64,000 nucleotides of DNA from Chromohalobacter marismortui (GTDB taxonomy: Bacteria > Pseudomonadota > Gammaproteobacteria > Pseudomonadales > Halomonadaceae). The stretch covers positions 124,001 to 188,000 of the forward strand of contig NZ_SOBR01000002.1 in the NCBI RefSeq assembly GCF_004364315.1, in the 5' to 3' direction. Below, piece after piece: positions 1 through 64,000 of the stretch. Below the pieces are notes generated by a model. That model made no database searches. It worked only from the letters and a program-made list of their open reading frames with translations, and was not told the origin of the DNA. The position numbers and the translations under genes were made by a program. The stretch's first letter is position 1. Each line of letters starts with the position of its first letter.

Positions 1-592
1 TGACCAGCAGCGTATCCCCGCTCAACAGCGTACCGCGCGCTTCCCAATGCAGCACGCTGGCGCCGGGGAAATGCCCGCCCAGCCGGTGCGCCGTCACGCC
101 GGGCAACACCTCCAGCGTCTCGCCCTCCCACGGAGTGAGCGCTTCATCAGGCGCCATGATCCACTCGCGATCCGCTGCGTGCACGTACACCGGGCACTCG
201 AAAGTACGCCCCCAGGACGCCATGCTGCTGTAGAAATGCGGGTGCGACATGACGATGGCCTCGAGCCCGCCCAGCGCCTCGATCAGGGTGACCGTGGCCG
301 CATCCAGCAGACTCAGGCAATCCCACAACACATTGCCGTGGGACGTGCGCAGCAAGAACGCCCGCTGGCCGATGGCGAACGTCGGCACCGTGCCCAGCGC
401 CAGAAGCCCCGGGACCATCTCGCGAAAGGTATTGGTATGCCCCGCCGCCAGCGCCGTCGGCGTCGTCCACTGCTGGCCCGATACCGGCACGTACTGGCGC
501 TCGTCCTCGCATACCGGACACCGCAACGGCGGCGCCTCGCCCGCAGGATACTGCACCCCGCATGTCGCACACAGAAACCCCGGTAGCATCAT
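1..592 (-). CDS. MBL-fold metallohydrolase with N-terminal zinc ribbon (3' end outside window)
   Basis: The reading frame is open from an ATG pair at 592-587 down to the left edge, so the C-terminus is missing. A GGAGGGGG Shine-Dalgarno lies just upstream. The protein starts with two Cys pairs (CATC near residue 8, CPVC near residue 25), a rubredoxin-like zinc ribbon. It continues as a metallo-beta-lactamase fold with a HPHFYSSM segment, a relaxed form of the HxHxxH metal site, and later GGHFPGAS and SGDTLL. These order like MBL hydrolases. Substrate is unknown. It is transcribed leftwards, away from the poxB-like gene, and is probably a single gene. The family call is sound, the biological role is not known. 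Confidence 0.8.
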   Translation of the reverse strand, partial: MMLPGFLCATCGVQYPAGEAPPLRCPVCEDERQYVPVSGQQWTTPTALAAGHTNTFREMVPGLLALGTVPTFAIGQRAFLLRTSHGNVLWDCLSLLDAATVTLIEALGGLEAIVMSHPHFYSSMASWGRTFECPVYVHAADREWIMAPDEALTPWEGETLEVLPGVTAHRLGGHFPGASVLHWEARGTLLSGDTLLV

Positions 593-702
593 CCGTCCCC
601 CTCCCTCATGTTGGCGCGTGGCATGAGTGTGGTCGAGGTCATGGGTCGAGGCCAGGTGGGTAATGACTCACTTTAAAGGTGCCTCATCGTCGCTCAGTCA
701 AT

Positions 703-730
703 AAAAACCGGGCACCTGGCGGCGCCCGGT
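703..730 (-). terminator. Rho-independent terminator of the poxB-like gene
   Basis: A 7-bp stem (ACCGGGC / GCCCGGT, 707-713 with 724-730) is followed on the minus strand by a run of five T (703-707). It sits 30 bases beyond the stop of the 760-2481 gene. Confidence 0.8.
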
Positions 731-759
731 CGTGAGTGAGCATTGACTTGGCCACGCGT

Positions 760-2481
760 TCAGCGCTTGAAGAAGTTGCTCTTGACGAGGTCGACGACAT
801 CCTCCATGCGCCCGTTGAGAACGGCTTTGGTGGAGTAGAGCGCGGTGGAGGCGACTTGTCCGGCTTCCACCTTGGGCGGCATGACGAGTTCCATGCGGTT
901 GACCTTGACGTCGAGCAACGCCGGACCGTCGTGATTGAGCCACTCGGTTATCGCGGGCTTGAGCGCATGGACCTCCTCGACGCGTTTGCCCCAAATGCCC
1001 ATGACCTGGGCCAGTTTGTCGAACTCGGGATTCTCGAGATCGGTATAGCTGTCAAGCAGGCCCTCGACCTTCTGTTCCAGTTCGACGAAGCCCAGCGAAC
1101 TGTTGTTGTAGACGACGATCTTGAGCGGCACCTTCTCCTGCTTGAGGGTGAGGAGGTCGCCCATCAGCATGGTCAGGCCGCCATCGCCGCACATGGCAAT
1201 GACTTGCCGCTCGGGAAAGGCCTTCTGAATGCCGATCGCCTGTGGATAAGCGTTGGCCATGGTGCCGTGGACGAGGCTGGAAAGCGTGCGCCGCCAGCCG
1301 TTGGCATGAATGTGACGCAACATCCAGACCATGGGACTACCGCCATCCGCCGTGAAGATGGCATCGTCGGCGCCCTGCTCATCGAGTGCCAGGGTCAGCG
1401 CCTGGGGGTGGATGAGGGTGTCGTCGTTGGATGCATGGGCATCATGCGCCAGCGCCTCCAGATACTGCTTGCGGCAGCCATCCAGCCATCGGGTATCGGT
1501 CTGCTCGTCGACCATCTTGGCCAGCGCCAGGCAGGTATCGCGCACGCTGCCGACCAGGCCGATGTCCACCGGATGACGCTTGCCGATCTGCTGCGGGTCG
1601 ATATCCACCTGAATGATGGTCGCCTTCTCGGGATAGAACTGCCCCCAGGCGAAGTTGCAGCCCAGCAGCAGGAGCGTGTCGCATTCGGCCACGGCATGAT
1701 AGCCGCCCGCCAGGCCGAAGATACCGGTCATGCCCACCTGGTAGGGATTGTCGGGTTCGATGAAGTCCTTGGCGCGCGAGGTCCAGGCGATCGGCGCATT
1801 GAGCTTGGCCGCCAGTGCCATGACCTCGCTGCGCGCGTGCTCACAGCCAAATCCGGCGAAGATGGATATCTTGCCACCCTGGTTGAGCTGTTTGACGGCG
1901 GGCACGAATTCCTCGGCATTGGGCCGCACGATGGGGTCGAAGCGATGCGCGCGAAACGGCAGGTCCTGACTCGGTGTCTGCGTGAAGATATCGCCGTGCA
2001 CGACGAGCACCGCCACCCCGTTATTGGCCAGTGCCGCCTGGGCGGCCAACGCGGTCATGCGGCGTGCCTGGTCGGGGTTGACGATCGATTCGCAGAACAC
2101 GCTGTACTGTGAGTAGACCGCCTTGGGGTCGACATCCTGAGGGAAGCCGATGCCGGTATCCCCGGTGGCGACCTGAGAGGCGATCAACACCACCGGCGAA
2201 CCACTGCGATGCGCCTCGAACAGCCCATTCACGAAATGCAGGCTCCCGGGTCCGCAGGTACCGGCACACAGCGCCAGCTCGCGGGTCATGTAGGCCTCGC
2301 CCCCCGCGGCGAAGCCGCCGACTTCCTCATGACGCACATGCACCCATTCCAGGGCATCACTGCGCCGAATGGCATCGGTGAAGTGATTGATGGTGTCGCC
2401 GACGACGCCGTAACAGCGCCTGGCGCCCGCGTCCGCCAGTGTCTCGACGATGATCTCGGCCACGTTACTGTGACGACTCAT
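760..2481 (-). CDS. poxB: Thiamine-diphosphate pyruvate oxidase/dehydrogenase, PoxB-like
   Basis: A 573-residue TPP enzyme of the acetolactate synthase / pyruvate oxidase family. The N-terminal PYR domain carries the conserved Glu in HVRHEEVGGFAAG (about residue 51). A central FAD/DHAP-like domain follows, and the C-terminal PP domain has the TPP-Mg motif GDGGLTMLMGDL...YNNSS. Length and motif order match ubiquinone-dependent pyruvate dehydrogenase, which decarboxylates pyruvate to acetate and CO2 at the membrane. The start at 2481 has a clear GGAGGGAA ribosome site. It is monocistronic and ends in its own terminator. Other TPP decarboxylases of the same fold cannot be excluded from sequence alone. 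Confidence 0.8.
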   Translation of the reverse strand: MSRHSNVAEIIVETLADAGARRCYGVVGDTINHFTDAIRRSDALEWVHVRHEEVGGFAAGGEAYMTRELALCAGTCGPGSLHFVNGLFEAHRSGSPVVLIASQVATGDTGIGFPQDVDPKAVYSQYSVFCESIVNPDQARRMTALAAQAALANNGVAVLVVHGDIFTQTPSQDLPFRAHRFDPIVRPNAEEFVPAVKQLNQGGKISIFAGFGCEHARSEVMALAAKLNAPIAWTSRAKDFIEPDNPYQVGMTGIFGLAGGYHAVAECDTLLLLGCNFAWGQFYPEKATIIQVDIDPQQIGKRHPVDIGLVGSVRDTCLALAKMVDEQTDTRWLDGCRKQYLEALAHDAHASNDDTLIHPQALTLALDEQGADDAIFTADGGSPMVWMLRHIHANGWRRTLSSLVHGTMANAYPQAIGIQKAFPERQVIAMCGDGGLTMLMGDLLTLKQEKVPLKIVVYNNSSLGFVELEQKVEGLLDSYTDLENPEFDKLAQVMGIWGKRVEEVHALKPAITEWLNHDGPALLDVKVNRMELVMPPKVEAGQVASTALYSTKAVLNGRMEDVVDLVKSNFFKR

Positions 2482-2669
2482 GCGATTCCCTCCGCATCGG
2501 CGCCCTCAAGGGGCGCGTAAACACGATCGCCACGCCGACGCGTGGCACCTCTCTCACTCTATGCCCGACGAAGGTCGATCTCCAAGCCCTGTGATATTGC
2601 TGGACGCTGTCATCGTGTAGATGCGACTGGCGCGCCTTGGCGGCGTCGCATCGCTGAAAGGGGCAAGCC

Positions 2670-3404
2670 TCAACCGGCCTCGGCCTGCTGTGCCTGGCGT
2701 TCAAGCTCGGCGGTCATCTCTTGGGATAAATCAAGAGCGCTGGCCAATTGATCGAGCCAGGCGCGTTCCATCGGGTTCTGCTCATCGATCACGGCGACAC
2801 TGATCAAGTACATTTCCCGCGCCGCCTGGGGCGAGTCCGCCTCACGGGCCAGAACCTGGGCATCCAATGGCGCCTTCAATTGCTGTTCGACCCAGCGATG
2901 CATTTCGTCATCGGCCCCCAGCGCGTCGATCTGTTCGCTGATCAGCGTCTGTTCTTGCTCATCGATATGGCCATCGGCTCGGGCCGCCATGATCATCGCC
3001 TGCAGGAGTTCCAGGCTCCGCCGCTCCTGATACTCGCCATCGAGCGCCTCGACACGCTCGCCTTCCCCAGCGTCTTGTGGCTCGCTACCCGAGTTTTTGT
3101 TTTGAGCGCTTTGCCAGGCTTTCCAGGCCAGTACGCCGACACCGGCGATCGCGCCGTACTTGAGTGCTTTACCGCCCATCTTGCGACCGCGCTTGGAGCC
3201 GACCAGCATGCCCATGGCACCGCCGCCGAGCAGGCTCTTCATATCGAAACCACCCGAGCTGCCGCCACTGGACTTGCCGTGTGAGGCACTCCCGCCCAGC
3301 TGTTTCGAGAGGCCATCCAGCATCCCCTTCACATCGACACCGCTGCTCTTCTGACTGCCACCGGCCTGTTGCATCAACTGCTGCAGTATCTTGCTTGCGT
3401 TCAT
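2670..3404 (-). CDS. YebE/DUF533 TerB-like protein
   Basis: 244 residues. The N-terminal third is Gly/Ser/Gln-rich (GGSASHGKSSGGSSGG around residues 37-52). It is followed by a short hydrophobic segment (AIAGVGVLAWKAW, about 88-100) that may be one membrane helix. The C-terminal half is a helical TerB-like domain with the acidic motif MIMAARADGHIDEQEQ. This is the layout of the DUF533 inner-membrane proteins of the YebE type, whose role is unresolved; the TerB fold suggests a metal or stress link. The start at 3404 is preceded by GGAGGAG. It stands alone between two transcription units. Confidence 0.8.
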   Translation of the reverse strand: MNASKILQQLMQQAGGSQKSSGVDVKGMLDGLSKQLGGSASHGKSSGGSSGGFDMKSLLGGGAMGMLVGSKRGRKMGGKALKYGAIAGVGVLAWKAWQSAQNKNSGSEPQDAGEGERVEALDGEYQERRSLELLQAMIMAARADGHIDEQEQTLISEQIDALGADDEMHRWVEQQLKAPLDAQVLAREADSPQAAREMYLISVAVIDEQNPMERAWLDQLASALDLSQEMTAELERQAQQAEAG

Positions 3405-3509
3405 TCCCTGGCTCCTCCAGTGATCACTGACGACGCTGCCCCAGGCGCCCCATTACGCAACGCCGCTGCCTTCGGAGAAACCCTGACACAGTTTCTGCCC
3501 ACCGCCCAC

Positions 3510-3535
3510 AAAAAAGCCACGCCAGAAGGCGTGGC
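3510..3535 (-). terminator. Rho-independent terminator downstream of the PHP metallohydrolase gene
   Basis: Perfect 8-bp stem GCCACGCC / GGCGTGGC with an AGAA loop (3516-3535), followed on the minus strand by TTTTTTG. A second 7-bp hairpin (AAGCCCC / GGGGCTT, 3545-3567) lies between it and the stop at 3614. Confidence 0.8.
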
Positions 3536-3613
3536 ATTCCCTTGAAGCCCCTTTGATCGAGGGGCTTGGCGGCGCGTTATCGTGGTTATGGTGACGATGG
3601 CCGGATCACAGGA

Positions 3614-5926
3614 TCAAGCGCCTTCCTCGTCATCGCCGCCGTTAGTCCCCTCGTTGCCGAGGTAATCGGCCTTGCTGGAGCGTTCGAGCCACAGCGGGTT
3701 CGTCCAGGCGGTATCGCCATCGGCATCATCGACTTCCAGCGCGACCCAGCCCTTGGCATCGCCGGGGATCTCGAAAGTCAATGTCGCGTCGGTGCCGTCG
3801 AGCGATTGGGTAGCGAGCACCTCGCCGCCCTGACCGATCAGGCGCGCTTCCTTGAGGCCGTTGACGGCAGTAGCGTTCACCGTCCATTCGCCCTTGGCGT
3901 CCTCGATCAAGCGCAGGGTGTCGCCGAACAGATGCTCCTCGGGGAACAGCAGCGGCCCTTGGGTGGCGTAACCGTGGCCATCCTTGAGGGCACGGGCGAA
4001 CGCGTCCGGGGTCAGCTCACCGGGCACGTGGGCCATCATGCGAATGCGACCGGTAAGGTCATTCCAGGCATCATGCGTATCCGTCCCTGCGGTGAAGTAA
4101 ACCCGCGTCCCCTGGTCCCACAGACGGTGCGCGGCTTTCAGCGTGGCCGCGTTATCCACCTCGGCGTTGAGTTCGAGCAGGTCGAAGTGCGGCGTAAAGC
4201 CGCCGGGCACCTTGCCGTCCCCCAGGTTTTGCAGGTAACCGTAGGCATTGTACGGGTGGTTGAGGGGAATCACCTCGGCGCCCAGGCGGCGCGCATCGGC
4301 GATGATGTCCTGCACGTCAGCGGTGCCGGGATCGACCTTGAGTTCGCCGCTCATCTCGATGGGGAACGGATTCATGTGGCCCCACGAAGGTGAAATCTCG
4401 ATGGACGGAATGAACGGCATCCCGCGTGCGGCAGAGAGCTTGCGGAAGGTGTCGTGGTTGGCAGTGGAGTCGTGATCGCTGATGAAGGTCAGGTCAAGGT
4501 CCGTAGCCAATTGCGCACGCACCACGACATCCGGCGGTGTGGTCCCTTCCAGTACGTTGGCGTGATGGTGCAGGTCAGCACCGTACCAATGTGCGTCGTT
4601 GGGCTCGACGAGGCGCTCGATCTCGACCGTCTTATCGAGCGCTTCCCCGGTCTCGAGGCTAACGTGCAACGTTTCCTCGCGGGCCGTGAAGCCGGCGCCG
4701 GCATTGATGCCCAAGCGGTAATCGCCGGGCGCCAGCTTGAGCTCGGCATGCCCGGCCGGGTCCAGCGCGGTGAAGAAGGTCTGTTTGCCGAGGAATTCCA
4801 CCAGCGGCTGCTGACCCTCGAGAATGGTCAAGCGTGCATCACGCGGCATGTCGCCTTCCTCGCTGCGGATATCGAGGCTCAGCGTGCCGGGGCCTTGCAT
4901 GTCGCTGAAGGTCAGTGTGCGTTCGCTGTCGGCGGTGACATTCAGTTCGACCGACTCGGAATTGGCGAAGCCTTCCGCCGTGGCGTAAGCCTGGTACTCG
5001 CCTACCGGCAGCGGCATCGAGAACGCACCCTCGTCGGCCAGAGTCCAGGCATACGGCACCCCATGCTTCTCGATCACCACCAGCCCGTTATGCGGTGCCT
5101 GGCCACTGCCATTGCGCAGCTGGCCGTGGATGTCGCCGCTCTCCAGGTTCTTGCGCTCGATCTCGTTGGCCACCACCGGGGCCAGATCGCCCGCCGGCAC
5201 GACCTGCAGCCAGCCCTCGAAGCGGCGCGACTCGCCCGCCTTCAGACTGTGCTCCAGGTACATGTCCTTACCTTGATAGTTGATGCGATCGAAATACGGC
5301 GCATGCAGGGCGAAGGCCCAGTCCTGATCGTATGCCACCACCCGATCGGTCAAGGCGGCGCTGGCTTCGGTTTCCTTGGCATCGCCCAGGCCGGGAACAC
5401 CGAACAGGTAACCGGTATCCGGCCATAGCGTGAAACCGGAGCGGATGTTCTGCAGCGGCGCATCACCTCGGTTATCGAGCACGGTTTCCAGATGCACGCG
5501 GTCGCTGCCGGCTTCCAATGTGTAGGTGGTGGTGACCATCGCTTCGCCAAAATTGCGGCTGACGCGGATCACCGCACGCTCGGGCGACTTCTCGACGACC
5601 TCGATCTTCTTGCCGTCGTTGGGCCAGGCGGACCAGTTATCGGGGATGAAATCGGCGAAGGCAATCCGATCCAGATCGACTTCCCCCTCCTTGACCGCCG
5701 CCAGGTCGACCAGGGTGCCTCGCGGCACACCCCAGGGCGGACTTGATTCGATGGCCAGTGCAAAGGCCAGCTTATCGTTGGCGACGGTGAGATCCTGGGC
5801 GTTGATAGCCTCGCCATCCGGAATATTAGTCGCGCCGCGCGTGACGCTGACATCGGCCTGCGCCAGCGAGGCCGCGCTCAAGGCAAGCGCCGCCAGCGGC
5901 ATCAGGCTCCATCTTGAATATGTCAT
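3614..5926 (-). CDS. Secreted CehA/McbA-family PHP metallohydrolase
   Basis: 770 residues beginning with a signal peptide (cleavage after ASLAQA, about residue 24). Residues 25-430 look like beta-rich domains, including carboxypeptidase-regulatory-like stretches near 305 (LPVGEYQAYATAEGF) and 400 (LAPGDYRLGINAGAGF). From about 448 comes a PHP phosphoesterase domain: GADLHHHANVL, then FISDHDST (about 482-489), NHPYNAYG and GTDTHDAWN, giving the expected His/Asp metal ligands. The family includes the carbaryl hydrolase CehA and MCPA-type McbA, but most members have no known substrate. The likely place of action is the periplasm or cell surface. Start 5926 has GAGGGAT upstream. It is divergent from the CDF-type gene. 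Confidence 0.82.
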   Translation of the reverse strand: MTYSRWSLMPLAALALSAASLAQADVSVTRGATNIPDGEAINAQDLTVANDKLAFALAIESSPPWGVPRGTLVDLAAVKEGEVDLDRIAFADFIPDNWSAWPNDGKKIEVVEKSPERAVIRVSRNFGEAMVTTTYTLEAGSDRVHLETVLDNRGDAPLQNIRSGFTLWPDTGYLFGVPGLGDAKETEASAALTDRVVAYDQDWAFALHAPYFDRINYQGKDMYLEHSLKAGESRRFEGWLQVVPAGDLAPVVANEIERKNLESGDIHGQLRNGSGQAPHNGLVVIEKHGVPYAWTLADEGAFSMPLPVGEYQAYATAEGFANSESVELNVTADSERTLTFSDMQGPGTLSLDIRSEEGDMPRDARLTILEGQQPLVEFLGKQTFFTALDPAGHAELKLAPGDYRLGINAGAGFTAREETLHVSLETGEALDKTVEIERLVEPNDAHWYGADLHHHANVLEGTTPPDVVVRAQLATDLDLTFISDHDSTANHDTFRKLSAARGMPFIPSIEISPSWGHMNPFPIEMSGELKVDPGTADVQDIIADARRLGAEVIPLNHPYNAYGYLQNLGDGKVPGGFTPHFDLLELNAEVDNAATLKAAHRLWDQGTRVYFTAGTDTHDAWNDLTGRIRMMAHVPGELTPDAFARALKDGHGYATQGPLLFPEEHLFGDTLRLIEDAKGEWTVNATAVNGLKEARLIGQGGEVLATQSLDGTDATLTFEIPGDAKGWVALEVDDADGDTAWTNPLWLERSSKADYLGNEGTNGGDDEEGA

Positions 5927-6092
5927 GAGATCCCTCTGATGTTGATTTGTTATCCAAGCTTCTCTTTTCCATTATTCAGAATTTTCATTATACGTTCAAA
6001 TTACTGTCATATTTGCAGGATGCTTGCCCTGGAGTGCGCTCCAGGGTTGTAGAATCAGGAAATAACTTTCGACGCACGACACGAGGTGTCTT

Positions 6093-6749
6093 ATGGCATG
6101 CTGCTGCGGTCCTTCATCTTCTTCACCGCAATCGACGCCACGCTACCGACGCGTGCTGTGGATCGCGCTGCTGGTCAACGCGGTGATGTTCGGGGTCGAG
6201 ATGCTGGCAGGGATGAAGGCCGATTCAACCTCGTTGATGGCCGACTCGCTCGACTTCCTGGGCGATGCAGCGAACTACGCCATCAGCCTCGGGGTGCTGG
6301 GCATGGGACTGATGTGGCGCGCCCGAGCCTCGCTGATCAAGGCGGCAACGCTGGCTGGCTTCGGTGTCGTGGTGCTGGGCGTGACGTTGCACAACCTGTT
6401 GGTGGGGAGCTACCCGGATGCGCCGACCATGGGCGCGGTAGGGTTCTTGGCACTGCTCGCCAACCTGGCAGTGCTGGTGCTGTTGATGCGCTATCGCGAG
6501 GGCGACAGCAACATGCAGAGCGTGTGGATCTGCACCCGTAATGATGTCATCGGCAACGGCGCGGTGCTGCTCGCTGCGCTGGGTGTGTTCGGCAGCGGCA
6601 CCGCCCTGCCCGACTTGATCGTGGGCGGCGTGTTCGCCTTTCTATCGCTCTCCGGCGGCTGGAAGATCGCCCGTCAGGCGCGCGGTGAACTCCGCCAGGC
6701 GCACGAGATGGCGCGGTCCGAAACGGTCAGTGCCGGGTCTTCGCATTGA
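6093..6749 (+). CDS. Small cation diffusion facilitator-like transporter
   Basis: 218 residues with about six hydrophobic segments. The motif ADSLDFLGDAANYAISL (about 50-66) matches the transmembrane metal site region of CDF proteins, with Asp at two-turn spacing, and RNDVIGNGAVLLAA provides the second site region. The C-terminal cytoplasmic domain of classical CDF exporters is absent; the protein ends shortly after the last helix with a basic-acidic tail. The N-terminus MACCCGPSSSS is unusually Cys-rich and could bind metal. Likely substrate is a divalent metal such as Zn or Co, by family only. RBS GAGGTG precedes 6093. Confidence 0.75.
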   Translation: MACCCGPSSSSPQSTPRYRRVLWIALLVNAVMFGVEMLAGMKADSTSLMADSLDFLGDAANYAISLGVLGMGLMWRARASLIKAATLAGFGVVVLGVTLHNLLVGSYPDAPTMGAVGFLALLANLAVLVLLMRYREGDSNMQSVWICTRNDVIGNGAVLLAALGVFGSGTALPDLIVGGVFAFLSLSGGWKIARQARGELRQAHEMARSETVSAGSSH

Positions 6750-6788
6750 GCACTTTGCCACCACAAGCACTTCATCACCACAAGTAGC

Positions 6789-6808
6789 GCCCCGGCACTC
6801 GCCGGGGC
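6789..6808. terminator. GC-rich hairpin between convergent genes
   Basis: Perfect 8-bp stem GCCCCGGC / GCCGGGGC with an ACTC loop, between the stops of the CDF-like gene and gbcB. No T-run follows on either strand, so it is a weak intrinsic terminator at best. Confidence 0.45.
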
Positions 6809-6836
6809 CTCTCATCAAGCCGGTTGGGGACTCGTC

Positions 6837-7943
6837 TCAAAACTCGATGGCGACATGGCTCCTGGGCGTGCTGCAGCAGCTCAGAATGTAGCCGTCCGCT
6901 TCGTCGTCCTCGGTGATGCCGCCGTTGTGCTCCATGTTGACGTCACCCGAGAGCTTCTTGACCTTGCAGGTGCCGCAGATGCCCATGCCGCAGGCCTTGG
7001 GGATGTGCAGGCCCAGCTTGGCAGCAGCGGCATGCACGGTCTCCTCGGGCATGATGCGAATACTCTTGCCGCTGTTGCTGAACTCGACCTGCAGCATGTC
7101 GGCGGTATCGACGGCCTCCAGCTCCGCCTCGGCTTGCTCGGCAAGCTCCTCCACATCCGCTCGGACATCGGCGGGCGTGGCTCCGAACGATTCCTCGTGG
7201 TAGTGGCTCATGTCGAAGCCGTTGCTCTTCAGCACCTGCTTGACCGCCTTCATGTACGGCGTGGGTCCGCAGCAGAAGATTTCACGCTCCAGGTAATCCG
7301 GCACCATCAACTCGAGCATCGCCTGCGCCAGATAGCCGCGGAATCCCGCCCAGGCCTCGCCGCTTTCGTCACCGCGTTCGCAGACGATATGCAACCGGAA
7401 GTCGGGAATCCGCGAGAAGATGTGCTCGAGCTCGCGATGGAAAATGATATCGCGCGGCGTCCGCGCGCTGTGCACGAACTGCAGATCGACGTTGGCGTTG
7501 GTGTCGAAGAACCAGCGCGTCATCGACATCAACGGCGTGACGCCGACCCCGCCGGAGAGCATGAGCACCTTGTCGGCGGGGTAATCGATGACGTTGAAGT
7601 CCCCCACCGGACCGTGAACGACAAGCTCGCTGCCGACCTGCAGGTTGTCATGCAGCCAGTTGGAAACGCGCCCATCGGGAAGCCGCTTGACTGTGATAGA
7701 GAAGCTATAGGGCACCGAGGGCGAACTGGAAATCGTGTAGGAGCGCATGATCGGCTCGCCATCGATCTCCAGCTCCAGCGTCACGAATTGTCCGGGCTTG
7801 AAGAAGAACAATACTGGCTGATCGGCCATGAAGCAGAAGGTGCGAACGTCCCAGGTTTCCTGGATGATCTTCACGCAACGCACGTTATGGCGCCCATTGG
7901 TCCAGGTCTGGGTAGTGACGGGATTGAAGAAGTTCAAGGTCAT
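6837..7943 (-). CDS. gbcB: Glycine betaine demethylase reductase subunit
   Basis: 368-residue hybrid reductase that passes electrons from NAD(P)H to the Rieske oxygenase GbcA. The N-terminal ferredoxin-reductase domain has the FAD motif RSYTISSSP (about 67-75), then the nucleotide-binding GGVGVTPLMSM and CGPTPYM. The C-terminal plant-type [2Fe-2S] domain has CGMGICGTC and a distal SCC near residue 358. Domain order and adjacency to gbcA identify it as GbcB. It is divergent from gbcA across a 286-base intergenic region, which suggests shared control by the GbdR regulator encoded at 34962-36095. That regulation is known in Pseudomonas and inferred here. Confidence 0.92.
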   Translation of the reverse strand: MTLNFFNPVTTQTWTNGRHNVRCVKIIQETWDVRTFCFMADQPVLFFFKPGQFVTLELEIDGEPIMRSYTISSSPSVPYSFSITVKRLPDGRVSNWLHDNLQVGSELVVHGPVGDFNVIDYPADKVLMLSGGVGVTPLMSMTRWFFDTNANVDLQFVHSARTPRDIIFHRELEHIFSRIPDFRLHIVCERGDESGEAWAGFRGYLAQAMLELMVPDYLEREIFCCGPTPYMKAVKQVLKSNGFDMSHYHEESFGATPADVRADVEELAEQAEAELEAVDTADMLQVEFSNSGKSIRIMPEETVHAAAAKLGLHIPKACGMGICGTCKVKKLSGDVNMEHNGGITEDDEADGYILSCCSTPRSHVAIEF

Positions 7944-8229
7944 GAGATGGCTACCTGGTCGCGCGGCGATATCTAATTGTCAGGCGCATTGTGGGTGCCC
8001 TCTGCAGCGGCCACTTGCCTGCCAACGACACGCGCATGCCTGCTCTGGCCGCCATCCTGGCGCCCATTCGAGACAAGCGTCGTCACGGCATCGGCGGATG
8101 TCGCGGGCAGACAATCCCCACTGGTGGCAATGCATCACACTGCGTGTCACTCACGCCTCTCACGCAAAAACTCACTCAATGTCATGGCGCCATCCGTTAC
8201 CCGACACGGCGCACGAAGAGGATGCCTTC
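7944..8229. promoter_or_regulatory. Divergent gbcB-gbcA control region with paired TGCCTGC repeats
   Basis: 286 bases separate the two divergent starts. The heptamer TGCCTGC occurs twice in direct orientation, at 8016-8022 and 8037-8043, exactly 21 bases apart, about two helical turns. AraC-type activators such as GbdR bind direct half-sites at that spacing. Assigning these repeats to GbdR is inference. I did not find convincing -35/-10 pairs. Confidence 0.45.
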
Positions 8230-9516
8230 ATGGATCTGATCGCCACATCCGTACTCGACGATCCCTTGGCCGCCGCGCGTGACGCGACCGCCGACATGCT
8301 TCGCCAGCGTCGGCGCACGTATTCGCTGCCGCAACCCTTCTATAATGATCCGCGCGTGTTCGCGCTGGATATGCAGGAAATCTTTTCCCACGAGTGGCTG
8401 TTCGTCGGCATGACCTGCGAACTCCCCGCCAAGGGCAATTACCTGACCGCGCAGATCGGCGACAACCCCATCATCGTGGTGCGCGGCGACCAGGGCACAC
8501 TGCATGCCTTCCACAACGTCTGCCGACATCGCGGGTCGCGGCTGTGCACGCAGGAGAAAGGCAAGGTCGCCAAGCTGGTCTGTCCCTATCATCAATGGAC
8601 CTACGAACTCGATGGCCGCTTGCTGTTCGCCGGGCAGGACATGGGCGAGGATTTCGACCTTTCCGCGCATGGCCTCAAGCCGGTAGCGGTGAAGAGTGCC
8701 GGCGGTTTCATCTTCATCAGTCTCGCCGAACAGCCACCGGCCATCGACGACTTCCTGGCGACACTCGATGAGTACCTGGCGCCCTACGAGATGGATAACG
8801 TCAAGGTCGCGGCAGAATCGAACATCGTCGAGCAGGCCAACTGGAAGCTGGTCCTCGAGAACAACCGCGAGTGTTATCACTGCAACGGCGCGCATCCGGA
8901 GCTGCTCAACTCGCTGATCGAGTTCGACGACACCGACGACCCCCGCGCCACGCCCGCCTATCGCGACCTGGTCGCTCGCCAGCAGGCCCACTGGGAACGC
9001 CTACAGGTGCCCTGGGCGCTCAAGCACTTCGGCAAGCGCAACCGTCTGACTCGCACGCCGATGATCGACGGCGTCATGTCGATGACCATGGACGGCAAGC
9101 CCGGCTGCAGGAAACTGATGGGAAGCCTCACGAGCCCCGATCTGGGCTCGCTGCGCATTCTGCACCTGCCCAATTCCTGGAACCATTTCATGGGCGATCA
9201 TGCCGTGGTCTTCCGTGTCCTGCCACTGGGCCCGCAACAGACCCTGGTAACCACCAAGTGGCTCGTCCGCCGGGACGCCCAGGAAGGCGTCGATTACGAT
9301 CCGCAATGGCTCCGCAAGGTCTGGGATGCCACCAACGATCAGGATCGGCAACTGGCCGAGGAGAACCAGCGCGGCATCAACTCCATCGCCTACCAGCCCG
9401 GTCCCTACTCCGAGACCTACGAATTCGGCGTGATCGACTTCGTCGACTGGTACAGCGAGACGATGCTCTCGTATCTGGAATCGGAGACGCCTTCGCTGCA
9501 GGTCGTGCAAGGCTGA
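8230..9516 (+). CDS. gbcA: Glycine betaine demethylase Rieske oxygenase subunit
   Basis: 428 residues from the ATG at 8230, chosen because of the GAAGAGG site upstream and the match to the family N-terminus; the frame stays open further upstream. It oxidatively demethylates glycine betaine to dimethylglycine, releasing formaldehyde. The Rieske [2Fe-2S] ligands are visible as C98-R-H100 and C118-P-Y-H121. The mononuclear iron site is marked by YHCNGAH, with H217 and H222. It pairs with gbcB, transcribed divergently. A palindromic hairpin follows the stop. Confidence 0.93.
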   Translation: MDLIATSVLDDPLAAARDATADMLRQRRRTYSLPQPFYNDPRVFALDMQEIFSHEWLFVGMTCELPAKGNYLTAQIGDNPIIVVRGDQGTLHAFHNVCRHRGSRLCTQEKGKVAKLVCPYHQWTYELDGRLLFAGQDMGEDFDLSAHGLKPVAVKSAGGFIFISLAEQPPAIDDFLATLDEYLAPYEMDNVKVAAESNIVEQANWKLVLENNRECYHCNGAHPELLNSLIEFDDTDDPRATPAYRDLVARQQAHWERLQVPWALKHFGKRNRLTRTPMIDGVMSMTMDGKPGCRKLMGSLTSPDLGSLRILHLPNSWNHFMGDHAVVFRVLPLGPQQTLVTTKWLVRRDAQEGVDYDPQWLRKVWDATNDQDRQLAEENQRGINSIAYQPGPYSETYEFGVIDFVDWYSETMLSYLESETPSLQVVQG

Positions 9517-9551
9517 CGCCTGACGGTAGGTACTGAAAGGCATGATGTAGT

Positions 9552-9577
9552 ATCCCGCGCCGATGTCGGCGCGGGAT
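9552..9577. terminator. 12-bp-stem palindrome between gbcA and the convergent phzF-like gene
   Basis: ATCCCGCGCCGA / TCGGCGCGGGAT with a TG centre. It overlaps the first stop base of the phzF-like gene. There is no T-tract, so termination may be bidirectional and inefficient or factor-aided. Confidence 0.55.
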
Positions 9578-10443
9578 CAATGATAGAGCTTGCCCTCGCC
9601 TACGGTGTGGGCTCGGCCTCCAATAAGAATGGTCATGGCATCGTCACGTTCGACCCAGGCATGAATACGACTGGGGCGGCCCATTTCGATACCCTGATCG
9701 ATCTGCCAGTACCGCGGCCCCACGTCCGGTTCCCGAACCGCCAGATAGCCAGCCAATGCCGAGGCGGCACTGCCAGTCGCCGGGTCCTCACGGAGACTGC
9801 CGATTGTGGTGGAAAACATGCGCGCGCGCCGGGCCTCGTCGCCGGTACGAACATGCAGGTAGATCTGCTCGATGCCGCTCGGCGACACACTCCGGCCCCA
9901 TGATGCCGCCGACGGTCGCGCCTGCTCCAGGGCATCGAGGCTATCCAGTTCGATGAGATGGTAGGCAAGGCCACAAGAGGCAATTTCCGGCTCATCGACT
10001 ACCTGAGAGGCCGACAACCCCAGCAGCTCGGCAGCCATGGCACTATCCAGCGAGCTTGGCTGTACGTCGACTGGCCGGGCGGTCTTGAAACGGGCCATGC
10101 CCTCGTCGAAATGCACTTCCAGATTTCCCACACCGGCTTGCAACACGAGTAGCGACCGGCGATCGGCTAAATCGAGTGAGGCCAGCAAATGAGCCGTTCC
10201 GATGACCGGGTGGCCGGCGAAGGGCAATTCAGTGCCAGGGGTAAAGATGCGGATCGGGAAGCGGTTATCGGCTGTCTGCTTACCGACGAAAACCGTCTCC
10301 GAGAGATTCAATTCCGTCGCGATAGCCTGCATCCGCTCGGCGCATATGCCCGACGCTTCCGTAAAAACGGCCAACGGATTACCCGCAAACGGCGTATCCG
10401 TGAACACATCGAGTAGGTAATAACGGTCACCGGCCTTTTCCAT
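9577..10443 (-). CDS. PhzF-family isomerase-like protein
   Basis: 288 residues with the hallmark PhzF/DapF-like start (YLLDVFTDTPFAGNPLAVF), the catalytic-Glu region ELNLSETVFV (about 45-54), RIFTPGTELPFAGHPVIGTAH, and near the C-terminus EDPATGSAASALAGYL. Most members outside phenazine clusters have no proven substrate, and no phenazine genes lie nearby. RBS GGTAGGTGAA precedes 10443. It is probably a single gene unrelated to betaine metabolism. Confidence 0.88.
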   Translation of the reverse strand: MEKAGDRYYLLDVFTDTPFAGNPLAVFTEASGICAERMQAIATELNLSETVFVGKQTADNRFPIRIFTPGTELPFAGHPVIGTAHLLASLDLADRRSLLVLQAGVGNLEVHFDEGMARFKTARPVDVQPSSLDSAMAAELLGLSASQVVDEPEIASCGLAYHLIELDSLDALEQARPSAASWGRSVSPSGIEQIYLHVRTGDEARRARMFSTTIGSLREDPATGSAASALAGYLAVREPDVGPRYWQIDQGIEMGRPSRIHAWVERDDAMTILIGGRAHTVGEGKLYH

Positions 10444-10618
10444 CGGTTCACCTACCCCTGAAAACGAAGCGTAGCATCGCGTCCTGAAAGCGCTTAACCG
10501 GCCGCTGGTTCATTAAGCGAATCCCAGCCGAGAACCAATGGCGTCATCTCTGGCGCTCCCGCATGACACGCCCACACCGCACCCGTCTCGGCGTGTCGAT
10601 GGACGTCGCAAGCGCTGC

Positions 10619-10867
10619 TTATTCGTTCGCGCGCAGGCGAGGCCGCAGATGAGTGTCGATCGCCTGGCGTACCGAGGGCAGCATTTCATCGCTGTGCTGC
10701 ATCATGTCGTGAATGGCCTCGGGCAATCCTGGCACCCCGACTTCGTTGTACTTGCAGGCGGCCATGCGGGCACAGGTTTCGGGGCAGGCCCCGTCGGGGA
10801 TGCGTACGCCCAGAGCCTGCAGGCGCTGGCGGAAGTCGTCGCCGTCGATCAAATCCGCGATCATCAT
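10619..10867 (-). CDS. Small Cys-containing protein of unknown function
   Basis: 82 residues behind an excellent Shine-Dalgarno (GAGGAGGGTGA); ATGs at 10867 and 10864 are both possible. The protein is soluble-looking and carries three Cys in PETCARMAACKYN (about residues 29-41), spaced C-x3-C-x5-C. It ends in a basic tail (THLRPRLRANE). I do not recognise the family. It lies 139 bases downstream of purU on the same strand, so it may be the last gene of the sox-purU unit, or stand alone. The coding call rests on the RBS, codon composition and lack of a competing frame. Confidence 0.6.
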   Translation of the reverse strand: MMIADLIDGDDFRQRLQALGVRIPDGACPETCARMAACKYNEVGVPGLPEAIHDMMQHSDEMLPSVRQAIDTHLRPRLRANE

Positions 10868-11006
10868 GGCTCACCCTCCTCTTGATAAAGATCTCCATAA
10901 GGCGGCGCCATCTGGAGGTCGTGCTTGTGATTGTCGTGTTCGAGTGTTTACCGCACGGGCCTATTTAGATTAGGAGAATGTCGAAAAAATTCCCGCTGTC
11001 GCCGCA

Positions 11007-11873
11007 TCAACGTGTGAATACCACGGTGCGCTTGGCATGCAAAAACACCCTGCGCTCCAGATGAAGCGATACGGCCCGCGCCAAGGTCAAGCACTCGATG
11101 TCTCGCCCCTTGACCACCAGGTCCTCGGGATAATCGGCATGACTGACCGGCTCCACCCCTTGGGTGATGATGGGGCCTTCATCGAGATCGTCGTTGATGT
11201 AATGCGCGGTGGCCCCGACCAGTTTGACGCCTTTTTCGTAGGCCTGGTGATACGGCTTGGCCCCTTTGAACCCCGGCAACAACGAGTGATGAATGTTGAT
11301 CGCGCGCCCGCTGAGACGCGCGCACATCTCACTGGAAAGTACTTGCATGTAACGCGCCAGGATCACCAGCTCGGCGCCGGTGGACTCGATCACGTCCAGG
11401 ACGCGAGCTTCCTGCGCTGCCTTGGTCTCGGGCGTGATCGGAAAATGGTGATATGCCAAGCCGTGCCCGGTTACCAACGATTCGAGATCGGGGTGATTGG
11501 AAATCACCGCACGAATATCCAGCGGCAACTGCCCGGTGCGGTAGCGATACAACAGATCGTGGAGGCAATGATCGGCCTTGGAGACCATGATCACCACCGG
11601 CGTGCGGCGCCCGGGCGGGGTCAGTTCGAAATCCATCTCGAATTCGAAGGCCCGGGTCGCGAAATCGGCCTGAAACATCTCGGCATCGAAGTCGGAGGCC
11701 AAGGGTCGAAATTCGGTACGAATGAAGAAACGCTCGCCCAGGCGGTCATCGAACGACTGCTGCTCGGTGATGTAGCAATCGCGCTCCTTGAGGAAGCGCG
11801 TCACGACATCCACAGTGCCCAGGCGGCTCGGGCACTGTGCGGCGAGGATCCACGTATCGTCATTGCGACTCAT
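11007..11873 (-). CDS. purU: Formyltetrahydrofolate deformylase
   Basis: 288 residues from the ATG at 11873, chosen for its family-like N-terminus (MSRNDDTWILAAQCPSRLG) and GAGAAG site; the frame extends upstream inside soxG. An N-terminal ACT domain (to about residue 85) precedes a formyltransferase-fold domain with ISNHPDLESL, HHSLLPGFKGAKPY and GATAHYINDDLDEGP, which supply the Asn/His/Asp catalytic set. It hydrolyses 10-formyl-THF to formate and THF. The start overlaps the soxG stop by 14 bases, so it is co-translated with the sarcosine oxidase genes and would recycle THF after sarcosine oxidation. Confidence 0.93.
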   Translation of the reverse strand: MSRNDDTWILAAQCPSRLGTVDVVTRFLKERDCYITEQQSFDDRLGERFFIRTEFRPLASDFDAEMFQADFATRAFEFEMDFELTPPGRRTPVVIMVSKADHCLHDLLYRYRTGQLPLDIRAVISNHPDLESLVTGHGLAYHHFPITPETKAAQEARVLDVIESTGAELVILARYMQVLSSEMCARLSGRAINIHHSLLPGFKGAKPYHQAYEKGVKLVGATAHYINDDLDEGPIITQGVEPVSHADYPEDLVVKGRDIECLTLARAVSLHLERRVFLHAKRTVVFTR

Positions 11874-12534
11874 GGCGATCTTCTCGAACGACACCGATGC
11901 CATATTCCGCCCCTGCATCCAGCAGCCAGCGATACACGTAGTCGGCGAAACTGCGCCGGACGATGAGCTCCCAACGCGACTCATCGGGGCGACGCAAGAT
12001 CACGCTGGTCTTGGCGAAGAGCGTGGTCACGCCCTTGCCCACCGTGAACGCATGCGGGTCGACATCATAGACCGTCGACTTCATCAGGACCTCGTGCGCC
12101 GCCTCCCCGGAGAGTTCGATCAGCGTCTGCCCCGCGCTGACATCGACGATGGCGACATGCGACCCGCCGAGATGGGCACGCAACCGTGTCTCGAGGCCGA
12201 AGGTCTCGTCGCCGGGCACGATCAGCAGCCATTCGTCGGGCGACAACCACTGCACGGAGCGCTGGCCATCGGCATCTACGGTCAGTGAATTGGGACGCCC
12301 GGGCAGACCAATGCCGAGCACCTCACGCAGCGCCTCGTCGAGCACGATGGCCCCGCCGCGCAGGATCAGGTGTCCCAGGAACGCCCGTTCGCCGATCACT
12401 GCCCGGCTTTCCTCGCCAGACGCCTCTCCAGGCGCGGGCATACCGCTGCGCTGGAAGGAGTACGCCAGCGGCGACTCGGCCGTGACGGTAGCATGATCGG
12501 CGCGGGCATCGTAGACATGAACGGTGTTAGACAT
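11860..12534 (-). CDS. soxG: Sarcosine oxidase gamma subunit
   Basis: 224 residues from the ATG at 12534, which overlaps the soxA stop by 8 bases. This start is preferred over earlier in-frame codons, which lie deep inside soxA. SoxG is the small, poorly conserved subunit of the heterotetrameric enzyme; supporting features are the late GCV_T-like block (VQWLSPDEWLLIVPGD, then VDVSAGQTLIELSGEAA) and DPHAFTVGKGVTTLFAKTSVIL. Gene order soxB-soxD-soxA-soxG is the standard one. Confidence 0.9.
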   Translation of the reverse strand: MSNTVHVYDARADHATVTAESPLAYSFQRSGMPAPGEASGEESRAVIGERAFLGHLILRGGAIVLDEALREVLGIGLPGRPNSLTVDADGQRSVQWLSPDEWLLIVPGDETFGLETRLRAHLGGSHVAIVDVSAGQTLIELSGEAAHEVLMKSTVYDVDPHAFTVGKGVTTLFAKTSVILRRPDESRWELIVRRSFADYVYRWLLDAGAEYGIGVVREDRHESQ

Positions 12535-15500
12535 GCTGGCGCTCTCCCTGGGGATCGACGAATTGAGTACCGACGATGTCGGCTTCATGTATACGGCCAT
12601 CGGCCATCGGCAAGTAGACGCTCTCGCCCATGCGCTGATGGCCACCCTTGACCACCGCCAGGGCGAAGCCGCTTTCCAGCGTCGGGCTGTAATAGCTGGA
12701 CGTCACGTGGCCCACCATGGGCATGGGAATCGCGTGGTTGGGATCGAAAACGATCTGGGCGCCTTCCTCCAGCACGACCGAAGGGTCCTTGGGGCGCAGC
12801 CCCACCAGCTGCTTGCGATTTTCGCGGCGCGTATCGGAACGCGTCAGCGCTCGCTTGCCGATCCAGGGGAAGGGCTTGTCGTAACCGATGGCCCAGTGCA
12901 TGCCCAGATCCTCGGGCGTCACCGAACCGTCGGTATCCTGACCGACGATGATGAAGCCCTTTTCGGCGCGCAGAACGTGCATGGTTTCCGTGCCGTAGGG
13001 GGTCAAGTCGAAATGCTTGCCGCGTTCGAACAAGGCTTCCCAAACGTGCATGGCGTAATGCGCCTGAACGTTGATTTCGAAGGCCAGCTCCCCGGTGAAG
13101 GAGATCCGGAACACCCGCGCCGGCACGCCGGCCACGTGCCCCTCGCGCCAGTCCATGAACTTGAATGCCTCACGGTCGAGGTCGATATCGGTCATGTCGG
13201 TGAGCAGCTTGCGCGCTTCGGGGCCGGTCACGGTCATCGTCGCCCAGTGGTCGGTGACCGAGGTGAAATATACGTCGAGTTCCGGCCATTCGGTCTGGTG
13301 CCAGAGTTCGAGCCATTCCAGCACCGGCGCGGCGTTGCCGGTCGTAGTGGTCATCAGGAAGTGATTCTCGGCCAGGCAACTGGTGGTGCCGTCATCCATC
13401 ACCATGCCGTCGTCGCCGCACATCAGTCCATAGCGCACGCGTCCCGGTGCCAGCTTCTGCCATTTGTTGGTGTAGATGCGGCCCAGGAACTCACGCGCAT
13501 CCGGCCCCTGAATATCGATCTTGCCCAGTGTCGAGGCGTCGAGAATGCCCACCCCCTCGCGAACCGCACGGCATTCACGGGCCACCGCTTCCGCCATGGT
13601 TTCGAGTTCGCCACCGGCGCGCTTGCGTGGATAGTACCAGGGTCGCTTCCACTGGCCGACGTCCTCGAATTCGGCGCCCTGGGCAACGTGCCAGGCCTGC
13701 ATCGGCGTGTAGCGTTCGGGATCGAAGAGCTCGCGGCAGTGGCGTCCGACCACGGCACCGAAGGTCACCGGCGTGTAGTTGGGCCTGAAGACCGTAGTAC
13801 CGGTTTCGGGAATGCTCTGCCCCAGGCAGCGTGCGGCGACCGCCATGCCATTGATATTGCCCAGCTTGCCCTGGTCGGTGCCGAAGCCCATGGCGGTATA
13901 ACGCTTGACGTGTTCGATGGATTCGAACCCTTCGAGCGTTGCCACTTCGATGGCGGCGGCAGTGACGTCATTCTGCAGATCGACGAACTGCTTGGGCGCA
14001 CGCAGCGTAGCTTTCTCATGCGGCACCTGGAACAGTGCGCAGGCAGGGCCTTCATGACGCGGCGCGACACGCGGCAAGTCCGCGTCGTTCACGGTGGTGG
14101 CGAATCCGAGCGCCGTCACTGCATTGGCACCGGCCTCGACGCCATCCGCCAGCACCTCGCCCAGCGGATAGACGCCATGAGCACCGCCCGCCGCCGTGAC
14201 GCCCGCCACGGTGGTCGGCACGAAGCCTATGATGTCATCGCTCCATACCGGACGCGCGCCGGTATGCGAAGCCAGATGGATGACCGGACTGTAGCCGCCG
14301 GAGCTGGCGATGGTGTCACACTCGAGCGTCTCGACTTTTCCGGTGACCGTGAAGGCGTCCACGTCGATGGCCGCCACGCGGGCCGACGAGACGCGCTGCG
14401 CGCCCTTGGCCTCGATCACCGCGCTGCCGGTGATGACGCGGATGCCCGCGGCCTTGGCCTGCGCGACGAGGTCGCCCTCCGGCGCGGTGCGGGCATCGAC
14501 GATGGCTGCCACCTCACGTCCGGCCTCCTGCCAATCCAATGCGGCGCGGTAAGCGTGATCATTGCTGGTGGAGAGGACCAGCTTCCGGCCGGGCACCACG
14601 CCGTAGCGGCGGATGTAGGTCGACACCGCCCCGGCCAGCAGATTGCCGGGGACATCGTTGTTGGCATACACCAGGGGGCGCTCATGCGCGCCGGTCGCCA
14701 GCACCACCTGGCCGGCACGTACCCGGTGCAGTCGTGAGCGCGACTGGCGATGGCCGGCCCGAGACGGCGCACTATCGCCCAGGTGCTCGGTGCGGCGCTC
14801 GTGAAGCGTCACGAAATGATGATCGTGATAACCATGCGCGGTGGTGCGCGGCAGCAAGGTGACGTTATCGTATTCCGCCAGCGCCGCCAGTGTCGCCTGC
14901 AGCCAATGAGCGGCGGGTCGATCGTCCAGCGTCTCGCGCGTATCGAGCAACGAGCCGCCCATCGTCTCCTGCTCATCGCACAGGATCACGCGAGCCCCGG
15001 CACGCGCCGCCGTGAGTGCCGCGCTCAAGCCCGCGGGGCCAGCACCGACGACGAGCAGATCGCAATGCCGATGCATGTGATCGTAGATATCCGGATCGGG
15101 CTGTGTCGGGCTGCGCCCCAGGCCGGCGGTCTTGCGGATGTATTTCTCGTAGGTCATCCACATCGAGGCCGGTGCCATGAAGGTCTTGTAGTAGAACCCC
15201 GGCGGCATGAAGGGACTGCCCAGCTTCCCCACCCAGCGCATGATGTCGCGCTGCACGTCGGGCCAACCATTGGTGCTACTCGCGACCAGGCCGTCATACA
15301 GCGCCTGCTGGGTAGCGCGCACGTTGGGCACCTGAGTCGCCTCCGTCGCACCCAATTGCACCACCGCATTGGGCTCTTCCGCACCTGCCGCCACGATGCC
15401 GCGTGGGCGCGAGTACTTGAAGCTGCGATTGACCAGGTCGACGCCGTTGGCCAACAAGGCCGAGGCTAGAGTATCGCCGGGATGGCCGGTGTATGAGTGG

Positions 15501-15586
15501 CCATTGAAGGTAAAGGTCAACGCTTGCGTACGGTCGACCTGACCGCCTTGCGCCAGGCGGTTGGGCTGTGCTGCTGTCTGGCTCAT
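12527..15586 (-). CDS. soxA: Sarcosine oxidase alpha subunit
   Basis: 1019 residues, the normal size. Domain order: N-terminal ferredoxin-like fold lacking cluster cysteines (HPGDTLASALLANGVDLV), a nucleotide-binding domain with LLVVGAGPAGLSAALTAARAG (near 180), a second dinucleotide region with VVLATGAHERPLVY, and from about residue 600 a GCV_T/aminomethyltransferase domain that binds THF. The complex oxidises sarcosine to glycine and H2O2 and delivers the methyl group to THF or as formaldehyde. Arg/Ser-rich residues around 262-290 (SAPSRAGHRQSRSRLHRVR) may be a lineage insertion. It overlaps soxD by 4 bases (ATGA). Confidence 0.95.
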   Translation of the reverse strand: MSQTAAQPNRLAQGGQVDRTQALTFTFNGHSYTGHPGDTLASALLANGVDLVNRSFKYSRPRGIVAAGAEEPNAVVQLGATEATQVPNVRATQQALYDGLVASSTNGWPDVQRDIMRWVGKLGSPFMPPGFYYKTFMAPASMWMTYEKYIRKTAGLGRSPTQPDPDIYDHMHRHCDLLVVGAGPAGLSAALTAARAGARVILCDEQETMGGSLLDTRETLDDRPAAHWLQATLAALAEYDNVTLLPRTTAHGYHDHHFVTLHERRTEHLGDSAPSRAGHRQSRSRLHRVRAGQVVLATGAHERPLVYANNDVPGNLLAGAVSTYIRRYGVVPGRKLVLSTSNDHAYRAALDWQEAGREVAAIVDARTAPEGDLVAQAKAAGIRVITGSAVIEAKGAQRVSSARVAAIDVDAFTVTGKVETLECDTIASSGGYSPVIHLASHTGARPVWSDDIIGFVPTTVAGVTAAGGAHGVYPLGEVLADGVEAGANAVTALGFATTVNDADLPRVAPRHEGPACALFQVPHEKATLRAPKQFVDLQNDVTAAAIEVATLEGFESIEHVKRYTAMGFGTDQGKLGNINGMAVAARCLGQSIPETGTTVFRPNYTPVTFGAVVGRHCRELFDPERYTPMQAWHVAQGAEFEDVGQWKRPWYYPRKRAGGELETMAEAVARECRAVREGVGILDASTLGKIDIQGPDAREFLGRIYTNKWQKLAPGRVRYGLMCGDDGMVMDDGTTSCLAENHFLMTTTTGNAAPVLEWLELWHQTEWPELDVYFTSVTDHWATMTVTGPEARKLLTDMTDIDLDREAFKFMDWREGHVAGVPARVFRISFTGELAFEINVQAHYAMHVWEALFERGKHFDLTPYGTETMHVLRAEKGFIIVGQDTDGSVTPEDLGMHWAIGYDKPFPWIGKRALTRSDTRRENRKQLVGLRPKDPSVVLEEGAQIVFDPNHAIPMPMVGHVTSSYYSPTLESGFALAVVKGGHQRMGESVYLPMADGRIHEADIVGTQFVDPQGERQHV

Positions 15587-15993
15587 GCCTGCGCTCCCTT
15601 GACCGACGCCAGAGCGGCGTCGCTGGCACCTACGGCCTGCTGGCCACCCTCGGCGACCTGCACGCTATCGGTTTTCCCCTCACGCGCGGTTTTTTCCTCA
15701 CGCGCCAGATGCTCGGCGCCCACCGTCGGCTGTTCGCCCATCTTGTAGGTTTCGAGAATCTCGTAACTCACGGTATGGCGCGTGATATTGAAGAACTTGC
15801 GACACCCAACGGCATGCAGCCACATCTCGTGATGGATGCCGCGCGGATTGTCGCGGAAGAACAGATAGTCGCCCCACGCCTCATCGCTGCAGGCATCCGG
15901 GTCCTCGGGACGGGCGATGTGCGCCTGGCCCTTGGGATGAAATTCCTCTTCCTCGCGATGTTCTTCGCAATAGGGGCAGTAGATATGGAACAT
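15583..15993 (-). CDS. soxD: Sarcosine oxidase delta subunit
   Basis: 136 residues, somewhat longer than typical SoxD (about 100) because of a hydrophilic C-terminal extension (from about residue 95) rich in Glu, Lys and Ala. The N-terminus has the zinc ligands HIYCPYCEEHREEEEF, and DEAWGDYLFFRDNPRGIHHEMWLHAVGCRKFFN is split by the conserved GCRKFF motif. The subunit binds structural zinc. RBS AAGGGAGAG precedes the start. It lies 12 bases after soxB. Confidence 0.93.
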   Translation of the reverse strand: MFHIYCPYCEEHREEEEFHPKGQAHIARPEDPDACSDEAWGDYLFFRDNPRGIHHEMWLHAVGCRKFFNITRHTVSYEILETYKMGEQPTVGAEHLAREEKTAREGKTDSVQVAEGGQQAVGASDAALASVKGAQA

Positions 15994-16005
15994 GGTGGCT
16001 CTCCC

Positions 16006-17256
16006 TTAGTGCGCGACGCCAGCGGCGCCGTGCTCGTCGATCAACGCGCCGCTGTGGAAGCGGTCGATGGAAAACGGCGCGGCGATGGGATGCATCTCCC
16101 CCTTGGCCAGACTGGCCGCGAAGACATGCCCCGAGCCCGGTGTCGCCTTGAAACCGCCCGTGCCCCAGCCACAGTTGAAATAGAGTCCCTTGACCTTGGT
16201 CTTGGAAAGGATCGGGCAGGCATCCGGGCAGGTATCGACGATGCCGCCCCACTGCCGGTTCATGCGCACCCGGGAGAAGATCGGGAACATCTCGACGATG
16301 GCCTGCAAGGTGTGCTCGACGGTGGGATAGCTGCCCCGCTGGCCATAGCCGTTGTAGCCGTCGATGCCCGCGCCGATGACCAGGTCACCCTTGTCGGACT
16401 GACTGATGTAACCGTGCACGTGATTGGACATCACCACAGTGTCCAGCACCGGCTTGAGCGGCTCGGAGACCAGTGCCTGCAAGGGATGCGACTCCAGCGG
16501 CAAGTTGAGGCCGGCCATGCCGGCCAGCACGCTGGAATTGCCCGCCGTGACACAGCCCACGGTCTTGGCCTCGATATCGCCGCGGTTGGTGTGCACGCCC
16601 AGGATCCGCCCATCGCGAATCTTGAAGCCGGTGACCTCGGTGTTCTGCAGCAGGTCGACGCCCAGTGCGTCGGCGGCACGGGCATACCCCCAGGCCACGG
16701 CATCGTGACGCGCCACCCCGGCACGCGGTTGCCAGGACGCCCCCATGACCGGGTATCGAGCACGCTTCGAGCAGTCCATGATCGGCACCAGCGACTGCAC
16801 CCCTTCGGCATCCAGCACCTCGCCATCGATGCCGTTGAGGCGATTGGCATTGACCCGGCGCTGAATGTCGCGCATGTCCTGCAGGGTATGGCCCAGGTTC
16901 AACACGCCACGCTGGGAGAACATGACGTTGTAGTTGAGCTCCTGCGAGAGCCCTTCCCAATGCTTCATGGCATGCTCGTAGAGCGCCGCCGACTCGTCCC
17001 ACAAGTAGTTGGAACGCACGATGGTGGTGTTGCGCGCGGTATTACCCCCGCCCAGCCAGCCTTTCTCGAGTACCGCCACGTTGGTAATGCCGTGTTCCTT
17101 GGCCAGGTAGTACGCCGTGGCCAGACCATGTCCCCCACCGCCGACGATGATCACGTCATAGCCCGGCTTGGGCGTGGGATTGCGCCATTGGCGTTGCCAA
17201 TCCTCGTGGTGACGTAACGCGTGCTTGACGAGCCCGAAGCCTGAATAACGTTGCAT
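16006..17256 (-). CDS. soxB: Sarcosine oxidase beta subunit
   Basis: 416 residues of the DAO flavoprotein family, the catalytic subunit. The FAD-binding [19 protein letters not shown] lies near residue 35, followed by [20 protein letters not shown], the FAD/FMN region. The C-terminal part has [18 protein letters not shown]. It demethylates sarcosine at the noncovalent FAD. The start at 17256 has a strong AGGAGAGGTG site. It opens the soxBDAG-purU unit, 140 bases downstream of the formate dehydrogenase alpha gene, with an inverted repeat in the gap. Confidence 0.95.
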
Positions 17257-17352
17257 GGCACCTCTCCTGCGCTATCCCCGTGCGCTGTCATGGCACGACG
17301 ACGTGTCTGTGTCTGCCACGATGGTAGCCCCGTCCTCCTGGGCGCCGGGTAC

Positions 17353-17383
17353 TCGCAAACGTCATGCCCGGATGCGTTTGCGA
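17353..17383. promoter_or_regulatory. 9-bp inverted repeat between formate dehydrogenase alpha gene and soxB
   Basis: TCGCAAACG (17353-17361) pairs with CGTTTGCGA (17375-17383) around a 13-base centre that can extend the stem with CAT/ATG. It begins 14 bases past the fdhF stop at 17397. There is no T-run, so it could be a weak terminator of the upstream genes or an operator of soxB. Confidence 0.5.
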
Positions 17384-17396
17384 CACGTCAGTGCGA

Positions 17397-20258
17397 TCAC
17401 CCCTCGAGCGCCGTCGCCACCTCGCCACGCTGCAACCGGCTGGCGGCGTACTTGAACTCGGGGATCTTGCCGAACGGATCGAGCACCGGATTGGTCAGGA
17501 TATTGGCCGCCGCCTCCAGATAGCAGAACGGTACGAACACCATGCCTGACTGCATCAAGGGATCGGCGCGCGTTTTCAGGGTGATGCTGCCGCGACGAGT
17601 GGTAATGGTGATCGGCTCGCCCGGCGATAGCCGCAGGCGGCCCAGCTCCGACGGCGCGAGGCTGGCCACCGCTTCGGGCTCGAGCTCATCGAGGACCCGA
17701 GTACGCCGGGTCATGGAGCCGGTGTGCCAATGTTCCAGTTGGCGCCCGGTGATCAACACCGTGGGATAGTCGTCATCGATGGGCTCATCCGGCGGCAGTG
17801 GCCGGGTCGGCGTGAACGTCGCCCGCCCGCTCCCGGTGGGGAAGGCGTCGGAGAACACCACATCAAAGCCGGAGGCATCCTCGGCGGGGCAGGGATAGGT
17901 CACCGAGCTCTCGCGTTCCAGCCGGGCCCACGAAATGTGATCGAGCGACGCCATGCCCTGCTTCATCTCGTCGAACACCTCGCGCGGATGCGTGTAATGC
18001 CAGTCCAGGCCCAGGCGATTGGCGAGCTGCTGGATGATCCACCAGTCGGGCTTCGCCTCACCGGGTAGCGGCACCGCAGCGCGACCGAGCTGCACCTGAC
18101 GGTTGGTGTTGGTCACGCTGCCGTCTTTTTCCGGCCAGCTCGAGGCCGGCAGGATCACATCGGCGAACTGCGCGGTCTCGGTGACGAACAGATCCTGCAC
18201 CACCAGATGCTCGAGCTTGGCCAGCGCTGCCCGGGCGTGATCGAGGTCCGGGTCGGACATCGCGGGATTCTCGCCGAGGATGTACATCCCCTTGATGGTA
18301 CCGGTAGCGATGGCATGCATGATCTCCACCACCGTGAGGCCTGGCGTCGCATCCAGCGGCGAGTTCCACAGTTCCTCGAAGGCACTGCGCATCTGGGCGT
18401 CGCCCACCGGTTGATAGTCTGGCAACACCATGGGAATCAGGCCGGCATCGGAGGCGCCCTGGACGTTGTTCTGGCCGCGCAGCGGATGCAAGCCGGTCCC
18501 GGGACGGCCGGTCTGGCCGCAGGCCAGCGCCAGCGAGATCAGGCAGCGGGCGTTGTCGGTGCCATGCACGTGCTGGGAAATGCCCATGCCCCAGAAGATC
18601 ATCGCCCGCTCGGCCTGGGCATACAGCCGTGCAAGCTCGCGAATCCGCTCGGGCTCGACGCCGCAGGCGGGCGACATCGCTTCGGGCGTCATGTCACGCA
18701 CATGGGCCTTGAGGGCCTCGAAGCCCTCGGTATGGGCATCGATATAGGCCTGATCATAGAGCGCCTCGCCGATGATGACGTTGAGCATGGCGTTGTAGAG
18801 CGAGACATCGCCACCGGGCGTGAAACGCACACTGCGATGCGCGTAGGCATCCAGTGCCTGGCCGCGTGGATCGAGGACGATCAGTTTGGTGCCGTTTCTG
18901 GCCGCCTGCTTGAAGTAGGTGGCCGCCACGGGATGGTTGATCGTCGGATTGCAGCCGGTGAGGATCACGACATCGGCCTCTAGCGCCTGCATGAAGGAGG
19001 CGGTCACCGCGCCCGAGCCGATGCACTCCATCAGTGCCGCCACCGAGCTGGCATGGCACAGCCGGGTGCAATGGTCCACATGGTTGGAACCGAAGCCGGT
19101 GCGTACCAGCTTCTGGAACAGCCAGGCTTCCTCGTTGGAGCATTTGGCGCTGCCGAAGCCGGCCAGGGCATCGGGACCGTGGGCTGCCTTGAGCGCAGAA
19201 AGTCCGCCGGCGGCAAGCTCCAGTGCCTCGTCCCAGCTCGCTTCAAAGAAGTGGGTCAGCGGTTGAGCCGGATCGAAGCCGGGATCGAGCCCCTTGGGCA
19301 CCCCCGGTTTGCGGATCAGTGGCGTGGTCAAGCGTGACGGGTGACGCGGATAATCGAAGCCGAAGCGGCCCTTGACGCATAACCGGTTCTGGTTGGAAGG
19401 GCCCTCGCGCCCTTCGACGAAGAGAATCGCGTCGTCCTTGACATGGTAGGTGAGCTGACAGCCCACGCCGCAGTAGGGGCACACGGAATCGACGCTGCGG
19501 TCGGCCACCCGGGAATCGCCGCGCCCCGCTTCGTCGACCAGGGTCGCCGGCATCAGGGCCCCGGTCGGGCAGGCCTGGACGCACTCGCCGCAGGCCACGC
19601 AGGTGCTATCACCCATGGGGTCGTCGAAATCGAAGACGACCTTGGCTGCCGCACCGCGATGGGCCATGCCGATGACGTCATTGCCCTGGACCTCGCGACA
19701 GGCACGCACGCAGAGATTGCACCCGATGCAGGCGTCGAGGTTGACGTTCATGGCCGAATGGCTGGCGTCATGGGTCGACGAGGCGCGCCGCGAATGCTCG
19801 GGAAGGTGCACATGGTGTACGGTGGCCGACGCTCGCTCGGCCCGCGCCGGTAGCCGTCGGCGCACCGCCGTGGCATCGATGGCCAGCTGATCGGCCATGG
19901 CCCAGAAGTGGCTGGAACGGTCAGGGCTGTCGTCACGCGCCGGCTGGTCGACCAGCAGCAGCTCCATGACGCCTTCCCGCGCCGTGCGGGCCCGCTCTGA
20001 ACTGGCGCTCTTGACCACCATGCCGGGGACGGCCTCGCGCAGGCAACTGGCGGCCAGGGCACGCTCGCCCTCGATCTCCACCATGCAGGCGCGGCAATTG
20101 CCGTCGGCGCGGTAGCCACTGGCATCCTTGAAGCACAGGTGAGGAATGCTCTCGCCGGCACGCTTGGCCACCTGCCAGAGCGTCTCCCCGGCAGTGGCGC
20201 TGACGGCCACTCCGTCCAGGGTCAGGGTGAAGCTTGTGTTCGAGCGTTGCTTGCTCAT
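17397..20258 (-). CDS. fdhF: NAD-linked formate dehydrogenase alpha (molybdenum/tungsten) subunit
   Basis: 953 residues. An N-terminal [2Fe-2S] ferredoxin domain (CFKDASGYRADGNCRACMVEIEG) is followed by two [4Fe-4S] ferredoxin motifs (CIGCNLCVRACREV and CVACGECVQACP), then the molybdopterin domain starting CPYCGVGCQLTYH. The catalytic Cys-His is visible in CTRLCHASSVAALM, and the C-terminal dinucleotide-binding domain has TGRQLEHWHTGSMTRRT. It oxidises formate to CO2 in the cytoplasm. Compared with Cupriavidus-type FdsA, the His/Cys3 cluster motif expected between residues about 95 and 150 is not visible. RBS AGGGAGA. The beta gene ends 12 bases upstream. Confidence 0.92.
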   Translation of the reverse strand: MSKQRSNTSFTLTLDGVAVSATAGETLWQVAKRAGESIPHLCFKDASGYRADGNCRACMVEIEGERALAASCLREAVPGMVVKSASSERARTAREGVMELLLVDQPARDDSPDRSSHFWAMADQLAIDATAVRRRLPARAERASATVHHVHLPEHSRRASSTHDASHSAMNVNLDACIGCNLCVRACREVQGNDVIGMAHRGAAAKVVFDFDDPMGDSTCVACGECVQACPTGALMPATLVDEAGRGDSRVADRSVDSVCPYCGVGCQLTYHVKDDAILFVEGREGPSNQNRLCVKGRFGFDYPRHPSRLTTPLIRKPGVPKGLDPGFDPAQPLTHFFEASWDEALELAAGGLSALKAAHGPDALAGFGSAKCSNEEAWLFQKLVRTGFGSNHVDHCTRLCHASSVAALMECIGSGAVTASFMQALEADVVILTGCNPTINHPVAATYFKQAARNGTKLIVLDPRGQALDAYAHRSVRFTPGGDVSLYNAMLNVIIGEALYDQAYIDAHTEGFEALKAHVRDMTPEAMSPACGVEPERIRELARLYAQAERAMIFWGMGISQHVHGTDNARCLISLALACGQTGRPGTGLHPLRGQNNVQGASDAGLIPMVLPDYQPVGDAQMRSAFEELWNSPLDATPGLTVVEIMHAIATGTIKGMYILGENPAMSDPDLDHARAALAKLEHLVVQDLFVTETAQFADVILPASSWPEKDGSVTNTNRQVQLGRAAVPLPGEAKPDWWIIQQLANRLGLDWHYTHPREVFDEMKQGMASLDHISWARLERESSVTYPCPAEDASGFDVVFSDAFPTGSGRATFTPTRPLPPDEPIDDDYPTVLITGRQLEHWHTGSMTRRTRVLDELEPEAVASLAPSELGRLRLSPGEPITITTRRGSITLKTRADPLMQSGMVFVPFCYLEAAANILTNPVLDPFGKIPEFKYAASRLQRGEVATALEG

Positions 20259-20270
20259 GCCATGTCTCCC

Positions 20271-21989
20271 TTATCCCTTGACGATCACGTTCTGGGCGGC
20301 GAGTTCACCGCGGAAGTCCTTGAGCAGCCCCAGCACCGGATTGGGCGCCGCCTGGCCGAGGCCGCAGATGGAGGCATCCATCATCACCTGCGAGAGGCGC
20401 GTCAGGGTCGCGGCATCCCATTCGTCGCCCTCGAGCAGGGTCAGCATCTTCTCGGTGCCTACCCGACAAGGGGTGCACTGACCGCAGGACTCGTCGGCGA
20501 AGAAGGCCAGCAGATTGGTGGCGACGCCACGCAGATCGTCCCGGTCGGACAACACGATCACCGCCGCCGAGCCGATGAAGCCGCCATGCGCCTGGAGGGT
20601 GTCGAAGTCCAGCGGCACGTTCGCCTTGGACGCCGGCAGAATGCCGCCGGAGGCGCCGCCGGGTAGATAAGCAGCCAAGCGGTGGCCCTCGGCCATGCCA
20701 CCGCAATATTCCTCGATCAACTCCTCGAGGGTGATGCCCGCCGGGGCCAGGTGCACGCCGGGGTGCTTGACCCGGCCGGAGACCGAGAAGCTGCGCAGCC
20801 CCACCCGCCCGTGGCGGCCCTGGCGCGCGAAGGCCTCGGCGCCGCGCTGCCAGATCAGCGGAATCCAGTAGACGGTTTCCACGTTGTTGACCAGCGTGGG
20901 ACGATCGAACAACCCTCTCTGGGCGACGAAGGGCGGCCGATGGCGAGGCTTGCCGGGCTTGCCCTCCAGCGACTCGATCATCGCCGACTCCTCGCCGCAG
21001 ATATAGGCACCGGCGCCGCGCCGCAGCACGATATAGCCCGGCGTCACCAGGCCCTCGTCCTCGAGCTCGGCGATCGCCTCGCGCAATACGCGGTGCAGGC
21101 CCGGATACTCGTCGCGCAGGTAAATGTAGAGCGCCTCGGCCTCCACCGCCCAGGCGCTGACCAGGGCGCCCTCGAGGAAGCGGTGCGGCGCGCGCTCCAG
21201 ATAGATGCGATCCTTGAAGGTGCCGGGCTCGCCTTCGTCGGCGTTGATGGCACAGTAGCGCGGCCCCGCTTCCTGGCGCACGAAGGTCCATTTCTTGAAG
21301 GTGGGAAAGCCGGCGCCGCCCAGGCCGCGCAGATTGGCGGTTTCCAGCGCCTGCATCAGCGCCTCGACCGTGACGCGTCCCGCGTGGCAGTCGGCGAGCA
21401 ACGCATGGCCACCCTCGGCGCGATAATCCGCCAGCCGCTGCCAAAGAATCGCCTCGGGATGGTAATGACCGGTATCGATCACCGAGGCCACCCCTTCATG
21501 GGTAGCGAAGCACACGTGATGATGCCCCACTTCCACCACCGGCGCGGTATCGCAGCGCCCCATGCAAGGGGCTCGCACCACCCGGACCGCTTCCGGATCG
21601 ACGCCGGCCGCCAGCTTTGCCTTGAGCGCCTCGGCACCGGCCAGCCGGCAGGACAGCGAATCGCAGACCCGCACCGTCACCTCGGGGGGTGGCGACTGAT
21701 CGTCATGGACCACGTCGAAATGCGCGTAAAAGGTCGCCGTCTCATAGATCGCGGCCATGGGCAGATTCATGTAGGTGGCAAGCGCGCGAAGCATCACCAG
21801 CGAGAGGTGGCCCTGGGCATCCTGGAGGGTGTGCAGATGCTCGATCAGGAGGTCGCGGCGGCGCCGTTCATCGTCCTCGCGTTCATCGCCGAGGAGTTGG
21901 CGAAGCGCCGCCAGCGCGACGGGGGGCAGATCACGGCCACGGAGCTTGTTGCGGAAACGACGCTTGGGAGTGAGAGTCTCGACGGTCAT
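20271..21989 (-). CDS. Formate dehydrogenase NuoE-NuoF fusion subunit (gamma-beta)
   Basis: 572 residues from the ATG at 21989; the frame is open further upstream but without family similarity. Residues 1-170 are NuoE/FdsG-like with [2Fe-2S] ligands in VCDSLSCRLAG and CMGRCDTAP. The rest is NuoF/FdsB-like: RGLGGAGFPTFKKW for FMN, NADEGEPGTFKDR for NADH, and CGQCTPCRVGTEKM with a distal Cys (ASICGLGQAAPNP) for [4Fe-4S]. It carries electrons from the alpha subunit to NAD. In many bacteria these are separate genes, so this is a natural fusion. It is co-transcribed with fdhF. Confidence 0.9.
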   Translation of the reverse strand: MTVETLTPKRRFRNKLRGRDLPPVALAALRQLLGDEREDDERRRRDLLIEHLHTLQDAQGHLSLVMLRALATYMNLPMAAIYETATFYAHFDVVHDDQSPPPEVTVRVCDSLSCRLAGAEALKAKLAAGVDPEAVRVVRAPCMGRCDTAPVVEVGHHHVCFATHEGVASVIDTGHYHPEAILWQRLADYRAEGGHALLADCHAGRVTVEALMQALETANLRGLGGAGFPTFKKWTFVRQEAGPRYCAINADEGEPGTFKDRIYLERAPHRFLEGALVSAWAVEAEALYIYLRDEYPGLHRVLREAIAELEDEGLVTPGYIVLRRGAGAYICGEESAMIESLEGKPGKPRHRPPFVAQRGLFDRPTLVNNVETVYWIPLIWQRGAEAFARQGRHGRVGLRSFSVSGRVKHPGVHLAPAGITLEELIEEYCGGMAEGHRLAAYLPGGASGGILPASKANVPLDFDTLQAHGGFIGSAAVIVLSDRDDLRGVATNLLAFFADESCGQCTPCRVGTEKMLTLLEGDEWDAATLTRLSQVMMDASICGLGQAAPNPVLGLLKDFRGELAAQNVIVKG

Positions 21990-22115
21990 GGCGTGCTCGT
22001 TATTATCGATAGGCACTTGCCCGGGGACGTGCTGGACGGCGGGACGGACCGCCATCGACAACGGCCCCCGGATATCGGCCACCCTGTCCTGAGACAGGCG
22101 CCTCGTTGCAGGTTA

Positions 22116-22136
22116 GCCCCGGTCGCGTGCCGGGGC
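22116..22136 (-). terminator. Hairpin after fdhA
   Basis: GCCCCGG / CCGGGGC stem with a 7-base loop, 13 bases beyond the fdhA stop on the minus strand, without a T-run. A second small hairpin (CCTGTC / GACAGG, 22083-22098) follows. It may only attenuate transcription into the formate dehydrogenase genes. Confidence 0.4.
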
Positions 22137-22148
22137 CATTCACACCGC

Positions 22149-23342
22149 TCAGGCGGCCACGCTGCCATGTGGGTCGATGACGAATTTCTTGGCCACGCCG
22201 CCGTCGAAGTCCGCATACCCACGCGGCGCTTCGTCCAGGGAGATGATCTCGACGTTGACCGCATCGGCGAGGTTCACCTTGTCGAACAGGATCGCCTGCA
22301 TCAGCTGCCGGTGATATTTCATCACCGGGCACTGACCGGTATGGAAAGAATGAGACTTGGCCCAGCCCTGCCCGAGGCGCATCGAGAGGTTGCCGTGCTG
22401 GGCTTCCTGGCTCTCGGCACCGGGGTCTTCGGTGACGTACAACCCGGGGATGCCGATCTGGCCGCCGGCCCGGGTGACGTCCATGCAGGCATTGAGCACC
22501 GTGGCGGGCTGCTCATGCGCATGATTGTGACCATGACAGCGCGCCTCGAAGCCGACCGCATCCACTGCACTGTCCACTTCGCGTTCGCCGAGGATCGACT
22601 CCAGCATGTCGGGCATGGGCGTGTCCTGGCGCAGGTCCAGGGTCTCGCAACCGAAACTCTTGGCTTGGTCGAGACGCTGCGGGTTCATATCGCCGACGAT
22701 GACACAGGCAGCCCCCAGCAGTTGGGCGGAGACCGCTGCGGCCAGTCCCACGGGGCCGGCACCGGCGATATAAACGGTGCTGCCGGGGCCGACACCGGCG
22801 GTGGCGCAACCGTGGAAGCCGGTAGGAAAGATATCGGAGAGCAACGTCAAATCGCGGATCTTGTCCATGGCGATGTCACGGTCGGGGAACTTCAGCAGGT
22901 TGAAGTCCGCATAGGGCACCATGACGTATTCGGACTGGCCACCGACCCAGCCGCCCATGTCGACATATCCGTAAGCGGCACCCGGGCGAGCTGGATTGAC
23001 GTTGAGGCAGATGCCCGTCTGCCCCTCCTTGCAGTTGCGGCAACGTCCACAGGCAATGTTGAAAGGGACCGAAACGATATCGCCGACACTGACGAACTCG
23101 ACGTCGCGCCCGCACTCGATGACCTCGCCGGTGATCTCGTGTCCCAGCACCATGCCGGCAGGCGCGGTGGTACGCCCGCGCACCATGTGCTGGTCACTGC
23201 CGCATATGTTGGTGGTGACGACCTTGAGTATCACACCGTGCTGGCACTTGCGATCTCCCAGCGCCAGCTCGGGAAAGGCTATCGGTTGAACTTCGACGTG
23301 GCCGGCGCCCATGTAGATCACGCCGCGGTTGGCTGCACTCAT
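22149..23342 (-). CDS. fdhA: Glutathione-independent formaldehyde dehydrogenase
   Basis: 397 residues from the ATG at 23342 (RBS AAAGGA). A zinc-dependent medium-chain dehydrogenase of the Pseudomonas putida FdhA type: catalytic zinc region TTNICGSDQHMVRGR and GHEITGEV, structural zinc CGRCRNCKEGQTGIC, and nucleotide-binding AGAGPVGLAAAVSAQLLGA. The long insert around 285-330 with CHGHNHAHEQPATVLN is typical of this nicotinoprotein-like subgroup, which dismutates or oxidises formaldehyde to formate. It sits directly upstream of formate dehydrogenase and the sox operon, so it handles formaldehyde from the demethylation steps. Confidence 0.93.
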   Translation of the reverse strand: MSAANRGVIYMGAGHVEVQPIAFPELALGDRKCQHGVILKVVTTNICGSDQHMVRGRTTAPAGMVLGHEITGEVIECGRDVEFVSVGDIVSVPFNIACGRCRNCKEGQTGICLNVNPARPGAAYGYVDMGGWVGGQSEYVMVPYADFNLLKFPDRDIAMDKIRDLTLLSDIFPTGFHGCATAGVGPGSTVYIAGAGPVGLAAAVSAQLLGAACVIVGDMNPQRLDQAKSFGCETLDLRQDTPMPDMLESILGEREVDSAVDAVGFEARCHGHNHAHEQPATVLNACMDVTRAGGQIGIPGLYVTEDPGAESQEAQHGNLSMRLGQGWAKSHSFHTGQCPVMKYHRQLMQAILFDKVNLADAVNVEIISLDEAPRGYADFDGGVAKKFVIDPHGSVAA

Positions 23343-23376
23343 GGCTATTGTCCTTTGATTCGTGGTGAGAGGCGTC

Positions 23377-23392
23377 GTGGCGTCAACGCCAC
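23377..23392. promoter_or_regulatory. Palindrome upstream of fdhA
   Basis: GTGGCGT / ACGCCAC around a 2-base centre, 35-50 bases upstream of the fdhA start. Position and symmetry fit a repressor or activator site; it could also be chance in GC-rich DNA. The remaining sequence up to 23618 shows nothing else clear. Confidence 0.35.
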
Positions 23393-23618
23393 TCTTCGAC
23401 CATAGCCCTCTTGCTGGTGCGGACTGTTCCCAACGAGTCATCGCCATGCTCAAAAGAGACATTTTCCGCCCGTGAAGGCCAGTGGCTCTTTGGCGAAGCA
23501 ATCCTTCGTCGGCTTATCGTAAGCGCGACTTGTTCCCACACCAGGGGCATGGTATCCAAGCAATGAGCAAAATACGTCTCGCCTCGGGGCGTTGTCGCCC
23601 ACCACATCGGAGTCCGCC

Positions 23619-24797
23619 ATGGAGGTCTCGCCCACCATCACCGCGTCTCGTTCCCAGCCCGCTCGCCTGACCGGCATGAGCTGGGCGCATTTTCTCAACG
23701 ACGGCGCCGCCAATTACCTGCCGGGCGTGCTGCCGGCGATTCTGATCTCGCTCAATCTCTCGGTAGCCCTGGCGGGCACGATCATGGCCGCCCTGTTGAT
23801 GGGCCAGGCCTTGCAACCGTTGGTGGGGCTCTTCGCCGACCGTGTCGGCGGTCGCGTCATGGTGGCTCTGGGGCTGGCTGGCTCGTCGCTGGGTGGCGCG
23901 CTGATAGGCTTCGCCTCCGGCTTCTGGTCGCTGATCGGCATTCTGGTGATGATCGGCATTGCCAACGCCTTCTTTCACCCCCAGGCGCTGGCCGGCATCC
24001 GTCAACTGGGCGGCGAACGGCCCGGTACCGCCATGTCGGTGTTCATGGTCGGCGGCGAGGTGGGGCGCGGCGTATGGCCGGCCGTGGCGAGCTGGGTAGT
24101 GGTGCACTGGGGCCTGGACTATCTATGGCTGCTCGCTCTGCCGGCACTCGCGACGCTGCCGTTCATGCTGCGCTGGGCACCGCGCTTGCCGCCCCGCAAC
24201 ACGCATGCCACTCCCATCGCCTGGCGCCGCCACGCCGGCCCCCTGTCGCGTCTGGTGGCGTTTTCCACGCTGCGCTCGCTGATGATTCTCTCGGTGGTGA
24301 CCTATGTGCCGCTGATGTGGACCCAGGCGGGGGGCGATCTCACCACCGGCGCCAGCTTCATCACCGTTCTGCTGGTCGTCGGCGTGATCGGCAATCTCGG
24401 CGGCGGACGGCTCTCGGATCATTTCGGCCGCCGCCCGGTACTGATCGCCGCCATGAGCATCTCGGTGATCATGCTCGCCGCCTTCCTGCTGGCCGAAGGT
24501 CTCTGGCTGTGGATCGTGCTCGGCGTGCTGGGCATCAGCCTGTTCGCGACCCTGCCGCTGGGCATCCTCATCGCTCAGGACATCCTGCCCGAGAACCGCT
24601 CGCTGGGATCGGGCATGGCACTGGGACTCGCCAATGCCCTGGCCGCGCTGGGCGTGATGCTGCTGGGACCGGTTGCCGCGCTGTGGGCACCCGCGGCACC
24701 GTTGTGGATCGCCCTGGGCGGTGGCGTGATCAGCATCTTGCTCGCCAGTGGCCTGCCCGAGCACCGGGAAACGACTCCGCGCTCAGGCACATCTTGA
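23619..24797 (+). CDS. Major facilitator superfamily transporter
   Basis: 392 residues from the ATG at 23619 (GGAG six bases upstream), about 12 hydrophobic segments. The motif GLFADRVGGRVMV (about 74-86) is the MFS loop 2-3 signature, and GGRLSDHFGRRPVL repeats it in the second half. The start (MSWAHFLNDGAANYLPGVLPAIL) resembles the fosmidomycin-resistance-like FSR group. The substrate is unknown. It is divergent from fdhA and lies 61 bases before the alpha/beta hydrolase gene on the same strand, so the two may form a unit. Confidence 0.85.
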   Translation: MEVSPTITASRSQPARLTGMSWAHFLNDGAANYLPGVLPAILISLNLSVALAGTIMAALLMGQALQPLVGLFADRVGGRVMVALGLAGSSLGGALIGFASGFWSLIGILVMIGIANAFFHPQALAGIRQLGGERPGTAMSVFMVGGEVGRGVWPAVASWVVVHWGLDYLWLLALPALATLPFMLRWAPRLPPRNTHATPIAWRRHAGPLSRLVAFSTLRSLMILSVVTYVPLMWTQAGGDLTTGASFITVLLVVGVIGNLGGGRLSDHFGRRPVLIAAMSISVIMLAAFLLAEGLWLWIVLGVLGISLFATLPLGILIAQDILPENRSLGSGMALGLANALAALGVMLLGPVAALWAPAAPLWIALGGGVISILLASGLPEHRETTPRSGTS

Positions 24798-24858
24798 GCG
24801 AAGAGACAGGCGCGTACCAGACTGTGTCGGTACCCTGACATTGCCGAGGAGCTTGCGA

Positions 24859-25680
24859 ATGCAGATCGAGTCGTTCATTCAACGCCTGACGCCGCTCGGC
24901 GATCATGCCAATGCCCCACTCGGCGAACGACGACGCCTCTATGACGCCCTGCATGCCGAACACCGTCCGACCGATCCGGAAGGCATGCAGGTCGACGACG
25001 ACATTGTGGCCGGTGTCGCCGTGCGTCGCTTCCTGCCGGCACGGCCCTTGAGCGAGTGCATCGTTTATGTGCACGGCGGCGGTTGGAACCTGGGGTCACC
25101 GAGGAGTCATCACGGGATCACCGCCGATCTCGCCGAGCGACTCGAACGCGAGGTCATCAGCGTCGACTACCGCTTGCTGCCGGAAGCGCACTACGCTGAG
25201 GCGCTGGACGATTGCCGCATGGTGGTGGAAGCGCTCGACCCCGTCGCCGTGATCGGTGACAGCGCCGGTGGTCGACTGGCGCTCGACATGGCGGGCACGA
25301 GCCAGTGGAAAGGCATGCTGGGCGTGATCTACCCGGTGGTGGGGACGCCGACACCCACAAATCTGGGCGCGGACGCCCCGCTGCTGTCGCGCGCGGATAT
25401 TCTCTCGTTGTGGGAGATGGCCGCCGACGATGTGCCGGCGCTCGATCCGCACCATCCCCCCGTCACCCTCATCGAAGCACTGGCCGTGGAGCATGACCCG
25501 CTGACGCGGCCATTGGAACAGGCCATCGAGCGCTGGCGTGCGGCAGGCGCCGCGGTCGGTTACCGCTGCGCGCCGAACATGGTGCATTCGGCCCTCCACG
25601 GTCATGCCGAATTGCCGGACATGGCCGCCGCCTGGCAGGACTTCTGCCAGGCCATGCATAAGCGCCTGGGCGACGCCTAG
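24859..25680 (+). CDS. Alpha/beta hydrolase (HSL-like esterase family)
   Basis: 273 residues from the ATG at 24859, chosen for GAGGAG upstream; the frame runs further back into the MFS gene. Oxyanion-hole motif HGGGWNLGS (about residues 74-82) and nucleophile motif GDSAGGRLALDMA with Ser near 138. The C-terminal His is likely in NMVHSALH, and the acid residue in VEHDPL. These match the acetyl-hydrolase/esterase family related to hormone-sensitive lipase. The substrate is not predictable. The stop lies 26 bases from the convergent binding-protein gene. Confidence 0.85.
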   Translation: MQIESFIQRLTPLGDHANAPLGERRRLYDALHAEHRPTDPEGMQVDDDIVAGVAVRRFLPARPLSECIVYVHGGGWNLGSPRSHHGITADLAERLEREVISVDYRLLPEAHYAEALDDCRMVVEALDPVAVIGDSAGGRLALDMAGTSQWKGMLGVIYPVVGTPTPTNLGADAPLLSRADILSLWEMAADDVPALDPHHPPVTLIEALAVEHDPLTRPLEQAIERWRAAGAAVGYRCAPNMVHSALHGHAELPDMAAAWQDFCQAMHKRLGDA

Positions 25681-25706
25681 TCCCTATAAGAAACCTCGCA
25701 CGACTG

Positions 25707-26645
25707 TCAGCTTCCCAGTTGTGCCTTGACGGCGTCGATGGCCGGCTCGCCCGCCTTGGTGGTCACGCCCTCGAGCCACTTCGCCACGGTCGCGTAGTGA
25801 TGGCGGATCCACTCGCTGGCGACCTCGTCGGCGGGACGTTCCTCGTGGCTGTATTCGTAGACCCAGGCGTTCTGGTCTTCGATCGAGACCCGATACTGCG
25901 ACAGGAAGCGATAGAGGTTGGCATCTTCCGATTGAAGCTCGGCCGGTACCACGGTCCAGACCGTGCTCTTGATCTCGGCGACGCCGCTGTCGTCGGCGTC
26001 CTTCACGTAATAAAGATCGTAGCTGACGTTCATCCAGTGCGGTTCCCAACCGACGAAGGTCACCCACTCCTGATTGGCGATCTTCTGTTCGGCGTAGGCC
26101 AGCATCGCCGTGGTCGAACTCTCGCGCAGTTCCCAGTCACCAAGCCCTGCTTTATTTGCGTCGATGGCGGCCAGAATGGCGTCGTTGATGCCGGTGCCTG
26201 CCTCGATACCCTGAATCTGGCCAGCGAAACGCTCGCGGTATTGATCGAGATCGGCGACGCTGTCGACCCCGGCTTCGTGGACGTATTCGGGCACCACCAG
26301 CCCGGAATTGGCGTTACTGATGTTGCGTGCGACCTTTGCCACCTTATCATCGGCGATCAGCGGTTCGATCATCTCTTCCTCGATGGGATACCAGCCCCCG
26401 AGATAGACCTCGAGGTCGTCGCTGGCGAGACCATTGAGGATGACCCCCACTGCCAGTTGACTCTGCTCGGTCTTGTAACCCATCGCCTCGAGCAGTTGCG
26501 CGGCAATCTCCGACTTGACCGTCACCCCCGGCCACGGCGGCACACCGAAGCGCACGGTATCGAGCTCGGCTTGTGCCGGTCCGGCGGCAGCAAGCCATGC
26601 CAGCGTTAACGAGGCAAGCGAGGAACGAAACAGACTCTTGCGCAT
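25707..26645 (-). CDS. Orphan glycine betaine-type ABC substrate-binding protein
   Basis: 312 residues with a signal peptide ending PAQA (about 26). The body is an OpuAC/ProX-type binding protein: VRFGVPPWPGVTVKSEIAAQLLEAMGY, then DLEVYLGGWYP, GIEAGTGINDAI and FVGWEPHWMN. The Trp residues are candidates for the aromatic box that holds a quaternary amine. No permease or ATPase gene is adjacent. In Pseudomonas, orphan proteins such as CaiX and BetX feed a shared Cbc permease, so a similar role is inferred. It follows etfB by 141 bases on the same strand, so it may be co-regulated with the dgc operon. Confidence 0.88.
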   Translation of the reverse strand: MRKSLFRSSLASLTLAWLAAAGPAQAELDTVRFGVPPWPGVTVKSEIAAQLLEAMGYKTEQSQLAVGVILNGLASDDLEVYLGGWYPIEEEMIEPLIADDKVAKVARNISNANSGLVVPEYVHEAGVDSVADLDQYRERFAGQIQGIEAGTGINDAILAAIDANKAGLGDWELRESSTTAMLAYAEQKIANQEWVTFVGWEPHWMNVSYDLYYVKDADDSGVAEIKSTVWTVVPAELQSEDANLYRFLSQYRVSIEDQNAWVYEYSHEERPADEVASEWIRHHYATVAKWLEGVTTKAGEPAIDAVKAQLGS

Positions 26646-26786
26646 GAGAGGACTCCATGGTCGTTTAGGTTTTCCCTACTCTGCGCCACCTCGCCGAAAA
26701 CCATTACCATCAAGCGACAAAAAATACGCACCAAGCGTCTTTCATGCGTTCTCATTGAGAGCGCTCGCCCCCTCGACGATGTGCCC

Positions 26787-27590
26787 TCACTGCAAGACGT
26801 TCTCCTCGCGCAATAACGTCAGAATCGCTTCGGCGCCCTGGGTCGGGGTCACATCCGTGAGCACCTGCCCGCCACCACCGTCGGACTTGGCGGCGGCGGC
26901 CTTGAAGCGGTCCCGCGCAGACGTCGCCTTGACGATCTTGAGGCGCTTGGGGCGTGGACGTGCGGGTTGAACCTGCCATTTGGCCCATTCTTCGTCATTG
27001 CTCACCGGCCCCATCGAGGCCTCTAACGTGCCGCGTCGCGCCGGGCCATAGGCGCTCTGGCGCGGCGCCGGGGCCGCGTCATCGACGGTAACGATGGCCG
27101 GCAGGCGGACGCTGAGTCGCCGCCGCTGCCCCCGCGGCAGGGCTTGCAGCAAGGTCGCCACGCCGTTCTCGACGCTTTCCACCGCCGCCAGGCTACTCAC
27201 CAGCGGCCAGCCAAGACGCTCGGCAAGCAGATAGGGCAACAGGCCCGATCCCTCGCCCCGCTCGGCACGCTCTCCGGTGATCACCAGATGTGGCGATGTC
27301 GCATCCAGCGCTTCCGCCAGCGCGGGCAACACATCGGCACCCTCGGGTTGCTCGAGCAACGCCAGTTCGGAGAATCCCATGCCCAGATAGCCACGCAATG
27401 CCGCGTCGCTGCTTTCGTTGCGTTCACCGGCATGCAGCAAGCGAACCTCGGCATTCGCCAAGGAACGTGCCAGTTCCACGCCTCGAGCATCCTGATCGGC
27501 ACGCCGTACCCGGCCGGTCAGCGGATGACGCCCGACGGAGACCAGCACCGTCACATCGAGTCCTGGCGTCATGGCAGATTCAGGCTGCAT
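26787..27590 (-). CDS. etfB: Electron transfer flavoprotein beta subunit, Dgc-associated
   Basis: 267 residues. It begins with the ETF-beta-type strand VTVLVSVGRHPLTGRVRR and continues with the region around DATSPHLVITGERAERGEGSGLLPYLLAERLGWP and LPRGQRRRLSVRLPAIVTV. It diverges strongly from housekeeping ETF and ends in a basic tail. It overlaps etfA by 11 bases. With etfA it probably accepts electrons from DgcA/DgcB or passes them to the quinone pool. RBS GGGAGGAG. Confidence 0.85.
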   Translation of the reverse strand: MQPESAMTPGLDVTVLVSVGRHPLTGRVRRADQDARGVELARSLANAEVRLLHAGERNESSDAALRGYLGMGFSELALLEQPEGADVLPALAEALDATSPHLVITGERAERGEGSGLLPYLLAERLGWPLVSSLAAVESVENGVATLLQALPRGQRRRLSVRLPAIVTVDDAAPAPRQSAYGPARRGTLEASMGPVSNDEEWAKWQVQPARPRPKRLKIVKATSARDRFKAAAAKSDGGGGQVLTDVTPTQGAEAILTLLREENVLQ

Positions 27591-28848
27591 CGCGTTTCTC
27601 CTCCCGCGCTTGCGTCACCAAGGTGACCAGCGCTTCAAGTATCTGGGTCGAATCCCCGATCACCGCGAGATCCGCACGCTTGATCATGTCGCAACCAGGA
27701 TCCATGTTGATCGCCACCACCTTGTCGCAGGTCTGGATCCCCTGCAGGTGCTGGATGGCGCCACTAATGCCCACGGCCACATAGACCCGCGCCGTGACCC
27801 AGGTGCCGGTGGCGCCCACCTGACGATCGCGGGCCATGAAGCCATCATCCACCGCCACGCGGGACGCGCCTTCGGTGGCGCCCAGGAGCTCGGCAGCATG
27901 GTGAAAGCCTTGCCAATCCTTGACGCCATTACCGGCAGAGAGAATGAATTCGGCCTCGGACAAGGCGACGCTGGCGGGATCGACACTCACCTGCCCCAGA
28001 TCCTGAATACGCGACAAGGTCGACGGCAACGGCTGAGGCAAGGCCAGTTCGGCGGCAGTGTGGCGCGTTTCGCTGACCGGCTCGGCACATTCGGCCAAGG
28101 CCAGGGCGATGCGCGGCAGGGGGCGCCGAATATCCAGCGACCCGGCCGCGCCCCGTGCCGTGCACTGCCAGCCGGTCGCCGCCTCGGCATCTGCTTCGAG
28201 CTGCCAGATGCCCGTCGCCGGCCGCTCGTCGAGACGCGCGGCCAGGCGCCTTCCCAGTTCGCCGCCGCCCAACTTGGAATCCGGCAACAGCCAATGGCGT
28301 GGCGCCCAGGCCTGCTCTGCCATGACCAGCGCTCCCAGGCGCGCCTCGGGGGCATAGCCTGTGACTTCCGGCGAATCGAGATGCAGCAGGCGGTCGATGC
28401 CCGCCTCACCGAAGCGGGTCTCCTTGTGGGGACCGAAAATCACGGCCACCACCGCCCCTTGTGCCGCAGGGTCGGCATCGGCGAGCCGGCGGGCCAGGCC
28501 GAGCAGGTCCTTGTCATGCCCGCTCAGGCGACCGCCGGCCATATCCGGCACCACCGCCACCAGGAAAGCCGGCTCGGCGATCTCGATCAAGGGCTTGCGA
28601 TCGGCGACGGGCGTCGACGCTTTGCCGCCCATCGCCCCCTGCTGCGTACCGCTGCGGTCGATACGCTTCACACCGTGAGGACCGATGAACCCCACTCGAT
28701 GCGGATTCTTGCGCACCAGGCCATTGGGCCCCGGCCATTCGCTGGCCGCCCCCTGTCCCAGCGCGACGAGCACCTCCTCGTGGCGAGGATGAAGGCGATT
28801 GCGGGCGATCCATTCCAGGCGCGGATCGCGACGCGGTAAGTCGCTCAT
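27580..28848 (-). CDS. etfA: Electron transfer flavoprotein alpha subunit, Dgc-associated
   Basis: 422 residues, about 100 longer than housekeeping EtfA because of an N-terminal extension (SDLPRRDPRLEWIARNRL...) typical of ETF-alpha proteins in dimethylglycine loci. The C-terminal FAD domain has FILSAGNGVKDW, then VGATGTWVTARVYVAVGISG and INMDPGCDMIKRADLAVIGD. It overlaps the dgcB stop by 4 bases (ATGA), with strong SD GAGGAGG. Acts in the cytoplasm with EtfB. Confidence 0.88.
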   Translation of the reverse strand: MSDLPRRDPRLEWIARNRLHPRHEEVLVALGQGAASEWPGPNGLVRKNPHRVGFIGPHGVKRIDRSGTQQGAMGGKASTPVADRKPLIEIAEPAFLVAVVPDMAGGRLSGHDKDLLGLARRLADADPAAQGAVVAVIFGPHKETRFGEAGIDRLLHLDSPEVTGYAPEARLGALVMAEQAWAPRHWLLPDSKLGGGELGRRLAARLDERPATGIWQLEADAEAATGWQCTARGAAGSLDIRRPLPRIALALAECAEPVSETRHTAAELALPQPLPSTLSRIQDLGQVSVDPASVALSEAEFILSAGNGVKDWQGFHHAAELLGATEGASRVAVDDGFMARDRQVGATGTWVTARVYVAVGISGAIQHLQGIQTCDKVVAINMDPGCDMIKRADLAVIGDSTQILEALVTLVTQAREEKRDAA

Positions 28849-30896
28849 GACAGTACCTCCTCGGCAGCCTGCGGGGTCGAGGCATCACGCGGCACGGGTG
28901 TCGCCGCCGGCGTGGTATCCAGCGCGGCGGCGACCATCTCGGCGATGTCCTTGACCGCGACCTCTTCGTCATTCGCTGACGGGACGACGCCTTCGAGCAT
29001 GGCGGTGCATTGCGGGCAGCCCACGACCACCTGCTCGGCCTGGGTCTCGCGCACGTCGCCCATGCGCATGTCAGGGATGCGTTGCTTGCCGGGGACGTCG
29101 GTGATCGGTGCACCGCCGCCACCGCCGCAGCAACGCGAGCGGTAGCCCGAACGCTGCATCTCGACCAGCTCGACGCCCAGCGCTTGCAGTACCGCACGGG
29201 GTGCCTCGTATTCACCGTTGTAGCGGCCCAGGTAGCACGGATCATGGTAGGTCACGCGCGCCCTTTGCCCCGGCGCCAATCGCAGCCGGCCGGACTCGAT
29301 CAACTGATGGATGAACGTGCTGTGATGCCAGACCGGGTAATCGGCTTCCTGCCCAGGCGGATAGAAGGCACCGTATTCGTTCTTGAGCACGTGGAAGCTG
29401 TGCGGATCGCAGGTGACGATACACTCGAAGCGATACCGCGACAGCGTGGCGATATTGCGCCGTGCCAGCGACTGAAAGGTGGCTTCGTCTCCCAGCCGAC
29501 GAGCCACATCGCCGCTGTCGCGCTCTTCATTGCCGAGCACCGCGAAGTCGACGCCGGCAGCACGCAGCACCTTGATCAAGGCTCGCAGCGTGCGCTGATT
29601 GCGCATGTCGAAGACGCCATCGCCCAGCCACAGCAACACCTCGGCGCGTTCCACATCGGCCATCAGCGGTAGTTCGAGATCCGCCGCCCAGTTGAGGCGT
29701 CCCCCGGGATCGAAACCGCCCGGGTTGTCGGTGGCGATCAGGTTGTCGATGACCTCGGCGCCCTTGCCGGGCGTCGCGCCTTCTTCCAGGGTCAGGTGGC
29801 GGCGCATGTCGACGATGGCATCGACATGCTCGATCATCATCGGGCATTCCTCGACGCAGGCACGACAGGTGGTGCACGACCACAGCGTTTCGGCGTCGAC
29901 CAGCGCCTTGCCATCTTTTGTCGCAGCCGGCGCGACGATGGGGCCATGCGGTGAGCCTTGGTGCTCGCCGACCGGCTGTTCTCCACGCTCGGGGGAGGGA
30001 TAGGGAGAGCCAGCGTAATGGGCGTCACTGCCGCCGGCCATGCCGACCACCATGTCCTGGATCAGTTTCTTGGGATTGAGCGGCTGTCCCGCCGCGAAGG
30101 CCGGACAGACCGCTTCACAACGGCCGCACTGCACGCAGGCGTCGAAGCCCAGCAACTGGTTCCAGGTGAAATCGGCGGGTGTCTCGACGCCGAGCGGGGC
30201 CTGATCATCCTCGAGATCGAGGGCCTTGAGCCCGGTCGAGCGGCCTTCGCCCCCCCGCTTGTCCGAAAAGCGCTCGGGACGACGATGGAAGGCCAGGTGC
30301 AGGGCGCCGGCAAAGGCGTGCTTCATCGGCCCGCCCCATGTCATGCCGAACACCAGCTCGGCCAGCCCCCAGGCCACCACGGCGGCCAGCACCAGCGCGA
30401 CCAGCCAGCCGCCGGCGTCGGCGGGCAGCACGCCCACCGCCGGCAGGGTCACCACGAAGATGCCCAGCGAGAACGCCATCAGACTCTTGGGCAAACGCAT
30501 CCAGGGCCCCTTCGACAGGCGCGCCGGCGGATTCCGCCGACGCCGGGCGACGAACAGGCTGCCCGCGAACATCGTCGCGCTCGCTGCCAGCAGCAACCAG
30601 CCCAGGACACCGCTAACCCAGCCAGAGCCGAGGCCCAGGCCATGGACGACGATCGCCAGCGCCATGGCGGCGACAAAGCCGCCGGCGGTGGCGACGTGGG
30701 TGTTGGCGATCACCTTGTCGCGCGCCACCACGTGGTGCAGGTCGACCAGATAACGGCGCGGCATCGCTGCCAGACCGCGGAGCACGGGCACCGGCGACGG
30801 CCGCCCCTGCCCCCACAGACGAATGCGCCGCACGGCGCCGACCGCCGCCAGCGCCAGGGCGGAAAAGATCAGGATCGGCAGGAGGGTATCGAGCAT
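28845..30896 (-). CDS. dgcB: Dimethylglycine catabolism Fe-S membrane protein DgcB
   Basis: 683 residues. Four to six N-terminal hydrophobic segments (within residues 1-185) precede two ferredoxin motifs, C254-x2-C-x2-C-x3-C (CVQCGRCEAVCP) and C341-x2-C-x2-C-x3-C (CTTCRACVEECP). The C-terminus has two CCG-type domains with HDPCYLGRYNG, RCCGGGGG and GCPQCTAML. The layout matches heterodisulfide-reductase-like electron carriers, and the position next to dgcA identifies DgcB. Between the two ferredoxin motifs lies a Pro/Gly/His-rich stretch (about 296-320, YPSPERGEQPVGEHQGSPHG) that looks like an inserted low-complexity segment. RBS GAGGTGAG. Confidence 0.92.
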   Translation of the reverse strand: MLDTLLPILIFSALALAAVGAVRRIRLWGQGRPSPVPVLRGLAAMPRRYLVDLHHVVARDKVIANTHVATAGGFVAAMALAIVVHGLGLGSGWVSGVLGWLLLAASATMFAGSLFVARRRRNPPARLSKGPWMRLPKSLMAFSLGIFVVTLPAVGVLPADAGGWLVALVLAAVVAWGLAELVFGMTWGGPMKHAFAGALHLAFHRRPERFSDKRGGEGRSTGLKALDLEDDQAPLGVETPADFTWNQLLGFDACVQCGRCEAVCPAFAAGQPLNPKKLIQDMVVGMAGGSDAHYAGSPYPSPERGEQPVGEHQGSPHGPIVAPAATKDGKALVDAETLWSCTTCRACVEECPMMIEHVDAIVDMRRHLTLEEGATPGKGAEVIDNLIATDNPGGFDPGGRLNWAADLELPLMADVERAEVLLWLGDGVFDMRNQRTLRALIKVLRAAGVDFAVLGNEERDSGDVARRLGDEATFQSLARRNIATLSRYRFECIVTCDPHSFHVLKNEYGAFYPPGQEADYPVWHHSTFIHQLIESGRLRLAPGQRARVTYHDPCYLGRYNGEYEAPRAVLQALGVELVEMQRSGYRSRCCGGGGGAPITDVPGKQRIPDMRMGDVRETQAEQVVVGCPQCTAMLEGVVPSANDEEVAVKDIAEMVAAALDTTPAATPVPRDASTPQAAEEVLS

Positions 30897-30916
30897 GATG
30901 GCTCACCTCATCGGCG

Positions 30917-31000
30917 AGCTGGAAGCTGAAAGCCGGAAGCTGAAAGAAAGGGCGCAAAGCGCAGAGGGTCCTTCCAGCTTCAAGCTTCAGGCTTCCAGCT
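30917..31000. repeat. Imperfect inverted repeat between dgcA and dgcB
   Basis: Two 30-base arms (30917-30946 and 30971-31000), both built of AGCTGGAAGC / GAAGCT-type words, pair with about four in five bases matching across a 24-base centre. It fills most of the 109-base gap within the operon. The sequence resembles a REP-type element and could stabilise or attenuate mRNA between dgcA and dgcB. Confidence 0.7.
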
Positions 31001-31005
31001 AGGGG

Positions 31006-33090
31006 TTAAAAGTCCTTGCAGATCCGCAGGGCATCATAGATCGCCGCATGCGTATTGCGCGGCGCCGTGCAATCGCCCAGTCGGAACAGCACGAAGCCGG
31101 CATCGGCATCGTCGTCCAGCGTCGCCAGCGCGGGCTGGGGCTGGATGGCATAGAGCGCTTCGATATCGACCTGCCCCTTGTTGCGCGACTGATCCTTGAG
31201 GGCGTAATAGAGCGCCTCGTCGGGTCGCACGCCATTTTCGACCACCACCTGGTCGACCACCCGCTCTTCCTGGGCGCCGGTGTACTCGTTCTCGAGTACC
31301 GCGACCAGGGCATCGCCCTCGCGATAGACCCTGTGCAGCGCCAGGTCGGAGGTCATGATCACCTCCTTCTCGTAGAGACTGCGGTAATAGGTCGGGAAGG
31401 TGGTGCCACCAACCGCCGCGCCGGGCTTGATGTCGTCGGTGACGATCTCGACCTGGGCGCCCTTGTCGGCCAGGTAATCCGCCGCCGAAACGCCGGCGAA
31501 CTCGCAGATGGAGTCGAAGATCAGTACGTTCTTGCCGGGCTCGACGGCCCCGCTGAGAATGTCCCAGGTGCTGACGACCAGGCTCCGTTCGCGGTCCTCG
31601 GCATAGCCCCATTCGGGCACCTGCGACAGGAAGGGCTGGCCGCCGGTGGCGAGCACCACGATGTCCGGCCGCAGATCGGCGATGGTCGCGTCGTCGGCAC
31701 GGGTGCCCAGGCGCAGGTCGACCTTGAGCCGTGTCAGTTCGAGCTGGTACCAGCGGGTGATGCCGGCGATCTGGTCGCGCTGAGGGGCCTTGGCGGCGAG
31801 CGTGATCTGACCGCCGATCTGGTCCGCGGCCTCGAACAGCGTGACCTCGTGGCCGCGCTCGGCGGCGACGCGCGCCGCCTCCATGCCGCCCGGACCACCA
31901 CCGACCACCACCACCCTGCGCTTCGGCCCGTCGCTGGGGGCGATCTCGTGGGGCAGGCCCAGGTACTCGCGCGAAGTGGCGGCGTTCTGGATGCACAGCA
32001 CGTCGAGCCCCTGGTATTGACGATCGATGCAGTAGTTGGCACCGACGCACTGCCGAATCCGGTCGGTCTGATCCATCTGGATCTTGGCGATCAGATGCGG
32101 GTCGGCGATGTGTGCCCGGGTCATGCCGACCAGATCGACGTAGCCGCCCTCGAGAATACGACTGGCCTGGTTGGGATCCTTGATGTTCTGGGCATGGATC
32201 ACCGGCACGCTGACCACGTCCTTGACGCCCGCCGCCAGGTGCAGGAACGGCTCCGGCGGGTAGGACATGTTGGGAATCACGTTGGCCAGGGTGTTGTGCG
32301 TGTCGCATCCCGAGCCGACCACGCCGAAGAAATCGACCATGCCGGTGGCATCGTAGTAGGTGGCGATCCGTTTCATGTCGTCGTGGGTCAGACCGTCGGG
32401 ATGGAACTCGTCGCCGCAGATGCGCAGGCCGACCACGAAGTCGTCGCCGACTTCGGCGCGTACCGCCTTGAGGACTTCCAGACCGAAGCGCATGCGATTC
32501 TCGAAGCTGCCGCCCCACTGGTCCTCGCGCTTGTTGACACGCGGACTCCAGAACTGGTCGATCAGGTGCTGGTGCACGGCCGACAACTCGATGCCGTCGA
32601 GGCCGCCCTCCTTGACGCGACGTGCCCCCTGGGCGAAATCGTCGATGACGCGCCAGATTTCTTCTTCCTCGATGGTCTTGCAGGTCGAGCGGTGTACCGG
32701 CTCGCGAATGCCCGACGGCGATAGCAGCGTCGGCCAGTCGAAGCCATCCCAGCGCGACCGGCGGCCCATATGGGTGATCTGGATCATGATCTTGCCGCCA
32801 TGCTTGTGCACGGCGTCCGCCAGATTCTGGAAGTGCGGAATGATCCGGTCGGTGGAGACGTTCACCGAACTCCACCAGGCCTGGGGGCTGTCGATCGATA
32901 CCGGCGAGGAGCCACCGCAGATGCACAATCCACAACCGCCCTTGGCCTTCTCCTCGTAGTACTTGACATAACGTTCGGTGGTCATGCCGCCATCGGTCGC
33001 GTGGACCTCGGCATGGGCAGTGCTGACCACGCGGTTGCGTATGGTGAGATTGCCGATCTCGATCGGCTTGAACAACGCATCGAATGCCAT
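31006..33090 (-). CDS. dgcA: Dimethylglycine demethylase subunit DgcA (OYE-type flavoprotein)
   Basis: 694 residues related to trimethylamine dehydrogenase and 2,4-dienoyl-CoA reductase. An FMN TIM barrel (about 1-370, starting LFKPIEIGNLTIRNRVV) is followed by a dinucleotide-binding half with VVVVGGGPGGMEAARVAAERG (near 392). It demethylates dimethylglycine to sarcosine. The Fe-S region reads C348-x2-A351-x2-C354-x11-C366: the second Cys of the usual CxxCxxC-x11-C set is Ala. It is the third gene of the operon, after the dipeptidase-like and DUF5943 genes, with RBS GAGGTTT. Confidence 0.93.
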   Translation of the reverse strand: MAFDALFKPIEIGNLTIRNRVVSTAHAEVHATDGGMTTERYVKYYEEKAKGGCGLCICGGSSPVSIDSPQAWWSSVNVSTDRIIPHFQNLADAVHKHGGKIMIQITHMGRRSRWDGFDWPTLLSPSGIREPVHRSTCKTIEEEEIWRVIDDFAQGARRVKEGGLDGIELSAVHQHLIDQFWSPRVNKREDQWGGSFENRMRFGLEVLKAVRAEVGDDFVVGLRICGDEFHPDGLTHDDMKRIATYYDATGMVDFFGVVGSGCDTHNTLANVIPNMSYPPEPFLHLAAGVKDVVSVPVIHAQNIKDPNQASRILEGGYVDLVGMTRAHIADPHLIAKIQMDQTDRIRQCVGANYCIDRQYQGLDVLCIQNAATSREYLGLPHEIAPSDGPKRRVVVVGGGPGGMEAARVAAERGHEVTLFEAADQIGGQITLAAKAPQRDQIAGITRWYQLELTRLKVDLRLGTRADDATIADLRPDIVVLATGGQPFLSQVPEWGYAEDRERSLVVSTWDILSGAVEPGKNVLIFDSICEFAGVSAADYLADKGAQVEIVTDDIKPGAAVGGTTFPTYYRSLYEKEVIMTSDLALHRVYREGDALVAVLENEYTGAQEERVVDQVVVENGVRPDEALYYALKDQSRNKGQVDIEALYAIQPQPALATLDDDADAGFVLFRLGDCTAPRNTHAAIYDALRICKDF

Positions 33091-33100
33091 CTCGGAAACC

Positions 33101-33646
33101 TCAACCTGCCAGGGTATGACGGGGAACGACCGTGAAGCGGCCGACGTCGCAGCCTTCCTCGGCGGCGCTCTGGGTCTGCTCGGCGATGGTGCGCAGGTCG
33201 CTGTCCCGGGCCTCGAGAATCAGATCCATGGCACCGGCGAACCAGCCGGTGAACATGTACTCGACCTTGCGCCCGACCTTGCCGAGCTGATAGACGAAGG
33301 CGCTGTGCTCGAGACGTACCTGGGCGGTGCCCGCATCGAGGTCGATGTCTTCGGTGATGAACAGCCCCCAGCCGCGCTGGGAGAGCCGTGTCATGTAGTG
33401 TTCGAACACCGCCTCGCCCTCCAGGCCGTGCAGCTCGGCCTCTTTCTCGCACCAGTGCCAGGCGCTCTTGTAGCCGGCGTGATAGAGGATATCCGCGTAG
33501 GTCTCCACGCCCAGCGCCTCTTCCACCGCGACGTGGTTGTTGATGAAGAAGTGGCGAGGCACGTAGAGCATCGGCAGGGCATCGGTGGTCCACACGCCGG
33601 TTTCTCTATCCACCTCGATGGGCAGTTCGGGGGCCATCTTGGTCAC
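33101..33646 (-). CDS. DUF5943-type protein of the dimethylglycine operon
   Basis: 181 residues, probably starting at the GTG at 33646 (GAGGAA seven bases upstream) rather than the ATG at 33637, which has no ribosome site. No signal peptide or membrane segment. Visible features are YVPRHFFINNHVAVEEALG, a Trp/Cys/Glu cluster AWHWCEKEAELHG (about 62-74), and TGWFAGAMDLILEARDSDL, followed by a Cys near the C-terminus. A homologue sits beside dgcA in Pseudomonas aeruginosa. Function is unknown; the fold may be V4R-like. It lies 10 bases before dgcA, so a direct role in demethylase assembly or C1 handling is plausible but unproven. Confidence 0.82.
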   Translation of the reverse strand: MTKMAPELPIEVDRETGVWTTDALPMLYVPRHFFINNHVAVEEALGVETYADILYHAGYKSAWHWCEKEAELHGLEGEAVFEHYMTRLSQRGWGLFITEDIDLDAGTAQVRLEHSAFVYQLGKVGRKVEYMFTGWFAGAMDLILEARDSDLRTIAEQTQSAAEEGCDVGRFTVVPRHTLAG

Positions 33647-33673
33647 GGTCGTATTCCTCGAATTGTCGTTATG

Positions 33674-33732
33674 CAGAAGGAAGGGATAAGAGGTAAGGGA
33701 AGCTTCTTCCTTCTTTCCTCTTCTTTCTTCTG
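33674..33732. repeat. Purine/pyrimidine inverted repeat between the dipeptidase-like and DUF5943 genes
   Basis: A purine-rich arm starting CAGAAGGAAGG (from 33674) faces a pyrimidine-rich arm ending CTTTCTTCTG (to 33732), meeting near AAGCTT at about 33700-33705. It occupies nearly the whole 93-base gap within the operon and would form a long imperfect hairpin in mRNA. Confidence 0.65.
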
Positions 33733-33739
33733 TCTCGCG

Positions 33740-34717
33740 TTAGCTTCCCCAGACGTCGCGTAGCAAGCGCACCCAGTTCTCGCCCATGATCTTGCGCACC
33801 TGACGCTCGCTCATGCCGCGTCGCAAGAGCGCCTCGGTAAGATTGCCGAACTCGCCGATGGTGCGGATGCCCTCGGGATTGATGATGGTCCCGAAGTTGG
33901 TCAGTCGCCGAGCGTAGCCCTTGTCGTGGGTGAGCCATTCGAAGAAGGCCTGGTCCTGGCCCTGGGTGAAGTCGGTACCGATACCGATGGCGTCCTCGCC
34001 GACGATGTTCATCACGTATTCGATCGCCTCGACGTAGTCGTCGACGGTGGCGTCGACCCCGGCACGCAGGAAGGGCGTGAACATGGTCACGCCGACGAAA
34101 CCGCCATGCTCGGCGATGAACCGGAGTTCCGCATCGGACTTGTTGCGCGGGTGTTCCTTGAGACCGGATGGCAGGCAATGGGAATAGCAGACCGGTTTCT
34201 CGGAGGCCTCGATGACCTCGCGGGACGTGGTCTCGCCAACGTGGGACAGGTCACACATCATGCCCACGCGGTTCATCTCGGCGACGATCTCGCGACCGAA
34301 ACCGGAGAGCCCGCCGTCGCGTTCGTAGCAGCCGGTGCCCACCAGGTTCTGGGTGTTGTAGCACATCTGTACGATGCCTACGCCGAGCTTCTTGAAGACT
34401 TCGACGTAGCCGATCTGATCCTCGAAGGCGTGGGCGTTCTGGAAACCGTAGATGATGCCGGTCTTGCCTTCTTCCTTGGCGCGGGTGATATCGGCGGTGG
34501 TATGCACGGGCCGCACCAGGTCGTCGCACGCCGCGAGGAGTGCGTTGGTCTGAACGATATTGTCGACGGTGGCCTGAAACCCTTCCCATACCGAGACGGT
34601 ACAATTGGCGGCGGTCAAGCCACCCCGACGCATGTCTTCGAGTAGGTCACGGTTCCACTTGGCGATAATCAGGCCATCGATGACGATGGCGTCGTCGTGC
34701 AGTGCTTGCGCGGTCAT
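33740..34717 (-). CDS. Membrane-dipeptidase-like amidohydrolase of the dgc operon
   Basis: 325 residues of the renal dipeptidase (peptidase M19) family, without a signal peptide, so cytoplasmic. Metal-site candidates are the late Glu/His/Asp positions, in LSHVGETTSREV (about 157-168), CYSHCLPSG (His near 179) and IGIGTDFTQG. The usual N-terminal HxD of M19 enzymes is replaced: IVIDGLIIAKWNRDL has no His at that place. It is the first gene of the operon leading to dgcAB. In Pseudomonas the equivalent gene is also linked to dgcA. The substrate is unknown, and a classical dipeptidase activity should not be assumed. Confidence 0.82.
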   Translation of the reverse strand: MTAQALHDDAIVIDGLIIAKWNRDLLEDMRRGGLTAANCTVSVWEGFQATVDNIVQTNALLAACDDLVRPVHTTADITRAKEEGKTGIIYGFQNAHAFEDQIGYVEVFKKLGVGIVQMCYNTQNLVGTGCYERDGGLSGFGREIVAEMNRVGMMCDLSHVGETTSREVIEASEKPVCYSHCLPSGLKEHPRNKSDAELRFIAEHGGFVGVTMFTPFLRAGVDATVDDYVEAIEYVMNIVGEDAIGIGTDFTQGQDQAFFEWLTHDKGYARRLTNFGTIINPEGIRTIGEFGNLTEALLRRGMSERQVRKIMGENWVRLLRDVWGS

Positions 34718-34781
34718 GAGTCTCGCTCCCGGAATGGCGTCATGTCGGCCAGCTTAGCCCCGTCCTCGAGACCGCCGACGC

Positions 34782-34848
34782 TTGGAAGCGACGAGGAAAA
34801 TTCCAAATGCGTCACGCCTTGGAATCGGCCTTTGAGCTCATTTCCAAA
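34782..34848. promoter_or_regulatory. Cluster of four TTCCAA half-sites upstream of the dgc operon
   Basis: In the 244-base gap between gbdR and the dipeptidase-like gene, the hexamer appears as TTGGAA (34782-34787), TTCCAA (34801-34806), TTGGAA (34819-34824) and TTCCAA (34842-34847), alternating in orientation with spacings of 19, 18 and 23 bases. It lies 65-130 bases upstream of the first start codon of the operon. A regulator site, GbdR or another protein, is inferred. Confidence 0.5.
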
Positions 34849-34903
34849 CCTCGATGATGGTGGACGCCGGGGGAATGCGAAGGCAGGGGAAGAACTCTTA
34901 ACG

Positions 34904-34938
34904 CACCGGGGCCGCCCGATGATCGGACGGCCCCGGTG
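34904..34938 (-). terminator. Strong hairpin downstream of gbdR
   Basis: CACCGGGGCCGCCCGAT pairs with ATCGGACGGCCCCGGTG apart from one mismatch, 24 bases past the gbdR stop on the minus strand. The downstream sequence is only modestly T-rich (GTTAAGAGTTCTT). Confidence 0.65.
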
Positions 34939-34961
34939 GAGAAATCACGCTTTGCGCCGCA

Positions 34962-36095
34962 CTATCGCAAATGCACGCTCGCATAGGTGGGTTCGCCTTG
35001 CGCCTGGGCCAGGGCCTGCATGGCACTGGAGGTGCGTGGCGCGACATAAGCGTCGTCTTCACTGCCCGCGGGCTGCGTGGCGGGCGTCAGTGCCACGCTG
35101 GCGCTCGCCAGACGCATCTGGCGTTCGTCGCGCGGCGGCGTGCCGAAGTATTCCCGATAGCACTTGGAAAAATGCGGTGTGGAAACGAACCCGCACACCG
35201 AGGCGATTTCGATGATCGACATCGACGTCTGGCGCAGCAACTGTCGAGCCCGGGTCAGTCGCAGCTTGAGGTAATAGCGCGACGGCGAGCAACTCAAGTA
35301 TTTCTGGAATAGGCGCTCGAGTTGGCGACGCGAGACGTTCACGTAGTTCGCCAGCTCGTCGAGGGCAATGGGCTCCTCCAGATTGGCCTCCATCAGCGCC
35401 ACGATTTCGAGCAACTTGGGCTGGCTAGTTCCCAGCACGTGTCGCAACGGCACGCGCTGCTGATCTTGTTCGCCACGCATACGGTCGCAAATGAACATGT
35501 CGGAGATCGCCGCCGATAACTCACGGCCGTGATCACGGGCGATCAACGTCAGCATCATGTCCATCGGCGCCGTCCCACCGGAGGCCGTGGCGCGATCGCG
35601 GTCGATCGAAAACAATCGCGTCGTCAAGGTAGCGCGCGGATAGGCTTCCTGCGCAGCGGCCTGGAATTCCCAGTGAATGCTGCATTCGTAGCCATCCAGC
35701 AGCCCCGCCTTGGCCAGCGCCCAACTGCCGGTACACAGCGCGCCAATGCGCCGCGACTGGCGCGCCTGAGCCTGCAGCCACAGCACGTGTTCACGCGTGA
35801 CATGACGCTGGATACCGACACCGCCACACACGAACACCATGTCGAGCGCCAACGGCTCATGCATGCCGTTATCCGGCGTGATCAGCAAGCCATCGCTGGC
35901 CCGCACGGCCTCGCCATCGGTACTCAGCGTGGTCCATTGGTAGAGTTCACGCCCCGCCAACTGGTTAGCCATGCGCAACGGCTCCACCGCCGAGGCCAAC
36001 GAGATCAGCGTGAAATTATCCATCAACAAGAAGCCCAGACGCATGGGCGTCTTGGGGACGTCCGGCGTCGCGGGGCGATCGCTCGAGCGGGTCAT
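34962..36095 (-). CDS. gbdR: GbdR, AraC/GlxA-type activator of betaine catabolism
   Basis: 377 residues: an N-terminal DJ-1/PfpI-like sensing domain (LGFLLMDNFTLISLASAVEPLR, then FVCGGVGIQRHV and IGALCTGSWALAKAGLL with the elbow Cys), followed by a C-terminal AraC helix-turn-helix domain (VNVSRRQLERLFQKYLSCSPS and IIEIASVCGFVSTPHFSKCYREYFG). In Pseudomonas GbdR responds to glycine betaine and dimethylglycine and activates gbc, dgc and sox genes. Here it is beside the dgc operon on the same strand but separated by a hairpin and a promoter-sized gap. SD GGAGGAGAA is strong. Confidence 0.92.
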   Translation of the reverse strand: MTRSSDRPATPDVPKTPMRLGFLLMDNFTLISLASAVEPLRMANQLAGRELYQWTTLSTDGEAVRASDGLLITPDNGMHEPLALDMVFVCGGVGIQRHVTREHVLWLQAQARQSRRIGALCTGSWALAKAGLLDGYECSIHWEFQAAAQEAYPRATLTTRLFSIDRDRATASGGTAPMDMMLTLIARDHGRELSAAISDMFICDRMRGEQDQQRVPLRHVLGTSQPKLLEIVALMEANLEEPIALDELANYVNVSRRQLERLFQKYLSCSPSRYYLKLRLTRARQLLRQTSMSIIEIASVCGFVSTPHFSKCYREYFGTPPRDERQMRLASASVALTPATQPAGSEDDAYVAPRTSSAMQALAQAQGEPTYASVHLR

Positions 36096-36264
36096 CAGCG
36101 GTTCTCCTCCATGTCACGTTCGGAGCCACTGGTAATGCTTCACCAGGGGGATATTGTCATTGTAGGAAGTCAGGTACAACGCCTCGAGTGTGACGAGAAG
36201 GCGCCCCCTCAACGTATCTAAAAGCGTCATCCAGCGCTATCAAAAACGACATGCTTTGACGTTT

Positions 36265-36304
36265 TCAAGAAAATGCCTCGCCCCCGTTCATTGGGGCGAG
36301 GCAT
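36265..36304 (-). terminator. Rho-independent terminator after fghA
   Basis: Perfect 12-bp stem ATGCCTCGCCCC / GGGGCGAGGCAT (36273-36284 with 36293-36304), followed on the minus strand by TTTCTTGAAAACG. It lies 50 bases past the fghA stop and would end the frmA-fghA message. The rest of 36096-36353 shows nothing decisive. Confidence 0.75.
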
Positions 36305-36353
36305 GGAGGCAACACGACATCGCGCGAGCTGTCGGCAACGCAACGGCGTGGGA

Positions 36354-37211
36354 CTAACGCTTTCGCTGTAAATGCTTGGCGTGATAATGCAAATGCTCTT
36401 CGATGAAGGTCGCGATGAAGAAATAGCTATGATCGTAGCCCGGCTGACGGCGCAGCGTCAGCGGATGATCGTGTTTCTCGCACGTGGCTTCGATGCGCTC
36501 CGGCATGAGCTGTTCATCGAGAAAATTATCGGCCTCGCCCTGATCGATGAACAGCGGCTGGCGCGAGGCGCCCTTGGCAATCAGCTCGCAGGCGTCGTAT
36601 TGCGTCCACTTGCCGTGGTCCTCGCCGAGATAGGCGGTGAAGGCCTTCTGCCCCCAAGGCGAGACAATGGGGTTGACCACCGGCGCGAATGCCGAGACGG
36701 ATGCATAACGACCGGGTTGACGCAAGGCCAATACCAGCGCGCCATGACCGCCCATGGAGTGGCCACTGATGGCTTCACGCCCATTGAGCGGAAAATGCTG
36801 GCGCACCACCGAGGGTAGTTCCTCGGTGACGTAGTCGTACATGCGATAATGCTTGGACCACGGCGCCTGGATGGCATTGACGTAGAATCCCGCTCCCGAC
36901 CCGAAGTCGTAGCTGTCATGCTCGCCGGGCAGCTCGGTGCCGCGCGGGCTGGTATCCGGGCAGACGATGGCCATGCCCAGCTCGGCGGCCACGCGCTGCG
37001 CCCCTGCCTTCTGCATGAAGTTTTCATCATTGCAGGTCAGACCCGACAGCCACCACAACAGCGGCACCTTGTCGGTTTCCGCCTGGGGCGGAAGATAAAT
37101 GGAGAAGATCATCTCGCAATCGAGCGCCCGCGAGTGATGCTTGTAACGCTTCAGCCAACCGCCGAACGACTTGGTGGCGGAAACCAGCTCCAGCGATTCG
37201 GACATGGTCAT
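36354..37211 (-). CDS. fghA: S-formylglutathione hydrolase
   Basis: 285 residues of the esterase D / FghA family. It hydrolyses S-formylglutathione to formate and glutathione. The nucleophile elbow is SGHSMGGHGALVLALR (Ser near 150); the Asp and His are likely in QGEADNFLDEQLMPE and GYDHSYFFIATFIEEH. WLSGLTCNDENFMQKAGAQR is a family hallmark. ATGs at 37211 and 37205 are both usable. It follows frmA by 147 bases, a gap with a 21-base tandem repeat, and the two catalyse consecutive steps. Confidence 0.93.
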   Translation of the reverse strand: MTMSESLELVSATKSFGGWLKRYKHHSRALDCEMIFSIYLPPQAETDKVPLLWWLSGLTCNDENFMQKAGAQRVAAELGMAIVCPDTSPRGTELPGEHDSYDFGSGAGFYVNAIQAPWSKHYRMYDYVTEELPSVVRQHFPLNGREAISGHSMGGHGALVLALRQPGRYASVSAFAPVVNPIVSPWGQKAFTAYLGEDHGKWTQYDACELIAKGASRQPLFIDQGEADNFLDEQLMPERIEATCEKHDHPLTLRRQPGYDHSYFFIATFIEEHLHYHAKHLQRKR

Positions 37212-37314
37212 GGTGCTCTCCCTGAGAAACCGACGGCATCGAGCCGCCGGCGGATGGAACGACGTCGGAACGCGCCCGGGCGCGATGAATCACCAAAGGC
37301 GCGTGTCAAGCGCC

Positions 37315-37356
37315 TGTCGCGCGGCTTCGGGCGCGTGTCGCGCGGCTTCGGGCGCG
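37315..37356. repeat. 21-base tandem repeat between frmA and fghA
   Basis: Two exact copies of the unit starting TGTCGCGCGGCTTCG (37315-37335 and 37336-37356), followed by TGTC of a third copy. It ends three bases before the frmA stop codon on the plus-strand map, so it lies immediately downstream of frmA. The unit is itself GC-rich and could fold. Confidence 0.85.
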
Positions 37357-37358
37357 TG

Positions 37359-38522
<1,164 letters not shown>

Positions 38523-38614
38523 CTAGGCGCGCGTGGTTAACCCCACCAGTCTAGGCAGTCGGCACGCTTGGATAAATGCTTACGACGTCACAACATTATT
38601 GCCATGGAGCAACA

Positions 38615-39499
38615 ATGCAGCGCTGGGATCGCATCGAAGCTTTCATCGAAGTCGCCCGCTTGGGTACGTTTTCCGGCGCCGCCCGCCATCTGCAGGTGTC
38701 CACGTCCCATGTGAGCCGCCTGATCGGGCAACTCGAGAGCCAACTCGGCACGACGCTCTTGTATCGCACCACGCGCCAGACGCGCCTCACCGATGCCGGC
38801 GCACTCTACTACCGACATTGTCGGCATCTATTCGACGGTTTTCGCGAGGCCGAAGAGGCCATCGTCGACTTCCAGTCGCGCCCCAAGGGCACGCTGCGGC
38901 TGACCTGCGCCACCACGTTCGGCGAGCGCTACATCGCCCCGCTGGTCAATGACTTCCAGTGCTTGCATCCACAGCTCGAAATCGACATGAACTTCACCAA
39001 CCGCCAAGTCGAGCTGATCGAGGAGGGGTTCGATGTCGCCATCCGCATGGGCGTGCTACGTAATTCCAGCCTGATCGCCCGGCGGCTGTGCGAACGCCGT
39101 GAGTATGTGGTGGGGTCGCCGGCCTACTTCGAACGCGCCGCACCACCGCACTCGCTGGCTGAGCTGCCCCATCACAATTGCCTGCGCGGATCACGCGACA
39201 GCTGGCTGTTCGAGGTCAGTGGCCGGCGCCGGGAAGTGCGTATCGAAGGCCGCTGGCGCGCCAATTCTGGGCCGGCATTGCTCGACGCGGTATTGAAGGG
39301 CTTAGGACTGGCGCAACTGCCTGACTACTATATCGCGCCCTATCTGGCCACGGGCGAGCTGGTGCCGGTGCTGACGGCTTATCAGTTCACCGACACCGCC
39401 GTATGGGCCATTTACCCGCGCCACCGTCACTTGTCACCCAAGGTGCGCCAGTTCGTCGACTTTCTGGTCGCGCGTCTACCGGTCGCGTTACAGGGCTGA
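38615..39499 (+). CDS. LysR-family regulator divergent from frmA
   Basis: 294 residues from the ATG at 38615 (GGAGC upstream). N-terminal winged helix-turn-helix (EAFIEVARLGTFSGAARHLQVSTSHVSRLIGQLE) and a periplasmic-binding-like effector domain with FGERYIAPLVNDF. It is divergent from frmA over 146 bases, the classic arrangement for a LysR protein that controls its neighbour; the inducer is unknown. The stop is 3 bases from the stop of the convergent Crp/Fnr gene. Confidence 0.88.
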   Translation: MQRWDRIEAFIEVARLGTFSGAARHLQVSTSHVSRLIGQLESQLGTTLLYRTTRQTRLTDAGALYYRHCRHLFDGFREAEEAIVDFQSRPKGTLRLTCATTFGERYIAPLVNDFQCLHPQLEIDMNFTNRQVELIEEGFDVAIRMGVLRNSSLIARRLCERREYVVGSPAYFERAAPPHSLAELPHHNCLRGSRDSWLFEVSGRRREVRIEGRWRANSGPALLDAVLKGLGLAQLPDYYIAPYLATGELVPVLTAYQFTDTAVWAIYPRHRHLSPKVRQFVDFLVARLPVALQG

Positions 39500-39502
39500 T
39501 CC

Positions 39503-40240
39503 TTACTCTCCCGCCATTGGCCCCAATCCGTCGCGCAAATAGCGGCCTGCGAACTCGGCCTCACGGGCCAGCGCATCAGGATCGAGCAGCTCGACCCACT
39601 GACGCTCGCGGAGCAACAGGCCATCCTCGCGAAATCCACTCAGCGTCCGGCTGATATGCACCGACGTGAGGCCCAGCGCGTCGCCCAGTTGTTGCTGTGA
39701 CAATGGCAGACGGAAACGCCGCGTAGCATGCGGCATAGTGCGCTGCAAGCGCATATACATCTCATAGATGAGATGTGCCACTTTCTGACGTGCGCTGCGC
39801 CGCGCCAGATTGACCAGGCGCTCGGTCAGCAAGGCTTGCTGCTGGGAGGAGACCGCGAAGAAAATCATCGACAGCGTGAAGGACTCGCGAAACACCTCGA
39901 GCAAGCGGCGATGAGGAAAATCGCAGACGATGCCGTCGTCGATCATCATCACACCCGCCAGACGCTCTTGAAAGGCGAATTCGCGCAGGCCGATGACATC
40001 CCCCGGCAGGTAGATTTCGAGGATCTGGCGCGAGCCGTCTTCCATGTCACGAAAGGAATACGCCCACCCCTTGGAAAGCGTGCAGAAGCGCCCCGCTGGA
40101 TCGTCGGTTTGCCACAACGCCTCCCCCCGCTCTACCTCGCGCGGCTCGCGTTCGAGCGAGTCCAGCAGGGCTTCGTCACTCTCGGTAAGGTTCGCGTAAT
40201 GCCTGAAATGGCGGATGATACAGCTATCGTTCTCGCTCAT
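39503..40240 (-). CDS. Crp/Fnr-family transcriptional regulator
   Basis: 245 residues: a cNMP-binding-like beta barrel (EALWQTDDPAGRFCTLSKGWAYSF, then LEIYLPGDVIGLREFAF) and a C-terminal winged helix (LPLSQQQLGDALGLTSVHISRTLSGFREDGLL). The Cys set that binds [4Fe-4S] in FNR/ANR is absent (only Cys7 near the N-terminus), so it is not an FNR oxygen sensor by that mechanism. The cAMP site is also not convincing. Role and ligand are unknown. It lies downstream of sdaA on the same strand but after a terminator. Confidence 0.88.
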   Translation of the reverse strand: MSENDSCIIRHFRHYANLTESDEALLDSLEREPREVERGEALWQTDDPAGRFCTLSKGWAYSFRDMEDGSRQILEIYLPGDVIGLREFAFQERLAGVMMIDDGIVCDFPHRRLLEVFRESFTLSMIFFAVSSQQQALLTERLVNLARRSARQKVAHLIYEMYMRLQRTMPHATRRFRLPLSQQQLGDALGLTSVHISRTLSGFREDGLLLRERQWVELLDPDALAREAEFAGRYLRDGLGPMAGE

Positions 40241-40360
40241 GATCTTTCGTATTCCGTCGGGAGTCCTGGAGACAGTGCGCTGAGCCTATCCCGGCAACGC
40301 CAAGCGCACTATTCACGACGAAATAAAACCATAGAAGGCCACACGGTGCGATCCCGAATC

Positions 40361-40386
40361 AAAAAAAGGACACCATCAAGGTGTCC
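40361..40386 (-). terminator. Rho-independent terminator of sdaA
   Basis: GGACACC / GGTGTCC stem with an ATCAA loop (40368-40386) followed on the minus strand by seven T (40361-40367). It lies 26 bases past the sdaA stop. Confidence 0.88.
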
Positions 40387-40412
40387 CAAAGGGTTGATCG
40401 AGTGATTCGACG

Positions 40413-41792
40413 TCAGCATTCGATGGCATTCACCGCCAGGCCACCACGCGAAGTTTCCTTGTATTTGTCCTGCATGTCGGCGCCGGTATCGCGCATGGTG
40501 CGAATGACCCGGTCGAGGGATACGAAATGCTCGCCGTCGCCGCCCAACGCCATCTGCGCAGCGTTGATGGCCTTCACCGAGGCGATGGCGTTGCGCTCGA
40601 TGCAGGGCACCTGCACCAGGCCGCCGATGGGGTCGCAGGTCAATCCCAGGTTGTGCTCGAGACCGATCTCGGCGGCATTCTCGACCTGCGCGGGCGTACC
40701 GCCCATTACGTCGGCAAGCCCGGCGGCGGCCATGGCGCAGGCCGAGCCGACCTCCCCTTGGCAACCGACCTCGGCGCCAGAAATCGAGGCATTCTTCTTG
40801 CACAGGATACCGATGGCACCGGCCGCCAGCAGAAAATCCACGACATCGCGTTCACTGGCATCCGGTTGAAACTGCATATAGTAGTGCAGTACCGCCGGCA
40901 CAATGCCCGCCGCACCGTTGGTCGGCGCGGTCACCATGCGCCCGCCGGCGGCGTTTTCCTCGTTGACGGCCAGGGCGAAGACATTGACCCAATCCATGGC
41001 CGAAAAGGTCGAGGCGATGACGCTGGTATTGTCGCTGGCTGCCTGCAAGCGCCGATGCAAGATACTTGCACGACGCTTGACGTTGAGCCCACCAGGCAGG
41101 ACGCCATCATGACGCAGGCCGTTGTCGACGCAGTCTTTCATCGCCACCCAGATATGCCACAGCGCATCGCGGACGCTGTCCTCGTCGCGCCAAGCCTTCT
41201 CGTTCTCGAGCATCAACTCGGAGATGCGCAGCCCATGGGTGCGGCACAGCGCCAGCAATTCATCCGCCGTCGCAAAGTCGTAGGGCAAGGTTGTGGTGTC
41301 GGTATCCAGCGCACCGTTGGCGGCCTGGGCCTCGTCGATGACGAAACCGCCGCCCACGGAGTAATAGGTATTGCGGTAAAGTTCTTCATCATGAGCATGC
41401 GCGATGAGGCGCAACGCATTGGGATGGTAGGCGAGCGGCGCGTCATACCACTGCATGTCGCGCTTCCAGGGAAACGAGATAGGGTGTTGACCCGCCAGCA
41501 GCAAGGTCTGCGATTCACGTAGCTCCTCCATGCAGGCGGGCATGATCTCGGGATCGATGGTCTCGGGACGCTCGCCCATGAGTCCCATGATCACGGCCTG
41601 GTCCGTGCCATGCCCTTCGCCAGTGGCACACAGCGAACCATGCAGATGCACTTCGATGCGCGTGACACGCGTCAGCCAGTCATGCACGCGCAACACATCG
41701 ATGAAGTCGCAGGCCGCACGCATGGGACCGACCGTATGCGAACTGGAGGGGCCAATTCCCACCTTGAATAGATCGAACACACTAATTGCCAT
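40413..41792 (-). CDS. sdaA: L-serine ammonia-lyase, Fe-S type
   Basis: 459 residues from the ATG at 41792, preferred over the upstream GTG at 41801 for its GAGGTG site. It converts L-serine to pyruvate and ammonia. The start [21 protein letters not shown] is diagnostic, and the C-terminal alpha domain has [24 protein letters not shown] cysteines that bind the [4Fe-4S] cluster. In a betaine degrader it carries glycine-derived serine into central metabolism. Divergent from a GcvA-like LysR gene, which may regulate it. Confidence 0.95.
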
Positions 41793-41930
41793 GCGTGACA
41801 CCTCGAGCCGTCTTCATGAATCAAATTTTCTAAACGAGCTTGTCAGCCACTCGATTTGATTCTAGCTTGGTGCCAGCCTGAACGCCGGGCAACGGAGAAT
41901 AATTCGACAAAGCTTTAGAATCACTAAACC

Positions 41931-42854
41931 ATGAGCCGCACCCTGCACGCCCAAACCCATGCCTGGCTGAAAGTCTTCACCATCAGTGCCCGACACCTTT
42001 CCTTTACGCGGGCCGCGGAAGAGCTGCATGTGACGACCGGTGCGGTCAGCCAGCAGATCAAACAGCTCGAGGAACGCCTGGGCTTCAAGCTCTTCCGGCG
42101 CCTGCCACGACGCCTGGAGCTCACTGACGAAGGCCAACGCCTGGCTGCCGTGGTCGATCAAGCCTACGATGCGGTCGGCATGGAGGTACGTCGTCTGCGC
42201 ACGGGGGTCATGAGCGGTGTCCTGCGCCTGCGTTGCGTGCCTTCCTTTCTCGCCAAATGGTTGATGCCAAGACTGACGCGCTTGCAGGCACGCTTTCCCG
42301 ACATCGAGTTGCATGTCGCCTCCGAGGACAGCAACCTGTCACTGCGCGAGGGCGAGTTCGAGCTGGCCATCGACCTGAATGACGGGCGCTATGCGGGTTT
42401 CCAGATCACGCCGCTGATGGATGAGGAAATCTTTGCGGTATGCTCGCCACAACTGTTGCGACGCCGTCCGCCGCTGGTGCGTCCCGAGGACCTGGGCTAT
42501 TACCCGCTATTGCATGACGTTACCGCATGGCGCGGCAGTCATGATTACGCCGAGTGGGAACATTATCTGAACGCCCTGGACGCCGGTTCCGTCAATGTGC
42601 GGCGAGGTTATACCTTCAACCGCAACCACCTGACGGTAGAGGCGGCCATCGCCGGCATGGGCGTGGCGATCGCGCGGCGCACGCTGATTACCGATGAGCT
42701 GGACACCGGGGCATTGATAGCACCGTTCGCTGGCGCCGTGGCCACCGGCAAGACCTATGGCCTGGTCTATCATCCCGGCGCACTGGACGATCGCCGAGTG
42801 CGTGCCGTGCATGACTGGATCGTCGAGGAAGCGGCACGCGGCCATGGCCATTGA
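41931..42854 (+). CDS. LysR-family regulator, GcvA-like
   Basis: 307 residues. Helix-turn-helix RHLSFTRAAEELHVTTGAVSQQIKQLEERLG, followed by LFRRLPRRLELTDEGQRL, is typical of the GcvA/AmpR branch. It faces sdaA divergently across 138 bases and precedes the BCCT transporter by about 195 bases on the same strand. Control of serine deamination, or of the transporter, is a reasonable inference; no inducer can be read from the sequence. Confidence 0.87.
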   Translation: MSRTLHAQTHAWLKVFTISARHLSFTRAAEELHVTTGAVSQQIKQLEERLGFKLFRRLPRRLELTDEGQRLAAVVDQAYDAVGMEVRRLRTGVMSGVLRLRCVPSFLAKWLMPRLTRLQARFPDIELHVASEDSNLSLREGEFELAIDLNDGRYAGFQITPLMDEEIFAVCSPQLLRRRPPLVRPEDLGYYPLLHDVTAWRGSHDYAEWEHYLNALDAGSVNVRRGYTFNRNHLTVEAAIAGMGVAIARRTLITDELDTGALIAPFAGAVATGKTYGLVYHPGALDDRRVRAVHDWIVEEAARGHGH

Positions 42855-43048
42855 ATGCCAGGTCGATTCCGCCGAGAATGCATTTTTTTGCGAAACACCG
42901 CACAAAACGTTTAAGGTCTCGATGGCAAAAACGACTCAACTCTGCAAACTTATTGAGTACAATAGCTTTTAAGCACAATACGCTAATTGCCAACACGGCA
43001 TTCTCGCGTCAATGACGCATCTACGCTTACCTGAGACGGAGAATTCTC

Positions 43049-44692
43049 ATGGACAAACGTTCGCAGGACGATACGCAAGAGCCGAATGCGGGCTCCGAGG
43101 GCGTACCGGCTCCGGATGGGCCGGCCAACCTGATCGATACCGACTACGTCATAGGTCAAGACAACATCACCTCGACGAAGTTCGGCATCGATTTCGACCT
43201 TCACGGCAAGGTCTTCACGATCTCGTCGTTGATGATCTTATTCTTCGTCATCGTGACACTGGCGTTCCAGAACCAGGTGGAGCCGATCTTCAATGCCATG
43301 TTCTCGTTCTTGACGGGCAACATGGATTGGTTCTTTCTCCTGGCTGCCAATATTTTCGTGATACTTGCCATCGTGTTGATCTTCACGCCTTTGAGCAAGG
43401 TGCGTATCGGCGGCGCTCACGCCACGCCGGACTTCAGCTATGCCGGCTGGTTCGCCATGCTGTTCGCGGCGGGGATGGGCATCGGCTTGATGTTCTACGG
43501 CGTCTCCGAGCCGATGACGCATTTCAGCACCTCGATGCAGGGTGCATCGAGCGCGCCCTTGGGCGGCGCCCCTGGCAATGAGCAAGCCGCCATACAACTC
43601 GCCATGTCCGCGACGATTTTCCACTGGGGGCTTCACCCTTGGGGCGTTTACGCCATTGTCGCACTGTCGCTGGCCCTGTTTGCCTACAACAAGGGCCTCC
43701 CGCTGACCATGCGCTCGATCTTCTACCCGATTCTGGGGGAGCGCATCTGGGGATGGCCGGGTCATGTCATCGACATTCTGGCGGTCTTCGCCACGCTCTT
43801 CGGCCTGGCCACCTCTCTCGGGCTGGGTGCGTCCCAGGCTTCGGCGGGGCTGCACTATCTGTTCGATACGCCCAACACCAATACCACCATGGTGCTGTTG
43901 ATCTTTGGTATCACGCTGGTGGCACTGGGCTCGGTGCTTGCCGGGGTCGACAAGGGTGTACAGCGCCTTTCTCAGCTCAACATGGCGTTGGCCTTCCTGC
44001 TGCTGCTGTTCGTGATTTTCGTCGGCCCGACACTGCTGATCGCCACCGGCTTTTTCGAGAACCTGTGGGGTTATGCCAAGAACCTCCCCGCCCTTTCCAA
44101 TCCCTTTGGACGTGAGGACACCGGCTTCACGCAAGGCTGGACGGCCTACTACTGGGCCTGGTGGATCTCCTGGTCACCGTTCGTGGGCATGTTCATCGCG
44201 CGTGTCAGCCGTGGTCGCACCGTCCGCGAATTCCTGATCGCCGTGCTGGTGGTACCGACCCTGGTCTCGGTCCTGTGGATGACGGCCTTCGGCAGTACCG
44301 CCATCGACCAGTACATCAACCAAGGCTTCGAAGGCGTCAAGAATGCCGCGCTGGAATTGCAACTGTTTACCATGCTCGGCCAACTGCCGCTGACCGCGAT
44401 CACTTCGTTCGTGGGCATCGTGCTGGTGATGGTCTTCTTCATCACCTCATCGGATTCCGGCTCGCTGGTCATCGACTCGATCACTGCCGGCGGCAAGGTC
44501 GATGCGCCCAAGCCTCAGCGTATCTTCTGGGCCTTGATCGAAGGCGCGATCGCCATCGCCCTGCTGCTGGGGGGTGGCCTCACCGCGCTGCAGACAGCGG
44601 TCATCACCACGGGCCTGCCCTTTACGCTGGTTCTGCTGGTGGCCTGCTACGCCATCGTCAAAGGCTTGATGAGCGAACCACGCGGCACCTGA
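43049..44692 (+). CDS. BCCT-family betaine/choline/carnitine transporter
   Basis: 547 residues with about 12 membrane helices. The BCCT signature AWWISWSPFVGMFIARVSRGRT (split around residues 370-391) and a Trp-rich binding region are clear. The stretch AAGMGIGLMFYGVSEPM has GMGIG, as in sodium-coupled betaine carriers such as BetP, rather than the GIGID of proton-coupled BetT, so sodium-coupled betaine uptake is my preferred guess. The C-terminal tail is short, so it lacks the long osmosensing tail of BetP/BetT. RBS CGGAGA. It ends at a strong terminator. Confidence 0.9.
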   Translation: MDKRSQDDTQEPNAGSEGVPAPDGPANLIDTDYVIGQDNITSTKFGIDFDLHGKVFTISSLMILFFVIVTLAFQNQVEPIFNAMFSFLTGNMDWFFLLAANIFVILAIVLIFTPLSKVRIGGAHATPDFSYAGWFAMLFAAGMGIGLMFYGVSEPMTHFSTSMQGASSAPLGGAPGNEQAAIQLAMSATIFHWGLHPWGVYAIVALSLALFAYNKGLPLTMRSIFYPILGERIWGWPGHVIDILAVFATLFGLATSLGLGASQASAGLHYLFDTPNTNTTMVLLIFGITLVALGSVLAGVDKGVQRLSQLNMALAFLLLLFVIFVGPTLLIATGFFENLWGYAKNLPALSNPFGREDTGFTQGWTAYYWAWWISWSPFVGMFIARVSRGRTVREFLIAVLVVPTLVSVLWMTAFGSTAIDQYINQGFEGVKNAALELQLFTMLGQLPLTAITSFVGIVLVMVFFITSSDSGSLVIDSITAGGKVDAPKPQRIFWALIEGAIAIALLLGGGLTALQTAVITTGLPFTLVLLVACYAIVKGLMSEPRGT

Positions 44693-44719
44693 CGCGAGCA
44701 TTCCACTCGCACCATGCAG

Positions 44720-44750
44720 AAGGCGGCCCCTGGGGGCCGCCTTCTTGCGT
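44720..44750 (+). terminator. Rho-independent terminator of the BCCT gene
   Basis: 11-bp perfect stem AAGGCGGCCCC / GGGGCCGCCTT (44720-44743) with a TG centre, followed by CTTGCGT. It lies 28 bases past the stop. Confidence 0.75.
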
Positions 44751-44821
44751 TGCGACGTCGGTCCGCGACTTCGCCCGGCTGTCATCTCGTCAAACACCGT
44801 CTCGCCAAGCGCCTGCCGCGT

Positions 44822-45544
44822 TCAGTTCCATACCTCGCTCAACGGCGTCTCAGGACGATAGTGATGCGCAATCTGTGCCTGCAGCAGCTCCGCGGTGGCG
44901 AGGGCGTCGATCAGGGCATGGTGTGCCTGATAAGGCGGCAGGCCATAGCGCGTGCGACTATCGGGCAGCCGGATCGAGGCCGGTGGACGTCCCAGCCAAC
45001 GCCGAAAGCGCGCCCACAAGGGCTGACGGTGCAGGCGGGCTTCCAGCGACATGGTATCGATCACCGGGAAGTGAATGCCCTCACCACGGCGTGCCTTGAC
45101 GGCAGCATCAAGGAAGGTACGTTCGATATGTCGGTAATGCACCACGACGATACGCCCAGCCATTACGGCCAATAGCTCATCGAGAACATCATCAAGGTCA
45201 GGGGCCTGCTCGATCTCGCTATGAGTAATATGGTGAAAGGTAATCGAGCGCTCATTGAGAGGACGCGGCGGCCTCACGATCCAGTAGCGCCGTTCGGCAA
45301 GCCGAATGCGCCGTAGATCGAATGGCACCACGCCGATACTGACGATCGCATGACGCTGCTCATCGAGGCCGGTGGTTTCCATGTCCATGGCCAGCATCGG
45401 CACGTCACCGATGGGCGTCTCCGGCCCCGGCATGGCGACATCGAAGTAACGCTCCAAGGCCGTATCGCGCGTTTGCTCGCGACGTGCCATGAAGTAGCTC
45501 GCCCAGGTCGGCGCCTGAGAGCGACGTGAAAGCAGTGGCTTCAT
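44822..45544 (-). CDS. DEDDh-type 3'-5' exonuclease
   Basis: 240 residues with the DnaQ-like exonuclease motifs: MLAMDMETTGLDEQRHAIVSIG (Exo I, Asp and Glu), VVHYRHIERTFLDAA (Exo II), and YQAHHALIDALATAEL (Exo III, His and Asp). It lies 8 bases downstream of the DUF294 gene and is probably co-transcribed with it. That two-gene pairing is common in gammaproteobacteria, often near acetate-use genes, but its purpose is not established. The RBS is weak, as expected for coupled translation. Confidence 0.85.
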   Translation of the reverse strand: MKPLLSRRSQAPTWASYFMARREQTRDTALERYFDVAMPGPETPIGDVPMLAMDMETTGLDEQRHAIVSIGVVPFDLRRIRLAERRYWIVRPPRPLNERSITFHHITHSEIEQAPDLDDVLDELLAVMAGRIVVVHYRHIERTFLDAAVKARRGEGIHFPVIDTMSLEARLHRQPLWARFRRWLGRPPASIRLPDSRTRYGLPPYQAHHALIDALATAELLQAQIAHHYRPETPLSEVWN

Positions 45545-45551
45545 GCGACTA

Positions 45552-47459
45552 TCAGCGCTTGTTGGAAGGCATAGGGTAACGGAACCTCAGAAACTTCTGG
45601 GCATTACTCAGGACCTGGAAGGCGTCCTTGAGATTGTGACGCTCGTTATCCGAGACGTTTTCCGGCTCGATATTATTGTCCGGTTCACGCTCTTCCTGGA
45701 TATCGATGACCTGGTGACGAATACGTACCATGGCGATGAATTCCAGGGCGTAGCGAATACGTTCCCCGGAATGCCCCGCGAGCAAGCGGGTCTTATTGAT
45801 CTCCTCGAGGCGCTCGAAGGAGTTCTGCGCCCTTGAGCCGCAGGCCAGCGCATGCACACGAATCAGATCAACCAAAGGCGCCGTGCCGCGCCGCTTGAGA
45901 TTGATCGTATTGTTCTGCTCGCCATCCTTTTCCATCACGAAGGTACGGAAAAAACCCAGCGGGGGCGTGCGGTTCAGCGCATTACGCGCCATCGCGGCCA
46001 AAAAGCGTGGCCGCTGGGAGGCACGCTCGGCGACCAGGTCCTGCAAGCGTTCGGCGAACACTTCTTCCCCATAGACGCTATCGAGATCGAAGAAAATAGA
46101 GCTATGCAGCAAGCGCTCAGCGCTGGGATCGTCGATCCAATCGCGAAAATATTGCTGCCATACTTTCAAGGGCTGACGCCAACGTGGGTTGGTAGCCATG
46201 ATGTCGCCCTTGCAATAGCTATAACCGCAAGCCGCCAGGCCATCGCTCACGCGTTGCGCCAAGGCCAGGAAATAGGCGTCGTGCTGCTGGGGATCGAAGC
46301 GATCATCCAGCACCAAGGCGTTGTCCTGATCGGTGACGATGGATTGTTCGTTACGCGCCATCGATCCCAGCGCCATGAAGCAATACGGTACCGGCGGTGG
46401 TCCGAGTTCTTCTTCGGCCAATTCCAGCAGGCGTCGCGTGAAAGCACGCCCGATGCTCGACAGCGAGCTGCCGACCATTTGCGAGTTGTCATCTTCGGTG
46501 ACCATGCGCACGAAGGCCGCACGCACGTCGCTTTTCATCGCGGCGAGGCTTTCGACATTCGGCTGGCGAAAGATATTGTCCACCAGATACAGGCTGCTAT
46601 TGGTCTCATAGCGCACGATATCGGACAAATGCAACACGCCGATCGGTCGACGGCGATGAAGCACCGGCAAATGGTGGATGTTGTTGCGCAGCATGCGCAG
46701 CATCGCCTCATAGACCGACTCGTCGGACTGAATGGTGATCGGCCGCTCGTTGATCAACTGCCCTACCTGGGTGCTCGCTGGCAGTCCTTCGGCAAGCACT
46801 CGGTTACGCAGGTCGTGGTCGGTGAGTATCCCCACCATGCGGCGTCGTTGCCCTTCTCCGTACGAAAAGGCGTGCGCGTCGTCGGACGCCTGCGGCGCCG
46901 CCAGCACCAACACCGAAGAGGCATTATGCCCTCCCATGCGCTGGGCCGCCTCTTGTACTGTCGCCTCACTTTCCACCATCACCGGGGCTCGCGAGGCAAG
47001 CTTACGCACCTTGGTGACCAGCATCTCGTGCCCCTTGCGCTGCTGGTCGACGGTTGCTTCCAGGCGCGGCCGCTCGACCTCGACGAAATCGGCGAAGCTG
47101 TCGTCCGCTTCGCACAAGTGCTGGAACACCGCATGGGGAATGAAATAGATCAGCGTGTCTTCGATCGCGCGCGCCGGGAAGCGCACCCGTTGATCGCGAA
47201 GCAGGTCGAACTGGCCGAATATATCGCCTTCGCTGAGACGGTTGTAGAGATCGCCGTTACGTCGATACAGATCGATCGCCCCACTGCGAATGTAGTGAAG
47301 ATACTCAACGGCATCGCCATGGCGATAAATATCGGTCTCGGCCTGAAAGTAGCCCACCTCGACCTGACCGGCCAGCTCATCGAGCAAGTCGTCGGATAGT
47401 TGCTCGAAAGGCGGGTACTGCGCCATGTGCTGACGAACTTCCAGCAATTCTGCTTGCAT
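45552..47459 (-). CDS. cNMP-binding/CBS/DUF294 nucleotidyltransferase-like signalling protein
   Basis: 635 residues in four parts: a cyclic-nucleotide-binding-like domain (about 10-130, DIYRHGDAVEYLHYIRSGAIDLY), a CBS pair (about 155-300, VGILTDHDLRNRVLAEG and IGVLHLSDIVRYE), a nucleotidyltransferase-like DUF294 domain (about 330-460, with GSMARNEQSIVTDQDNALVLDD) and a DUF294 C-terminal helical domain. The GS-x10-DxD-like motif is present, but a PII-uridylyltransferase-like activity is unproven. It probably senses a nucleotide and relays to the neighbouring exonuclease or another target. ATG at 47459. Confidence 0.9.
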   Translation of the reverse strand: MQAELLEVRQHMAQYPPFEQLSDDLLDELAGQVEVGYFQAETDIYRHGDAVEYLHYIRSGAIDLYRRNGDLYNRLSEGDIFGQFDLLRDQRVRFPARAIEDTLIYFIPHAVFQHLCEADDSFADFVEVERPRLEATVDQQRKGHEMLVTKVRKLASRAPVMVESEATVQEAAQRMGGHNASSVLVLAAPQASDDAHAFSYGEGQRRRMVGILTDHDLRNRVLAEGLPASTQVGQLINERPITIQSDESVYEAMLRMLRNNIHHLPVLHRRRPIGVLHLSDIVRYETNSSLYLVDNIFRQPNVESLAAMKSDVRAAFVRMVTEDDNSQMVGSSLSSIGRAFTRRLLELAEEELGPPPVPYCFMALGSMARNEQSIVTDQDNALVLDDRFDPQQHDAYFLALAQRVSDGLAACGYSYCKGDIMATNPRWRQPLKVWQQYFRDWIDDPSAERLLHSSIFFDLDSVYGEEVFAERLQDLVAERASQRPRFLAAMARNALNRTPPLGFFRTFVMEKDGEQNNTINLKRRGTAPLVDLIRVHALACGSRAQNSFERLEEINKTRLLAGHSGERIRYALEFIAMVRIRHQVIDIQEEREPDNNIEPENVSDNERHNLKDAFQVLSNAQKFLRFRYPMPSNKR

Positions 47460-47555
47460 GCAATGCTCTCGGACAGTGGCAGGGCAATCTAGCTAGTCTG
47501 AGTTTCTCGCCAGACTCTGTAAAGGTCTACCTACAAGATAGGAAACGGCGTTTCT

Positions 47556-47561
47556 TATAAT
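47556..47561 (+). promoter_or_regulatory. Candidate -10 element upstream of the membrane protein gene
   Basis: A perfect TATAAT in an AT-rich stretch (47550-47592), 75 bases before the ATG at 47636. No good -35 is present at 16-18 bases, so confidence is limited. Confidence 0.35.
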
Positions 47562-47635
47562 TAGTTTTCTTGCTAAAATTAAGCATTGCTTAACACTCGC
47601 CATGTCGCCACTTGGATGCACGCCAGAGACGCCGT

Positions 47636-48277
47636 ATGCCTCATTTGCCACCCCCCGCCGAAGCCACCATCAGCTTCAAGGCCCTTTGCGTTCGCGCATT
47701 TTGCTATACCCTGTGCGTCGCTGGCGCCATGCAACTCGTCATGCTCGATGCCCAGTCGGGCGTCGACCGCTTCACCGAGTCTTCTTTGACCGAGCTCATG
47801 CAGTCGACCCTGCTCTTGATCAGCGCCCTGATGATGGGCTACCTCCATCGCAGACCGTCGGCCATCCCTCATGTCAGCCTGTTGATGGGCGCGTTTCTGT
47901 TCGCCTCCTATGTGCGTGAAAACGACTACTGGCTGGACCGCTATGTCTTCGACGGCGCCTGGCAGGTGATCGTGATCCTGGTCGTGCTACCGGCGCTGTT
48001 CGTGGTCATCCGTCAACGCCACGCCTTCGTCGCCGAATTCAAGTCGATTTCCAACAGCCTGGGACTCGGCATGTTCACCGCCGGCTTTCTCACCACCTAC
48101 GTTTTCTCGCGGCTTTACGGTCGTTCGGCATTCTGGGAAGCCATGTTGGGCGACCATTACCAGCGCGTCATCAAGGACGCCGCCGAGGAAGTCACCGAAC
48201 TGGCCGGCTACATGCTGCTCTTTTTCGCCTGCATCGAGCTGGTGCTCCTGCTGCAACGTCGCGCCCGCGCCGCCTGA
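47636..48277 (+). CDS. Membrane protein of unknown function
   Basis: 213 residues from the ATG at 47636 (GAGAC upstream; an in-frame TTG at 47612 is less likely). About five hydrophobic segments: a pair at about 25-75, another near 85-95, AWQVIVILVVLPALFVVI (about 112-129), and two C-terminal ones. A polar loop has RENDYWLDRYVFDGAW and a cytoplasmic part has SRLYGRSAFWEAMLGDHYQRVIKDAAEEV. I do not recognise a family. It is monocistronic and convergent with rpoD through a shared terminator. Confidence 0.75.
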   Translation: MPHLPPPAEATISFKALCVRAFCYTLCVAGAMQLVMLDAQSGVDRFTESSLTELMQSTLLLISALMMGYLHRRPSAIPHVSLLMGAFLFASYVRENDYWLDRYVFDGAWQVIVILVVLPALFVVIRQRHAFVAEFKSISNSLGLGMFTAGFLTTYVFSRLYGRSAFWEAMLGDHYQRVIKDAAEEVTELAGYMLLFFACIELVLLLQRRARAA

Positions 48278-48299
48278 CGAAGCATGCACGACCGGCCAC

Positions 48300-48333
48300 A
48301 AAAAACCCGCGAGGATGACCTCGCGGGTTTTTT
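48300..48333. terminator. Bidirectional terminator between the membrane protein gene and rpoD
   Basis: AAAAAACCCGCGAGG / CCTCGCGGGTTTTTT with an ATGA loop: a 9-bp GC stem flanked by A6 and T6, so it works in both directions. Confidence 0.93.
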
Positions 48334-48360
48334 CATACCCGGCTTGCGCCCTTGCCCGAC

Positions 48361-50205
48361 TTACTCGTCGAGGAAAGTCCGCAGCGGTTCGGAACGCGAC
48401 GGATGGCGAAGCTTGCGTAGCGCCTTGGCCTCGATCTGACGAATGCGCTCACGCGTTACATCGAACTGCTTACCGACCTCTTCCAGCGTGTGATCGGTAT
48501 TCATGTCGATCCCGAAGCGCATGCGCAGCACCTTGGCTTCACGCGCCGTCAAGCCGCCCAGCACGTTGCGGGTCGCCTCGATCAGGCCTTCACCGGTGGC
48601 CAAGTCGATCGGCAGCAGCATAGTGCCATCCTCGATGAAATCACCGAGATGCGAGTCGTCGTCGTCACCGATCGGCGTTTCCATGGAGATCGGTTCCTTG
48701 GCGATCTTGAGCACCTTGCGAACCTTGTCTTCCGGCATTTCGAGGCGCTCGCCCAGCTCTTCCGGCGTCGGCTCACGGCCCATTTCCTGCAGCATCTGGC
48801 GCGAGACGCGATTGAGCTTGTTGATGGTCTCGATCATGTGCACCGGAATACGAATGGTGCGTGCCTGGTCGGCAATGGAGCGCGTGATCGCCTGGCGAAT
48901 CCACCAGGTGGCATAGGTCGAGAACTTGTAGCCACGGCGGTATTCGAACTTGTCCACCGCCTTCATCAAACCGATGTTGCCCTCCTGAATGAGATCCAGG
49001 AACTGCAGGCCACGATTGGTGTATTTCTTGGCGATCGAGATCACCAGGCGCAGGTTGGCCTCGACCATTTCTTTCTTGGCACGACGCGCCTTGGCCTCGC
49101 CAATCGACAACCGCCGATTGACTTCTTTGATGTTCGTGACCGGCAAGCGCACCATTTCTTCCTCGAAGCCGATCTTGCGCTGGGCACGCAGGATATCGGC
49201 ACGGAACGGCTCGACCCGCTCGGCGTACTTGGCATGCTTGGCTTTGAAACGGTCCAGCCATTCAAGGTCGGACTCGGCGCCGGGAAAAGAGCCGATGAAC
49301 GTCTTGCGCGGCACTTTGGCCTGCTTCACGAAGACCTGCATGATGGCCTTTTCCTGACCACGAATCTGCTCGATGCTGATGCGCACCTGCCCCACCAAGC
49401 GCTCGAAGTGCTTGGGCACCAGCTTGATCGGCGAGAACAGTTCGGCAAGACGCGCCTGCTCTTGATTCGCCTCCGAGGACCCCAGGCCATGCTTGTCGAT
49501 CGCGGCCTTGGCACGCTCGTTCTGTTCGCGAATCTGCTCGAAACGCGCCCGCGCTTCTTCGGGATCAGGGCCGCCGCCGGTTTCTTCTTCCTCGGCGTCG
49601 TCTTCCTCTTCGGACGCCTCGCCGTCCAGGGCATTACGCTCGGGCTCGGGCTCCGCAACGTCCGCCTCGGCCACACCGGGAATTCCCTCGTCGGGGTCGA
49701 TGAAGCCCGAGAACAAATCGGACAGCCGCCCCGGCGCTTCCTCGTCCTGAGTGGCATCATAGGCCTCCAGCACGGAATCCACGGCGCCCGGCAGATACGC
49801 CAGCGAGGACATCACCTCGCGGGTGCCTTCTTCGATGCGCTTGGCGATTTCGATCTCGCCTTCGCGCGTCAACAACCCCACCGTTCCCATCTCGCGCATG
49901 TACATGCGCACGGGGTCGGTGGTACGCCCGACGTCGCTCTCGACCGCGGCCAAGGCGGCAACGGCTTCTTCCGCCGCCGACTCGTCGGCGGACTGATCGG
50001 ACATCATCAGGGTATCTTCGTCAGGTGCCTCCTCGACGACGCTGATACCCATGTCGTTGATCATCGCGATGATGTCTTCCACCTGATCGGGATCGGCGAT
50101 ATCCTCGGGAAGATGGTCGTTGACCTCCGCGTAGGTCAGGAAGCCTTGCTCCTTACCCTGGGCGATCAACTCCTTCAGACGTGACTGCTGCGTATTTCCA
50201 GCCAT
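48361..50205 (-). CDS. rpoD: RNA polymerase primary sigma factor
   Basis: 614 residues from the ATG at 50205, chosen as the family start [21 protein letters not shown]. Region 1.1 lies at the N-terminus; regions 2.3-2.4 show [17 protein letters not shown] and region 4.2 shows [20 protein letters not shown]. An acidic low-complexity stretch ([14 protein letters not shown], about 200-215) sits in the non-conserved region between 1.2 and 2. Third gene of the rpsU-dnaG-rpoD order. A TATACT-type -10 lies at 50275-50270 on the minus strand, hinting at its own promoter in the 218-base gap after dnaG. Confidence 0.97.
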
Positions 50206-50423
50206 AGAAACCCTATCTCGACAATGGAGCACCTGGAAGCGAACGGATCGAAACGCTGCTAAGCCTGCCAGTATAGCCGCTAAGGGCATTTTACTGCCAG
50301 TATCGTATTTGTCTTGTCATCCAGGTGTGCTAGTGTGTTCGGCTATCCTTTAGATATTGCCTAGTAAATGGCGACGTTTTGCGCCAATTCAACCCGTCGC
50401 GGCAGGCATCTTCTCCACGACCG

Positions 50424-52265
50424 TCATGCTGGAGGAGCACCGCCCTTCAACTCCGTCAGTAACGTCATCAGCCGTGCCCGCTCTTCACGGGAGAGACGCT
50501 CCCCCTGCCGCTCGCGCGCCAGCAAAGCATCGATGGCCTCCTGCGGCGAGCGCTGCGAATGGCGCTGACGCAAGCCGTCGACCAGGCCTTCCACCTCGGC
50601 GCCGCGTGCGTCGCGAGGCATCAACAATTCCCGACGCGCCAGCCAGGCGAGCCGCTCGCCTTCGGGCGTACCGTGAAAGTGCGCCAGCAAGACCTGTGCG
50701 TTGCGATAGCCTCCCGCGCGAATCAAGCGCACCACTTCGTGACACAGCGCGCCATCGCCCTCGTCATCAGGGCACCAATCGAGCGACTCGGGCAGGCGAT
50801 TCACCAAGCCAGGCTCGTGCACCAACAAATGCAGCAAGCGACCCACGAGGCCCAACGCCCCATACCCACCACCCGATGAAACACCTCGGGAGGGCGCCTT
50901 TTCCCACGACGGGGGTCCCGTGTCGGGAGACGCAAGCGCCTGACCTTCTGATACCTTATCGGCACGCGCCAGCAATGTCTGAAAGTGCGCCTGCTCGACG
51001 CCGGTGCGCTGCGAGAGTTCGCGCAGCAACAGCGATTTCAAAACGCCCTCAGGCAGGCGCTCCAAGGCGCGCAAGACCGTCGTGACGAAACGCTCACGCT
51101 CTTCGATGTGCTTGAGATCGCGCCCTTCGGCCGCCTGATCGAAAAGAAATTCCGAAAGCGGGGCGGCGCATAACACACGGTTCTCGAAGGCCTCGGCGCC
51201 TTCGCGCCGGATCAGGGTGTCCGGATCTTCGCCTTCGGGAAGAAACAGGAAACGCACCTGGCGCCCATCGATCATCGACGGCAGCACCGTTTCCAGCGCG
51301 CGACGCGCGGCCTGCCGTCCTGCCTGATCGCCGTCGAAACAAAACACGACCTCGCCCACCAGGCGAAACAGACGCTGCAAATGGTCTTCGCTAAGCGAGG
51401 TTCCCAGGGTCGCACAGGCGTTGCGCACCCCGAATTGCGCCAACGCCACGACATCCATGTACCCCTCGACCACCAGCATGCGCTCCAGCCGCGCATTGGC
51501 TTGACGCGCCTCGTAGAGGCCGTACAGCTCGCGCCCCTTGTGGAACACTGGCGTCTCGGGCGAATTCAGGTACTTGGGCTTGGCATCTCCAAGCACGCGC
51601 CCGCCGAACGCAATCGTGCGCCCTTTCCAATCACGGATTGGAAACATCACCCGATTGCGAAAGCGGTCGTAGCTGCGCCCAGAGTCCTCACGGTGCACCA
51701 GCAGCCCGTATTCGATCTGTACTGCATCGCTGATCCCTCGTTCCGCCAAGTGTCGCTTGAGCGCTTCCCACTTGTCCGGAGCGAAGCCGATACCGAACTC
51801 GCGCACGACGTCCGGCGACAATCCGCGACGCTCGAGATACGCGCGTGCCTCGCTGCCTTCCGCCACCGCCAGACGCTCACGGAAGAAACTCGCCGACAGC
51901 TCGAGCAGATTGACCGCTTCCTCCCGACGCTGCTCACGCTCCTGGGCACGTGGATCGTCGCCACCTTCACGGGGCACGTCCAACCCCAAGCGCGATGCCA
52001 ACTGCTCGACCGCCTCGGGAAATCGCAGATGATCGAACGCCATCAAGAAGCGCAGCGCATTGCCGTGCATGCCGCAGCCGAAACAGTGATAGAACTGCTT
52101 CTCGGCACTGACGGTGAAAGACGGCGACTTTTCCTGATGAAAAGGACATAGGCCGGCGTAGTTGCGACCAGCCTTCTTGAGCTTAACGCGCTCGCCGACG
52201 ATCTCGACCACGTCGGTACGCGCCAGCAAATCATCGATGAAGCGTTGGGGTATCTGTCCAGCCAT
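50424..52265 (-). CDS. dnaG: DNA primase
   Basis: 613 residues. The N-terminal zinc-binding domain has CPFHQEKSPSF and HCFGCGMHGNA (four Cys/His ligands), followed by the primase core with the TOPRIM motifs (VVEGYMDVVALAQFG and VFCFDGDQAGRQAARRA). The C-terminal helicase-binding domain is less conserved. It makes RNA primers for replication. The start at 52265 has no closer competitor. It follows rpsU after a gap with a hairpin. Confidence 0.97.
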   Translation of the reverse strand: MAGQIPQRFIDDLLARTDVVEIVGERVKLKKAGRNYAGLCPFHQEKSPSFTVSAEKQFYHCFGCGMHGNALRFLMAFDHLRFPEAVEQLASRLGLDVPREGGDDPRAQEREQRREEAVNLLELSASFFRERLAVAEGSEARAYLERRGLSPDVVREFGIGFAPDKWEALKRHLAERGISDAVQIEYGLLVHREDSGRSYDRFRNRVMFPIRDWKGRTIAFGGRVLGDAKPKYLNSPETPVFHKGRELYGLYEARQANARLERMLVVEGYMDVVALAQFGVRNACATLGTSLSEDHLQRLFRLVGEVVFCFDGDQAGRQAARRALETVLPSMIDGRQVRFLFLPEGEDPDTLIRREGAEAFENRVLCAAPLSEFLFDQAAEGRDLKHIEERERFVTTVLRALERLPEGVLKSLLLRELSQRTGVEQAHFQTLLARADKVSEGQALASPDTGPPSWEKAPSRGVSSGGGYGALGLVGRLLHLLVHEPGLVNRLPESLDWCPDDEGDGALCHEVVRLIRAGGYRNAQVLLAHFHGTPEGERLAWLARRELLMPRDARGAEVEGLVDGLRQRHSQRSPQEAIDALLARERQGERLSREERARLMTLLTELKGGAPPA

Positions 52266-52340
52266 GGCGGGGAGGCGCTCGACGAAACGTTGTCTGTATC
52301 GCGGAAATCACGGAGCCTGGCATCGCGGAAACAGCAGGGC

Positions 52341-52375
52341 GGGAAAAACAAGCGGCCACCCGATGGCAGCCGCTT
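52341..52375 (-). terminator. Internal terminator between rpsU and dnaG
   Basis: AAGCGGC / GCCGCTT stem (52350-52356 with 52369-52375), followed on the minus strand by TGTTTTTCCC. It lies 43 bases past the rpsU stop. In E. coli an internal terminator at this place lowers dnaG expression relative to rpsU. Confidence 0.7.
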
Positions 52376-52417
52376 GGCGTCCCTCTAAAAGGCGGCCGTG
52401 GCCACCTCTAGTACGGA

Positions 52418-52633
52418 TCAATACAACCGTTCGAAACGCTTGCGCTCACGCTGCAGTTTCTTGGCATGACGCTTGACCGCCGCAGCAGCCTTGCGCTTGC
52501 GCACTGCAGTGGGTTTTTCATAAGTTTCACGACGACGGACTTCGGAAAGAACGCCGCCTTTTTCGCAAGAACGTTTGAAACGCCGCAGGGCGACGTCGAA
52601 CGGCTCGTTGTCACGTACTTTTACAGAAGGCAT
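52418..52633 (-). CDS. rpsU: Ribosomal protein bS21
   Basis: 71 residues, exact family length, very basic: [20 protein letters not shown], then [21 protein letters not shown] component of the 30S subunit near the 3' end of 16S rRNA. SD AGGTAGGTGAT. First gene of the rpsU-dnaG-rpoD operon, divergent from tsaD. Confidence 0.98.
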
Positions 52634-52753
52634 TAACCAATCACCTACCTTGGAGAAAGATGAGTTTGGATTGAACGCACACCTTGGTCAGCACGTGTTC
52701 AGCAAATGCCGAACGGCATGACGGGTGCACGACCCAGTCTTGCAGAACACAGT

Positions 52754-52782
52754 ATTCTAGTCGTCGTGCGCGCGCTTTGCAA
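52754..52782 (-). promoter_or_regulatory. Sigma-70-type promoter of the rpsU operon
   Basis: On the minus strand: -35 TTGCAA (52782-52777), a 17-base spacer, -10 TAGAAT (52759-52754). The predicted leader is about 115 bases and holds a small hairpin ATGCCG / CGGCAT at 52706-52719. Confidence 0.65.
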
Positions 52783-52865
52783 AGCCTTTACCTTCAGCCC
52801 CTGCCATGCCCGCCGCGAAAGGCGTAGAATGATGCGCTTCACGGGATAGCGGGAAACCAAGACAC

Positions 52866-53877
<1,012 letters not shown>

Positions 53878-53897
<20 letters not shown>

Positions 53898-54495
53898 CCC
53901 CTTTCTCACGTTTCAAGCCGGGTTCACTGCCCTGCCCCAGACGGCGAATGTTCCAGGCATGGCGAATCAGCACCAGGGCCGAAAAGGCGCTGACCACCAG
54001 CGTCGCCTCGCGCGCCAGCCAATAGCTGGCCAAGGGAGCGAGCAAGGCCGCGGCCAATGATGCCACCGCCGCAGTGCGCGAACGCCAGGCCAGCACCCCC
54101 CAGCACAGGGCGCAGACCCAGGCCACGGGTGTCGCGATCATCAGCAGCACACCGAAGGCACTCGCCACGGCCTTGCCGCCACGCCCGCGATGCCATGCGG
54201 GATAGCTGTGCCCCACCAGCACCGACAGGCCTATGGCACCCTGTATCCATAGTGGCAATGCCTCGCGCTGTGCCACCCACAACACCGGCATGGATTTGAC
54301 CGCATCGACCGTCAATGTCAGGGCCGCCGGTAACGCCCCATGCACACGCAGAACATTCGAAAAACCAGGGTTGCACGATCCCACGTAACGCGGATCACGC
54401 CGCCCCAGTGCACGACACACCCAGACGGCCCCGAGCAGCGAACCACTCAAATAACCGACGATCATCAAGGCAGCGACGGGCAGGGCTGGCGACAT
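53878..54495 (-). CDS. plsY: Glycerol-3-phosphate acyltransferase PlsY
   Basis: 205 residues from the ATG at 54495 (AAGGGAG upstream). About five membrane helices; an inner-membrane enzyme that acylates glycerol-3-phosphate with acyl-phosphate. Motifs: [15 protein letters not shown] (about 41-55), [17 protein letters not shown] (about 99-115) and [15 protein letters not shown]. Relative to the usual GSGNPGATN and KGGKGVAT forms, Gly is Cys in motif one and GGKG is GGKA in motif two. The basic tail [15 protein letters not shown] is typical. Divergent from folB. Confidence 0.88.
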
Positions 54496-54644
54496 GGTTG
54501 GGACTCCCTTGTAGCGTGGGCACACCAGTGCATGGGCCCGCCCATGATTCTGCCACTTCCATGACGTACAATCTAAGGTTTGCAATGTGGTGAAACGCTG
54601 ACCAGGCTTCGCCGCATGAACACCTGACCTAATGAGGATACGCC

Positions 54645-54998
54645 GTGGATCACGTGCTGATCGAGGCACTGGAAGTGGACACCGTCATCGGTGTTTACGA
54701 CTGGGAGCGCACCCTTCGCCAGCGGCTGCGGCTGGATCTCGAACTGGCCACCGACATTCGCCCCGCCGCACAGCGAGACGATATCCACCTGACGCTCGAT
54801 TACGCCGCCATCAGCGAGCGTATCGGCGCATTCGCCGAGGCCCATCAGTTCGCGCTTGTCGAAACCTTTGCCGAGCGCTTGGCCGAGACCCTGCGTCAGG
54901 AATTCGCCATCGCCTGGCTCTGCCTGACCGTCCGCAAACCCGGCGCGGTCGCCAATGCCGCCAGCGTGGGCGTACGCATTACGCGGGGGCAGGCATGA
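54645..54998 (+). CDS. folB: Dihydroneopterin aldolase
   Basis: 117 residues, starting at a GTG (54645) behind TGAGGA. It begins MDHVLIEALEVDTVIGVYDWE, with the family Tyr and DWE motif, and has LDYAAISERIGAFAEAHQFALVETFAERLAE (split) with the catalytic Lys near the end (LTVRKPGAV). It makes 6-hydroxymethyl-dihydropterin for folate. The stop overlaps folK by 4 bases (ATGA). Confidence 0.94.
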   Translation: MDHVLIEALEVDTVIGVYDWERTLRQRLRLDLELATDIRPAAQRDDIHLTLDYAAISERIGAFAEAHQFALVETFAERLAETLRQEFAIAWLCLTVRKPGAVANAASVGVRITRGQA

Positions 54999-55513
54999 CA
55001 CACGTCACCGTCAGCATCGGCAGCAATATCGACCGTGAACGACACGTCCTTGCCTGTCTCGACGCACTCGCCGACACGTTCGAGGATGTGCGTGTGTCGC
55101 GAATTTTCGAAAGCGAGCCGGTCGGCTTCGAGGATGGGCGCAATTTTTACAACCTCGTCGCCGCGTTCCACTCGTCTCTTTCGGTCGGCGAGCTGCAAGC
55201 TTGGTGCAAGCAGGTCGAGGCCGACAACGGGCGTCTGCCAGACAGTCCCAAGTTCAGCCCCCGCACCCTGGATATCGATCTGCTCACGGTGGGCGATCGA
55301 TGCGGCCATATCGAAGGCGTCGATCTCCCGCGTGACGAGATCCTCAAGCATGCCTTCGTGCTGCTGCCACTCGCCGAGTTGCTACCGCAAACGCCGCATC
55401 CCGAGACGGGACATCCTTATGCCGAGCTGTGGGCGCGATTCACCAGCGCCGACCAACCCCTGTGGCCCGTGACCTTCACCTGGCGTGGCCGCACGATTTC
55501 GCACCCGGATTGA
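54995..55513 (+). CDS. folK: 6-hydroxymethyl-dihydropterin pyrophosphokinase
   Basis: 172 residues from the ATG at 54995 that overlaps the folB stop. Motifs: TVSIGSNIDRERH at the start, FYNLVAAF, and the catalytic FSPRTLDIDLLTVGD (Asp pair). It pyrophosphorylates the product of FolB, so the two genes encode consecutive folate steps and are translationally coupled. Confidence 0.95.
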   Translation: MTHVTVSIGSNIDRERHVLACLDALADTFEDVRVSRIFESEPVGFEDGRNFYNLVAAFHSSLSVGELQAWCKQVEADNGRLPDSPKFSPRTLDIDLLTVGDRCGHIEGVDLPRDEILKHAFVLLPLAELLPQTPHPETGHPYAELWARFTSADQPLWPVTFTWRGRTISHPD

Positions 55514-55661
55514 CGCCTCGATACCGGGCCGCGTGATGCCTGCCAAAGCAGCCAGCGTCGCATTGCGGTCAGTGACGTCGCTGCTGCACTGCCAGCCTGG
55601 CCGGATCGCCTGACGCGAGACATGACGGCGACACACCAGCGCTTGAAACTCGCTCCCGCCG

Positions 55662-55702
55662 ACACAATGAAAAGCCACCCGCCTCGAAAGGCGGATGGCT
55701 TT
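55662..55702 (-). terminator. Terminator downstream of the small exported protein gene
   Basis: AAAGCCACCCGCCT / AGGCGGATGGCTTT (55671-55702, one mismatch, CGAA loop), followed on the minus strand by TTTTCATTGTG. It can also limit plus-strand readthrough from folK. The rest of the gap 55514-55749 shows nothing further. Confidence 0.72.
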
Positions 55703-55749
55703 GGCATGCCCGCTCAGACGGCGCCTTGTCGACGCCGTCAATCGGCATT

Positions 55750-56037
55750 TTACCAGTCTGCGCTATGGCCGATCTGCTGTTGCTCCTGCGTATCGCTGGG
55801 CAGGTTGGTGTGCTTGGTGTTGTGTACTGAAATGTAGTGCCGAGCCTTGGCAACGGCCACACTGTCGGCGCCCGAGGTATCTAGCTCCTTGAAGCTCACG
55901 TCTAACTGTTCGACGTTCTGGCCGGTCTGCAGTGATTCATGATTGACCTGCATGGCTTCCGAGGAGGCGACGCTAGCTTGAGCAGCCACCGGCAGAGCGG
56001 TGAGTGCGACGGCGGCAATCAGGGTACGTACTTGCAT
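55750..56037 (-). CDS. Small exported protein with a degenerate EF-hand-like motif
   Basis: 95 residues from the ATG at 56037, chosen for AAGGAGAT upstream. A signal peptide (RTLIAAVALTALPVAAQA, cleavage about 21) precedes a hydrophilic, Ser/Gln/His-rich mature part of about 74 residues. SFKELDTSGADSVAVAKA (about 48-65) is laid out like an EF-hand helix-loop-helix with several ligand positions lost. Probably periplasmic. Function is unknown; calcium binding is only a possibility. It ends in a good terminator. Confidence 0.7.
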   Translation of the reverse strand: MQVRTLIAAVALTALPVAAQASVASSEAMQVNHESLQTGQNVEQLDVSFKELDTSGADSVAVAKARHYISVHNTKHTNLPSDTQEQQQIGHSADW

Positions 56038-56295
56038 GATGGATCTCCTTGCGTGTTCATGTTCGCTTGCGAACGTTGAGTAAAATATATAGCAAGCTAA
56101 CAATGAACGCAATAACAGATTTGGCAATCGCGCCTATAGCCGAAACCTATATGCCCCAAAAAATCATAATGCAGTCGTTTTTACTGCTTATGGCGCTTAA
56201 TGGAGCATTGAAACCACCGCTCCCTCTGCTCCCTTTGAGCACAAGCAAGAGATTTTCTTATACTTGAGTTCCTAGTTCTTTTCGTCACCGAAACC
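56038..56295. other. AT-rich intergenic stretch
   Basis: A 258-base gap markedly lower in GC than its neighbours, particularly 56080-56275. It contains the upstream region of the small exported protein gene. I see no gene, tRNA or clear promoter pair in it. Confidence 0.6.
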
Positions 56296-56964
56296 TCACG
56301 ATACCCGCTGCAAGAGCACCACATCATCACGCGGGAAGGTCACCGTGAGCCCGTACCGCTCGGCGAGATAGTGAAAGCTGCGCTCAGCAAAGAAGCTCAC
56401 ATGGGTCGGGTCGCGCATGTACCGCCAACGGCTGAGGTCGGTGACGGCATCGCTGCGTTGGGTCATGATGCCCAGCCAGCCGCCAGGACGTAGACGTTCG
56501 ACCAGCTCGTGAAGCACCCGTCCCGGTGCATGCAAGTGCTCGACCACCTCGGTGGCGGTGATGACGTCGTACGCCCGCGTCAAGCGTTCGGGGTACGGCG
56601 CATAGAAAGGATCGAATACCGTCATGCAATGCCCGGCTTCCTCGAGCATGACCGACAATGTCGGTCCCGGTCCGCAACCGAAGTCGAGTCCTTGCGAGGC
56701 CGGCGACAGCCGCGCCAGCAAGGGGTCGCACAGACGTGCCAAAAAGCGGCGATAACCTGGGTCGTCGGGCGAATTCTCGTGCAGATCATAGACCGCACGC
56801 TCTTCTTCGGCCGTCGGGCGCTCTCCGGGAGCGACGAAGATCAAGGCGCACACCGGGCAGCGATAATAGCTGCGTGGCGGCGCGCCCGACGAGGGCACAC
56901 TGCACGACGCCGCGCATAGCGGACATGGCGGGGCCGCGGTCGGTGATATGGTGCTCTCTGTCAT
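56296..56964 (-). CDS. SAM-dependent methyltransferase with N-terminal zinc-ribbon
   Basis: 222 residues from the ATG at 56964 (AAGG upstream). The N-terminus has two Cys pairs, CPLC and CPVC (about 13-39), a probable zinc ribbon. LDFGCGPGPTLSVMLEEAGH (about 95) is the SAM-binding motif I, followed by DVITATEVVEHLHAPGRVL and RPGGWLGIMTQ, a class I fold of the UbiE/COQ5-like kind. The target is unknown. Divergent from a VOC protein gene over 147 bases. Confidence 0.82.
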   Translation of the reverse strand: MTESTISPTAAPPCPLCAASCSVPSSGAPPRSYYRCPVCALIFVAPGERPTAEEERAVYDLHENSPDDPGYRRFLARLCDPLLARLSPASQGLDFGCGPGPTLSVMLEEAGHCMTVFDPFYAPYPERLTRAYDVITATEVVEHLHAPGRVLHELVERLRPGGWLGIMTQRSDAVTDLSRWRYMRDPTHVSFFAERSFHYLAERYGLTVTFPRDDVVLLQRVS

Positions 56965-57111
56965 GGGGCCTTGCATGACGGGGATGAGTGATCTGCCTGA
57001 CGCGTCGACAAGGCGACACGCGCGCATCTTTCGACTGGATAAGAACTACCTCGAGCGTGCATGATGTCCTTCCCCCCTTGGGGCCGACCGTCACTTTTTG
57101 GACAATCCGCC

Positions 57112-57471
57112 ATGCTCAATGCCATCGACCATTTAGTGGTGAACGTCACCGACCTCGAACGTAGCATCGACTTCTATACCCGCGTATTGGGACTCGAGGC
57201 ACGCTACCATGATGCGACACGCGCCGATCTCTACCTGGACGATTTCGCCTTGCGCCTATGCACCGTTCAAGCCACGGCCGACAACACGCAACCTGCCATG
57301 CCAGGCAATCAGGCCCTGGGCTTTCGCAGTGCTCTGCCGCTGGCGGAAGTCAAGACGCATCTAGAAGTACTCGGAGTACCGCTGGACCGAGAGTCAGACG
57401 CCACCGACAGGCTTCATGTACGCGACCCGGATGGCAATCCGATCGAAATTTCGCGCCCCCGGCGCCGCTGA
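57112..57471 (+). CDS. VOC (glyoxalase/dioxygenase) family protein
   Basis: 119 residues from the ATG at 57112, selected for the family start LNAIDHLVVNVTDLERSIDFY. The other half-motif is RLHVRDPDGNPIEIS, with the metal-binding Glu. A single VOC domain; such proteins may act on glyoxals, catechols or antibiotics, or only bind ligands, so no substrate is given. A hairpin follows directly. Confidence 0.85.
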   Translation: MLNAIDHLVVNVTDLERSIDFYTRVLGLEARYHDATRADLYLDDFALRLCTVQATADNTQPAMPGNQALGFRSALPLAEVKTHLEVLGVPLDRESDATDRLHVRDPDGNPIEISRPRRR

Positions 57472-57480
57472 CAAGATAAT

Positions 57481-57510
57481 AGCGTATACCCGCGCAGGCG
57501 GGCATACGCT
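57481..57510 (+). terminator. Hairpin after the VOC gene
   Basis: AGCGTATACCCGC / GCGGGCATACGCT, one mismatch, GCAG loop, 9 bases after the stop. No T-run follows. Confidence 0.5.
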
Positions 57511-57520
57511 GCGCGATCTG

Positions 57521-57526
57521 TATAAT
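57521..57526 (+). promoter_or_regulatory. Candidate -10 element for the acyltransferase gene
   Basis: A consensus TATAAT 34 bases before the ATG at 57561. There is no recognisable -35, because the upstream bases belong to the preceding hairpin. Confidence 0.4.
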
Positions 57527-57560
57527 ACAAGCCCTATCGTCCGCCGTAACCGATGATGCC

Positions 57561-58496
57561 ATGAGCTCGATGTCCGAAGACGTTTCCGCACCTTTACGCG
57601 CACGCGCCATCGCCCTGTTGTGGCGCACTCTGGCACGCTTGAAACCCCACCGGCTGTGGCAGCTTGCCCGCCTGATCGGCCCGCTGATTCTCGCCTTCAG
57701 CCGCCGCGAACGCGACGTGACACGCGTCAATCTCAGACACGTCTATCCGGACATGGCGTCACGCCAGCAACGACGCCTGACACGAGACAGCCTGACGCAC
57801 TCGTCGGCGACCATGCTCGAGCTGGGGTTTGCCTGGATGGCCGCCCCGCAACGCGTCGAAGATTCGATCCGTGCCGTGCATGGCCGCGAGCTGCTCGACG
57901 ATGCCCGCGCCCAGGGGCGTGGCGTGATCGTGCTGGCGCCGCATTTCGGCAACTGGGAAGTCCTCAATTTCTGGCTGTCCAGTCATTTTCCGTTCACGGC
58001 CATGTACGAACCACCCAAGATCGACGCGCTCGACCCGGTGATTCGGCATGGCCGCGAGCGCATGGGGGCCCAGCTGGTGCCCACCAATCCACGCGGTGTC
58101 GCCTCGCTGCTCAAGGCGCTCAAGCGCTGCGAGGCGGTGGGGATCCTCCCCGATCAGGAACCGAGCTGGGGAAGCGGCGTCTTTGCCGACTTCTTCCAGC
58201 GCCCGGCCTATACCGCCACCCTGCTGCCCAAGCTGGTAGCGCGCACCGAAGCGCGGGTCGTCACCGGCGTGGCGCGACGTCTCCCCGACGGCAATGGCTT
58301 CGCGCTGCACTTCCTCGCCGCCGACGAGCGCGTCTACTCACGCGACGAGGCGCTCTCGGCCACCGGCGTCAACGCCAGCGTGGAACACGCCATCGCCCTG
58401 GATCCCGCCCAGTATCAGTGGGAATACAAGCGCTTCCGCAAGACGCCGCAACAAGCCGCTCAGCACCCCGACTTCAAACGCTTTCGAATCTACTGA
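57561..58496 (+). CDS. Lipid A late acyltransferase (LpxL/HtrB family)
   Basis: 311 residues of the lauroyl/myristoyl acyltransferase family. The catalytic HxxxxE motif is HFGNWE (about 132-137) with GVIVLAPHFGNWEV around it, then PTNPRGVASLLKALKR and ILPDQEPSWGSGVFADFF. These enzymes add secondary acyl chains to lipid A at the inner membrane. Whether it is LpxL or LpxM cannot be told here. ATGs at 57561 and 57570 are both possible. Confidence 0.87.
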   Translation: MSSMSEDVSAPLRARAIALLWRTLARLKPHRLWQLARLIGPLILAFSRRERDVTRVNLRHVYPDMASRQQRRLTRDSLTHSSATMLELGFAWMAAPQRVEDSIRAVHGRELLDDARAQGRGVIVLAPHFGNWEVLNFWLSSHFPFTAMYEPPKIDALDPVIRHGRERMGAQLVPTNPRGVASLLKALKRCEAVGILPDQEPSWGSGVFADFFQRPAYTATLLPKLVARTEARVVTGVARRLPDGNGFALHFLAADERVYSRDEALSATGVNASVEHAIALDPAQYQWEYKRFRKTPQQAAQHPDFKRFRIY

Positions 58497-58558
58497 ACCT
58501 GCGACGCGCCGCCGATTGTTGCCTACACTGCTCCAGAGCATTTCGCGAGGCGCCATGC

Positions 58559-59737
58559 ATGATCGCTCACCACACGACCCAGGCACTAAGACGAAGCGCG
58601 CCGACGCTTGCCGGCCTCTGGCTGGGCGCCATGATGATCGCTGCCGGTCAGGCCCAGGCGCTCCCCCCCGTGGAAGTCGTCGGCAACGCGGCACGGGCCA
58701 ACGTGCCCGACGGTGCCACGCTCGAAAAACGGCTCGCGCTGCGCGCGCCTCGACTGATCAGCTTTGGCCCCGAGGACGAGATGTTCATCGGTTCCCAGGC
58801 GGGACGTCTGTACCGTCTGCAACCGCCCTATGATCGTATCGATGCGGAAATTCCGTTGTCCGGTTACCCGCACAGCGCGGTGGTGCACGACGGCTACCTG
58901 TACGTGGCGACCACCGATCATCTCTATCGCACGGCCTATACACCGGGACAGGACGTCACCGAGGTGGACTTCGAGGGCGTCGCCGACTTGCCCGGCGGTG
59001 GCGGCCATGCCTCGCGTTCGTTATCGGTCGGCCCCGATGGCAGGCTTTATGTCGCGCTCGGCCTACAAGGCAACTGCTCGGCGCAACGCCTCGCCGACGA
59101 CGTCGCGTTCGAGGACCGGCGTGGCGGCGTGATGGCGCTCGATCCGACGCACGAGACCCCCGGATGGACGCCCTATGTCAGCGGGTTGCGCAATCCCATC
59201 GGCATGGCCTGGAGTCCACAAGGCATTCTATACCTCAACAATAACGGCCCCGACCATTGGGGATACGAGGCGCCGCCCGAACTGCTGGTGCGTGCCGAAT
59301 CAGGGAGCTTCCACGGCATGCCGTGGTATCAATGGAATGACGACGAGTGGCAACGCGACACATGCATCGACTCGGCACCGCCTGCCGGACGTGACACCCT
59401 GGCACCGCCGGTGGCCACCTTCGCCGCGCGTAGCGCCCCCATCGGTCTTACCTTCCTGCCTGAGGATAACCCTTGGCAGGTGGACATGGTCAGCGCCATC
59501 CATGGCAGTTGGGCCACGCAAGCATCCGGGGGGCGTGCTACTCGCCGGCCCCCCAAGATCGTCGGCATCCGACTCGATGACGACGGCCGTCAAGGCCAGA
59601 TGGTCGACCTGGTCAGCGGTTTTCAGGCGGCAAACGGCGAACGCTGGGCACGCCCCGCCGGCGTCGCCTACCACGACGGAGCGTTATATTTCACCGCCGA
59701 CGACGGTGATACCGGGCTGTACCGCCTGACGCCGTGA
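58559..59737 (+). CDS. PQQ-dependent sugar dehydrogenase-like secreted protein
   Basis: 392 residues from the ATG at 58559 (GAGG eight bases upstream); an ATG at 58555 is in another frame. N-terminal signal peptide ends AQAL (about 36). The body is a six-bladed propeller of the glucose/sorbosone dehydrogenase type: GGGGHASRSLSVGPDGRLYVALG, YVSGLRNPIGMAWSPQGILYL, FLPEDNPWQ and GVAYHDGALYFTADD. It would act in the periplasm, with PQQ if functional. No PQQ synthesis genes are in the window. Confidence 0.82.
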   Translation: MIAHHTTQALRRSAPTLAGLWLGAMMIAAGQAQALPPVEVVGNAARANVPDGATLEKRLALRAPRLISFGPEDEMFIGSQAGRLYRLQPPYDRIDAEIPLSGYPHSAVVHDGYLYVATTDHLYRTAYTPGQDVTEVDFEGVADLPGGGGHASRSLSVGPDGRLYVALGLQGNCSAQRLADDVAFEDRRGGVMALDPTHETPGWTPYVSGLRNPIGMAWSPQGILYLNNNGPDHWGYEAPPELLVRAESGSFHGMPWYQWNDDEWQRDTCIDSAPPAGRDTLAPPVATFAARSAPIGLTFLPEDNPWQVDMVSAIHGSWATQASGGRATRRPPKIVGIRLDDDGRQGQMVDLVSGFQAANGERWARPAGVAYHDGALYFTADDGDTGLYRLTP

Positions 59738-59748
59738 ACTGACAACGT

Positions 59749-60630
59749 CTAGCGCTTATCCAGATGCGCCTGGCGCGCGGCAACCTCGGCAAGTCCCGAC
59801 CAGTCCTTTTCACCATCACCGTGCGCCAGGGCATCGAGCAGCCGATCTCGCACCGCACTACCCAATGGCAAGGCGACATGCTGTTCGTCGCCCGCGCGCA
59901 GGGCCAGACCGACATCCTTGTGGCCCAGGCGCATCGTGAAGCCGGCGGGCTCGAAGCGCGCGTCGGCAATCATCTTCCCGTAGCCCTGATACGCCGGCGA
60001 GGCGAAGAGCGTGTTGGTGACGACATCGAGAAAATCGCTGGCCTCGATGCCGTATGCGCGGGTCAGCGTCGACGCCTCGGCCATCGACTCGATGGCGGTG
60101 GCGAGCATGAAATTCGCCGCGATCTTGGCCACGTTGGCGCGCTCCGGCGATTCGCCCAAGGGCCATACGGCTTGGCCCATGGCGTCGAGCACGGGCCTGA
60201 CCCGCTCGATCTGCGCCGGATCACCGGCAGCGATGATATTGAGCTTGCCCGCCGCCGCCACGTCCGGACGTCCGAGCACCGGCGCGGCGATGTAGGCCAC
60301 GCCCAGGCGGTCGTGCAGTGCCGCCATGCCGCGCGCAAAGGCCACCGATACCGTGGCCATGTTGATATGCACGCTGCCCTTTTTCATCGCCTCGACGGCC
60401 TTGCTCTCGACGAGCACTTGATGCGCCGCCTGGTCGTCCGCCAGCATGCTGACCAGCACCTCGTGGCGTGCCGCGTCGGCCGGTTTCTTGGCGACCTTGG
60501 CGCCCTGCTCGGCGAGCGCCTCGGAAGCCTCAGGGGAACGATTCCATACCGTGACCTCATGCCCTGCCTCGAGCAATTGCTGCGCCATGCCACGTCCCAT
60601 GGCCCCCAGGCCAATGAATCCAATGTTCAT
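59749..60630 (-). CDS. Beta-hydroxyacid dehydrogenase family (3-hydroxyisobutyrate/tartronate semialdehyde type)
   Basis: 293 residues from the ATG at 60630 (AAAGGAGAG upstream). Rossmann motif GFIGLGAMGRGMAQQLLEAGH with WNRSPE, indicating NADP preference by the Arg, then HINMATVSVAFARGMAA and the catalytic Lys in NVAKIAANFMLATAIES. The C-terminal helical half has GHKDVGLALRAG. The substrate could be a succinic semialdehyde, glyoxylate or hydroxyisobutyrate analogue. The stop lies 12 bases from the convergent PQQ-type gene. Confidence 0.88.
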   Translation of the reverse strand: MNIGFIGLGAMGRGMAQQLLEAGHEVTVWNRSPEASEALAEQGAKVAKKPADAARHEVLVSMLADDQAAHQVLVESKAVEAMKKGSVHINMATVSVAFARGMAALHDRLGVAYIAAPVLGRPDVAAAGKLNIIAAGDPAQIERVRPVLDAMGQAVWPLGESPERANVAKIAANFMLATAIESMAEASTLTRAYGIEASDFLDVVTNTLFASPAYQGYGKMIADARFEPAGFTMRLGHKDVGLALRAGDEQHVALPLGSAVRDRLLDALAHGDGEKDWSGLAEVAARQAHLDKR

Positions 60631-60755
60631 ATCCAACTCTCCTTTGGTGGCTCCCCTGAACATTAGCACGCAAACAAGGATTTGACGCCCCGGTCGTCGC
60701 ACACATCGCATGGGGGATTTCATTTGGGCGATACCTTGCTAGACTCGAGACGACA

Positions 60756-60874
60756 GCTTGACGGGGTGCCGGTGGAACCGGCTGAGATCGTCCTGCTTCG
60801 CGTTTCACATCATCGCGGAGCCACGACGGATCCCGACGAACCTGATCCGGCTAGTACCGGCGTAGGGATCAAGC
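60756..60874 (+). ncRNA. TPP riboswitch upstream of thiC
   Basis: The thi-box is clear: ACGGGGTGCC (60761-60770), GGCTGAGA (60779-60786), then GACGAACCTGATCCGG (about 60835-60850) and GTAGGGA. P1 is GCTTGA (60756-60761) with TCAAGC (60869-60874). The P3 arm is long. The 94 bases before the thiC start hold no T-run after a stem, so translation-level control is more likely than termination. This is the notable content of the 337-base gap 60631-60967. Confidence 0.95.
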
Positions 60875-60955
60875 GGAGTGCGCAGCGCTTGGACAGCGTT
60901 CATCGTTGCTTACTTCTCCCGCCTACGCTGTGCGCCGGCCTGACTTGTGTCATGA

Positions 60956-62869
<1,914 letters not shown>

Positions 62870-62883
62870 CCATGCACCCGGGA

Positions 62884-62907
62884 CAGCCACGCTGCATGGC
62901 GTGGCTG
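62884..62907 (+). terminator. Hairpin downstream of thiC
   Basis: CAGCCACGC / GCGTGGCTG, 9-bp stem, 15 bases past the stop. No T-run follows, so termination strength is doubtful. Confidence 0.45.
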
Positions 62908-62994
62908 GATGCGTGACCCCCAGATGACGCTTAAACTGGATGATCCTTCGATCGCAGTCGGCGATCGATGATCATGGCAGACAGGAGTGTCGAT

Positions 62995-63534
62995 ATGCTC
63001 AACGACTGGTTCGTATCCCATCCATCCAATCTGATCTGGGTGGTCTTGTGCACGGCCGTGCTGTATCTGGTCGTGGTGGCTCTGGCACGGTGGTCGGGGG
63101 TGCGTAGCTTCGCCGAGTTGTCGACGTTCGATATCGTGGTCACGATCGCACTCGGCTCGATGATCGCCAGCGTGGTGGTGTCCAAGGAGCCGCCTCTGCT
63201 GCAGGGAGTGGCGGCCGTGGCGACGCTGTACGTGCTGCAGCTTTTCGTGTCGCGCCTACGTTCGCGTTTTTCCGTGTTTGAGAAGGCGACCGACAATCGG
63301 CCCATTCTGCTCATGGGGCCGGGCGGCGAGATCAAGCACGCCAATCTGCGTGTGGCGCGCGTCACCGAGGATGATCTACGCGCCCACATGCGCCGCGCCA
63401 ATGTCTCTGATCCCCGCCAAGTGCAGGCGATGGTCATGGAAGGCGCCGGCAACATCAACGTACTTTACGGCGAGCATCACGACCTCGGCGATGACCCCTG
63501 GATCCTGCGTGGCGTGCGTGATTACACGCGCTAG
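62995..63534 (+). CDS. DUF421 (YetF-like) membrane protein
   Basis: 179 residues from the ATG at 62995, chosen for GGAG seven bases upstream; in-frame ATGs at 62968 and 62974 are weaker. Two or three N-terminal hydrophobic segments (LIWVVLCTAVLYLVVVAL near 15, IVVTIALGSMIASVVV near 45, another near 75) precede a C-terminal soluble DUF421 domain with RPILLMGPGGEIKHANLR and DDLRAHMRRANVSD. The role of this family is unknown. Monocistronic. Confidence 0.82.
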   Translation: MLNDWFVSHPSNLIWVVLCTAVLYLVVVALARWSGVRSFAELSTFDIVVTIALGSMIASVVVSKEPPLLQGVAAVATLYVLQLFVSRLRSRFSVFEKATDNRPILLMGPGGEIKHANLRVARVTEDDLRAHMRRANVSDPRQVQAMVMEGAGNINVLYGEHHDLGDDPWILRGVRDYTR

Positions 63535-63678
63535 GTCTCGGTCCGCCCTATCGACATCGCGCCTTGCTGCTTCGGTCACGCCTCGCCATATTCCGGGGAC
63601 CAGTTCAACCTGGGGCTCGCCTCAGCCACCGCATGGGCATGCCAGGATGAGCACACGGTCTGACACGCGCCCGGGACG

Positions 63679-63708
63679 AAAAAAGCCACGCTTTCGTTAG
63701 CGTGGCTT
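63679..63708 (-). terminator. Rho-independent terminator of cyoE
   Basis: AAGCCACGCT / AGCGTGGCTT with a TTCGTT loop (63683-63708), followed on the minus strand by a run of six T (63684-63679). It lies 26 bases past the cyoE stop. Confidence 0.88.
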
Positions 63709-63733
63709 GGCATGGCGGGCAAGGGGCGCAAGA

Positions 63734-64000
63734 TCAGCGTAGCGAGGTCATCAGCACTTCGTTGTCCGTGACCTGAAAGTCGATCGACATCATGATACTC
63801 AGTGCCGTGATGGTGAAGATCGAGAAGATGAACACCTTCTTGGCCCATACACGGTCGTCGCCGGCACGGTAACCGCGCAGCGCCATGACGAGCCAGTAAA
63901 GTCCCATGACCGCCGCAACCGCGAAGTAGCCATATCCGGCGTAGCCGCCCAGCGTGAGCATCAGGGTCGCCCCCAGAAACGCCAGGATGTACCAAAAGAT
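63734..64000 (-). CDS. cyoE: Protoheme IX farnesyltransferase, C-terminal part (5' end outside window)
   Basis: The frame is open from the right edge to a stop at 63734, about 88 residues. They match the last two membrane helices of CyoE/Cta[21 protein letters not shown] and the terminal [19 protein letters not shown], which is diagnostic. The enzyme makes heme O from protoheme in the inner membrane. The start codon and most of the protein lie beyond base 64000. Confidence 0.85.

Follow-up and report, generated by a model that had tools for sequence, protein, structure and literature searches.

Two genes that usually precede dgcA may form a catabolic module of their own

The genes for an M19-like and a DUF5943 protein that precede the dimethylglycine demethylase gene dgcA in Chromohalobacter marismortui might encode a two-protein catabolic module rather than an assembly factor, an explanation to which we give, taken as a whole, a probability of about 45%. 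What stays constant is M19 together with DUF5943, for which dgcA is the usual host but no requirement. Genes, residue changes, folds, linkage, the fidelity of the two partners to each other and the occurrence of the module without a close dgcA were all observed, and they are laid out below together with what they suggest about function. Knowing what the pair does would close a gap in the picture of betaine use by Pseudomonas and halophiles, put right a misleading annotation and place DUF5943 in the V4R superfamily.

The gene pair and its usual setting

The window, i.e. the whole stretch of 64,000 nucleotides that was analysed (contig NZ_SOBR01000002.1, positions 124,001 to 188,000), holds a betaine island in which the pair heads dgcAB-etfAB (Table 1), and the open reading frames, strand and order bear out the preliminary description of this DNA. 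Only 10 bp separate the DUF5943 gene from dgcA, and the 93-bp gap between the M19 and DUF5943 genes contains a predicted stem-loop (minimum free energy -25 kcal/mol, z -2.31, with 5 of 200 shuffles folding at least equally well). In the same island, 24 kb away, lies gbcA, which scores 832 bits against NF058607 (cut-off 670; 833 bits at window 8230-9486), next to a reductase gene related to that of another locus (L036), which according to Pfam has FAD, NAD and 2Fe-2S domains. A sarcosine oxidase alpha-type gene, a serine dehydratase, a BCCT transporter and genes of the formate dehydrogenase and alcohol dehydrogenase types complete the picture.

Table 1. Features of the betaine island discussed in the text (window positions)
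Feature	Position	Strand	Basis and remarks
gbcB, reductase	6837..7943	-	adjoins gbcA; 67% identity to L036 reductase
gbcA, glycine betaine monooxygenase oxygenase subunit	8230..9516	+	NF058607; start approximate, frame open from 7828
etfB	26787..27590	-	
etfA	27580..28848	-	
dgcB (DUF3483, Fe-S and CCG domains)	28845..30896	-	
dgcA, dimethylglycine demethylase flavoprotein (OYE/TMADH type)	31006..33090	-	name from homology and context
DUF5943 protein, 181 aa	33101..33646	-	GTG start; PF19367 match, E 4.5e-47
Predicted RNA stem-loop	33674..33732	-	between M19 and DUF5943 genes
M19-like protein, 325 aa	33740..34717	-	PF01244 match, E 2.8e-90
GbdR-like AraC/DJ-1 regulator	34962..36095	-	directly upstream of M19 gene; GbdR name from context

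The linkage of the pair to dgcA is far beyond chance. Among 293 genomes of the order, DUF5943 is found in 44, and the genomes with an M19 protein of at least 74% identity (43) or a DgcA of at least 79% (42) all fall within these same 44, none being listed among the 249 DUF5943-negative genomes. Such a DgcA lies within 1 kb of DUF5943 on the same strand in 42 of the 44, and an M19 gene is the neighbour of DUF5943 in every one of them (once cut at a contig end, once 2.4 kb off); the gap between the two exceeds 600 bp in G318 only, where the intervening open reading frames include a LysR-like one. The picture is the same across the best 80 of 591 loci, which lean to close relatives because they are the best 80 that were confirmed: M19 adjoins DUF5943 in 78 (the other two at contig ends), dgcA is downstream in 79 (the remaining one at a contig end) and all three genes are in order in 77, the other three being interrupted by contig ends. 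Synteny of the pair with dgcAB extends over gamma- and betaproteobacteria, and same-strand linkage to dgcAB-etfAB is conserved across genera. When the window is compared with 15 Pseudomonas loci, M19 (80-81% identity) and DUF5943 (76-77%) are both more conserved than DgcB (70-74%).

Part of this has already been published, namely the linkage in Pseudomonas and Vibrio and the co-induction in Pseudomonas. In Vibrio natriegens the pair precedes dgcAB-fixAB (as pepD-hp-dgcAB-fixAB), and it has the same place in P. aeruginosa (PMC12093977) and in the Pseudomonas dgc operon (PMC8079746); the passages of these accounts that were available use the labels dipeptidase and hypothetical only, and discuss neither site, fold nor other settings. 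In rhizosphere Pseudomonas, a table in one study lists values of 1.9-3.8 for a 'membrane dipeptidase, dgc operon' and 2.3-3.4 for a 'hypothetical protein, dgcAB operon' (six values each), alongside 2.0-3.3 for dgcA (PMC8079746), which indicates co-induction of the pair with dgcAB in that genus. Another study counts a dipeptidase, PP_0308, among the members of the RoxR regulon, together with dgcAB and gbcA (PMC10963909), and, going by a figure legend, the betaine pathway is drawn without these two genes (PMC12093977). The preliminary description had proposed that the pair is linked to dgcA in Pseudomonas and has a conserved role in betaine breakdown; the first point holds in the 15 loci and is in print for P. 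aeruginosa (PMC12093977), and the second finds support in the synteny, in the co-induction in Pseudomonas (PMC8079746) and in the published linkage. A literature search on PA5396/PA5397, DUF5943, PP_0308/PP_0309 and dipeptidases with betaine genes, outside of which most subscription papers lay, returned descriptive mentions only, and nothing in print on the altered site, on the V4R fold or on settings other than dgcA.

A changed active site in the M19-like protein

By its profile match, the M19-like protein is a member of the peptidase M19 sequence family (PF01244; 303 bits against a gathering score of 26, covering profile positions 11-318 of 319). Nearly all annotated records examined label it 'dipeptidase'. 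It is the only M19 protein found in this genome at E 1e-20, and the six genomes scanned have eight M19 genes, all of the altered site type described below. Our own model (pLDDT 77) has as its top structural match 2i5g, an 'amidohydrolase' of Pseudomonas aeruginosa released in 2006 (Z 44.2, rmsd 1.8 over 315 residues, 76% identity), which is of equal length, carries the same altered residues in the alignment and shows no essential difference. 2i5g is probably PA5396, the gene at this very place, and a literature search found no paper naming it. Renal dipeptidase and a further M19 structure (1itq, 3id7) have this barrel too, with Z 34-35.5 and an rmsd of 2.1-2.4 over 292-297 residues.

In a canonical M19 dipeptidase, an N-terminal His-x-Asp provides ligands of metal 1, a Glu bridges the metals, a His is catalytic (H152 in the human enzyme), a His pair binds the second metal, an Arg binds the substrate carboxylate and an Asp is catalytic. 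The first three of these features are missing from the M19-like protein, and the remaining three are present. Leu16 stands in the column where two distant relatives (L164 and L165) have His, Gln93 aligns with the bridging Glu of these two and of 3id7 (from Streptomyces), and Tyr120 aligns with the catalytic His of 3id7, the alignment to which does not cover the N-terminal motif. Ile18 presumably takes the place of the Asp of His-x-Asp, an assignment that comes from the spacing of the motif since L164 and L165 themselves lack this Asp. According to the alignment to 3id7, the second-metal His pair (His159 and His180), the substrate Arg (Arg191) and the catalytic Asp (Asp249) are retained, and, as a further difference from renal dipeptidase, there are additional invariant residues (Asn94, Gln117 and Lys193). 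The preliminary description was thus right about the loss of the N-terminal motif (for its Asp, by motif spacing) and had overlooked the replacement of the bridging Glu and of the catalytic His.

These changes are not decay, since they are fixed in close copies and common to a wider subfamily. Every one of 113 aligned copies with 70% identity or more has L16, F92, Q93, Y120, H159, H180, R191 and D249, a set that includes the window copy and counts at least five genomes twice. The same site change is seen in a sister clade at 34-40% identity and in plasmid-borne relatives (38-66%). Over 24 hand-chosen members reaching down to 34% identity (the window, 19 plasmid loci and four of the sister clade, with L136, L164 and L165 omitted for lacking Leu16 or having Glu), there is no variation at 30 positions, which include D14, L16, Q93, N94, Q117, Y120, H159, H180, R191, K193 and D249. 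The genomes scanned hold no clean canonical M19 protein that could serve as a control, the most distant relatives are mixed, and 3id7 was used instead. As judged from these alignments, the protein belongs to an M19 subfamily whose active site appears to have been rebuilt in a fixed way.

A V4R fold in the DUF5943 protein

That the partner is of the DUF5943 type was a correct but incomplete description. Its match to PF19367, an N-terminal domain of 96 residues, reaches 159 bits (gathering score 27), and its AlphaFold model (pLDDT 83.6) predicts the V4R fold of small-molecule sensors. Structure comparison of this model finds the domains with which MopR, PoxR and DmpR sense phenol (Foldseek E from 1.1e-7; Z 17-18 and an rmsd of 2.3-3.8 over 148-159 residues) and, with Z 11.4-12.5, the V4R protein MJ1460. 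The DUF5943 protein stands alone, whereas in MopR, PoxR and DmpR the sensor domain is fused to a sigma-54 activator.

Profile methods are less telling for the window protein, which has no Pfam V4R (PF02830) match up to E 10, no match in a PDB profile search and an insignificant hhalign result against XylR. Of three homologues scanned, two from Paracoccus (40-41% identity) do match V4R, at E 3e-6 and 1.5e-5, both below the cut-off; the third, from Methylobacterium, has no such match. The same two Paracoccus homologues carry the annotation '4-vinyl reductase'. A Cys...Glu-x2-Cys...Cys motif, the spacing of which is that of zinc-type V4R sensors such as MopR, occurs in all five alpha- and betaproteobacterial plasmid homologues that were read (two from Paracoccus and one each from Methylobacterium, Sphaerotilus and Paraburkholderia), and also in XylR. 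It is missing from the other 125 of 130 DUF5943 loci, a number that includes repeats of the same genome, and among them from betaproteobacterial Azoarcus/Aromatoleum copies and from all 110 of L001-L030, which include the window copy, and L046-L125. The window protein thus lacks both the motif and a Pfam V4R match and shares the predicted fold with MopR, PoxR and DmpR, and the V4R assignment is made on account of the fold, the two sub-threshold matches of homologues and the common motif. According to one source, V4R domains are thought to bind hydrophobic ligands (PMC2253512), which, betaine being unlike these, does not help the case for a betaine-type ligand.

Where the pair and dgcA part

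Separation occurs in both directions. Three genomes of a class sample of 274 (G085, G209 and G121) have a DgcA of 61-63% identity, which in G209 reads through one stop, without DUF5943 and without a close M19 gene, and none of them has a GbcA over 27 bits. Conversely, the pair does not adjoin dgcA in one genus (G478 and G498). The order in G478 is Rieske-M19-DUF5943, GbdR-like regulator-gbcB, with gaps of 16 and 3 bp; its gbcB is 67% identical to that of the window, the Rieske oxygenase that adjoins the pair in this genus is divergent (only 26% identical to the window GbcA), and no DgcA was found at 1e-30 in this fragmented assembly. In G498 a truncated M19 gene is followed by DUF5943-regulator-gbcB as in G478, and dgcA (60-61%) is on another contig.

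Plasmids tell a similar story. DUF5943 is present in 14 plasmid records with an M19 neighbour in 14 of 14; a DgcA of at least 60% is found on 11 of these, which are all of the plasmids with such a DgcA, and the other three bear the pair without a DgcA of that identity on the record, where weaker paralogues are possible. M19 genes of at least 60% identity occur without DUF5943 in 5 of 19 plasmid records. In Methylobacterium radiotolerans, M19-DUF5943 has as neighbours an ABC transporter of the branched-chain type and an oxidase for N-methyl amino acids, two Paracoccus plasmids have the order MFS transporter-V4R-M19, and in neither genus is gbcA or dgcA annotated within 9 kb of the pair. Conversely again, three Azospirillum plasmids carry DgcA without the pair, and Azospirillum B510 has a GbcA-like (454 bits, below the cut-off)-GbcB-like-DgcAB-Etf cluster with no pair on that plasmid, so that the pair is either dispensable there or located elsewhere.

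The settings of M19 relatives were read in 21 neighbourhoods (one unannotated, two with dgcA), which are not a random sample because they were picked to show other settings, and the plasmid gene tables are incomplete. Relatives without DUF5943 adjoin soxBDAG (sarcosine oxidase), a set containing a BKACE gene that we presume resembles carnitine breakdown, ABC, MFS or TRAP transporters, and FAD oxidoreductases. Five neighbouring flavoproteins were scanned, of which two are of the DAO (amine oxidase) type, one of these lying on the opposite strand beside a pair with V4R, and three resemble FAD/NAD monooxygenases. EutBC, M81 and polyamine-type ABC genes, which are not obviously N-methyl-amine genes, are also found near M19 relatives, and genes for dipeptide handling do not recur in the neighbourhoods read. 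For the 34-40% sister clade, no named pathway (e.g. homarine) emerged from NCBIfam, which gives its aldehyde dehydrogenase no name over cut-off, or from a literature search, which yielded nothing usable. Across three classes of proteobacteria, the M19 subfamily has been found in the company of genes for the breakdown of betaine, sarcosine and other compounds.

What the pair might do

Since related copies adjoin other catabolic and transport genes, the pair looks like a module of its own, and the alternatives have to be weighed against this. It is rather unlikely that it is an accessory of glycine betaine monooxygenase (GbcAB) that aids the oxidation of betaine to dimethylglycine or handles the product, a role suggested by the distribution of GbcA: of 279 genomes of the order, 39 hold a GbcA that passes the curated cut-off, and each of them also has DUF5943. 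(In the five other DUF5943 genomes, GbcA is split in G343, scores 450 bits in G498 and is matched in part in G478; G560 and G562, not listed for GbcA, are probably outside this smaller draw of 279.) The three genomes that lack pair and GbcA alike, the gene orders in G478 and G498, and L041, where M19 is preceded at 0.6 kb by a gbcA of like orientation, point the same way. This role is, however, poorly compatible with the low identity of the oxygenase in the G478 genus, with the GbcA-like genes that score below the cut-off (246-531 bits) in 14 genomes of this sample that have no DUF5943, with the pair-less GbcA-like and GbcB-like genes of Azospirillum B510 and with the Methylobacterium and Paracoccus loci, and informative lineages are few. 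A role in assembly or maturation of DgcAB, which the preliminary description had put forward for the demethylase, is most unlikely because the pair occurs without a close dgcA (three of the 14 DUF5943 plasmids, the G478 genus) and some dgcAB clusters, that of B510 with its Etf genes included, occur without the pair; DgcA is likewise on its own in G085, G209, G121 and the three Azospirillum plasmids, and M19 relatives lie in stretches without annotated dgcA. Tight linkage in 42 of 44 genomes, in 79 of the best 80 of 591 loci (the other ending with its contig) and in 11 of 11 plasmid records with a DgcA of at least 60% is what speaks for it.

It is distinctly improbable that the M19-like protein is an inactive scaffold or sensor with DUF5943 as a ligand-dependent regulator of the pathway: the lost metal ligands, the phenol-sensing-domain fold and the adjoining GbdR-like regulator would all suit such a pair, but polar site residues that are invariant over 24 diverse members from many settings would be unusual for a scaffold, and the transporter-linked settings appear catabolic. 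An ordinary M19 hydrolase, with one metal on His159, His180 and Gln93 and a peptide-like or acylated substrate, is also improbable, although it partly overlaps with the module explanation. One-metal amidohydrolases such as E. coli NagA are known, and all 24 members keep the His pair of the second metal along with the substrate Arg and catalytic Asp; in these same 24, however, the bridging carboxylate has become Gln and the catalytic His has become Tyr, and dipeptide-handling genes do not recur nearby.

According to the catabolic-module explanation, the M19-like protein would be a TIM-barrel enzyme of a distinct M19 subfamily with a rebuilt binuclear metal site, in which the first-metal His and bridging Glu have been lost while a pair of His, the Arg that binds carboxylate and the catalytic Asp remain beside further invariant residues (Gln93-Asn94, Gln117, Tyr120 and Lys193), and DUF5943 would be its stand-alone small-molecule-binding partner with a V4R fold. 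The substrate would most likely be a carboxylated amine of the betaine route, or its adduct or intermediate, with Arg191 binding the carboxylate and Asp249, His159 and His180 performing acid-base or single-metal chemistry. Catabolic activity is suggested by a polar pocket that does not vary and by settings next to transporters and flavoenzymes, and our estimate of about 45% covers enzymatic activity, the kind of substrate and the chemistry together. That one substrate class is shared across such diverse settings is a guess.

The boldest version, a long shot, is that the M19 subfamily is a metal-free or one-metal lyase with an amidohydrolase fold. It would split the carbinolamines (N-hydroxymethyl adducts and the like) that N-demethylases and other enzymes oxidising amines leave behind, giving amine and aldehyde. 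As a carbinolamine already bears a hydroxyl, metal-bound water would not be needed, which would explain the lost first metal and bridging carboxylate together with the fixed Arg and Asp/His, and the V4R partner would bind the substrate or the freed aldehyde equivalents. If true, a single carbinolamine lyase activity could be of use in the breakdown of betaine, sarcosine, carnitine-type compounds and other amines alike.

A further observation concerns DgcA itself: trimethylamine dehydrogenase has four cluster Cys, of which the C-V-G-A-N-Y-C motif of DgcA lacks one. Compensation by the pair for such a cluster defect was considered and rejected: the Ala of the motif does not track the pair, since it is also found in the pair-less L031-L033 and in 43% paralogues, as it is in every distinct DgcA-like sequence examined.

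The altered M19 site and its sister clade

The altered M19 site, in which Leu16, Gln93 and Tyr120 replace the canonical His, Glu and His of the dipeptidases, also occurs in a sister clade at 34-40% identity (L126-L135, L137-L139). The operons of this clade also carry genes for aldehyde dehydrogenase, for a BCCT transporter and/or for a 580-residue protein with no Pfam match. A LysR regulator is often divergent from these operons, and RidA or DUF3726 genes lie close to some of them. In an Azospirillum soxBDAG cluster, the M19 gene is followed, at DUF5943's position, by a gene for a 151-residue protein, likewise with no Pfam match.

The DgcA Fe-S motif

The window DgcA and the DgcA-like sequences compared share the Fe-S motif C-V-G-A-N-Y-C, which reads C-V-G-A-N-N-C or C-V-G-A-G-Y-C in a few of the latter. 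In all of them, Ala replaces one Cys ligand that trimethylamine dehydrogenase would lead one to expect.

Features and their coordinates
Feature	Location
Window DgcA	31006-33090
Two TTGGAA-n-CG-like elements upstream of window M19 gene	34770-34840
M19-DUF5943 separation, G318	L042:9250-11550
Split gbcA, halomonad G343 (L035)	G343:C1:4419832-4421084
151-residue protein, Azospirillum	L171:10017-10472

Other observations

Upstream of the window M19 gene, two TTGGAA-n-CG-like elements, read by eye, are possibly regulator half-sites. In genome G318, about 2.4 kb carrying a LysR-like ORF and other ORFs separates the M19 and DUF5943 genes; DUF5943 remains with dgcA. In G343, gbcA is broken into two frames and adjoined by a second DgcA-like gene (43% identity); Paracoccus plasmid genes with similar identity are named HpbA, N-methyl-L-proline demethylase.
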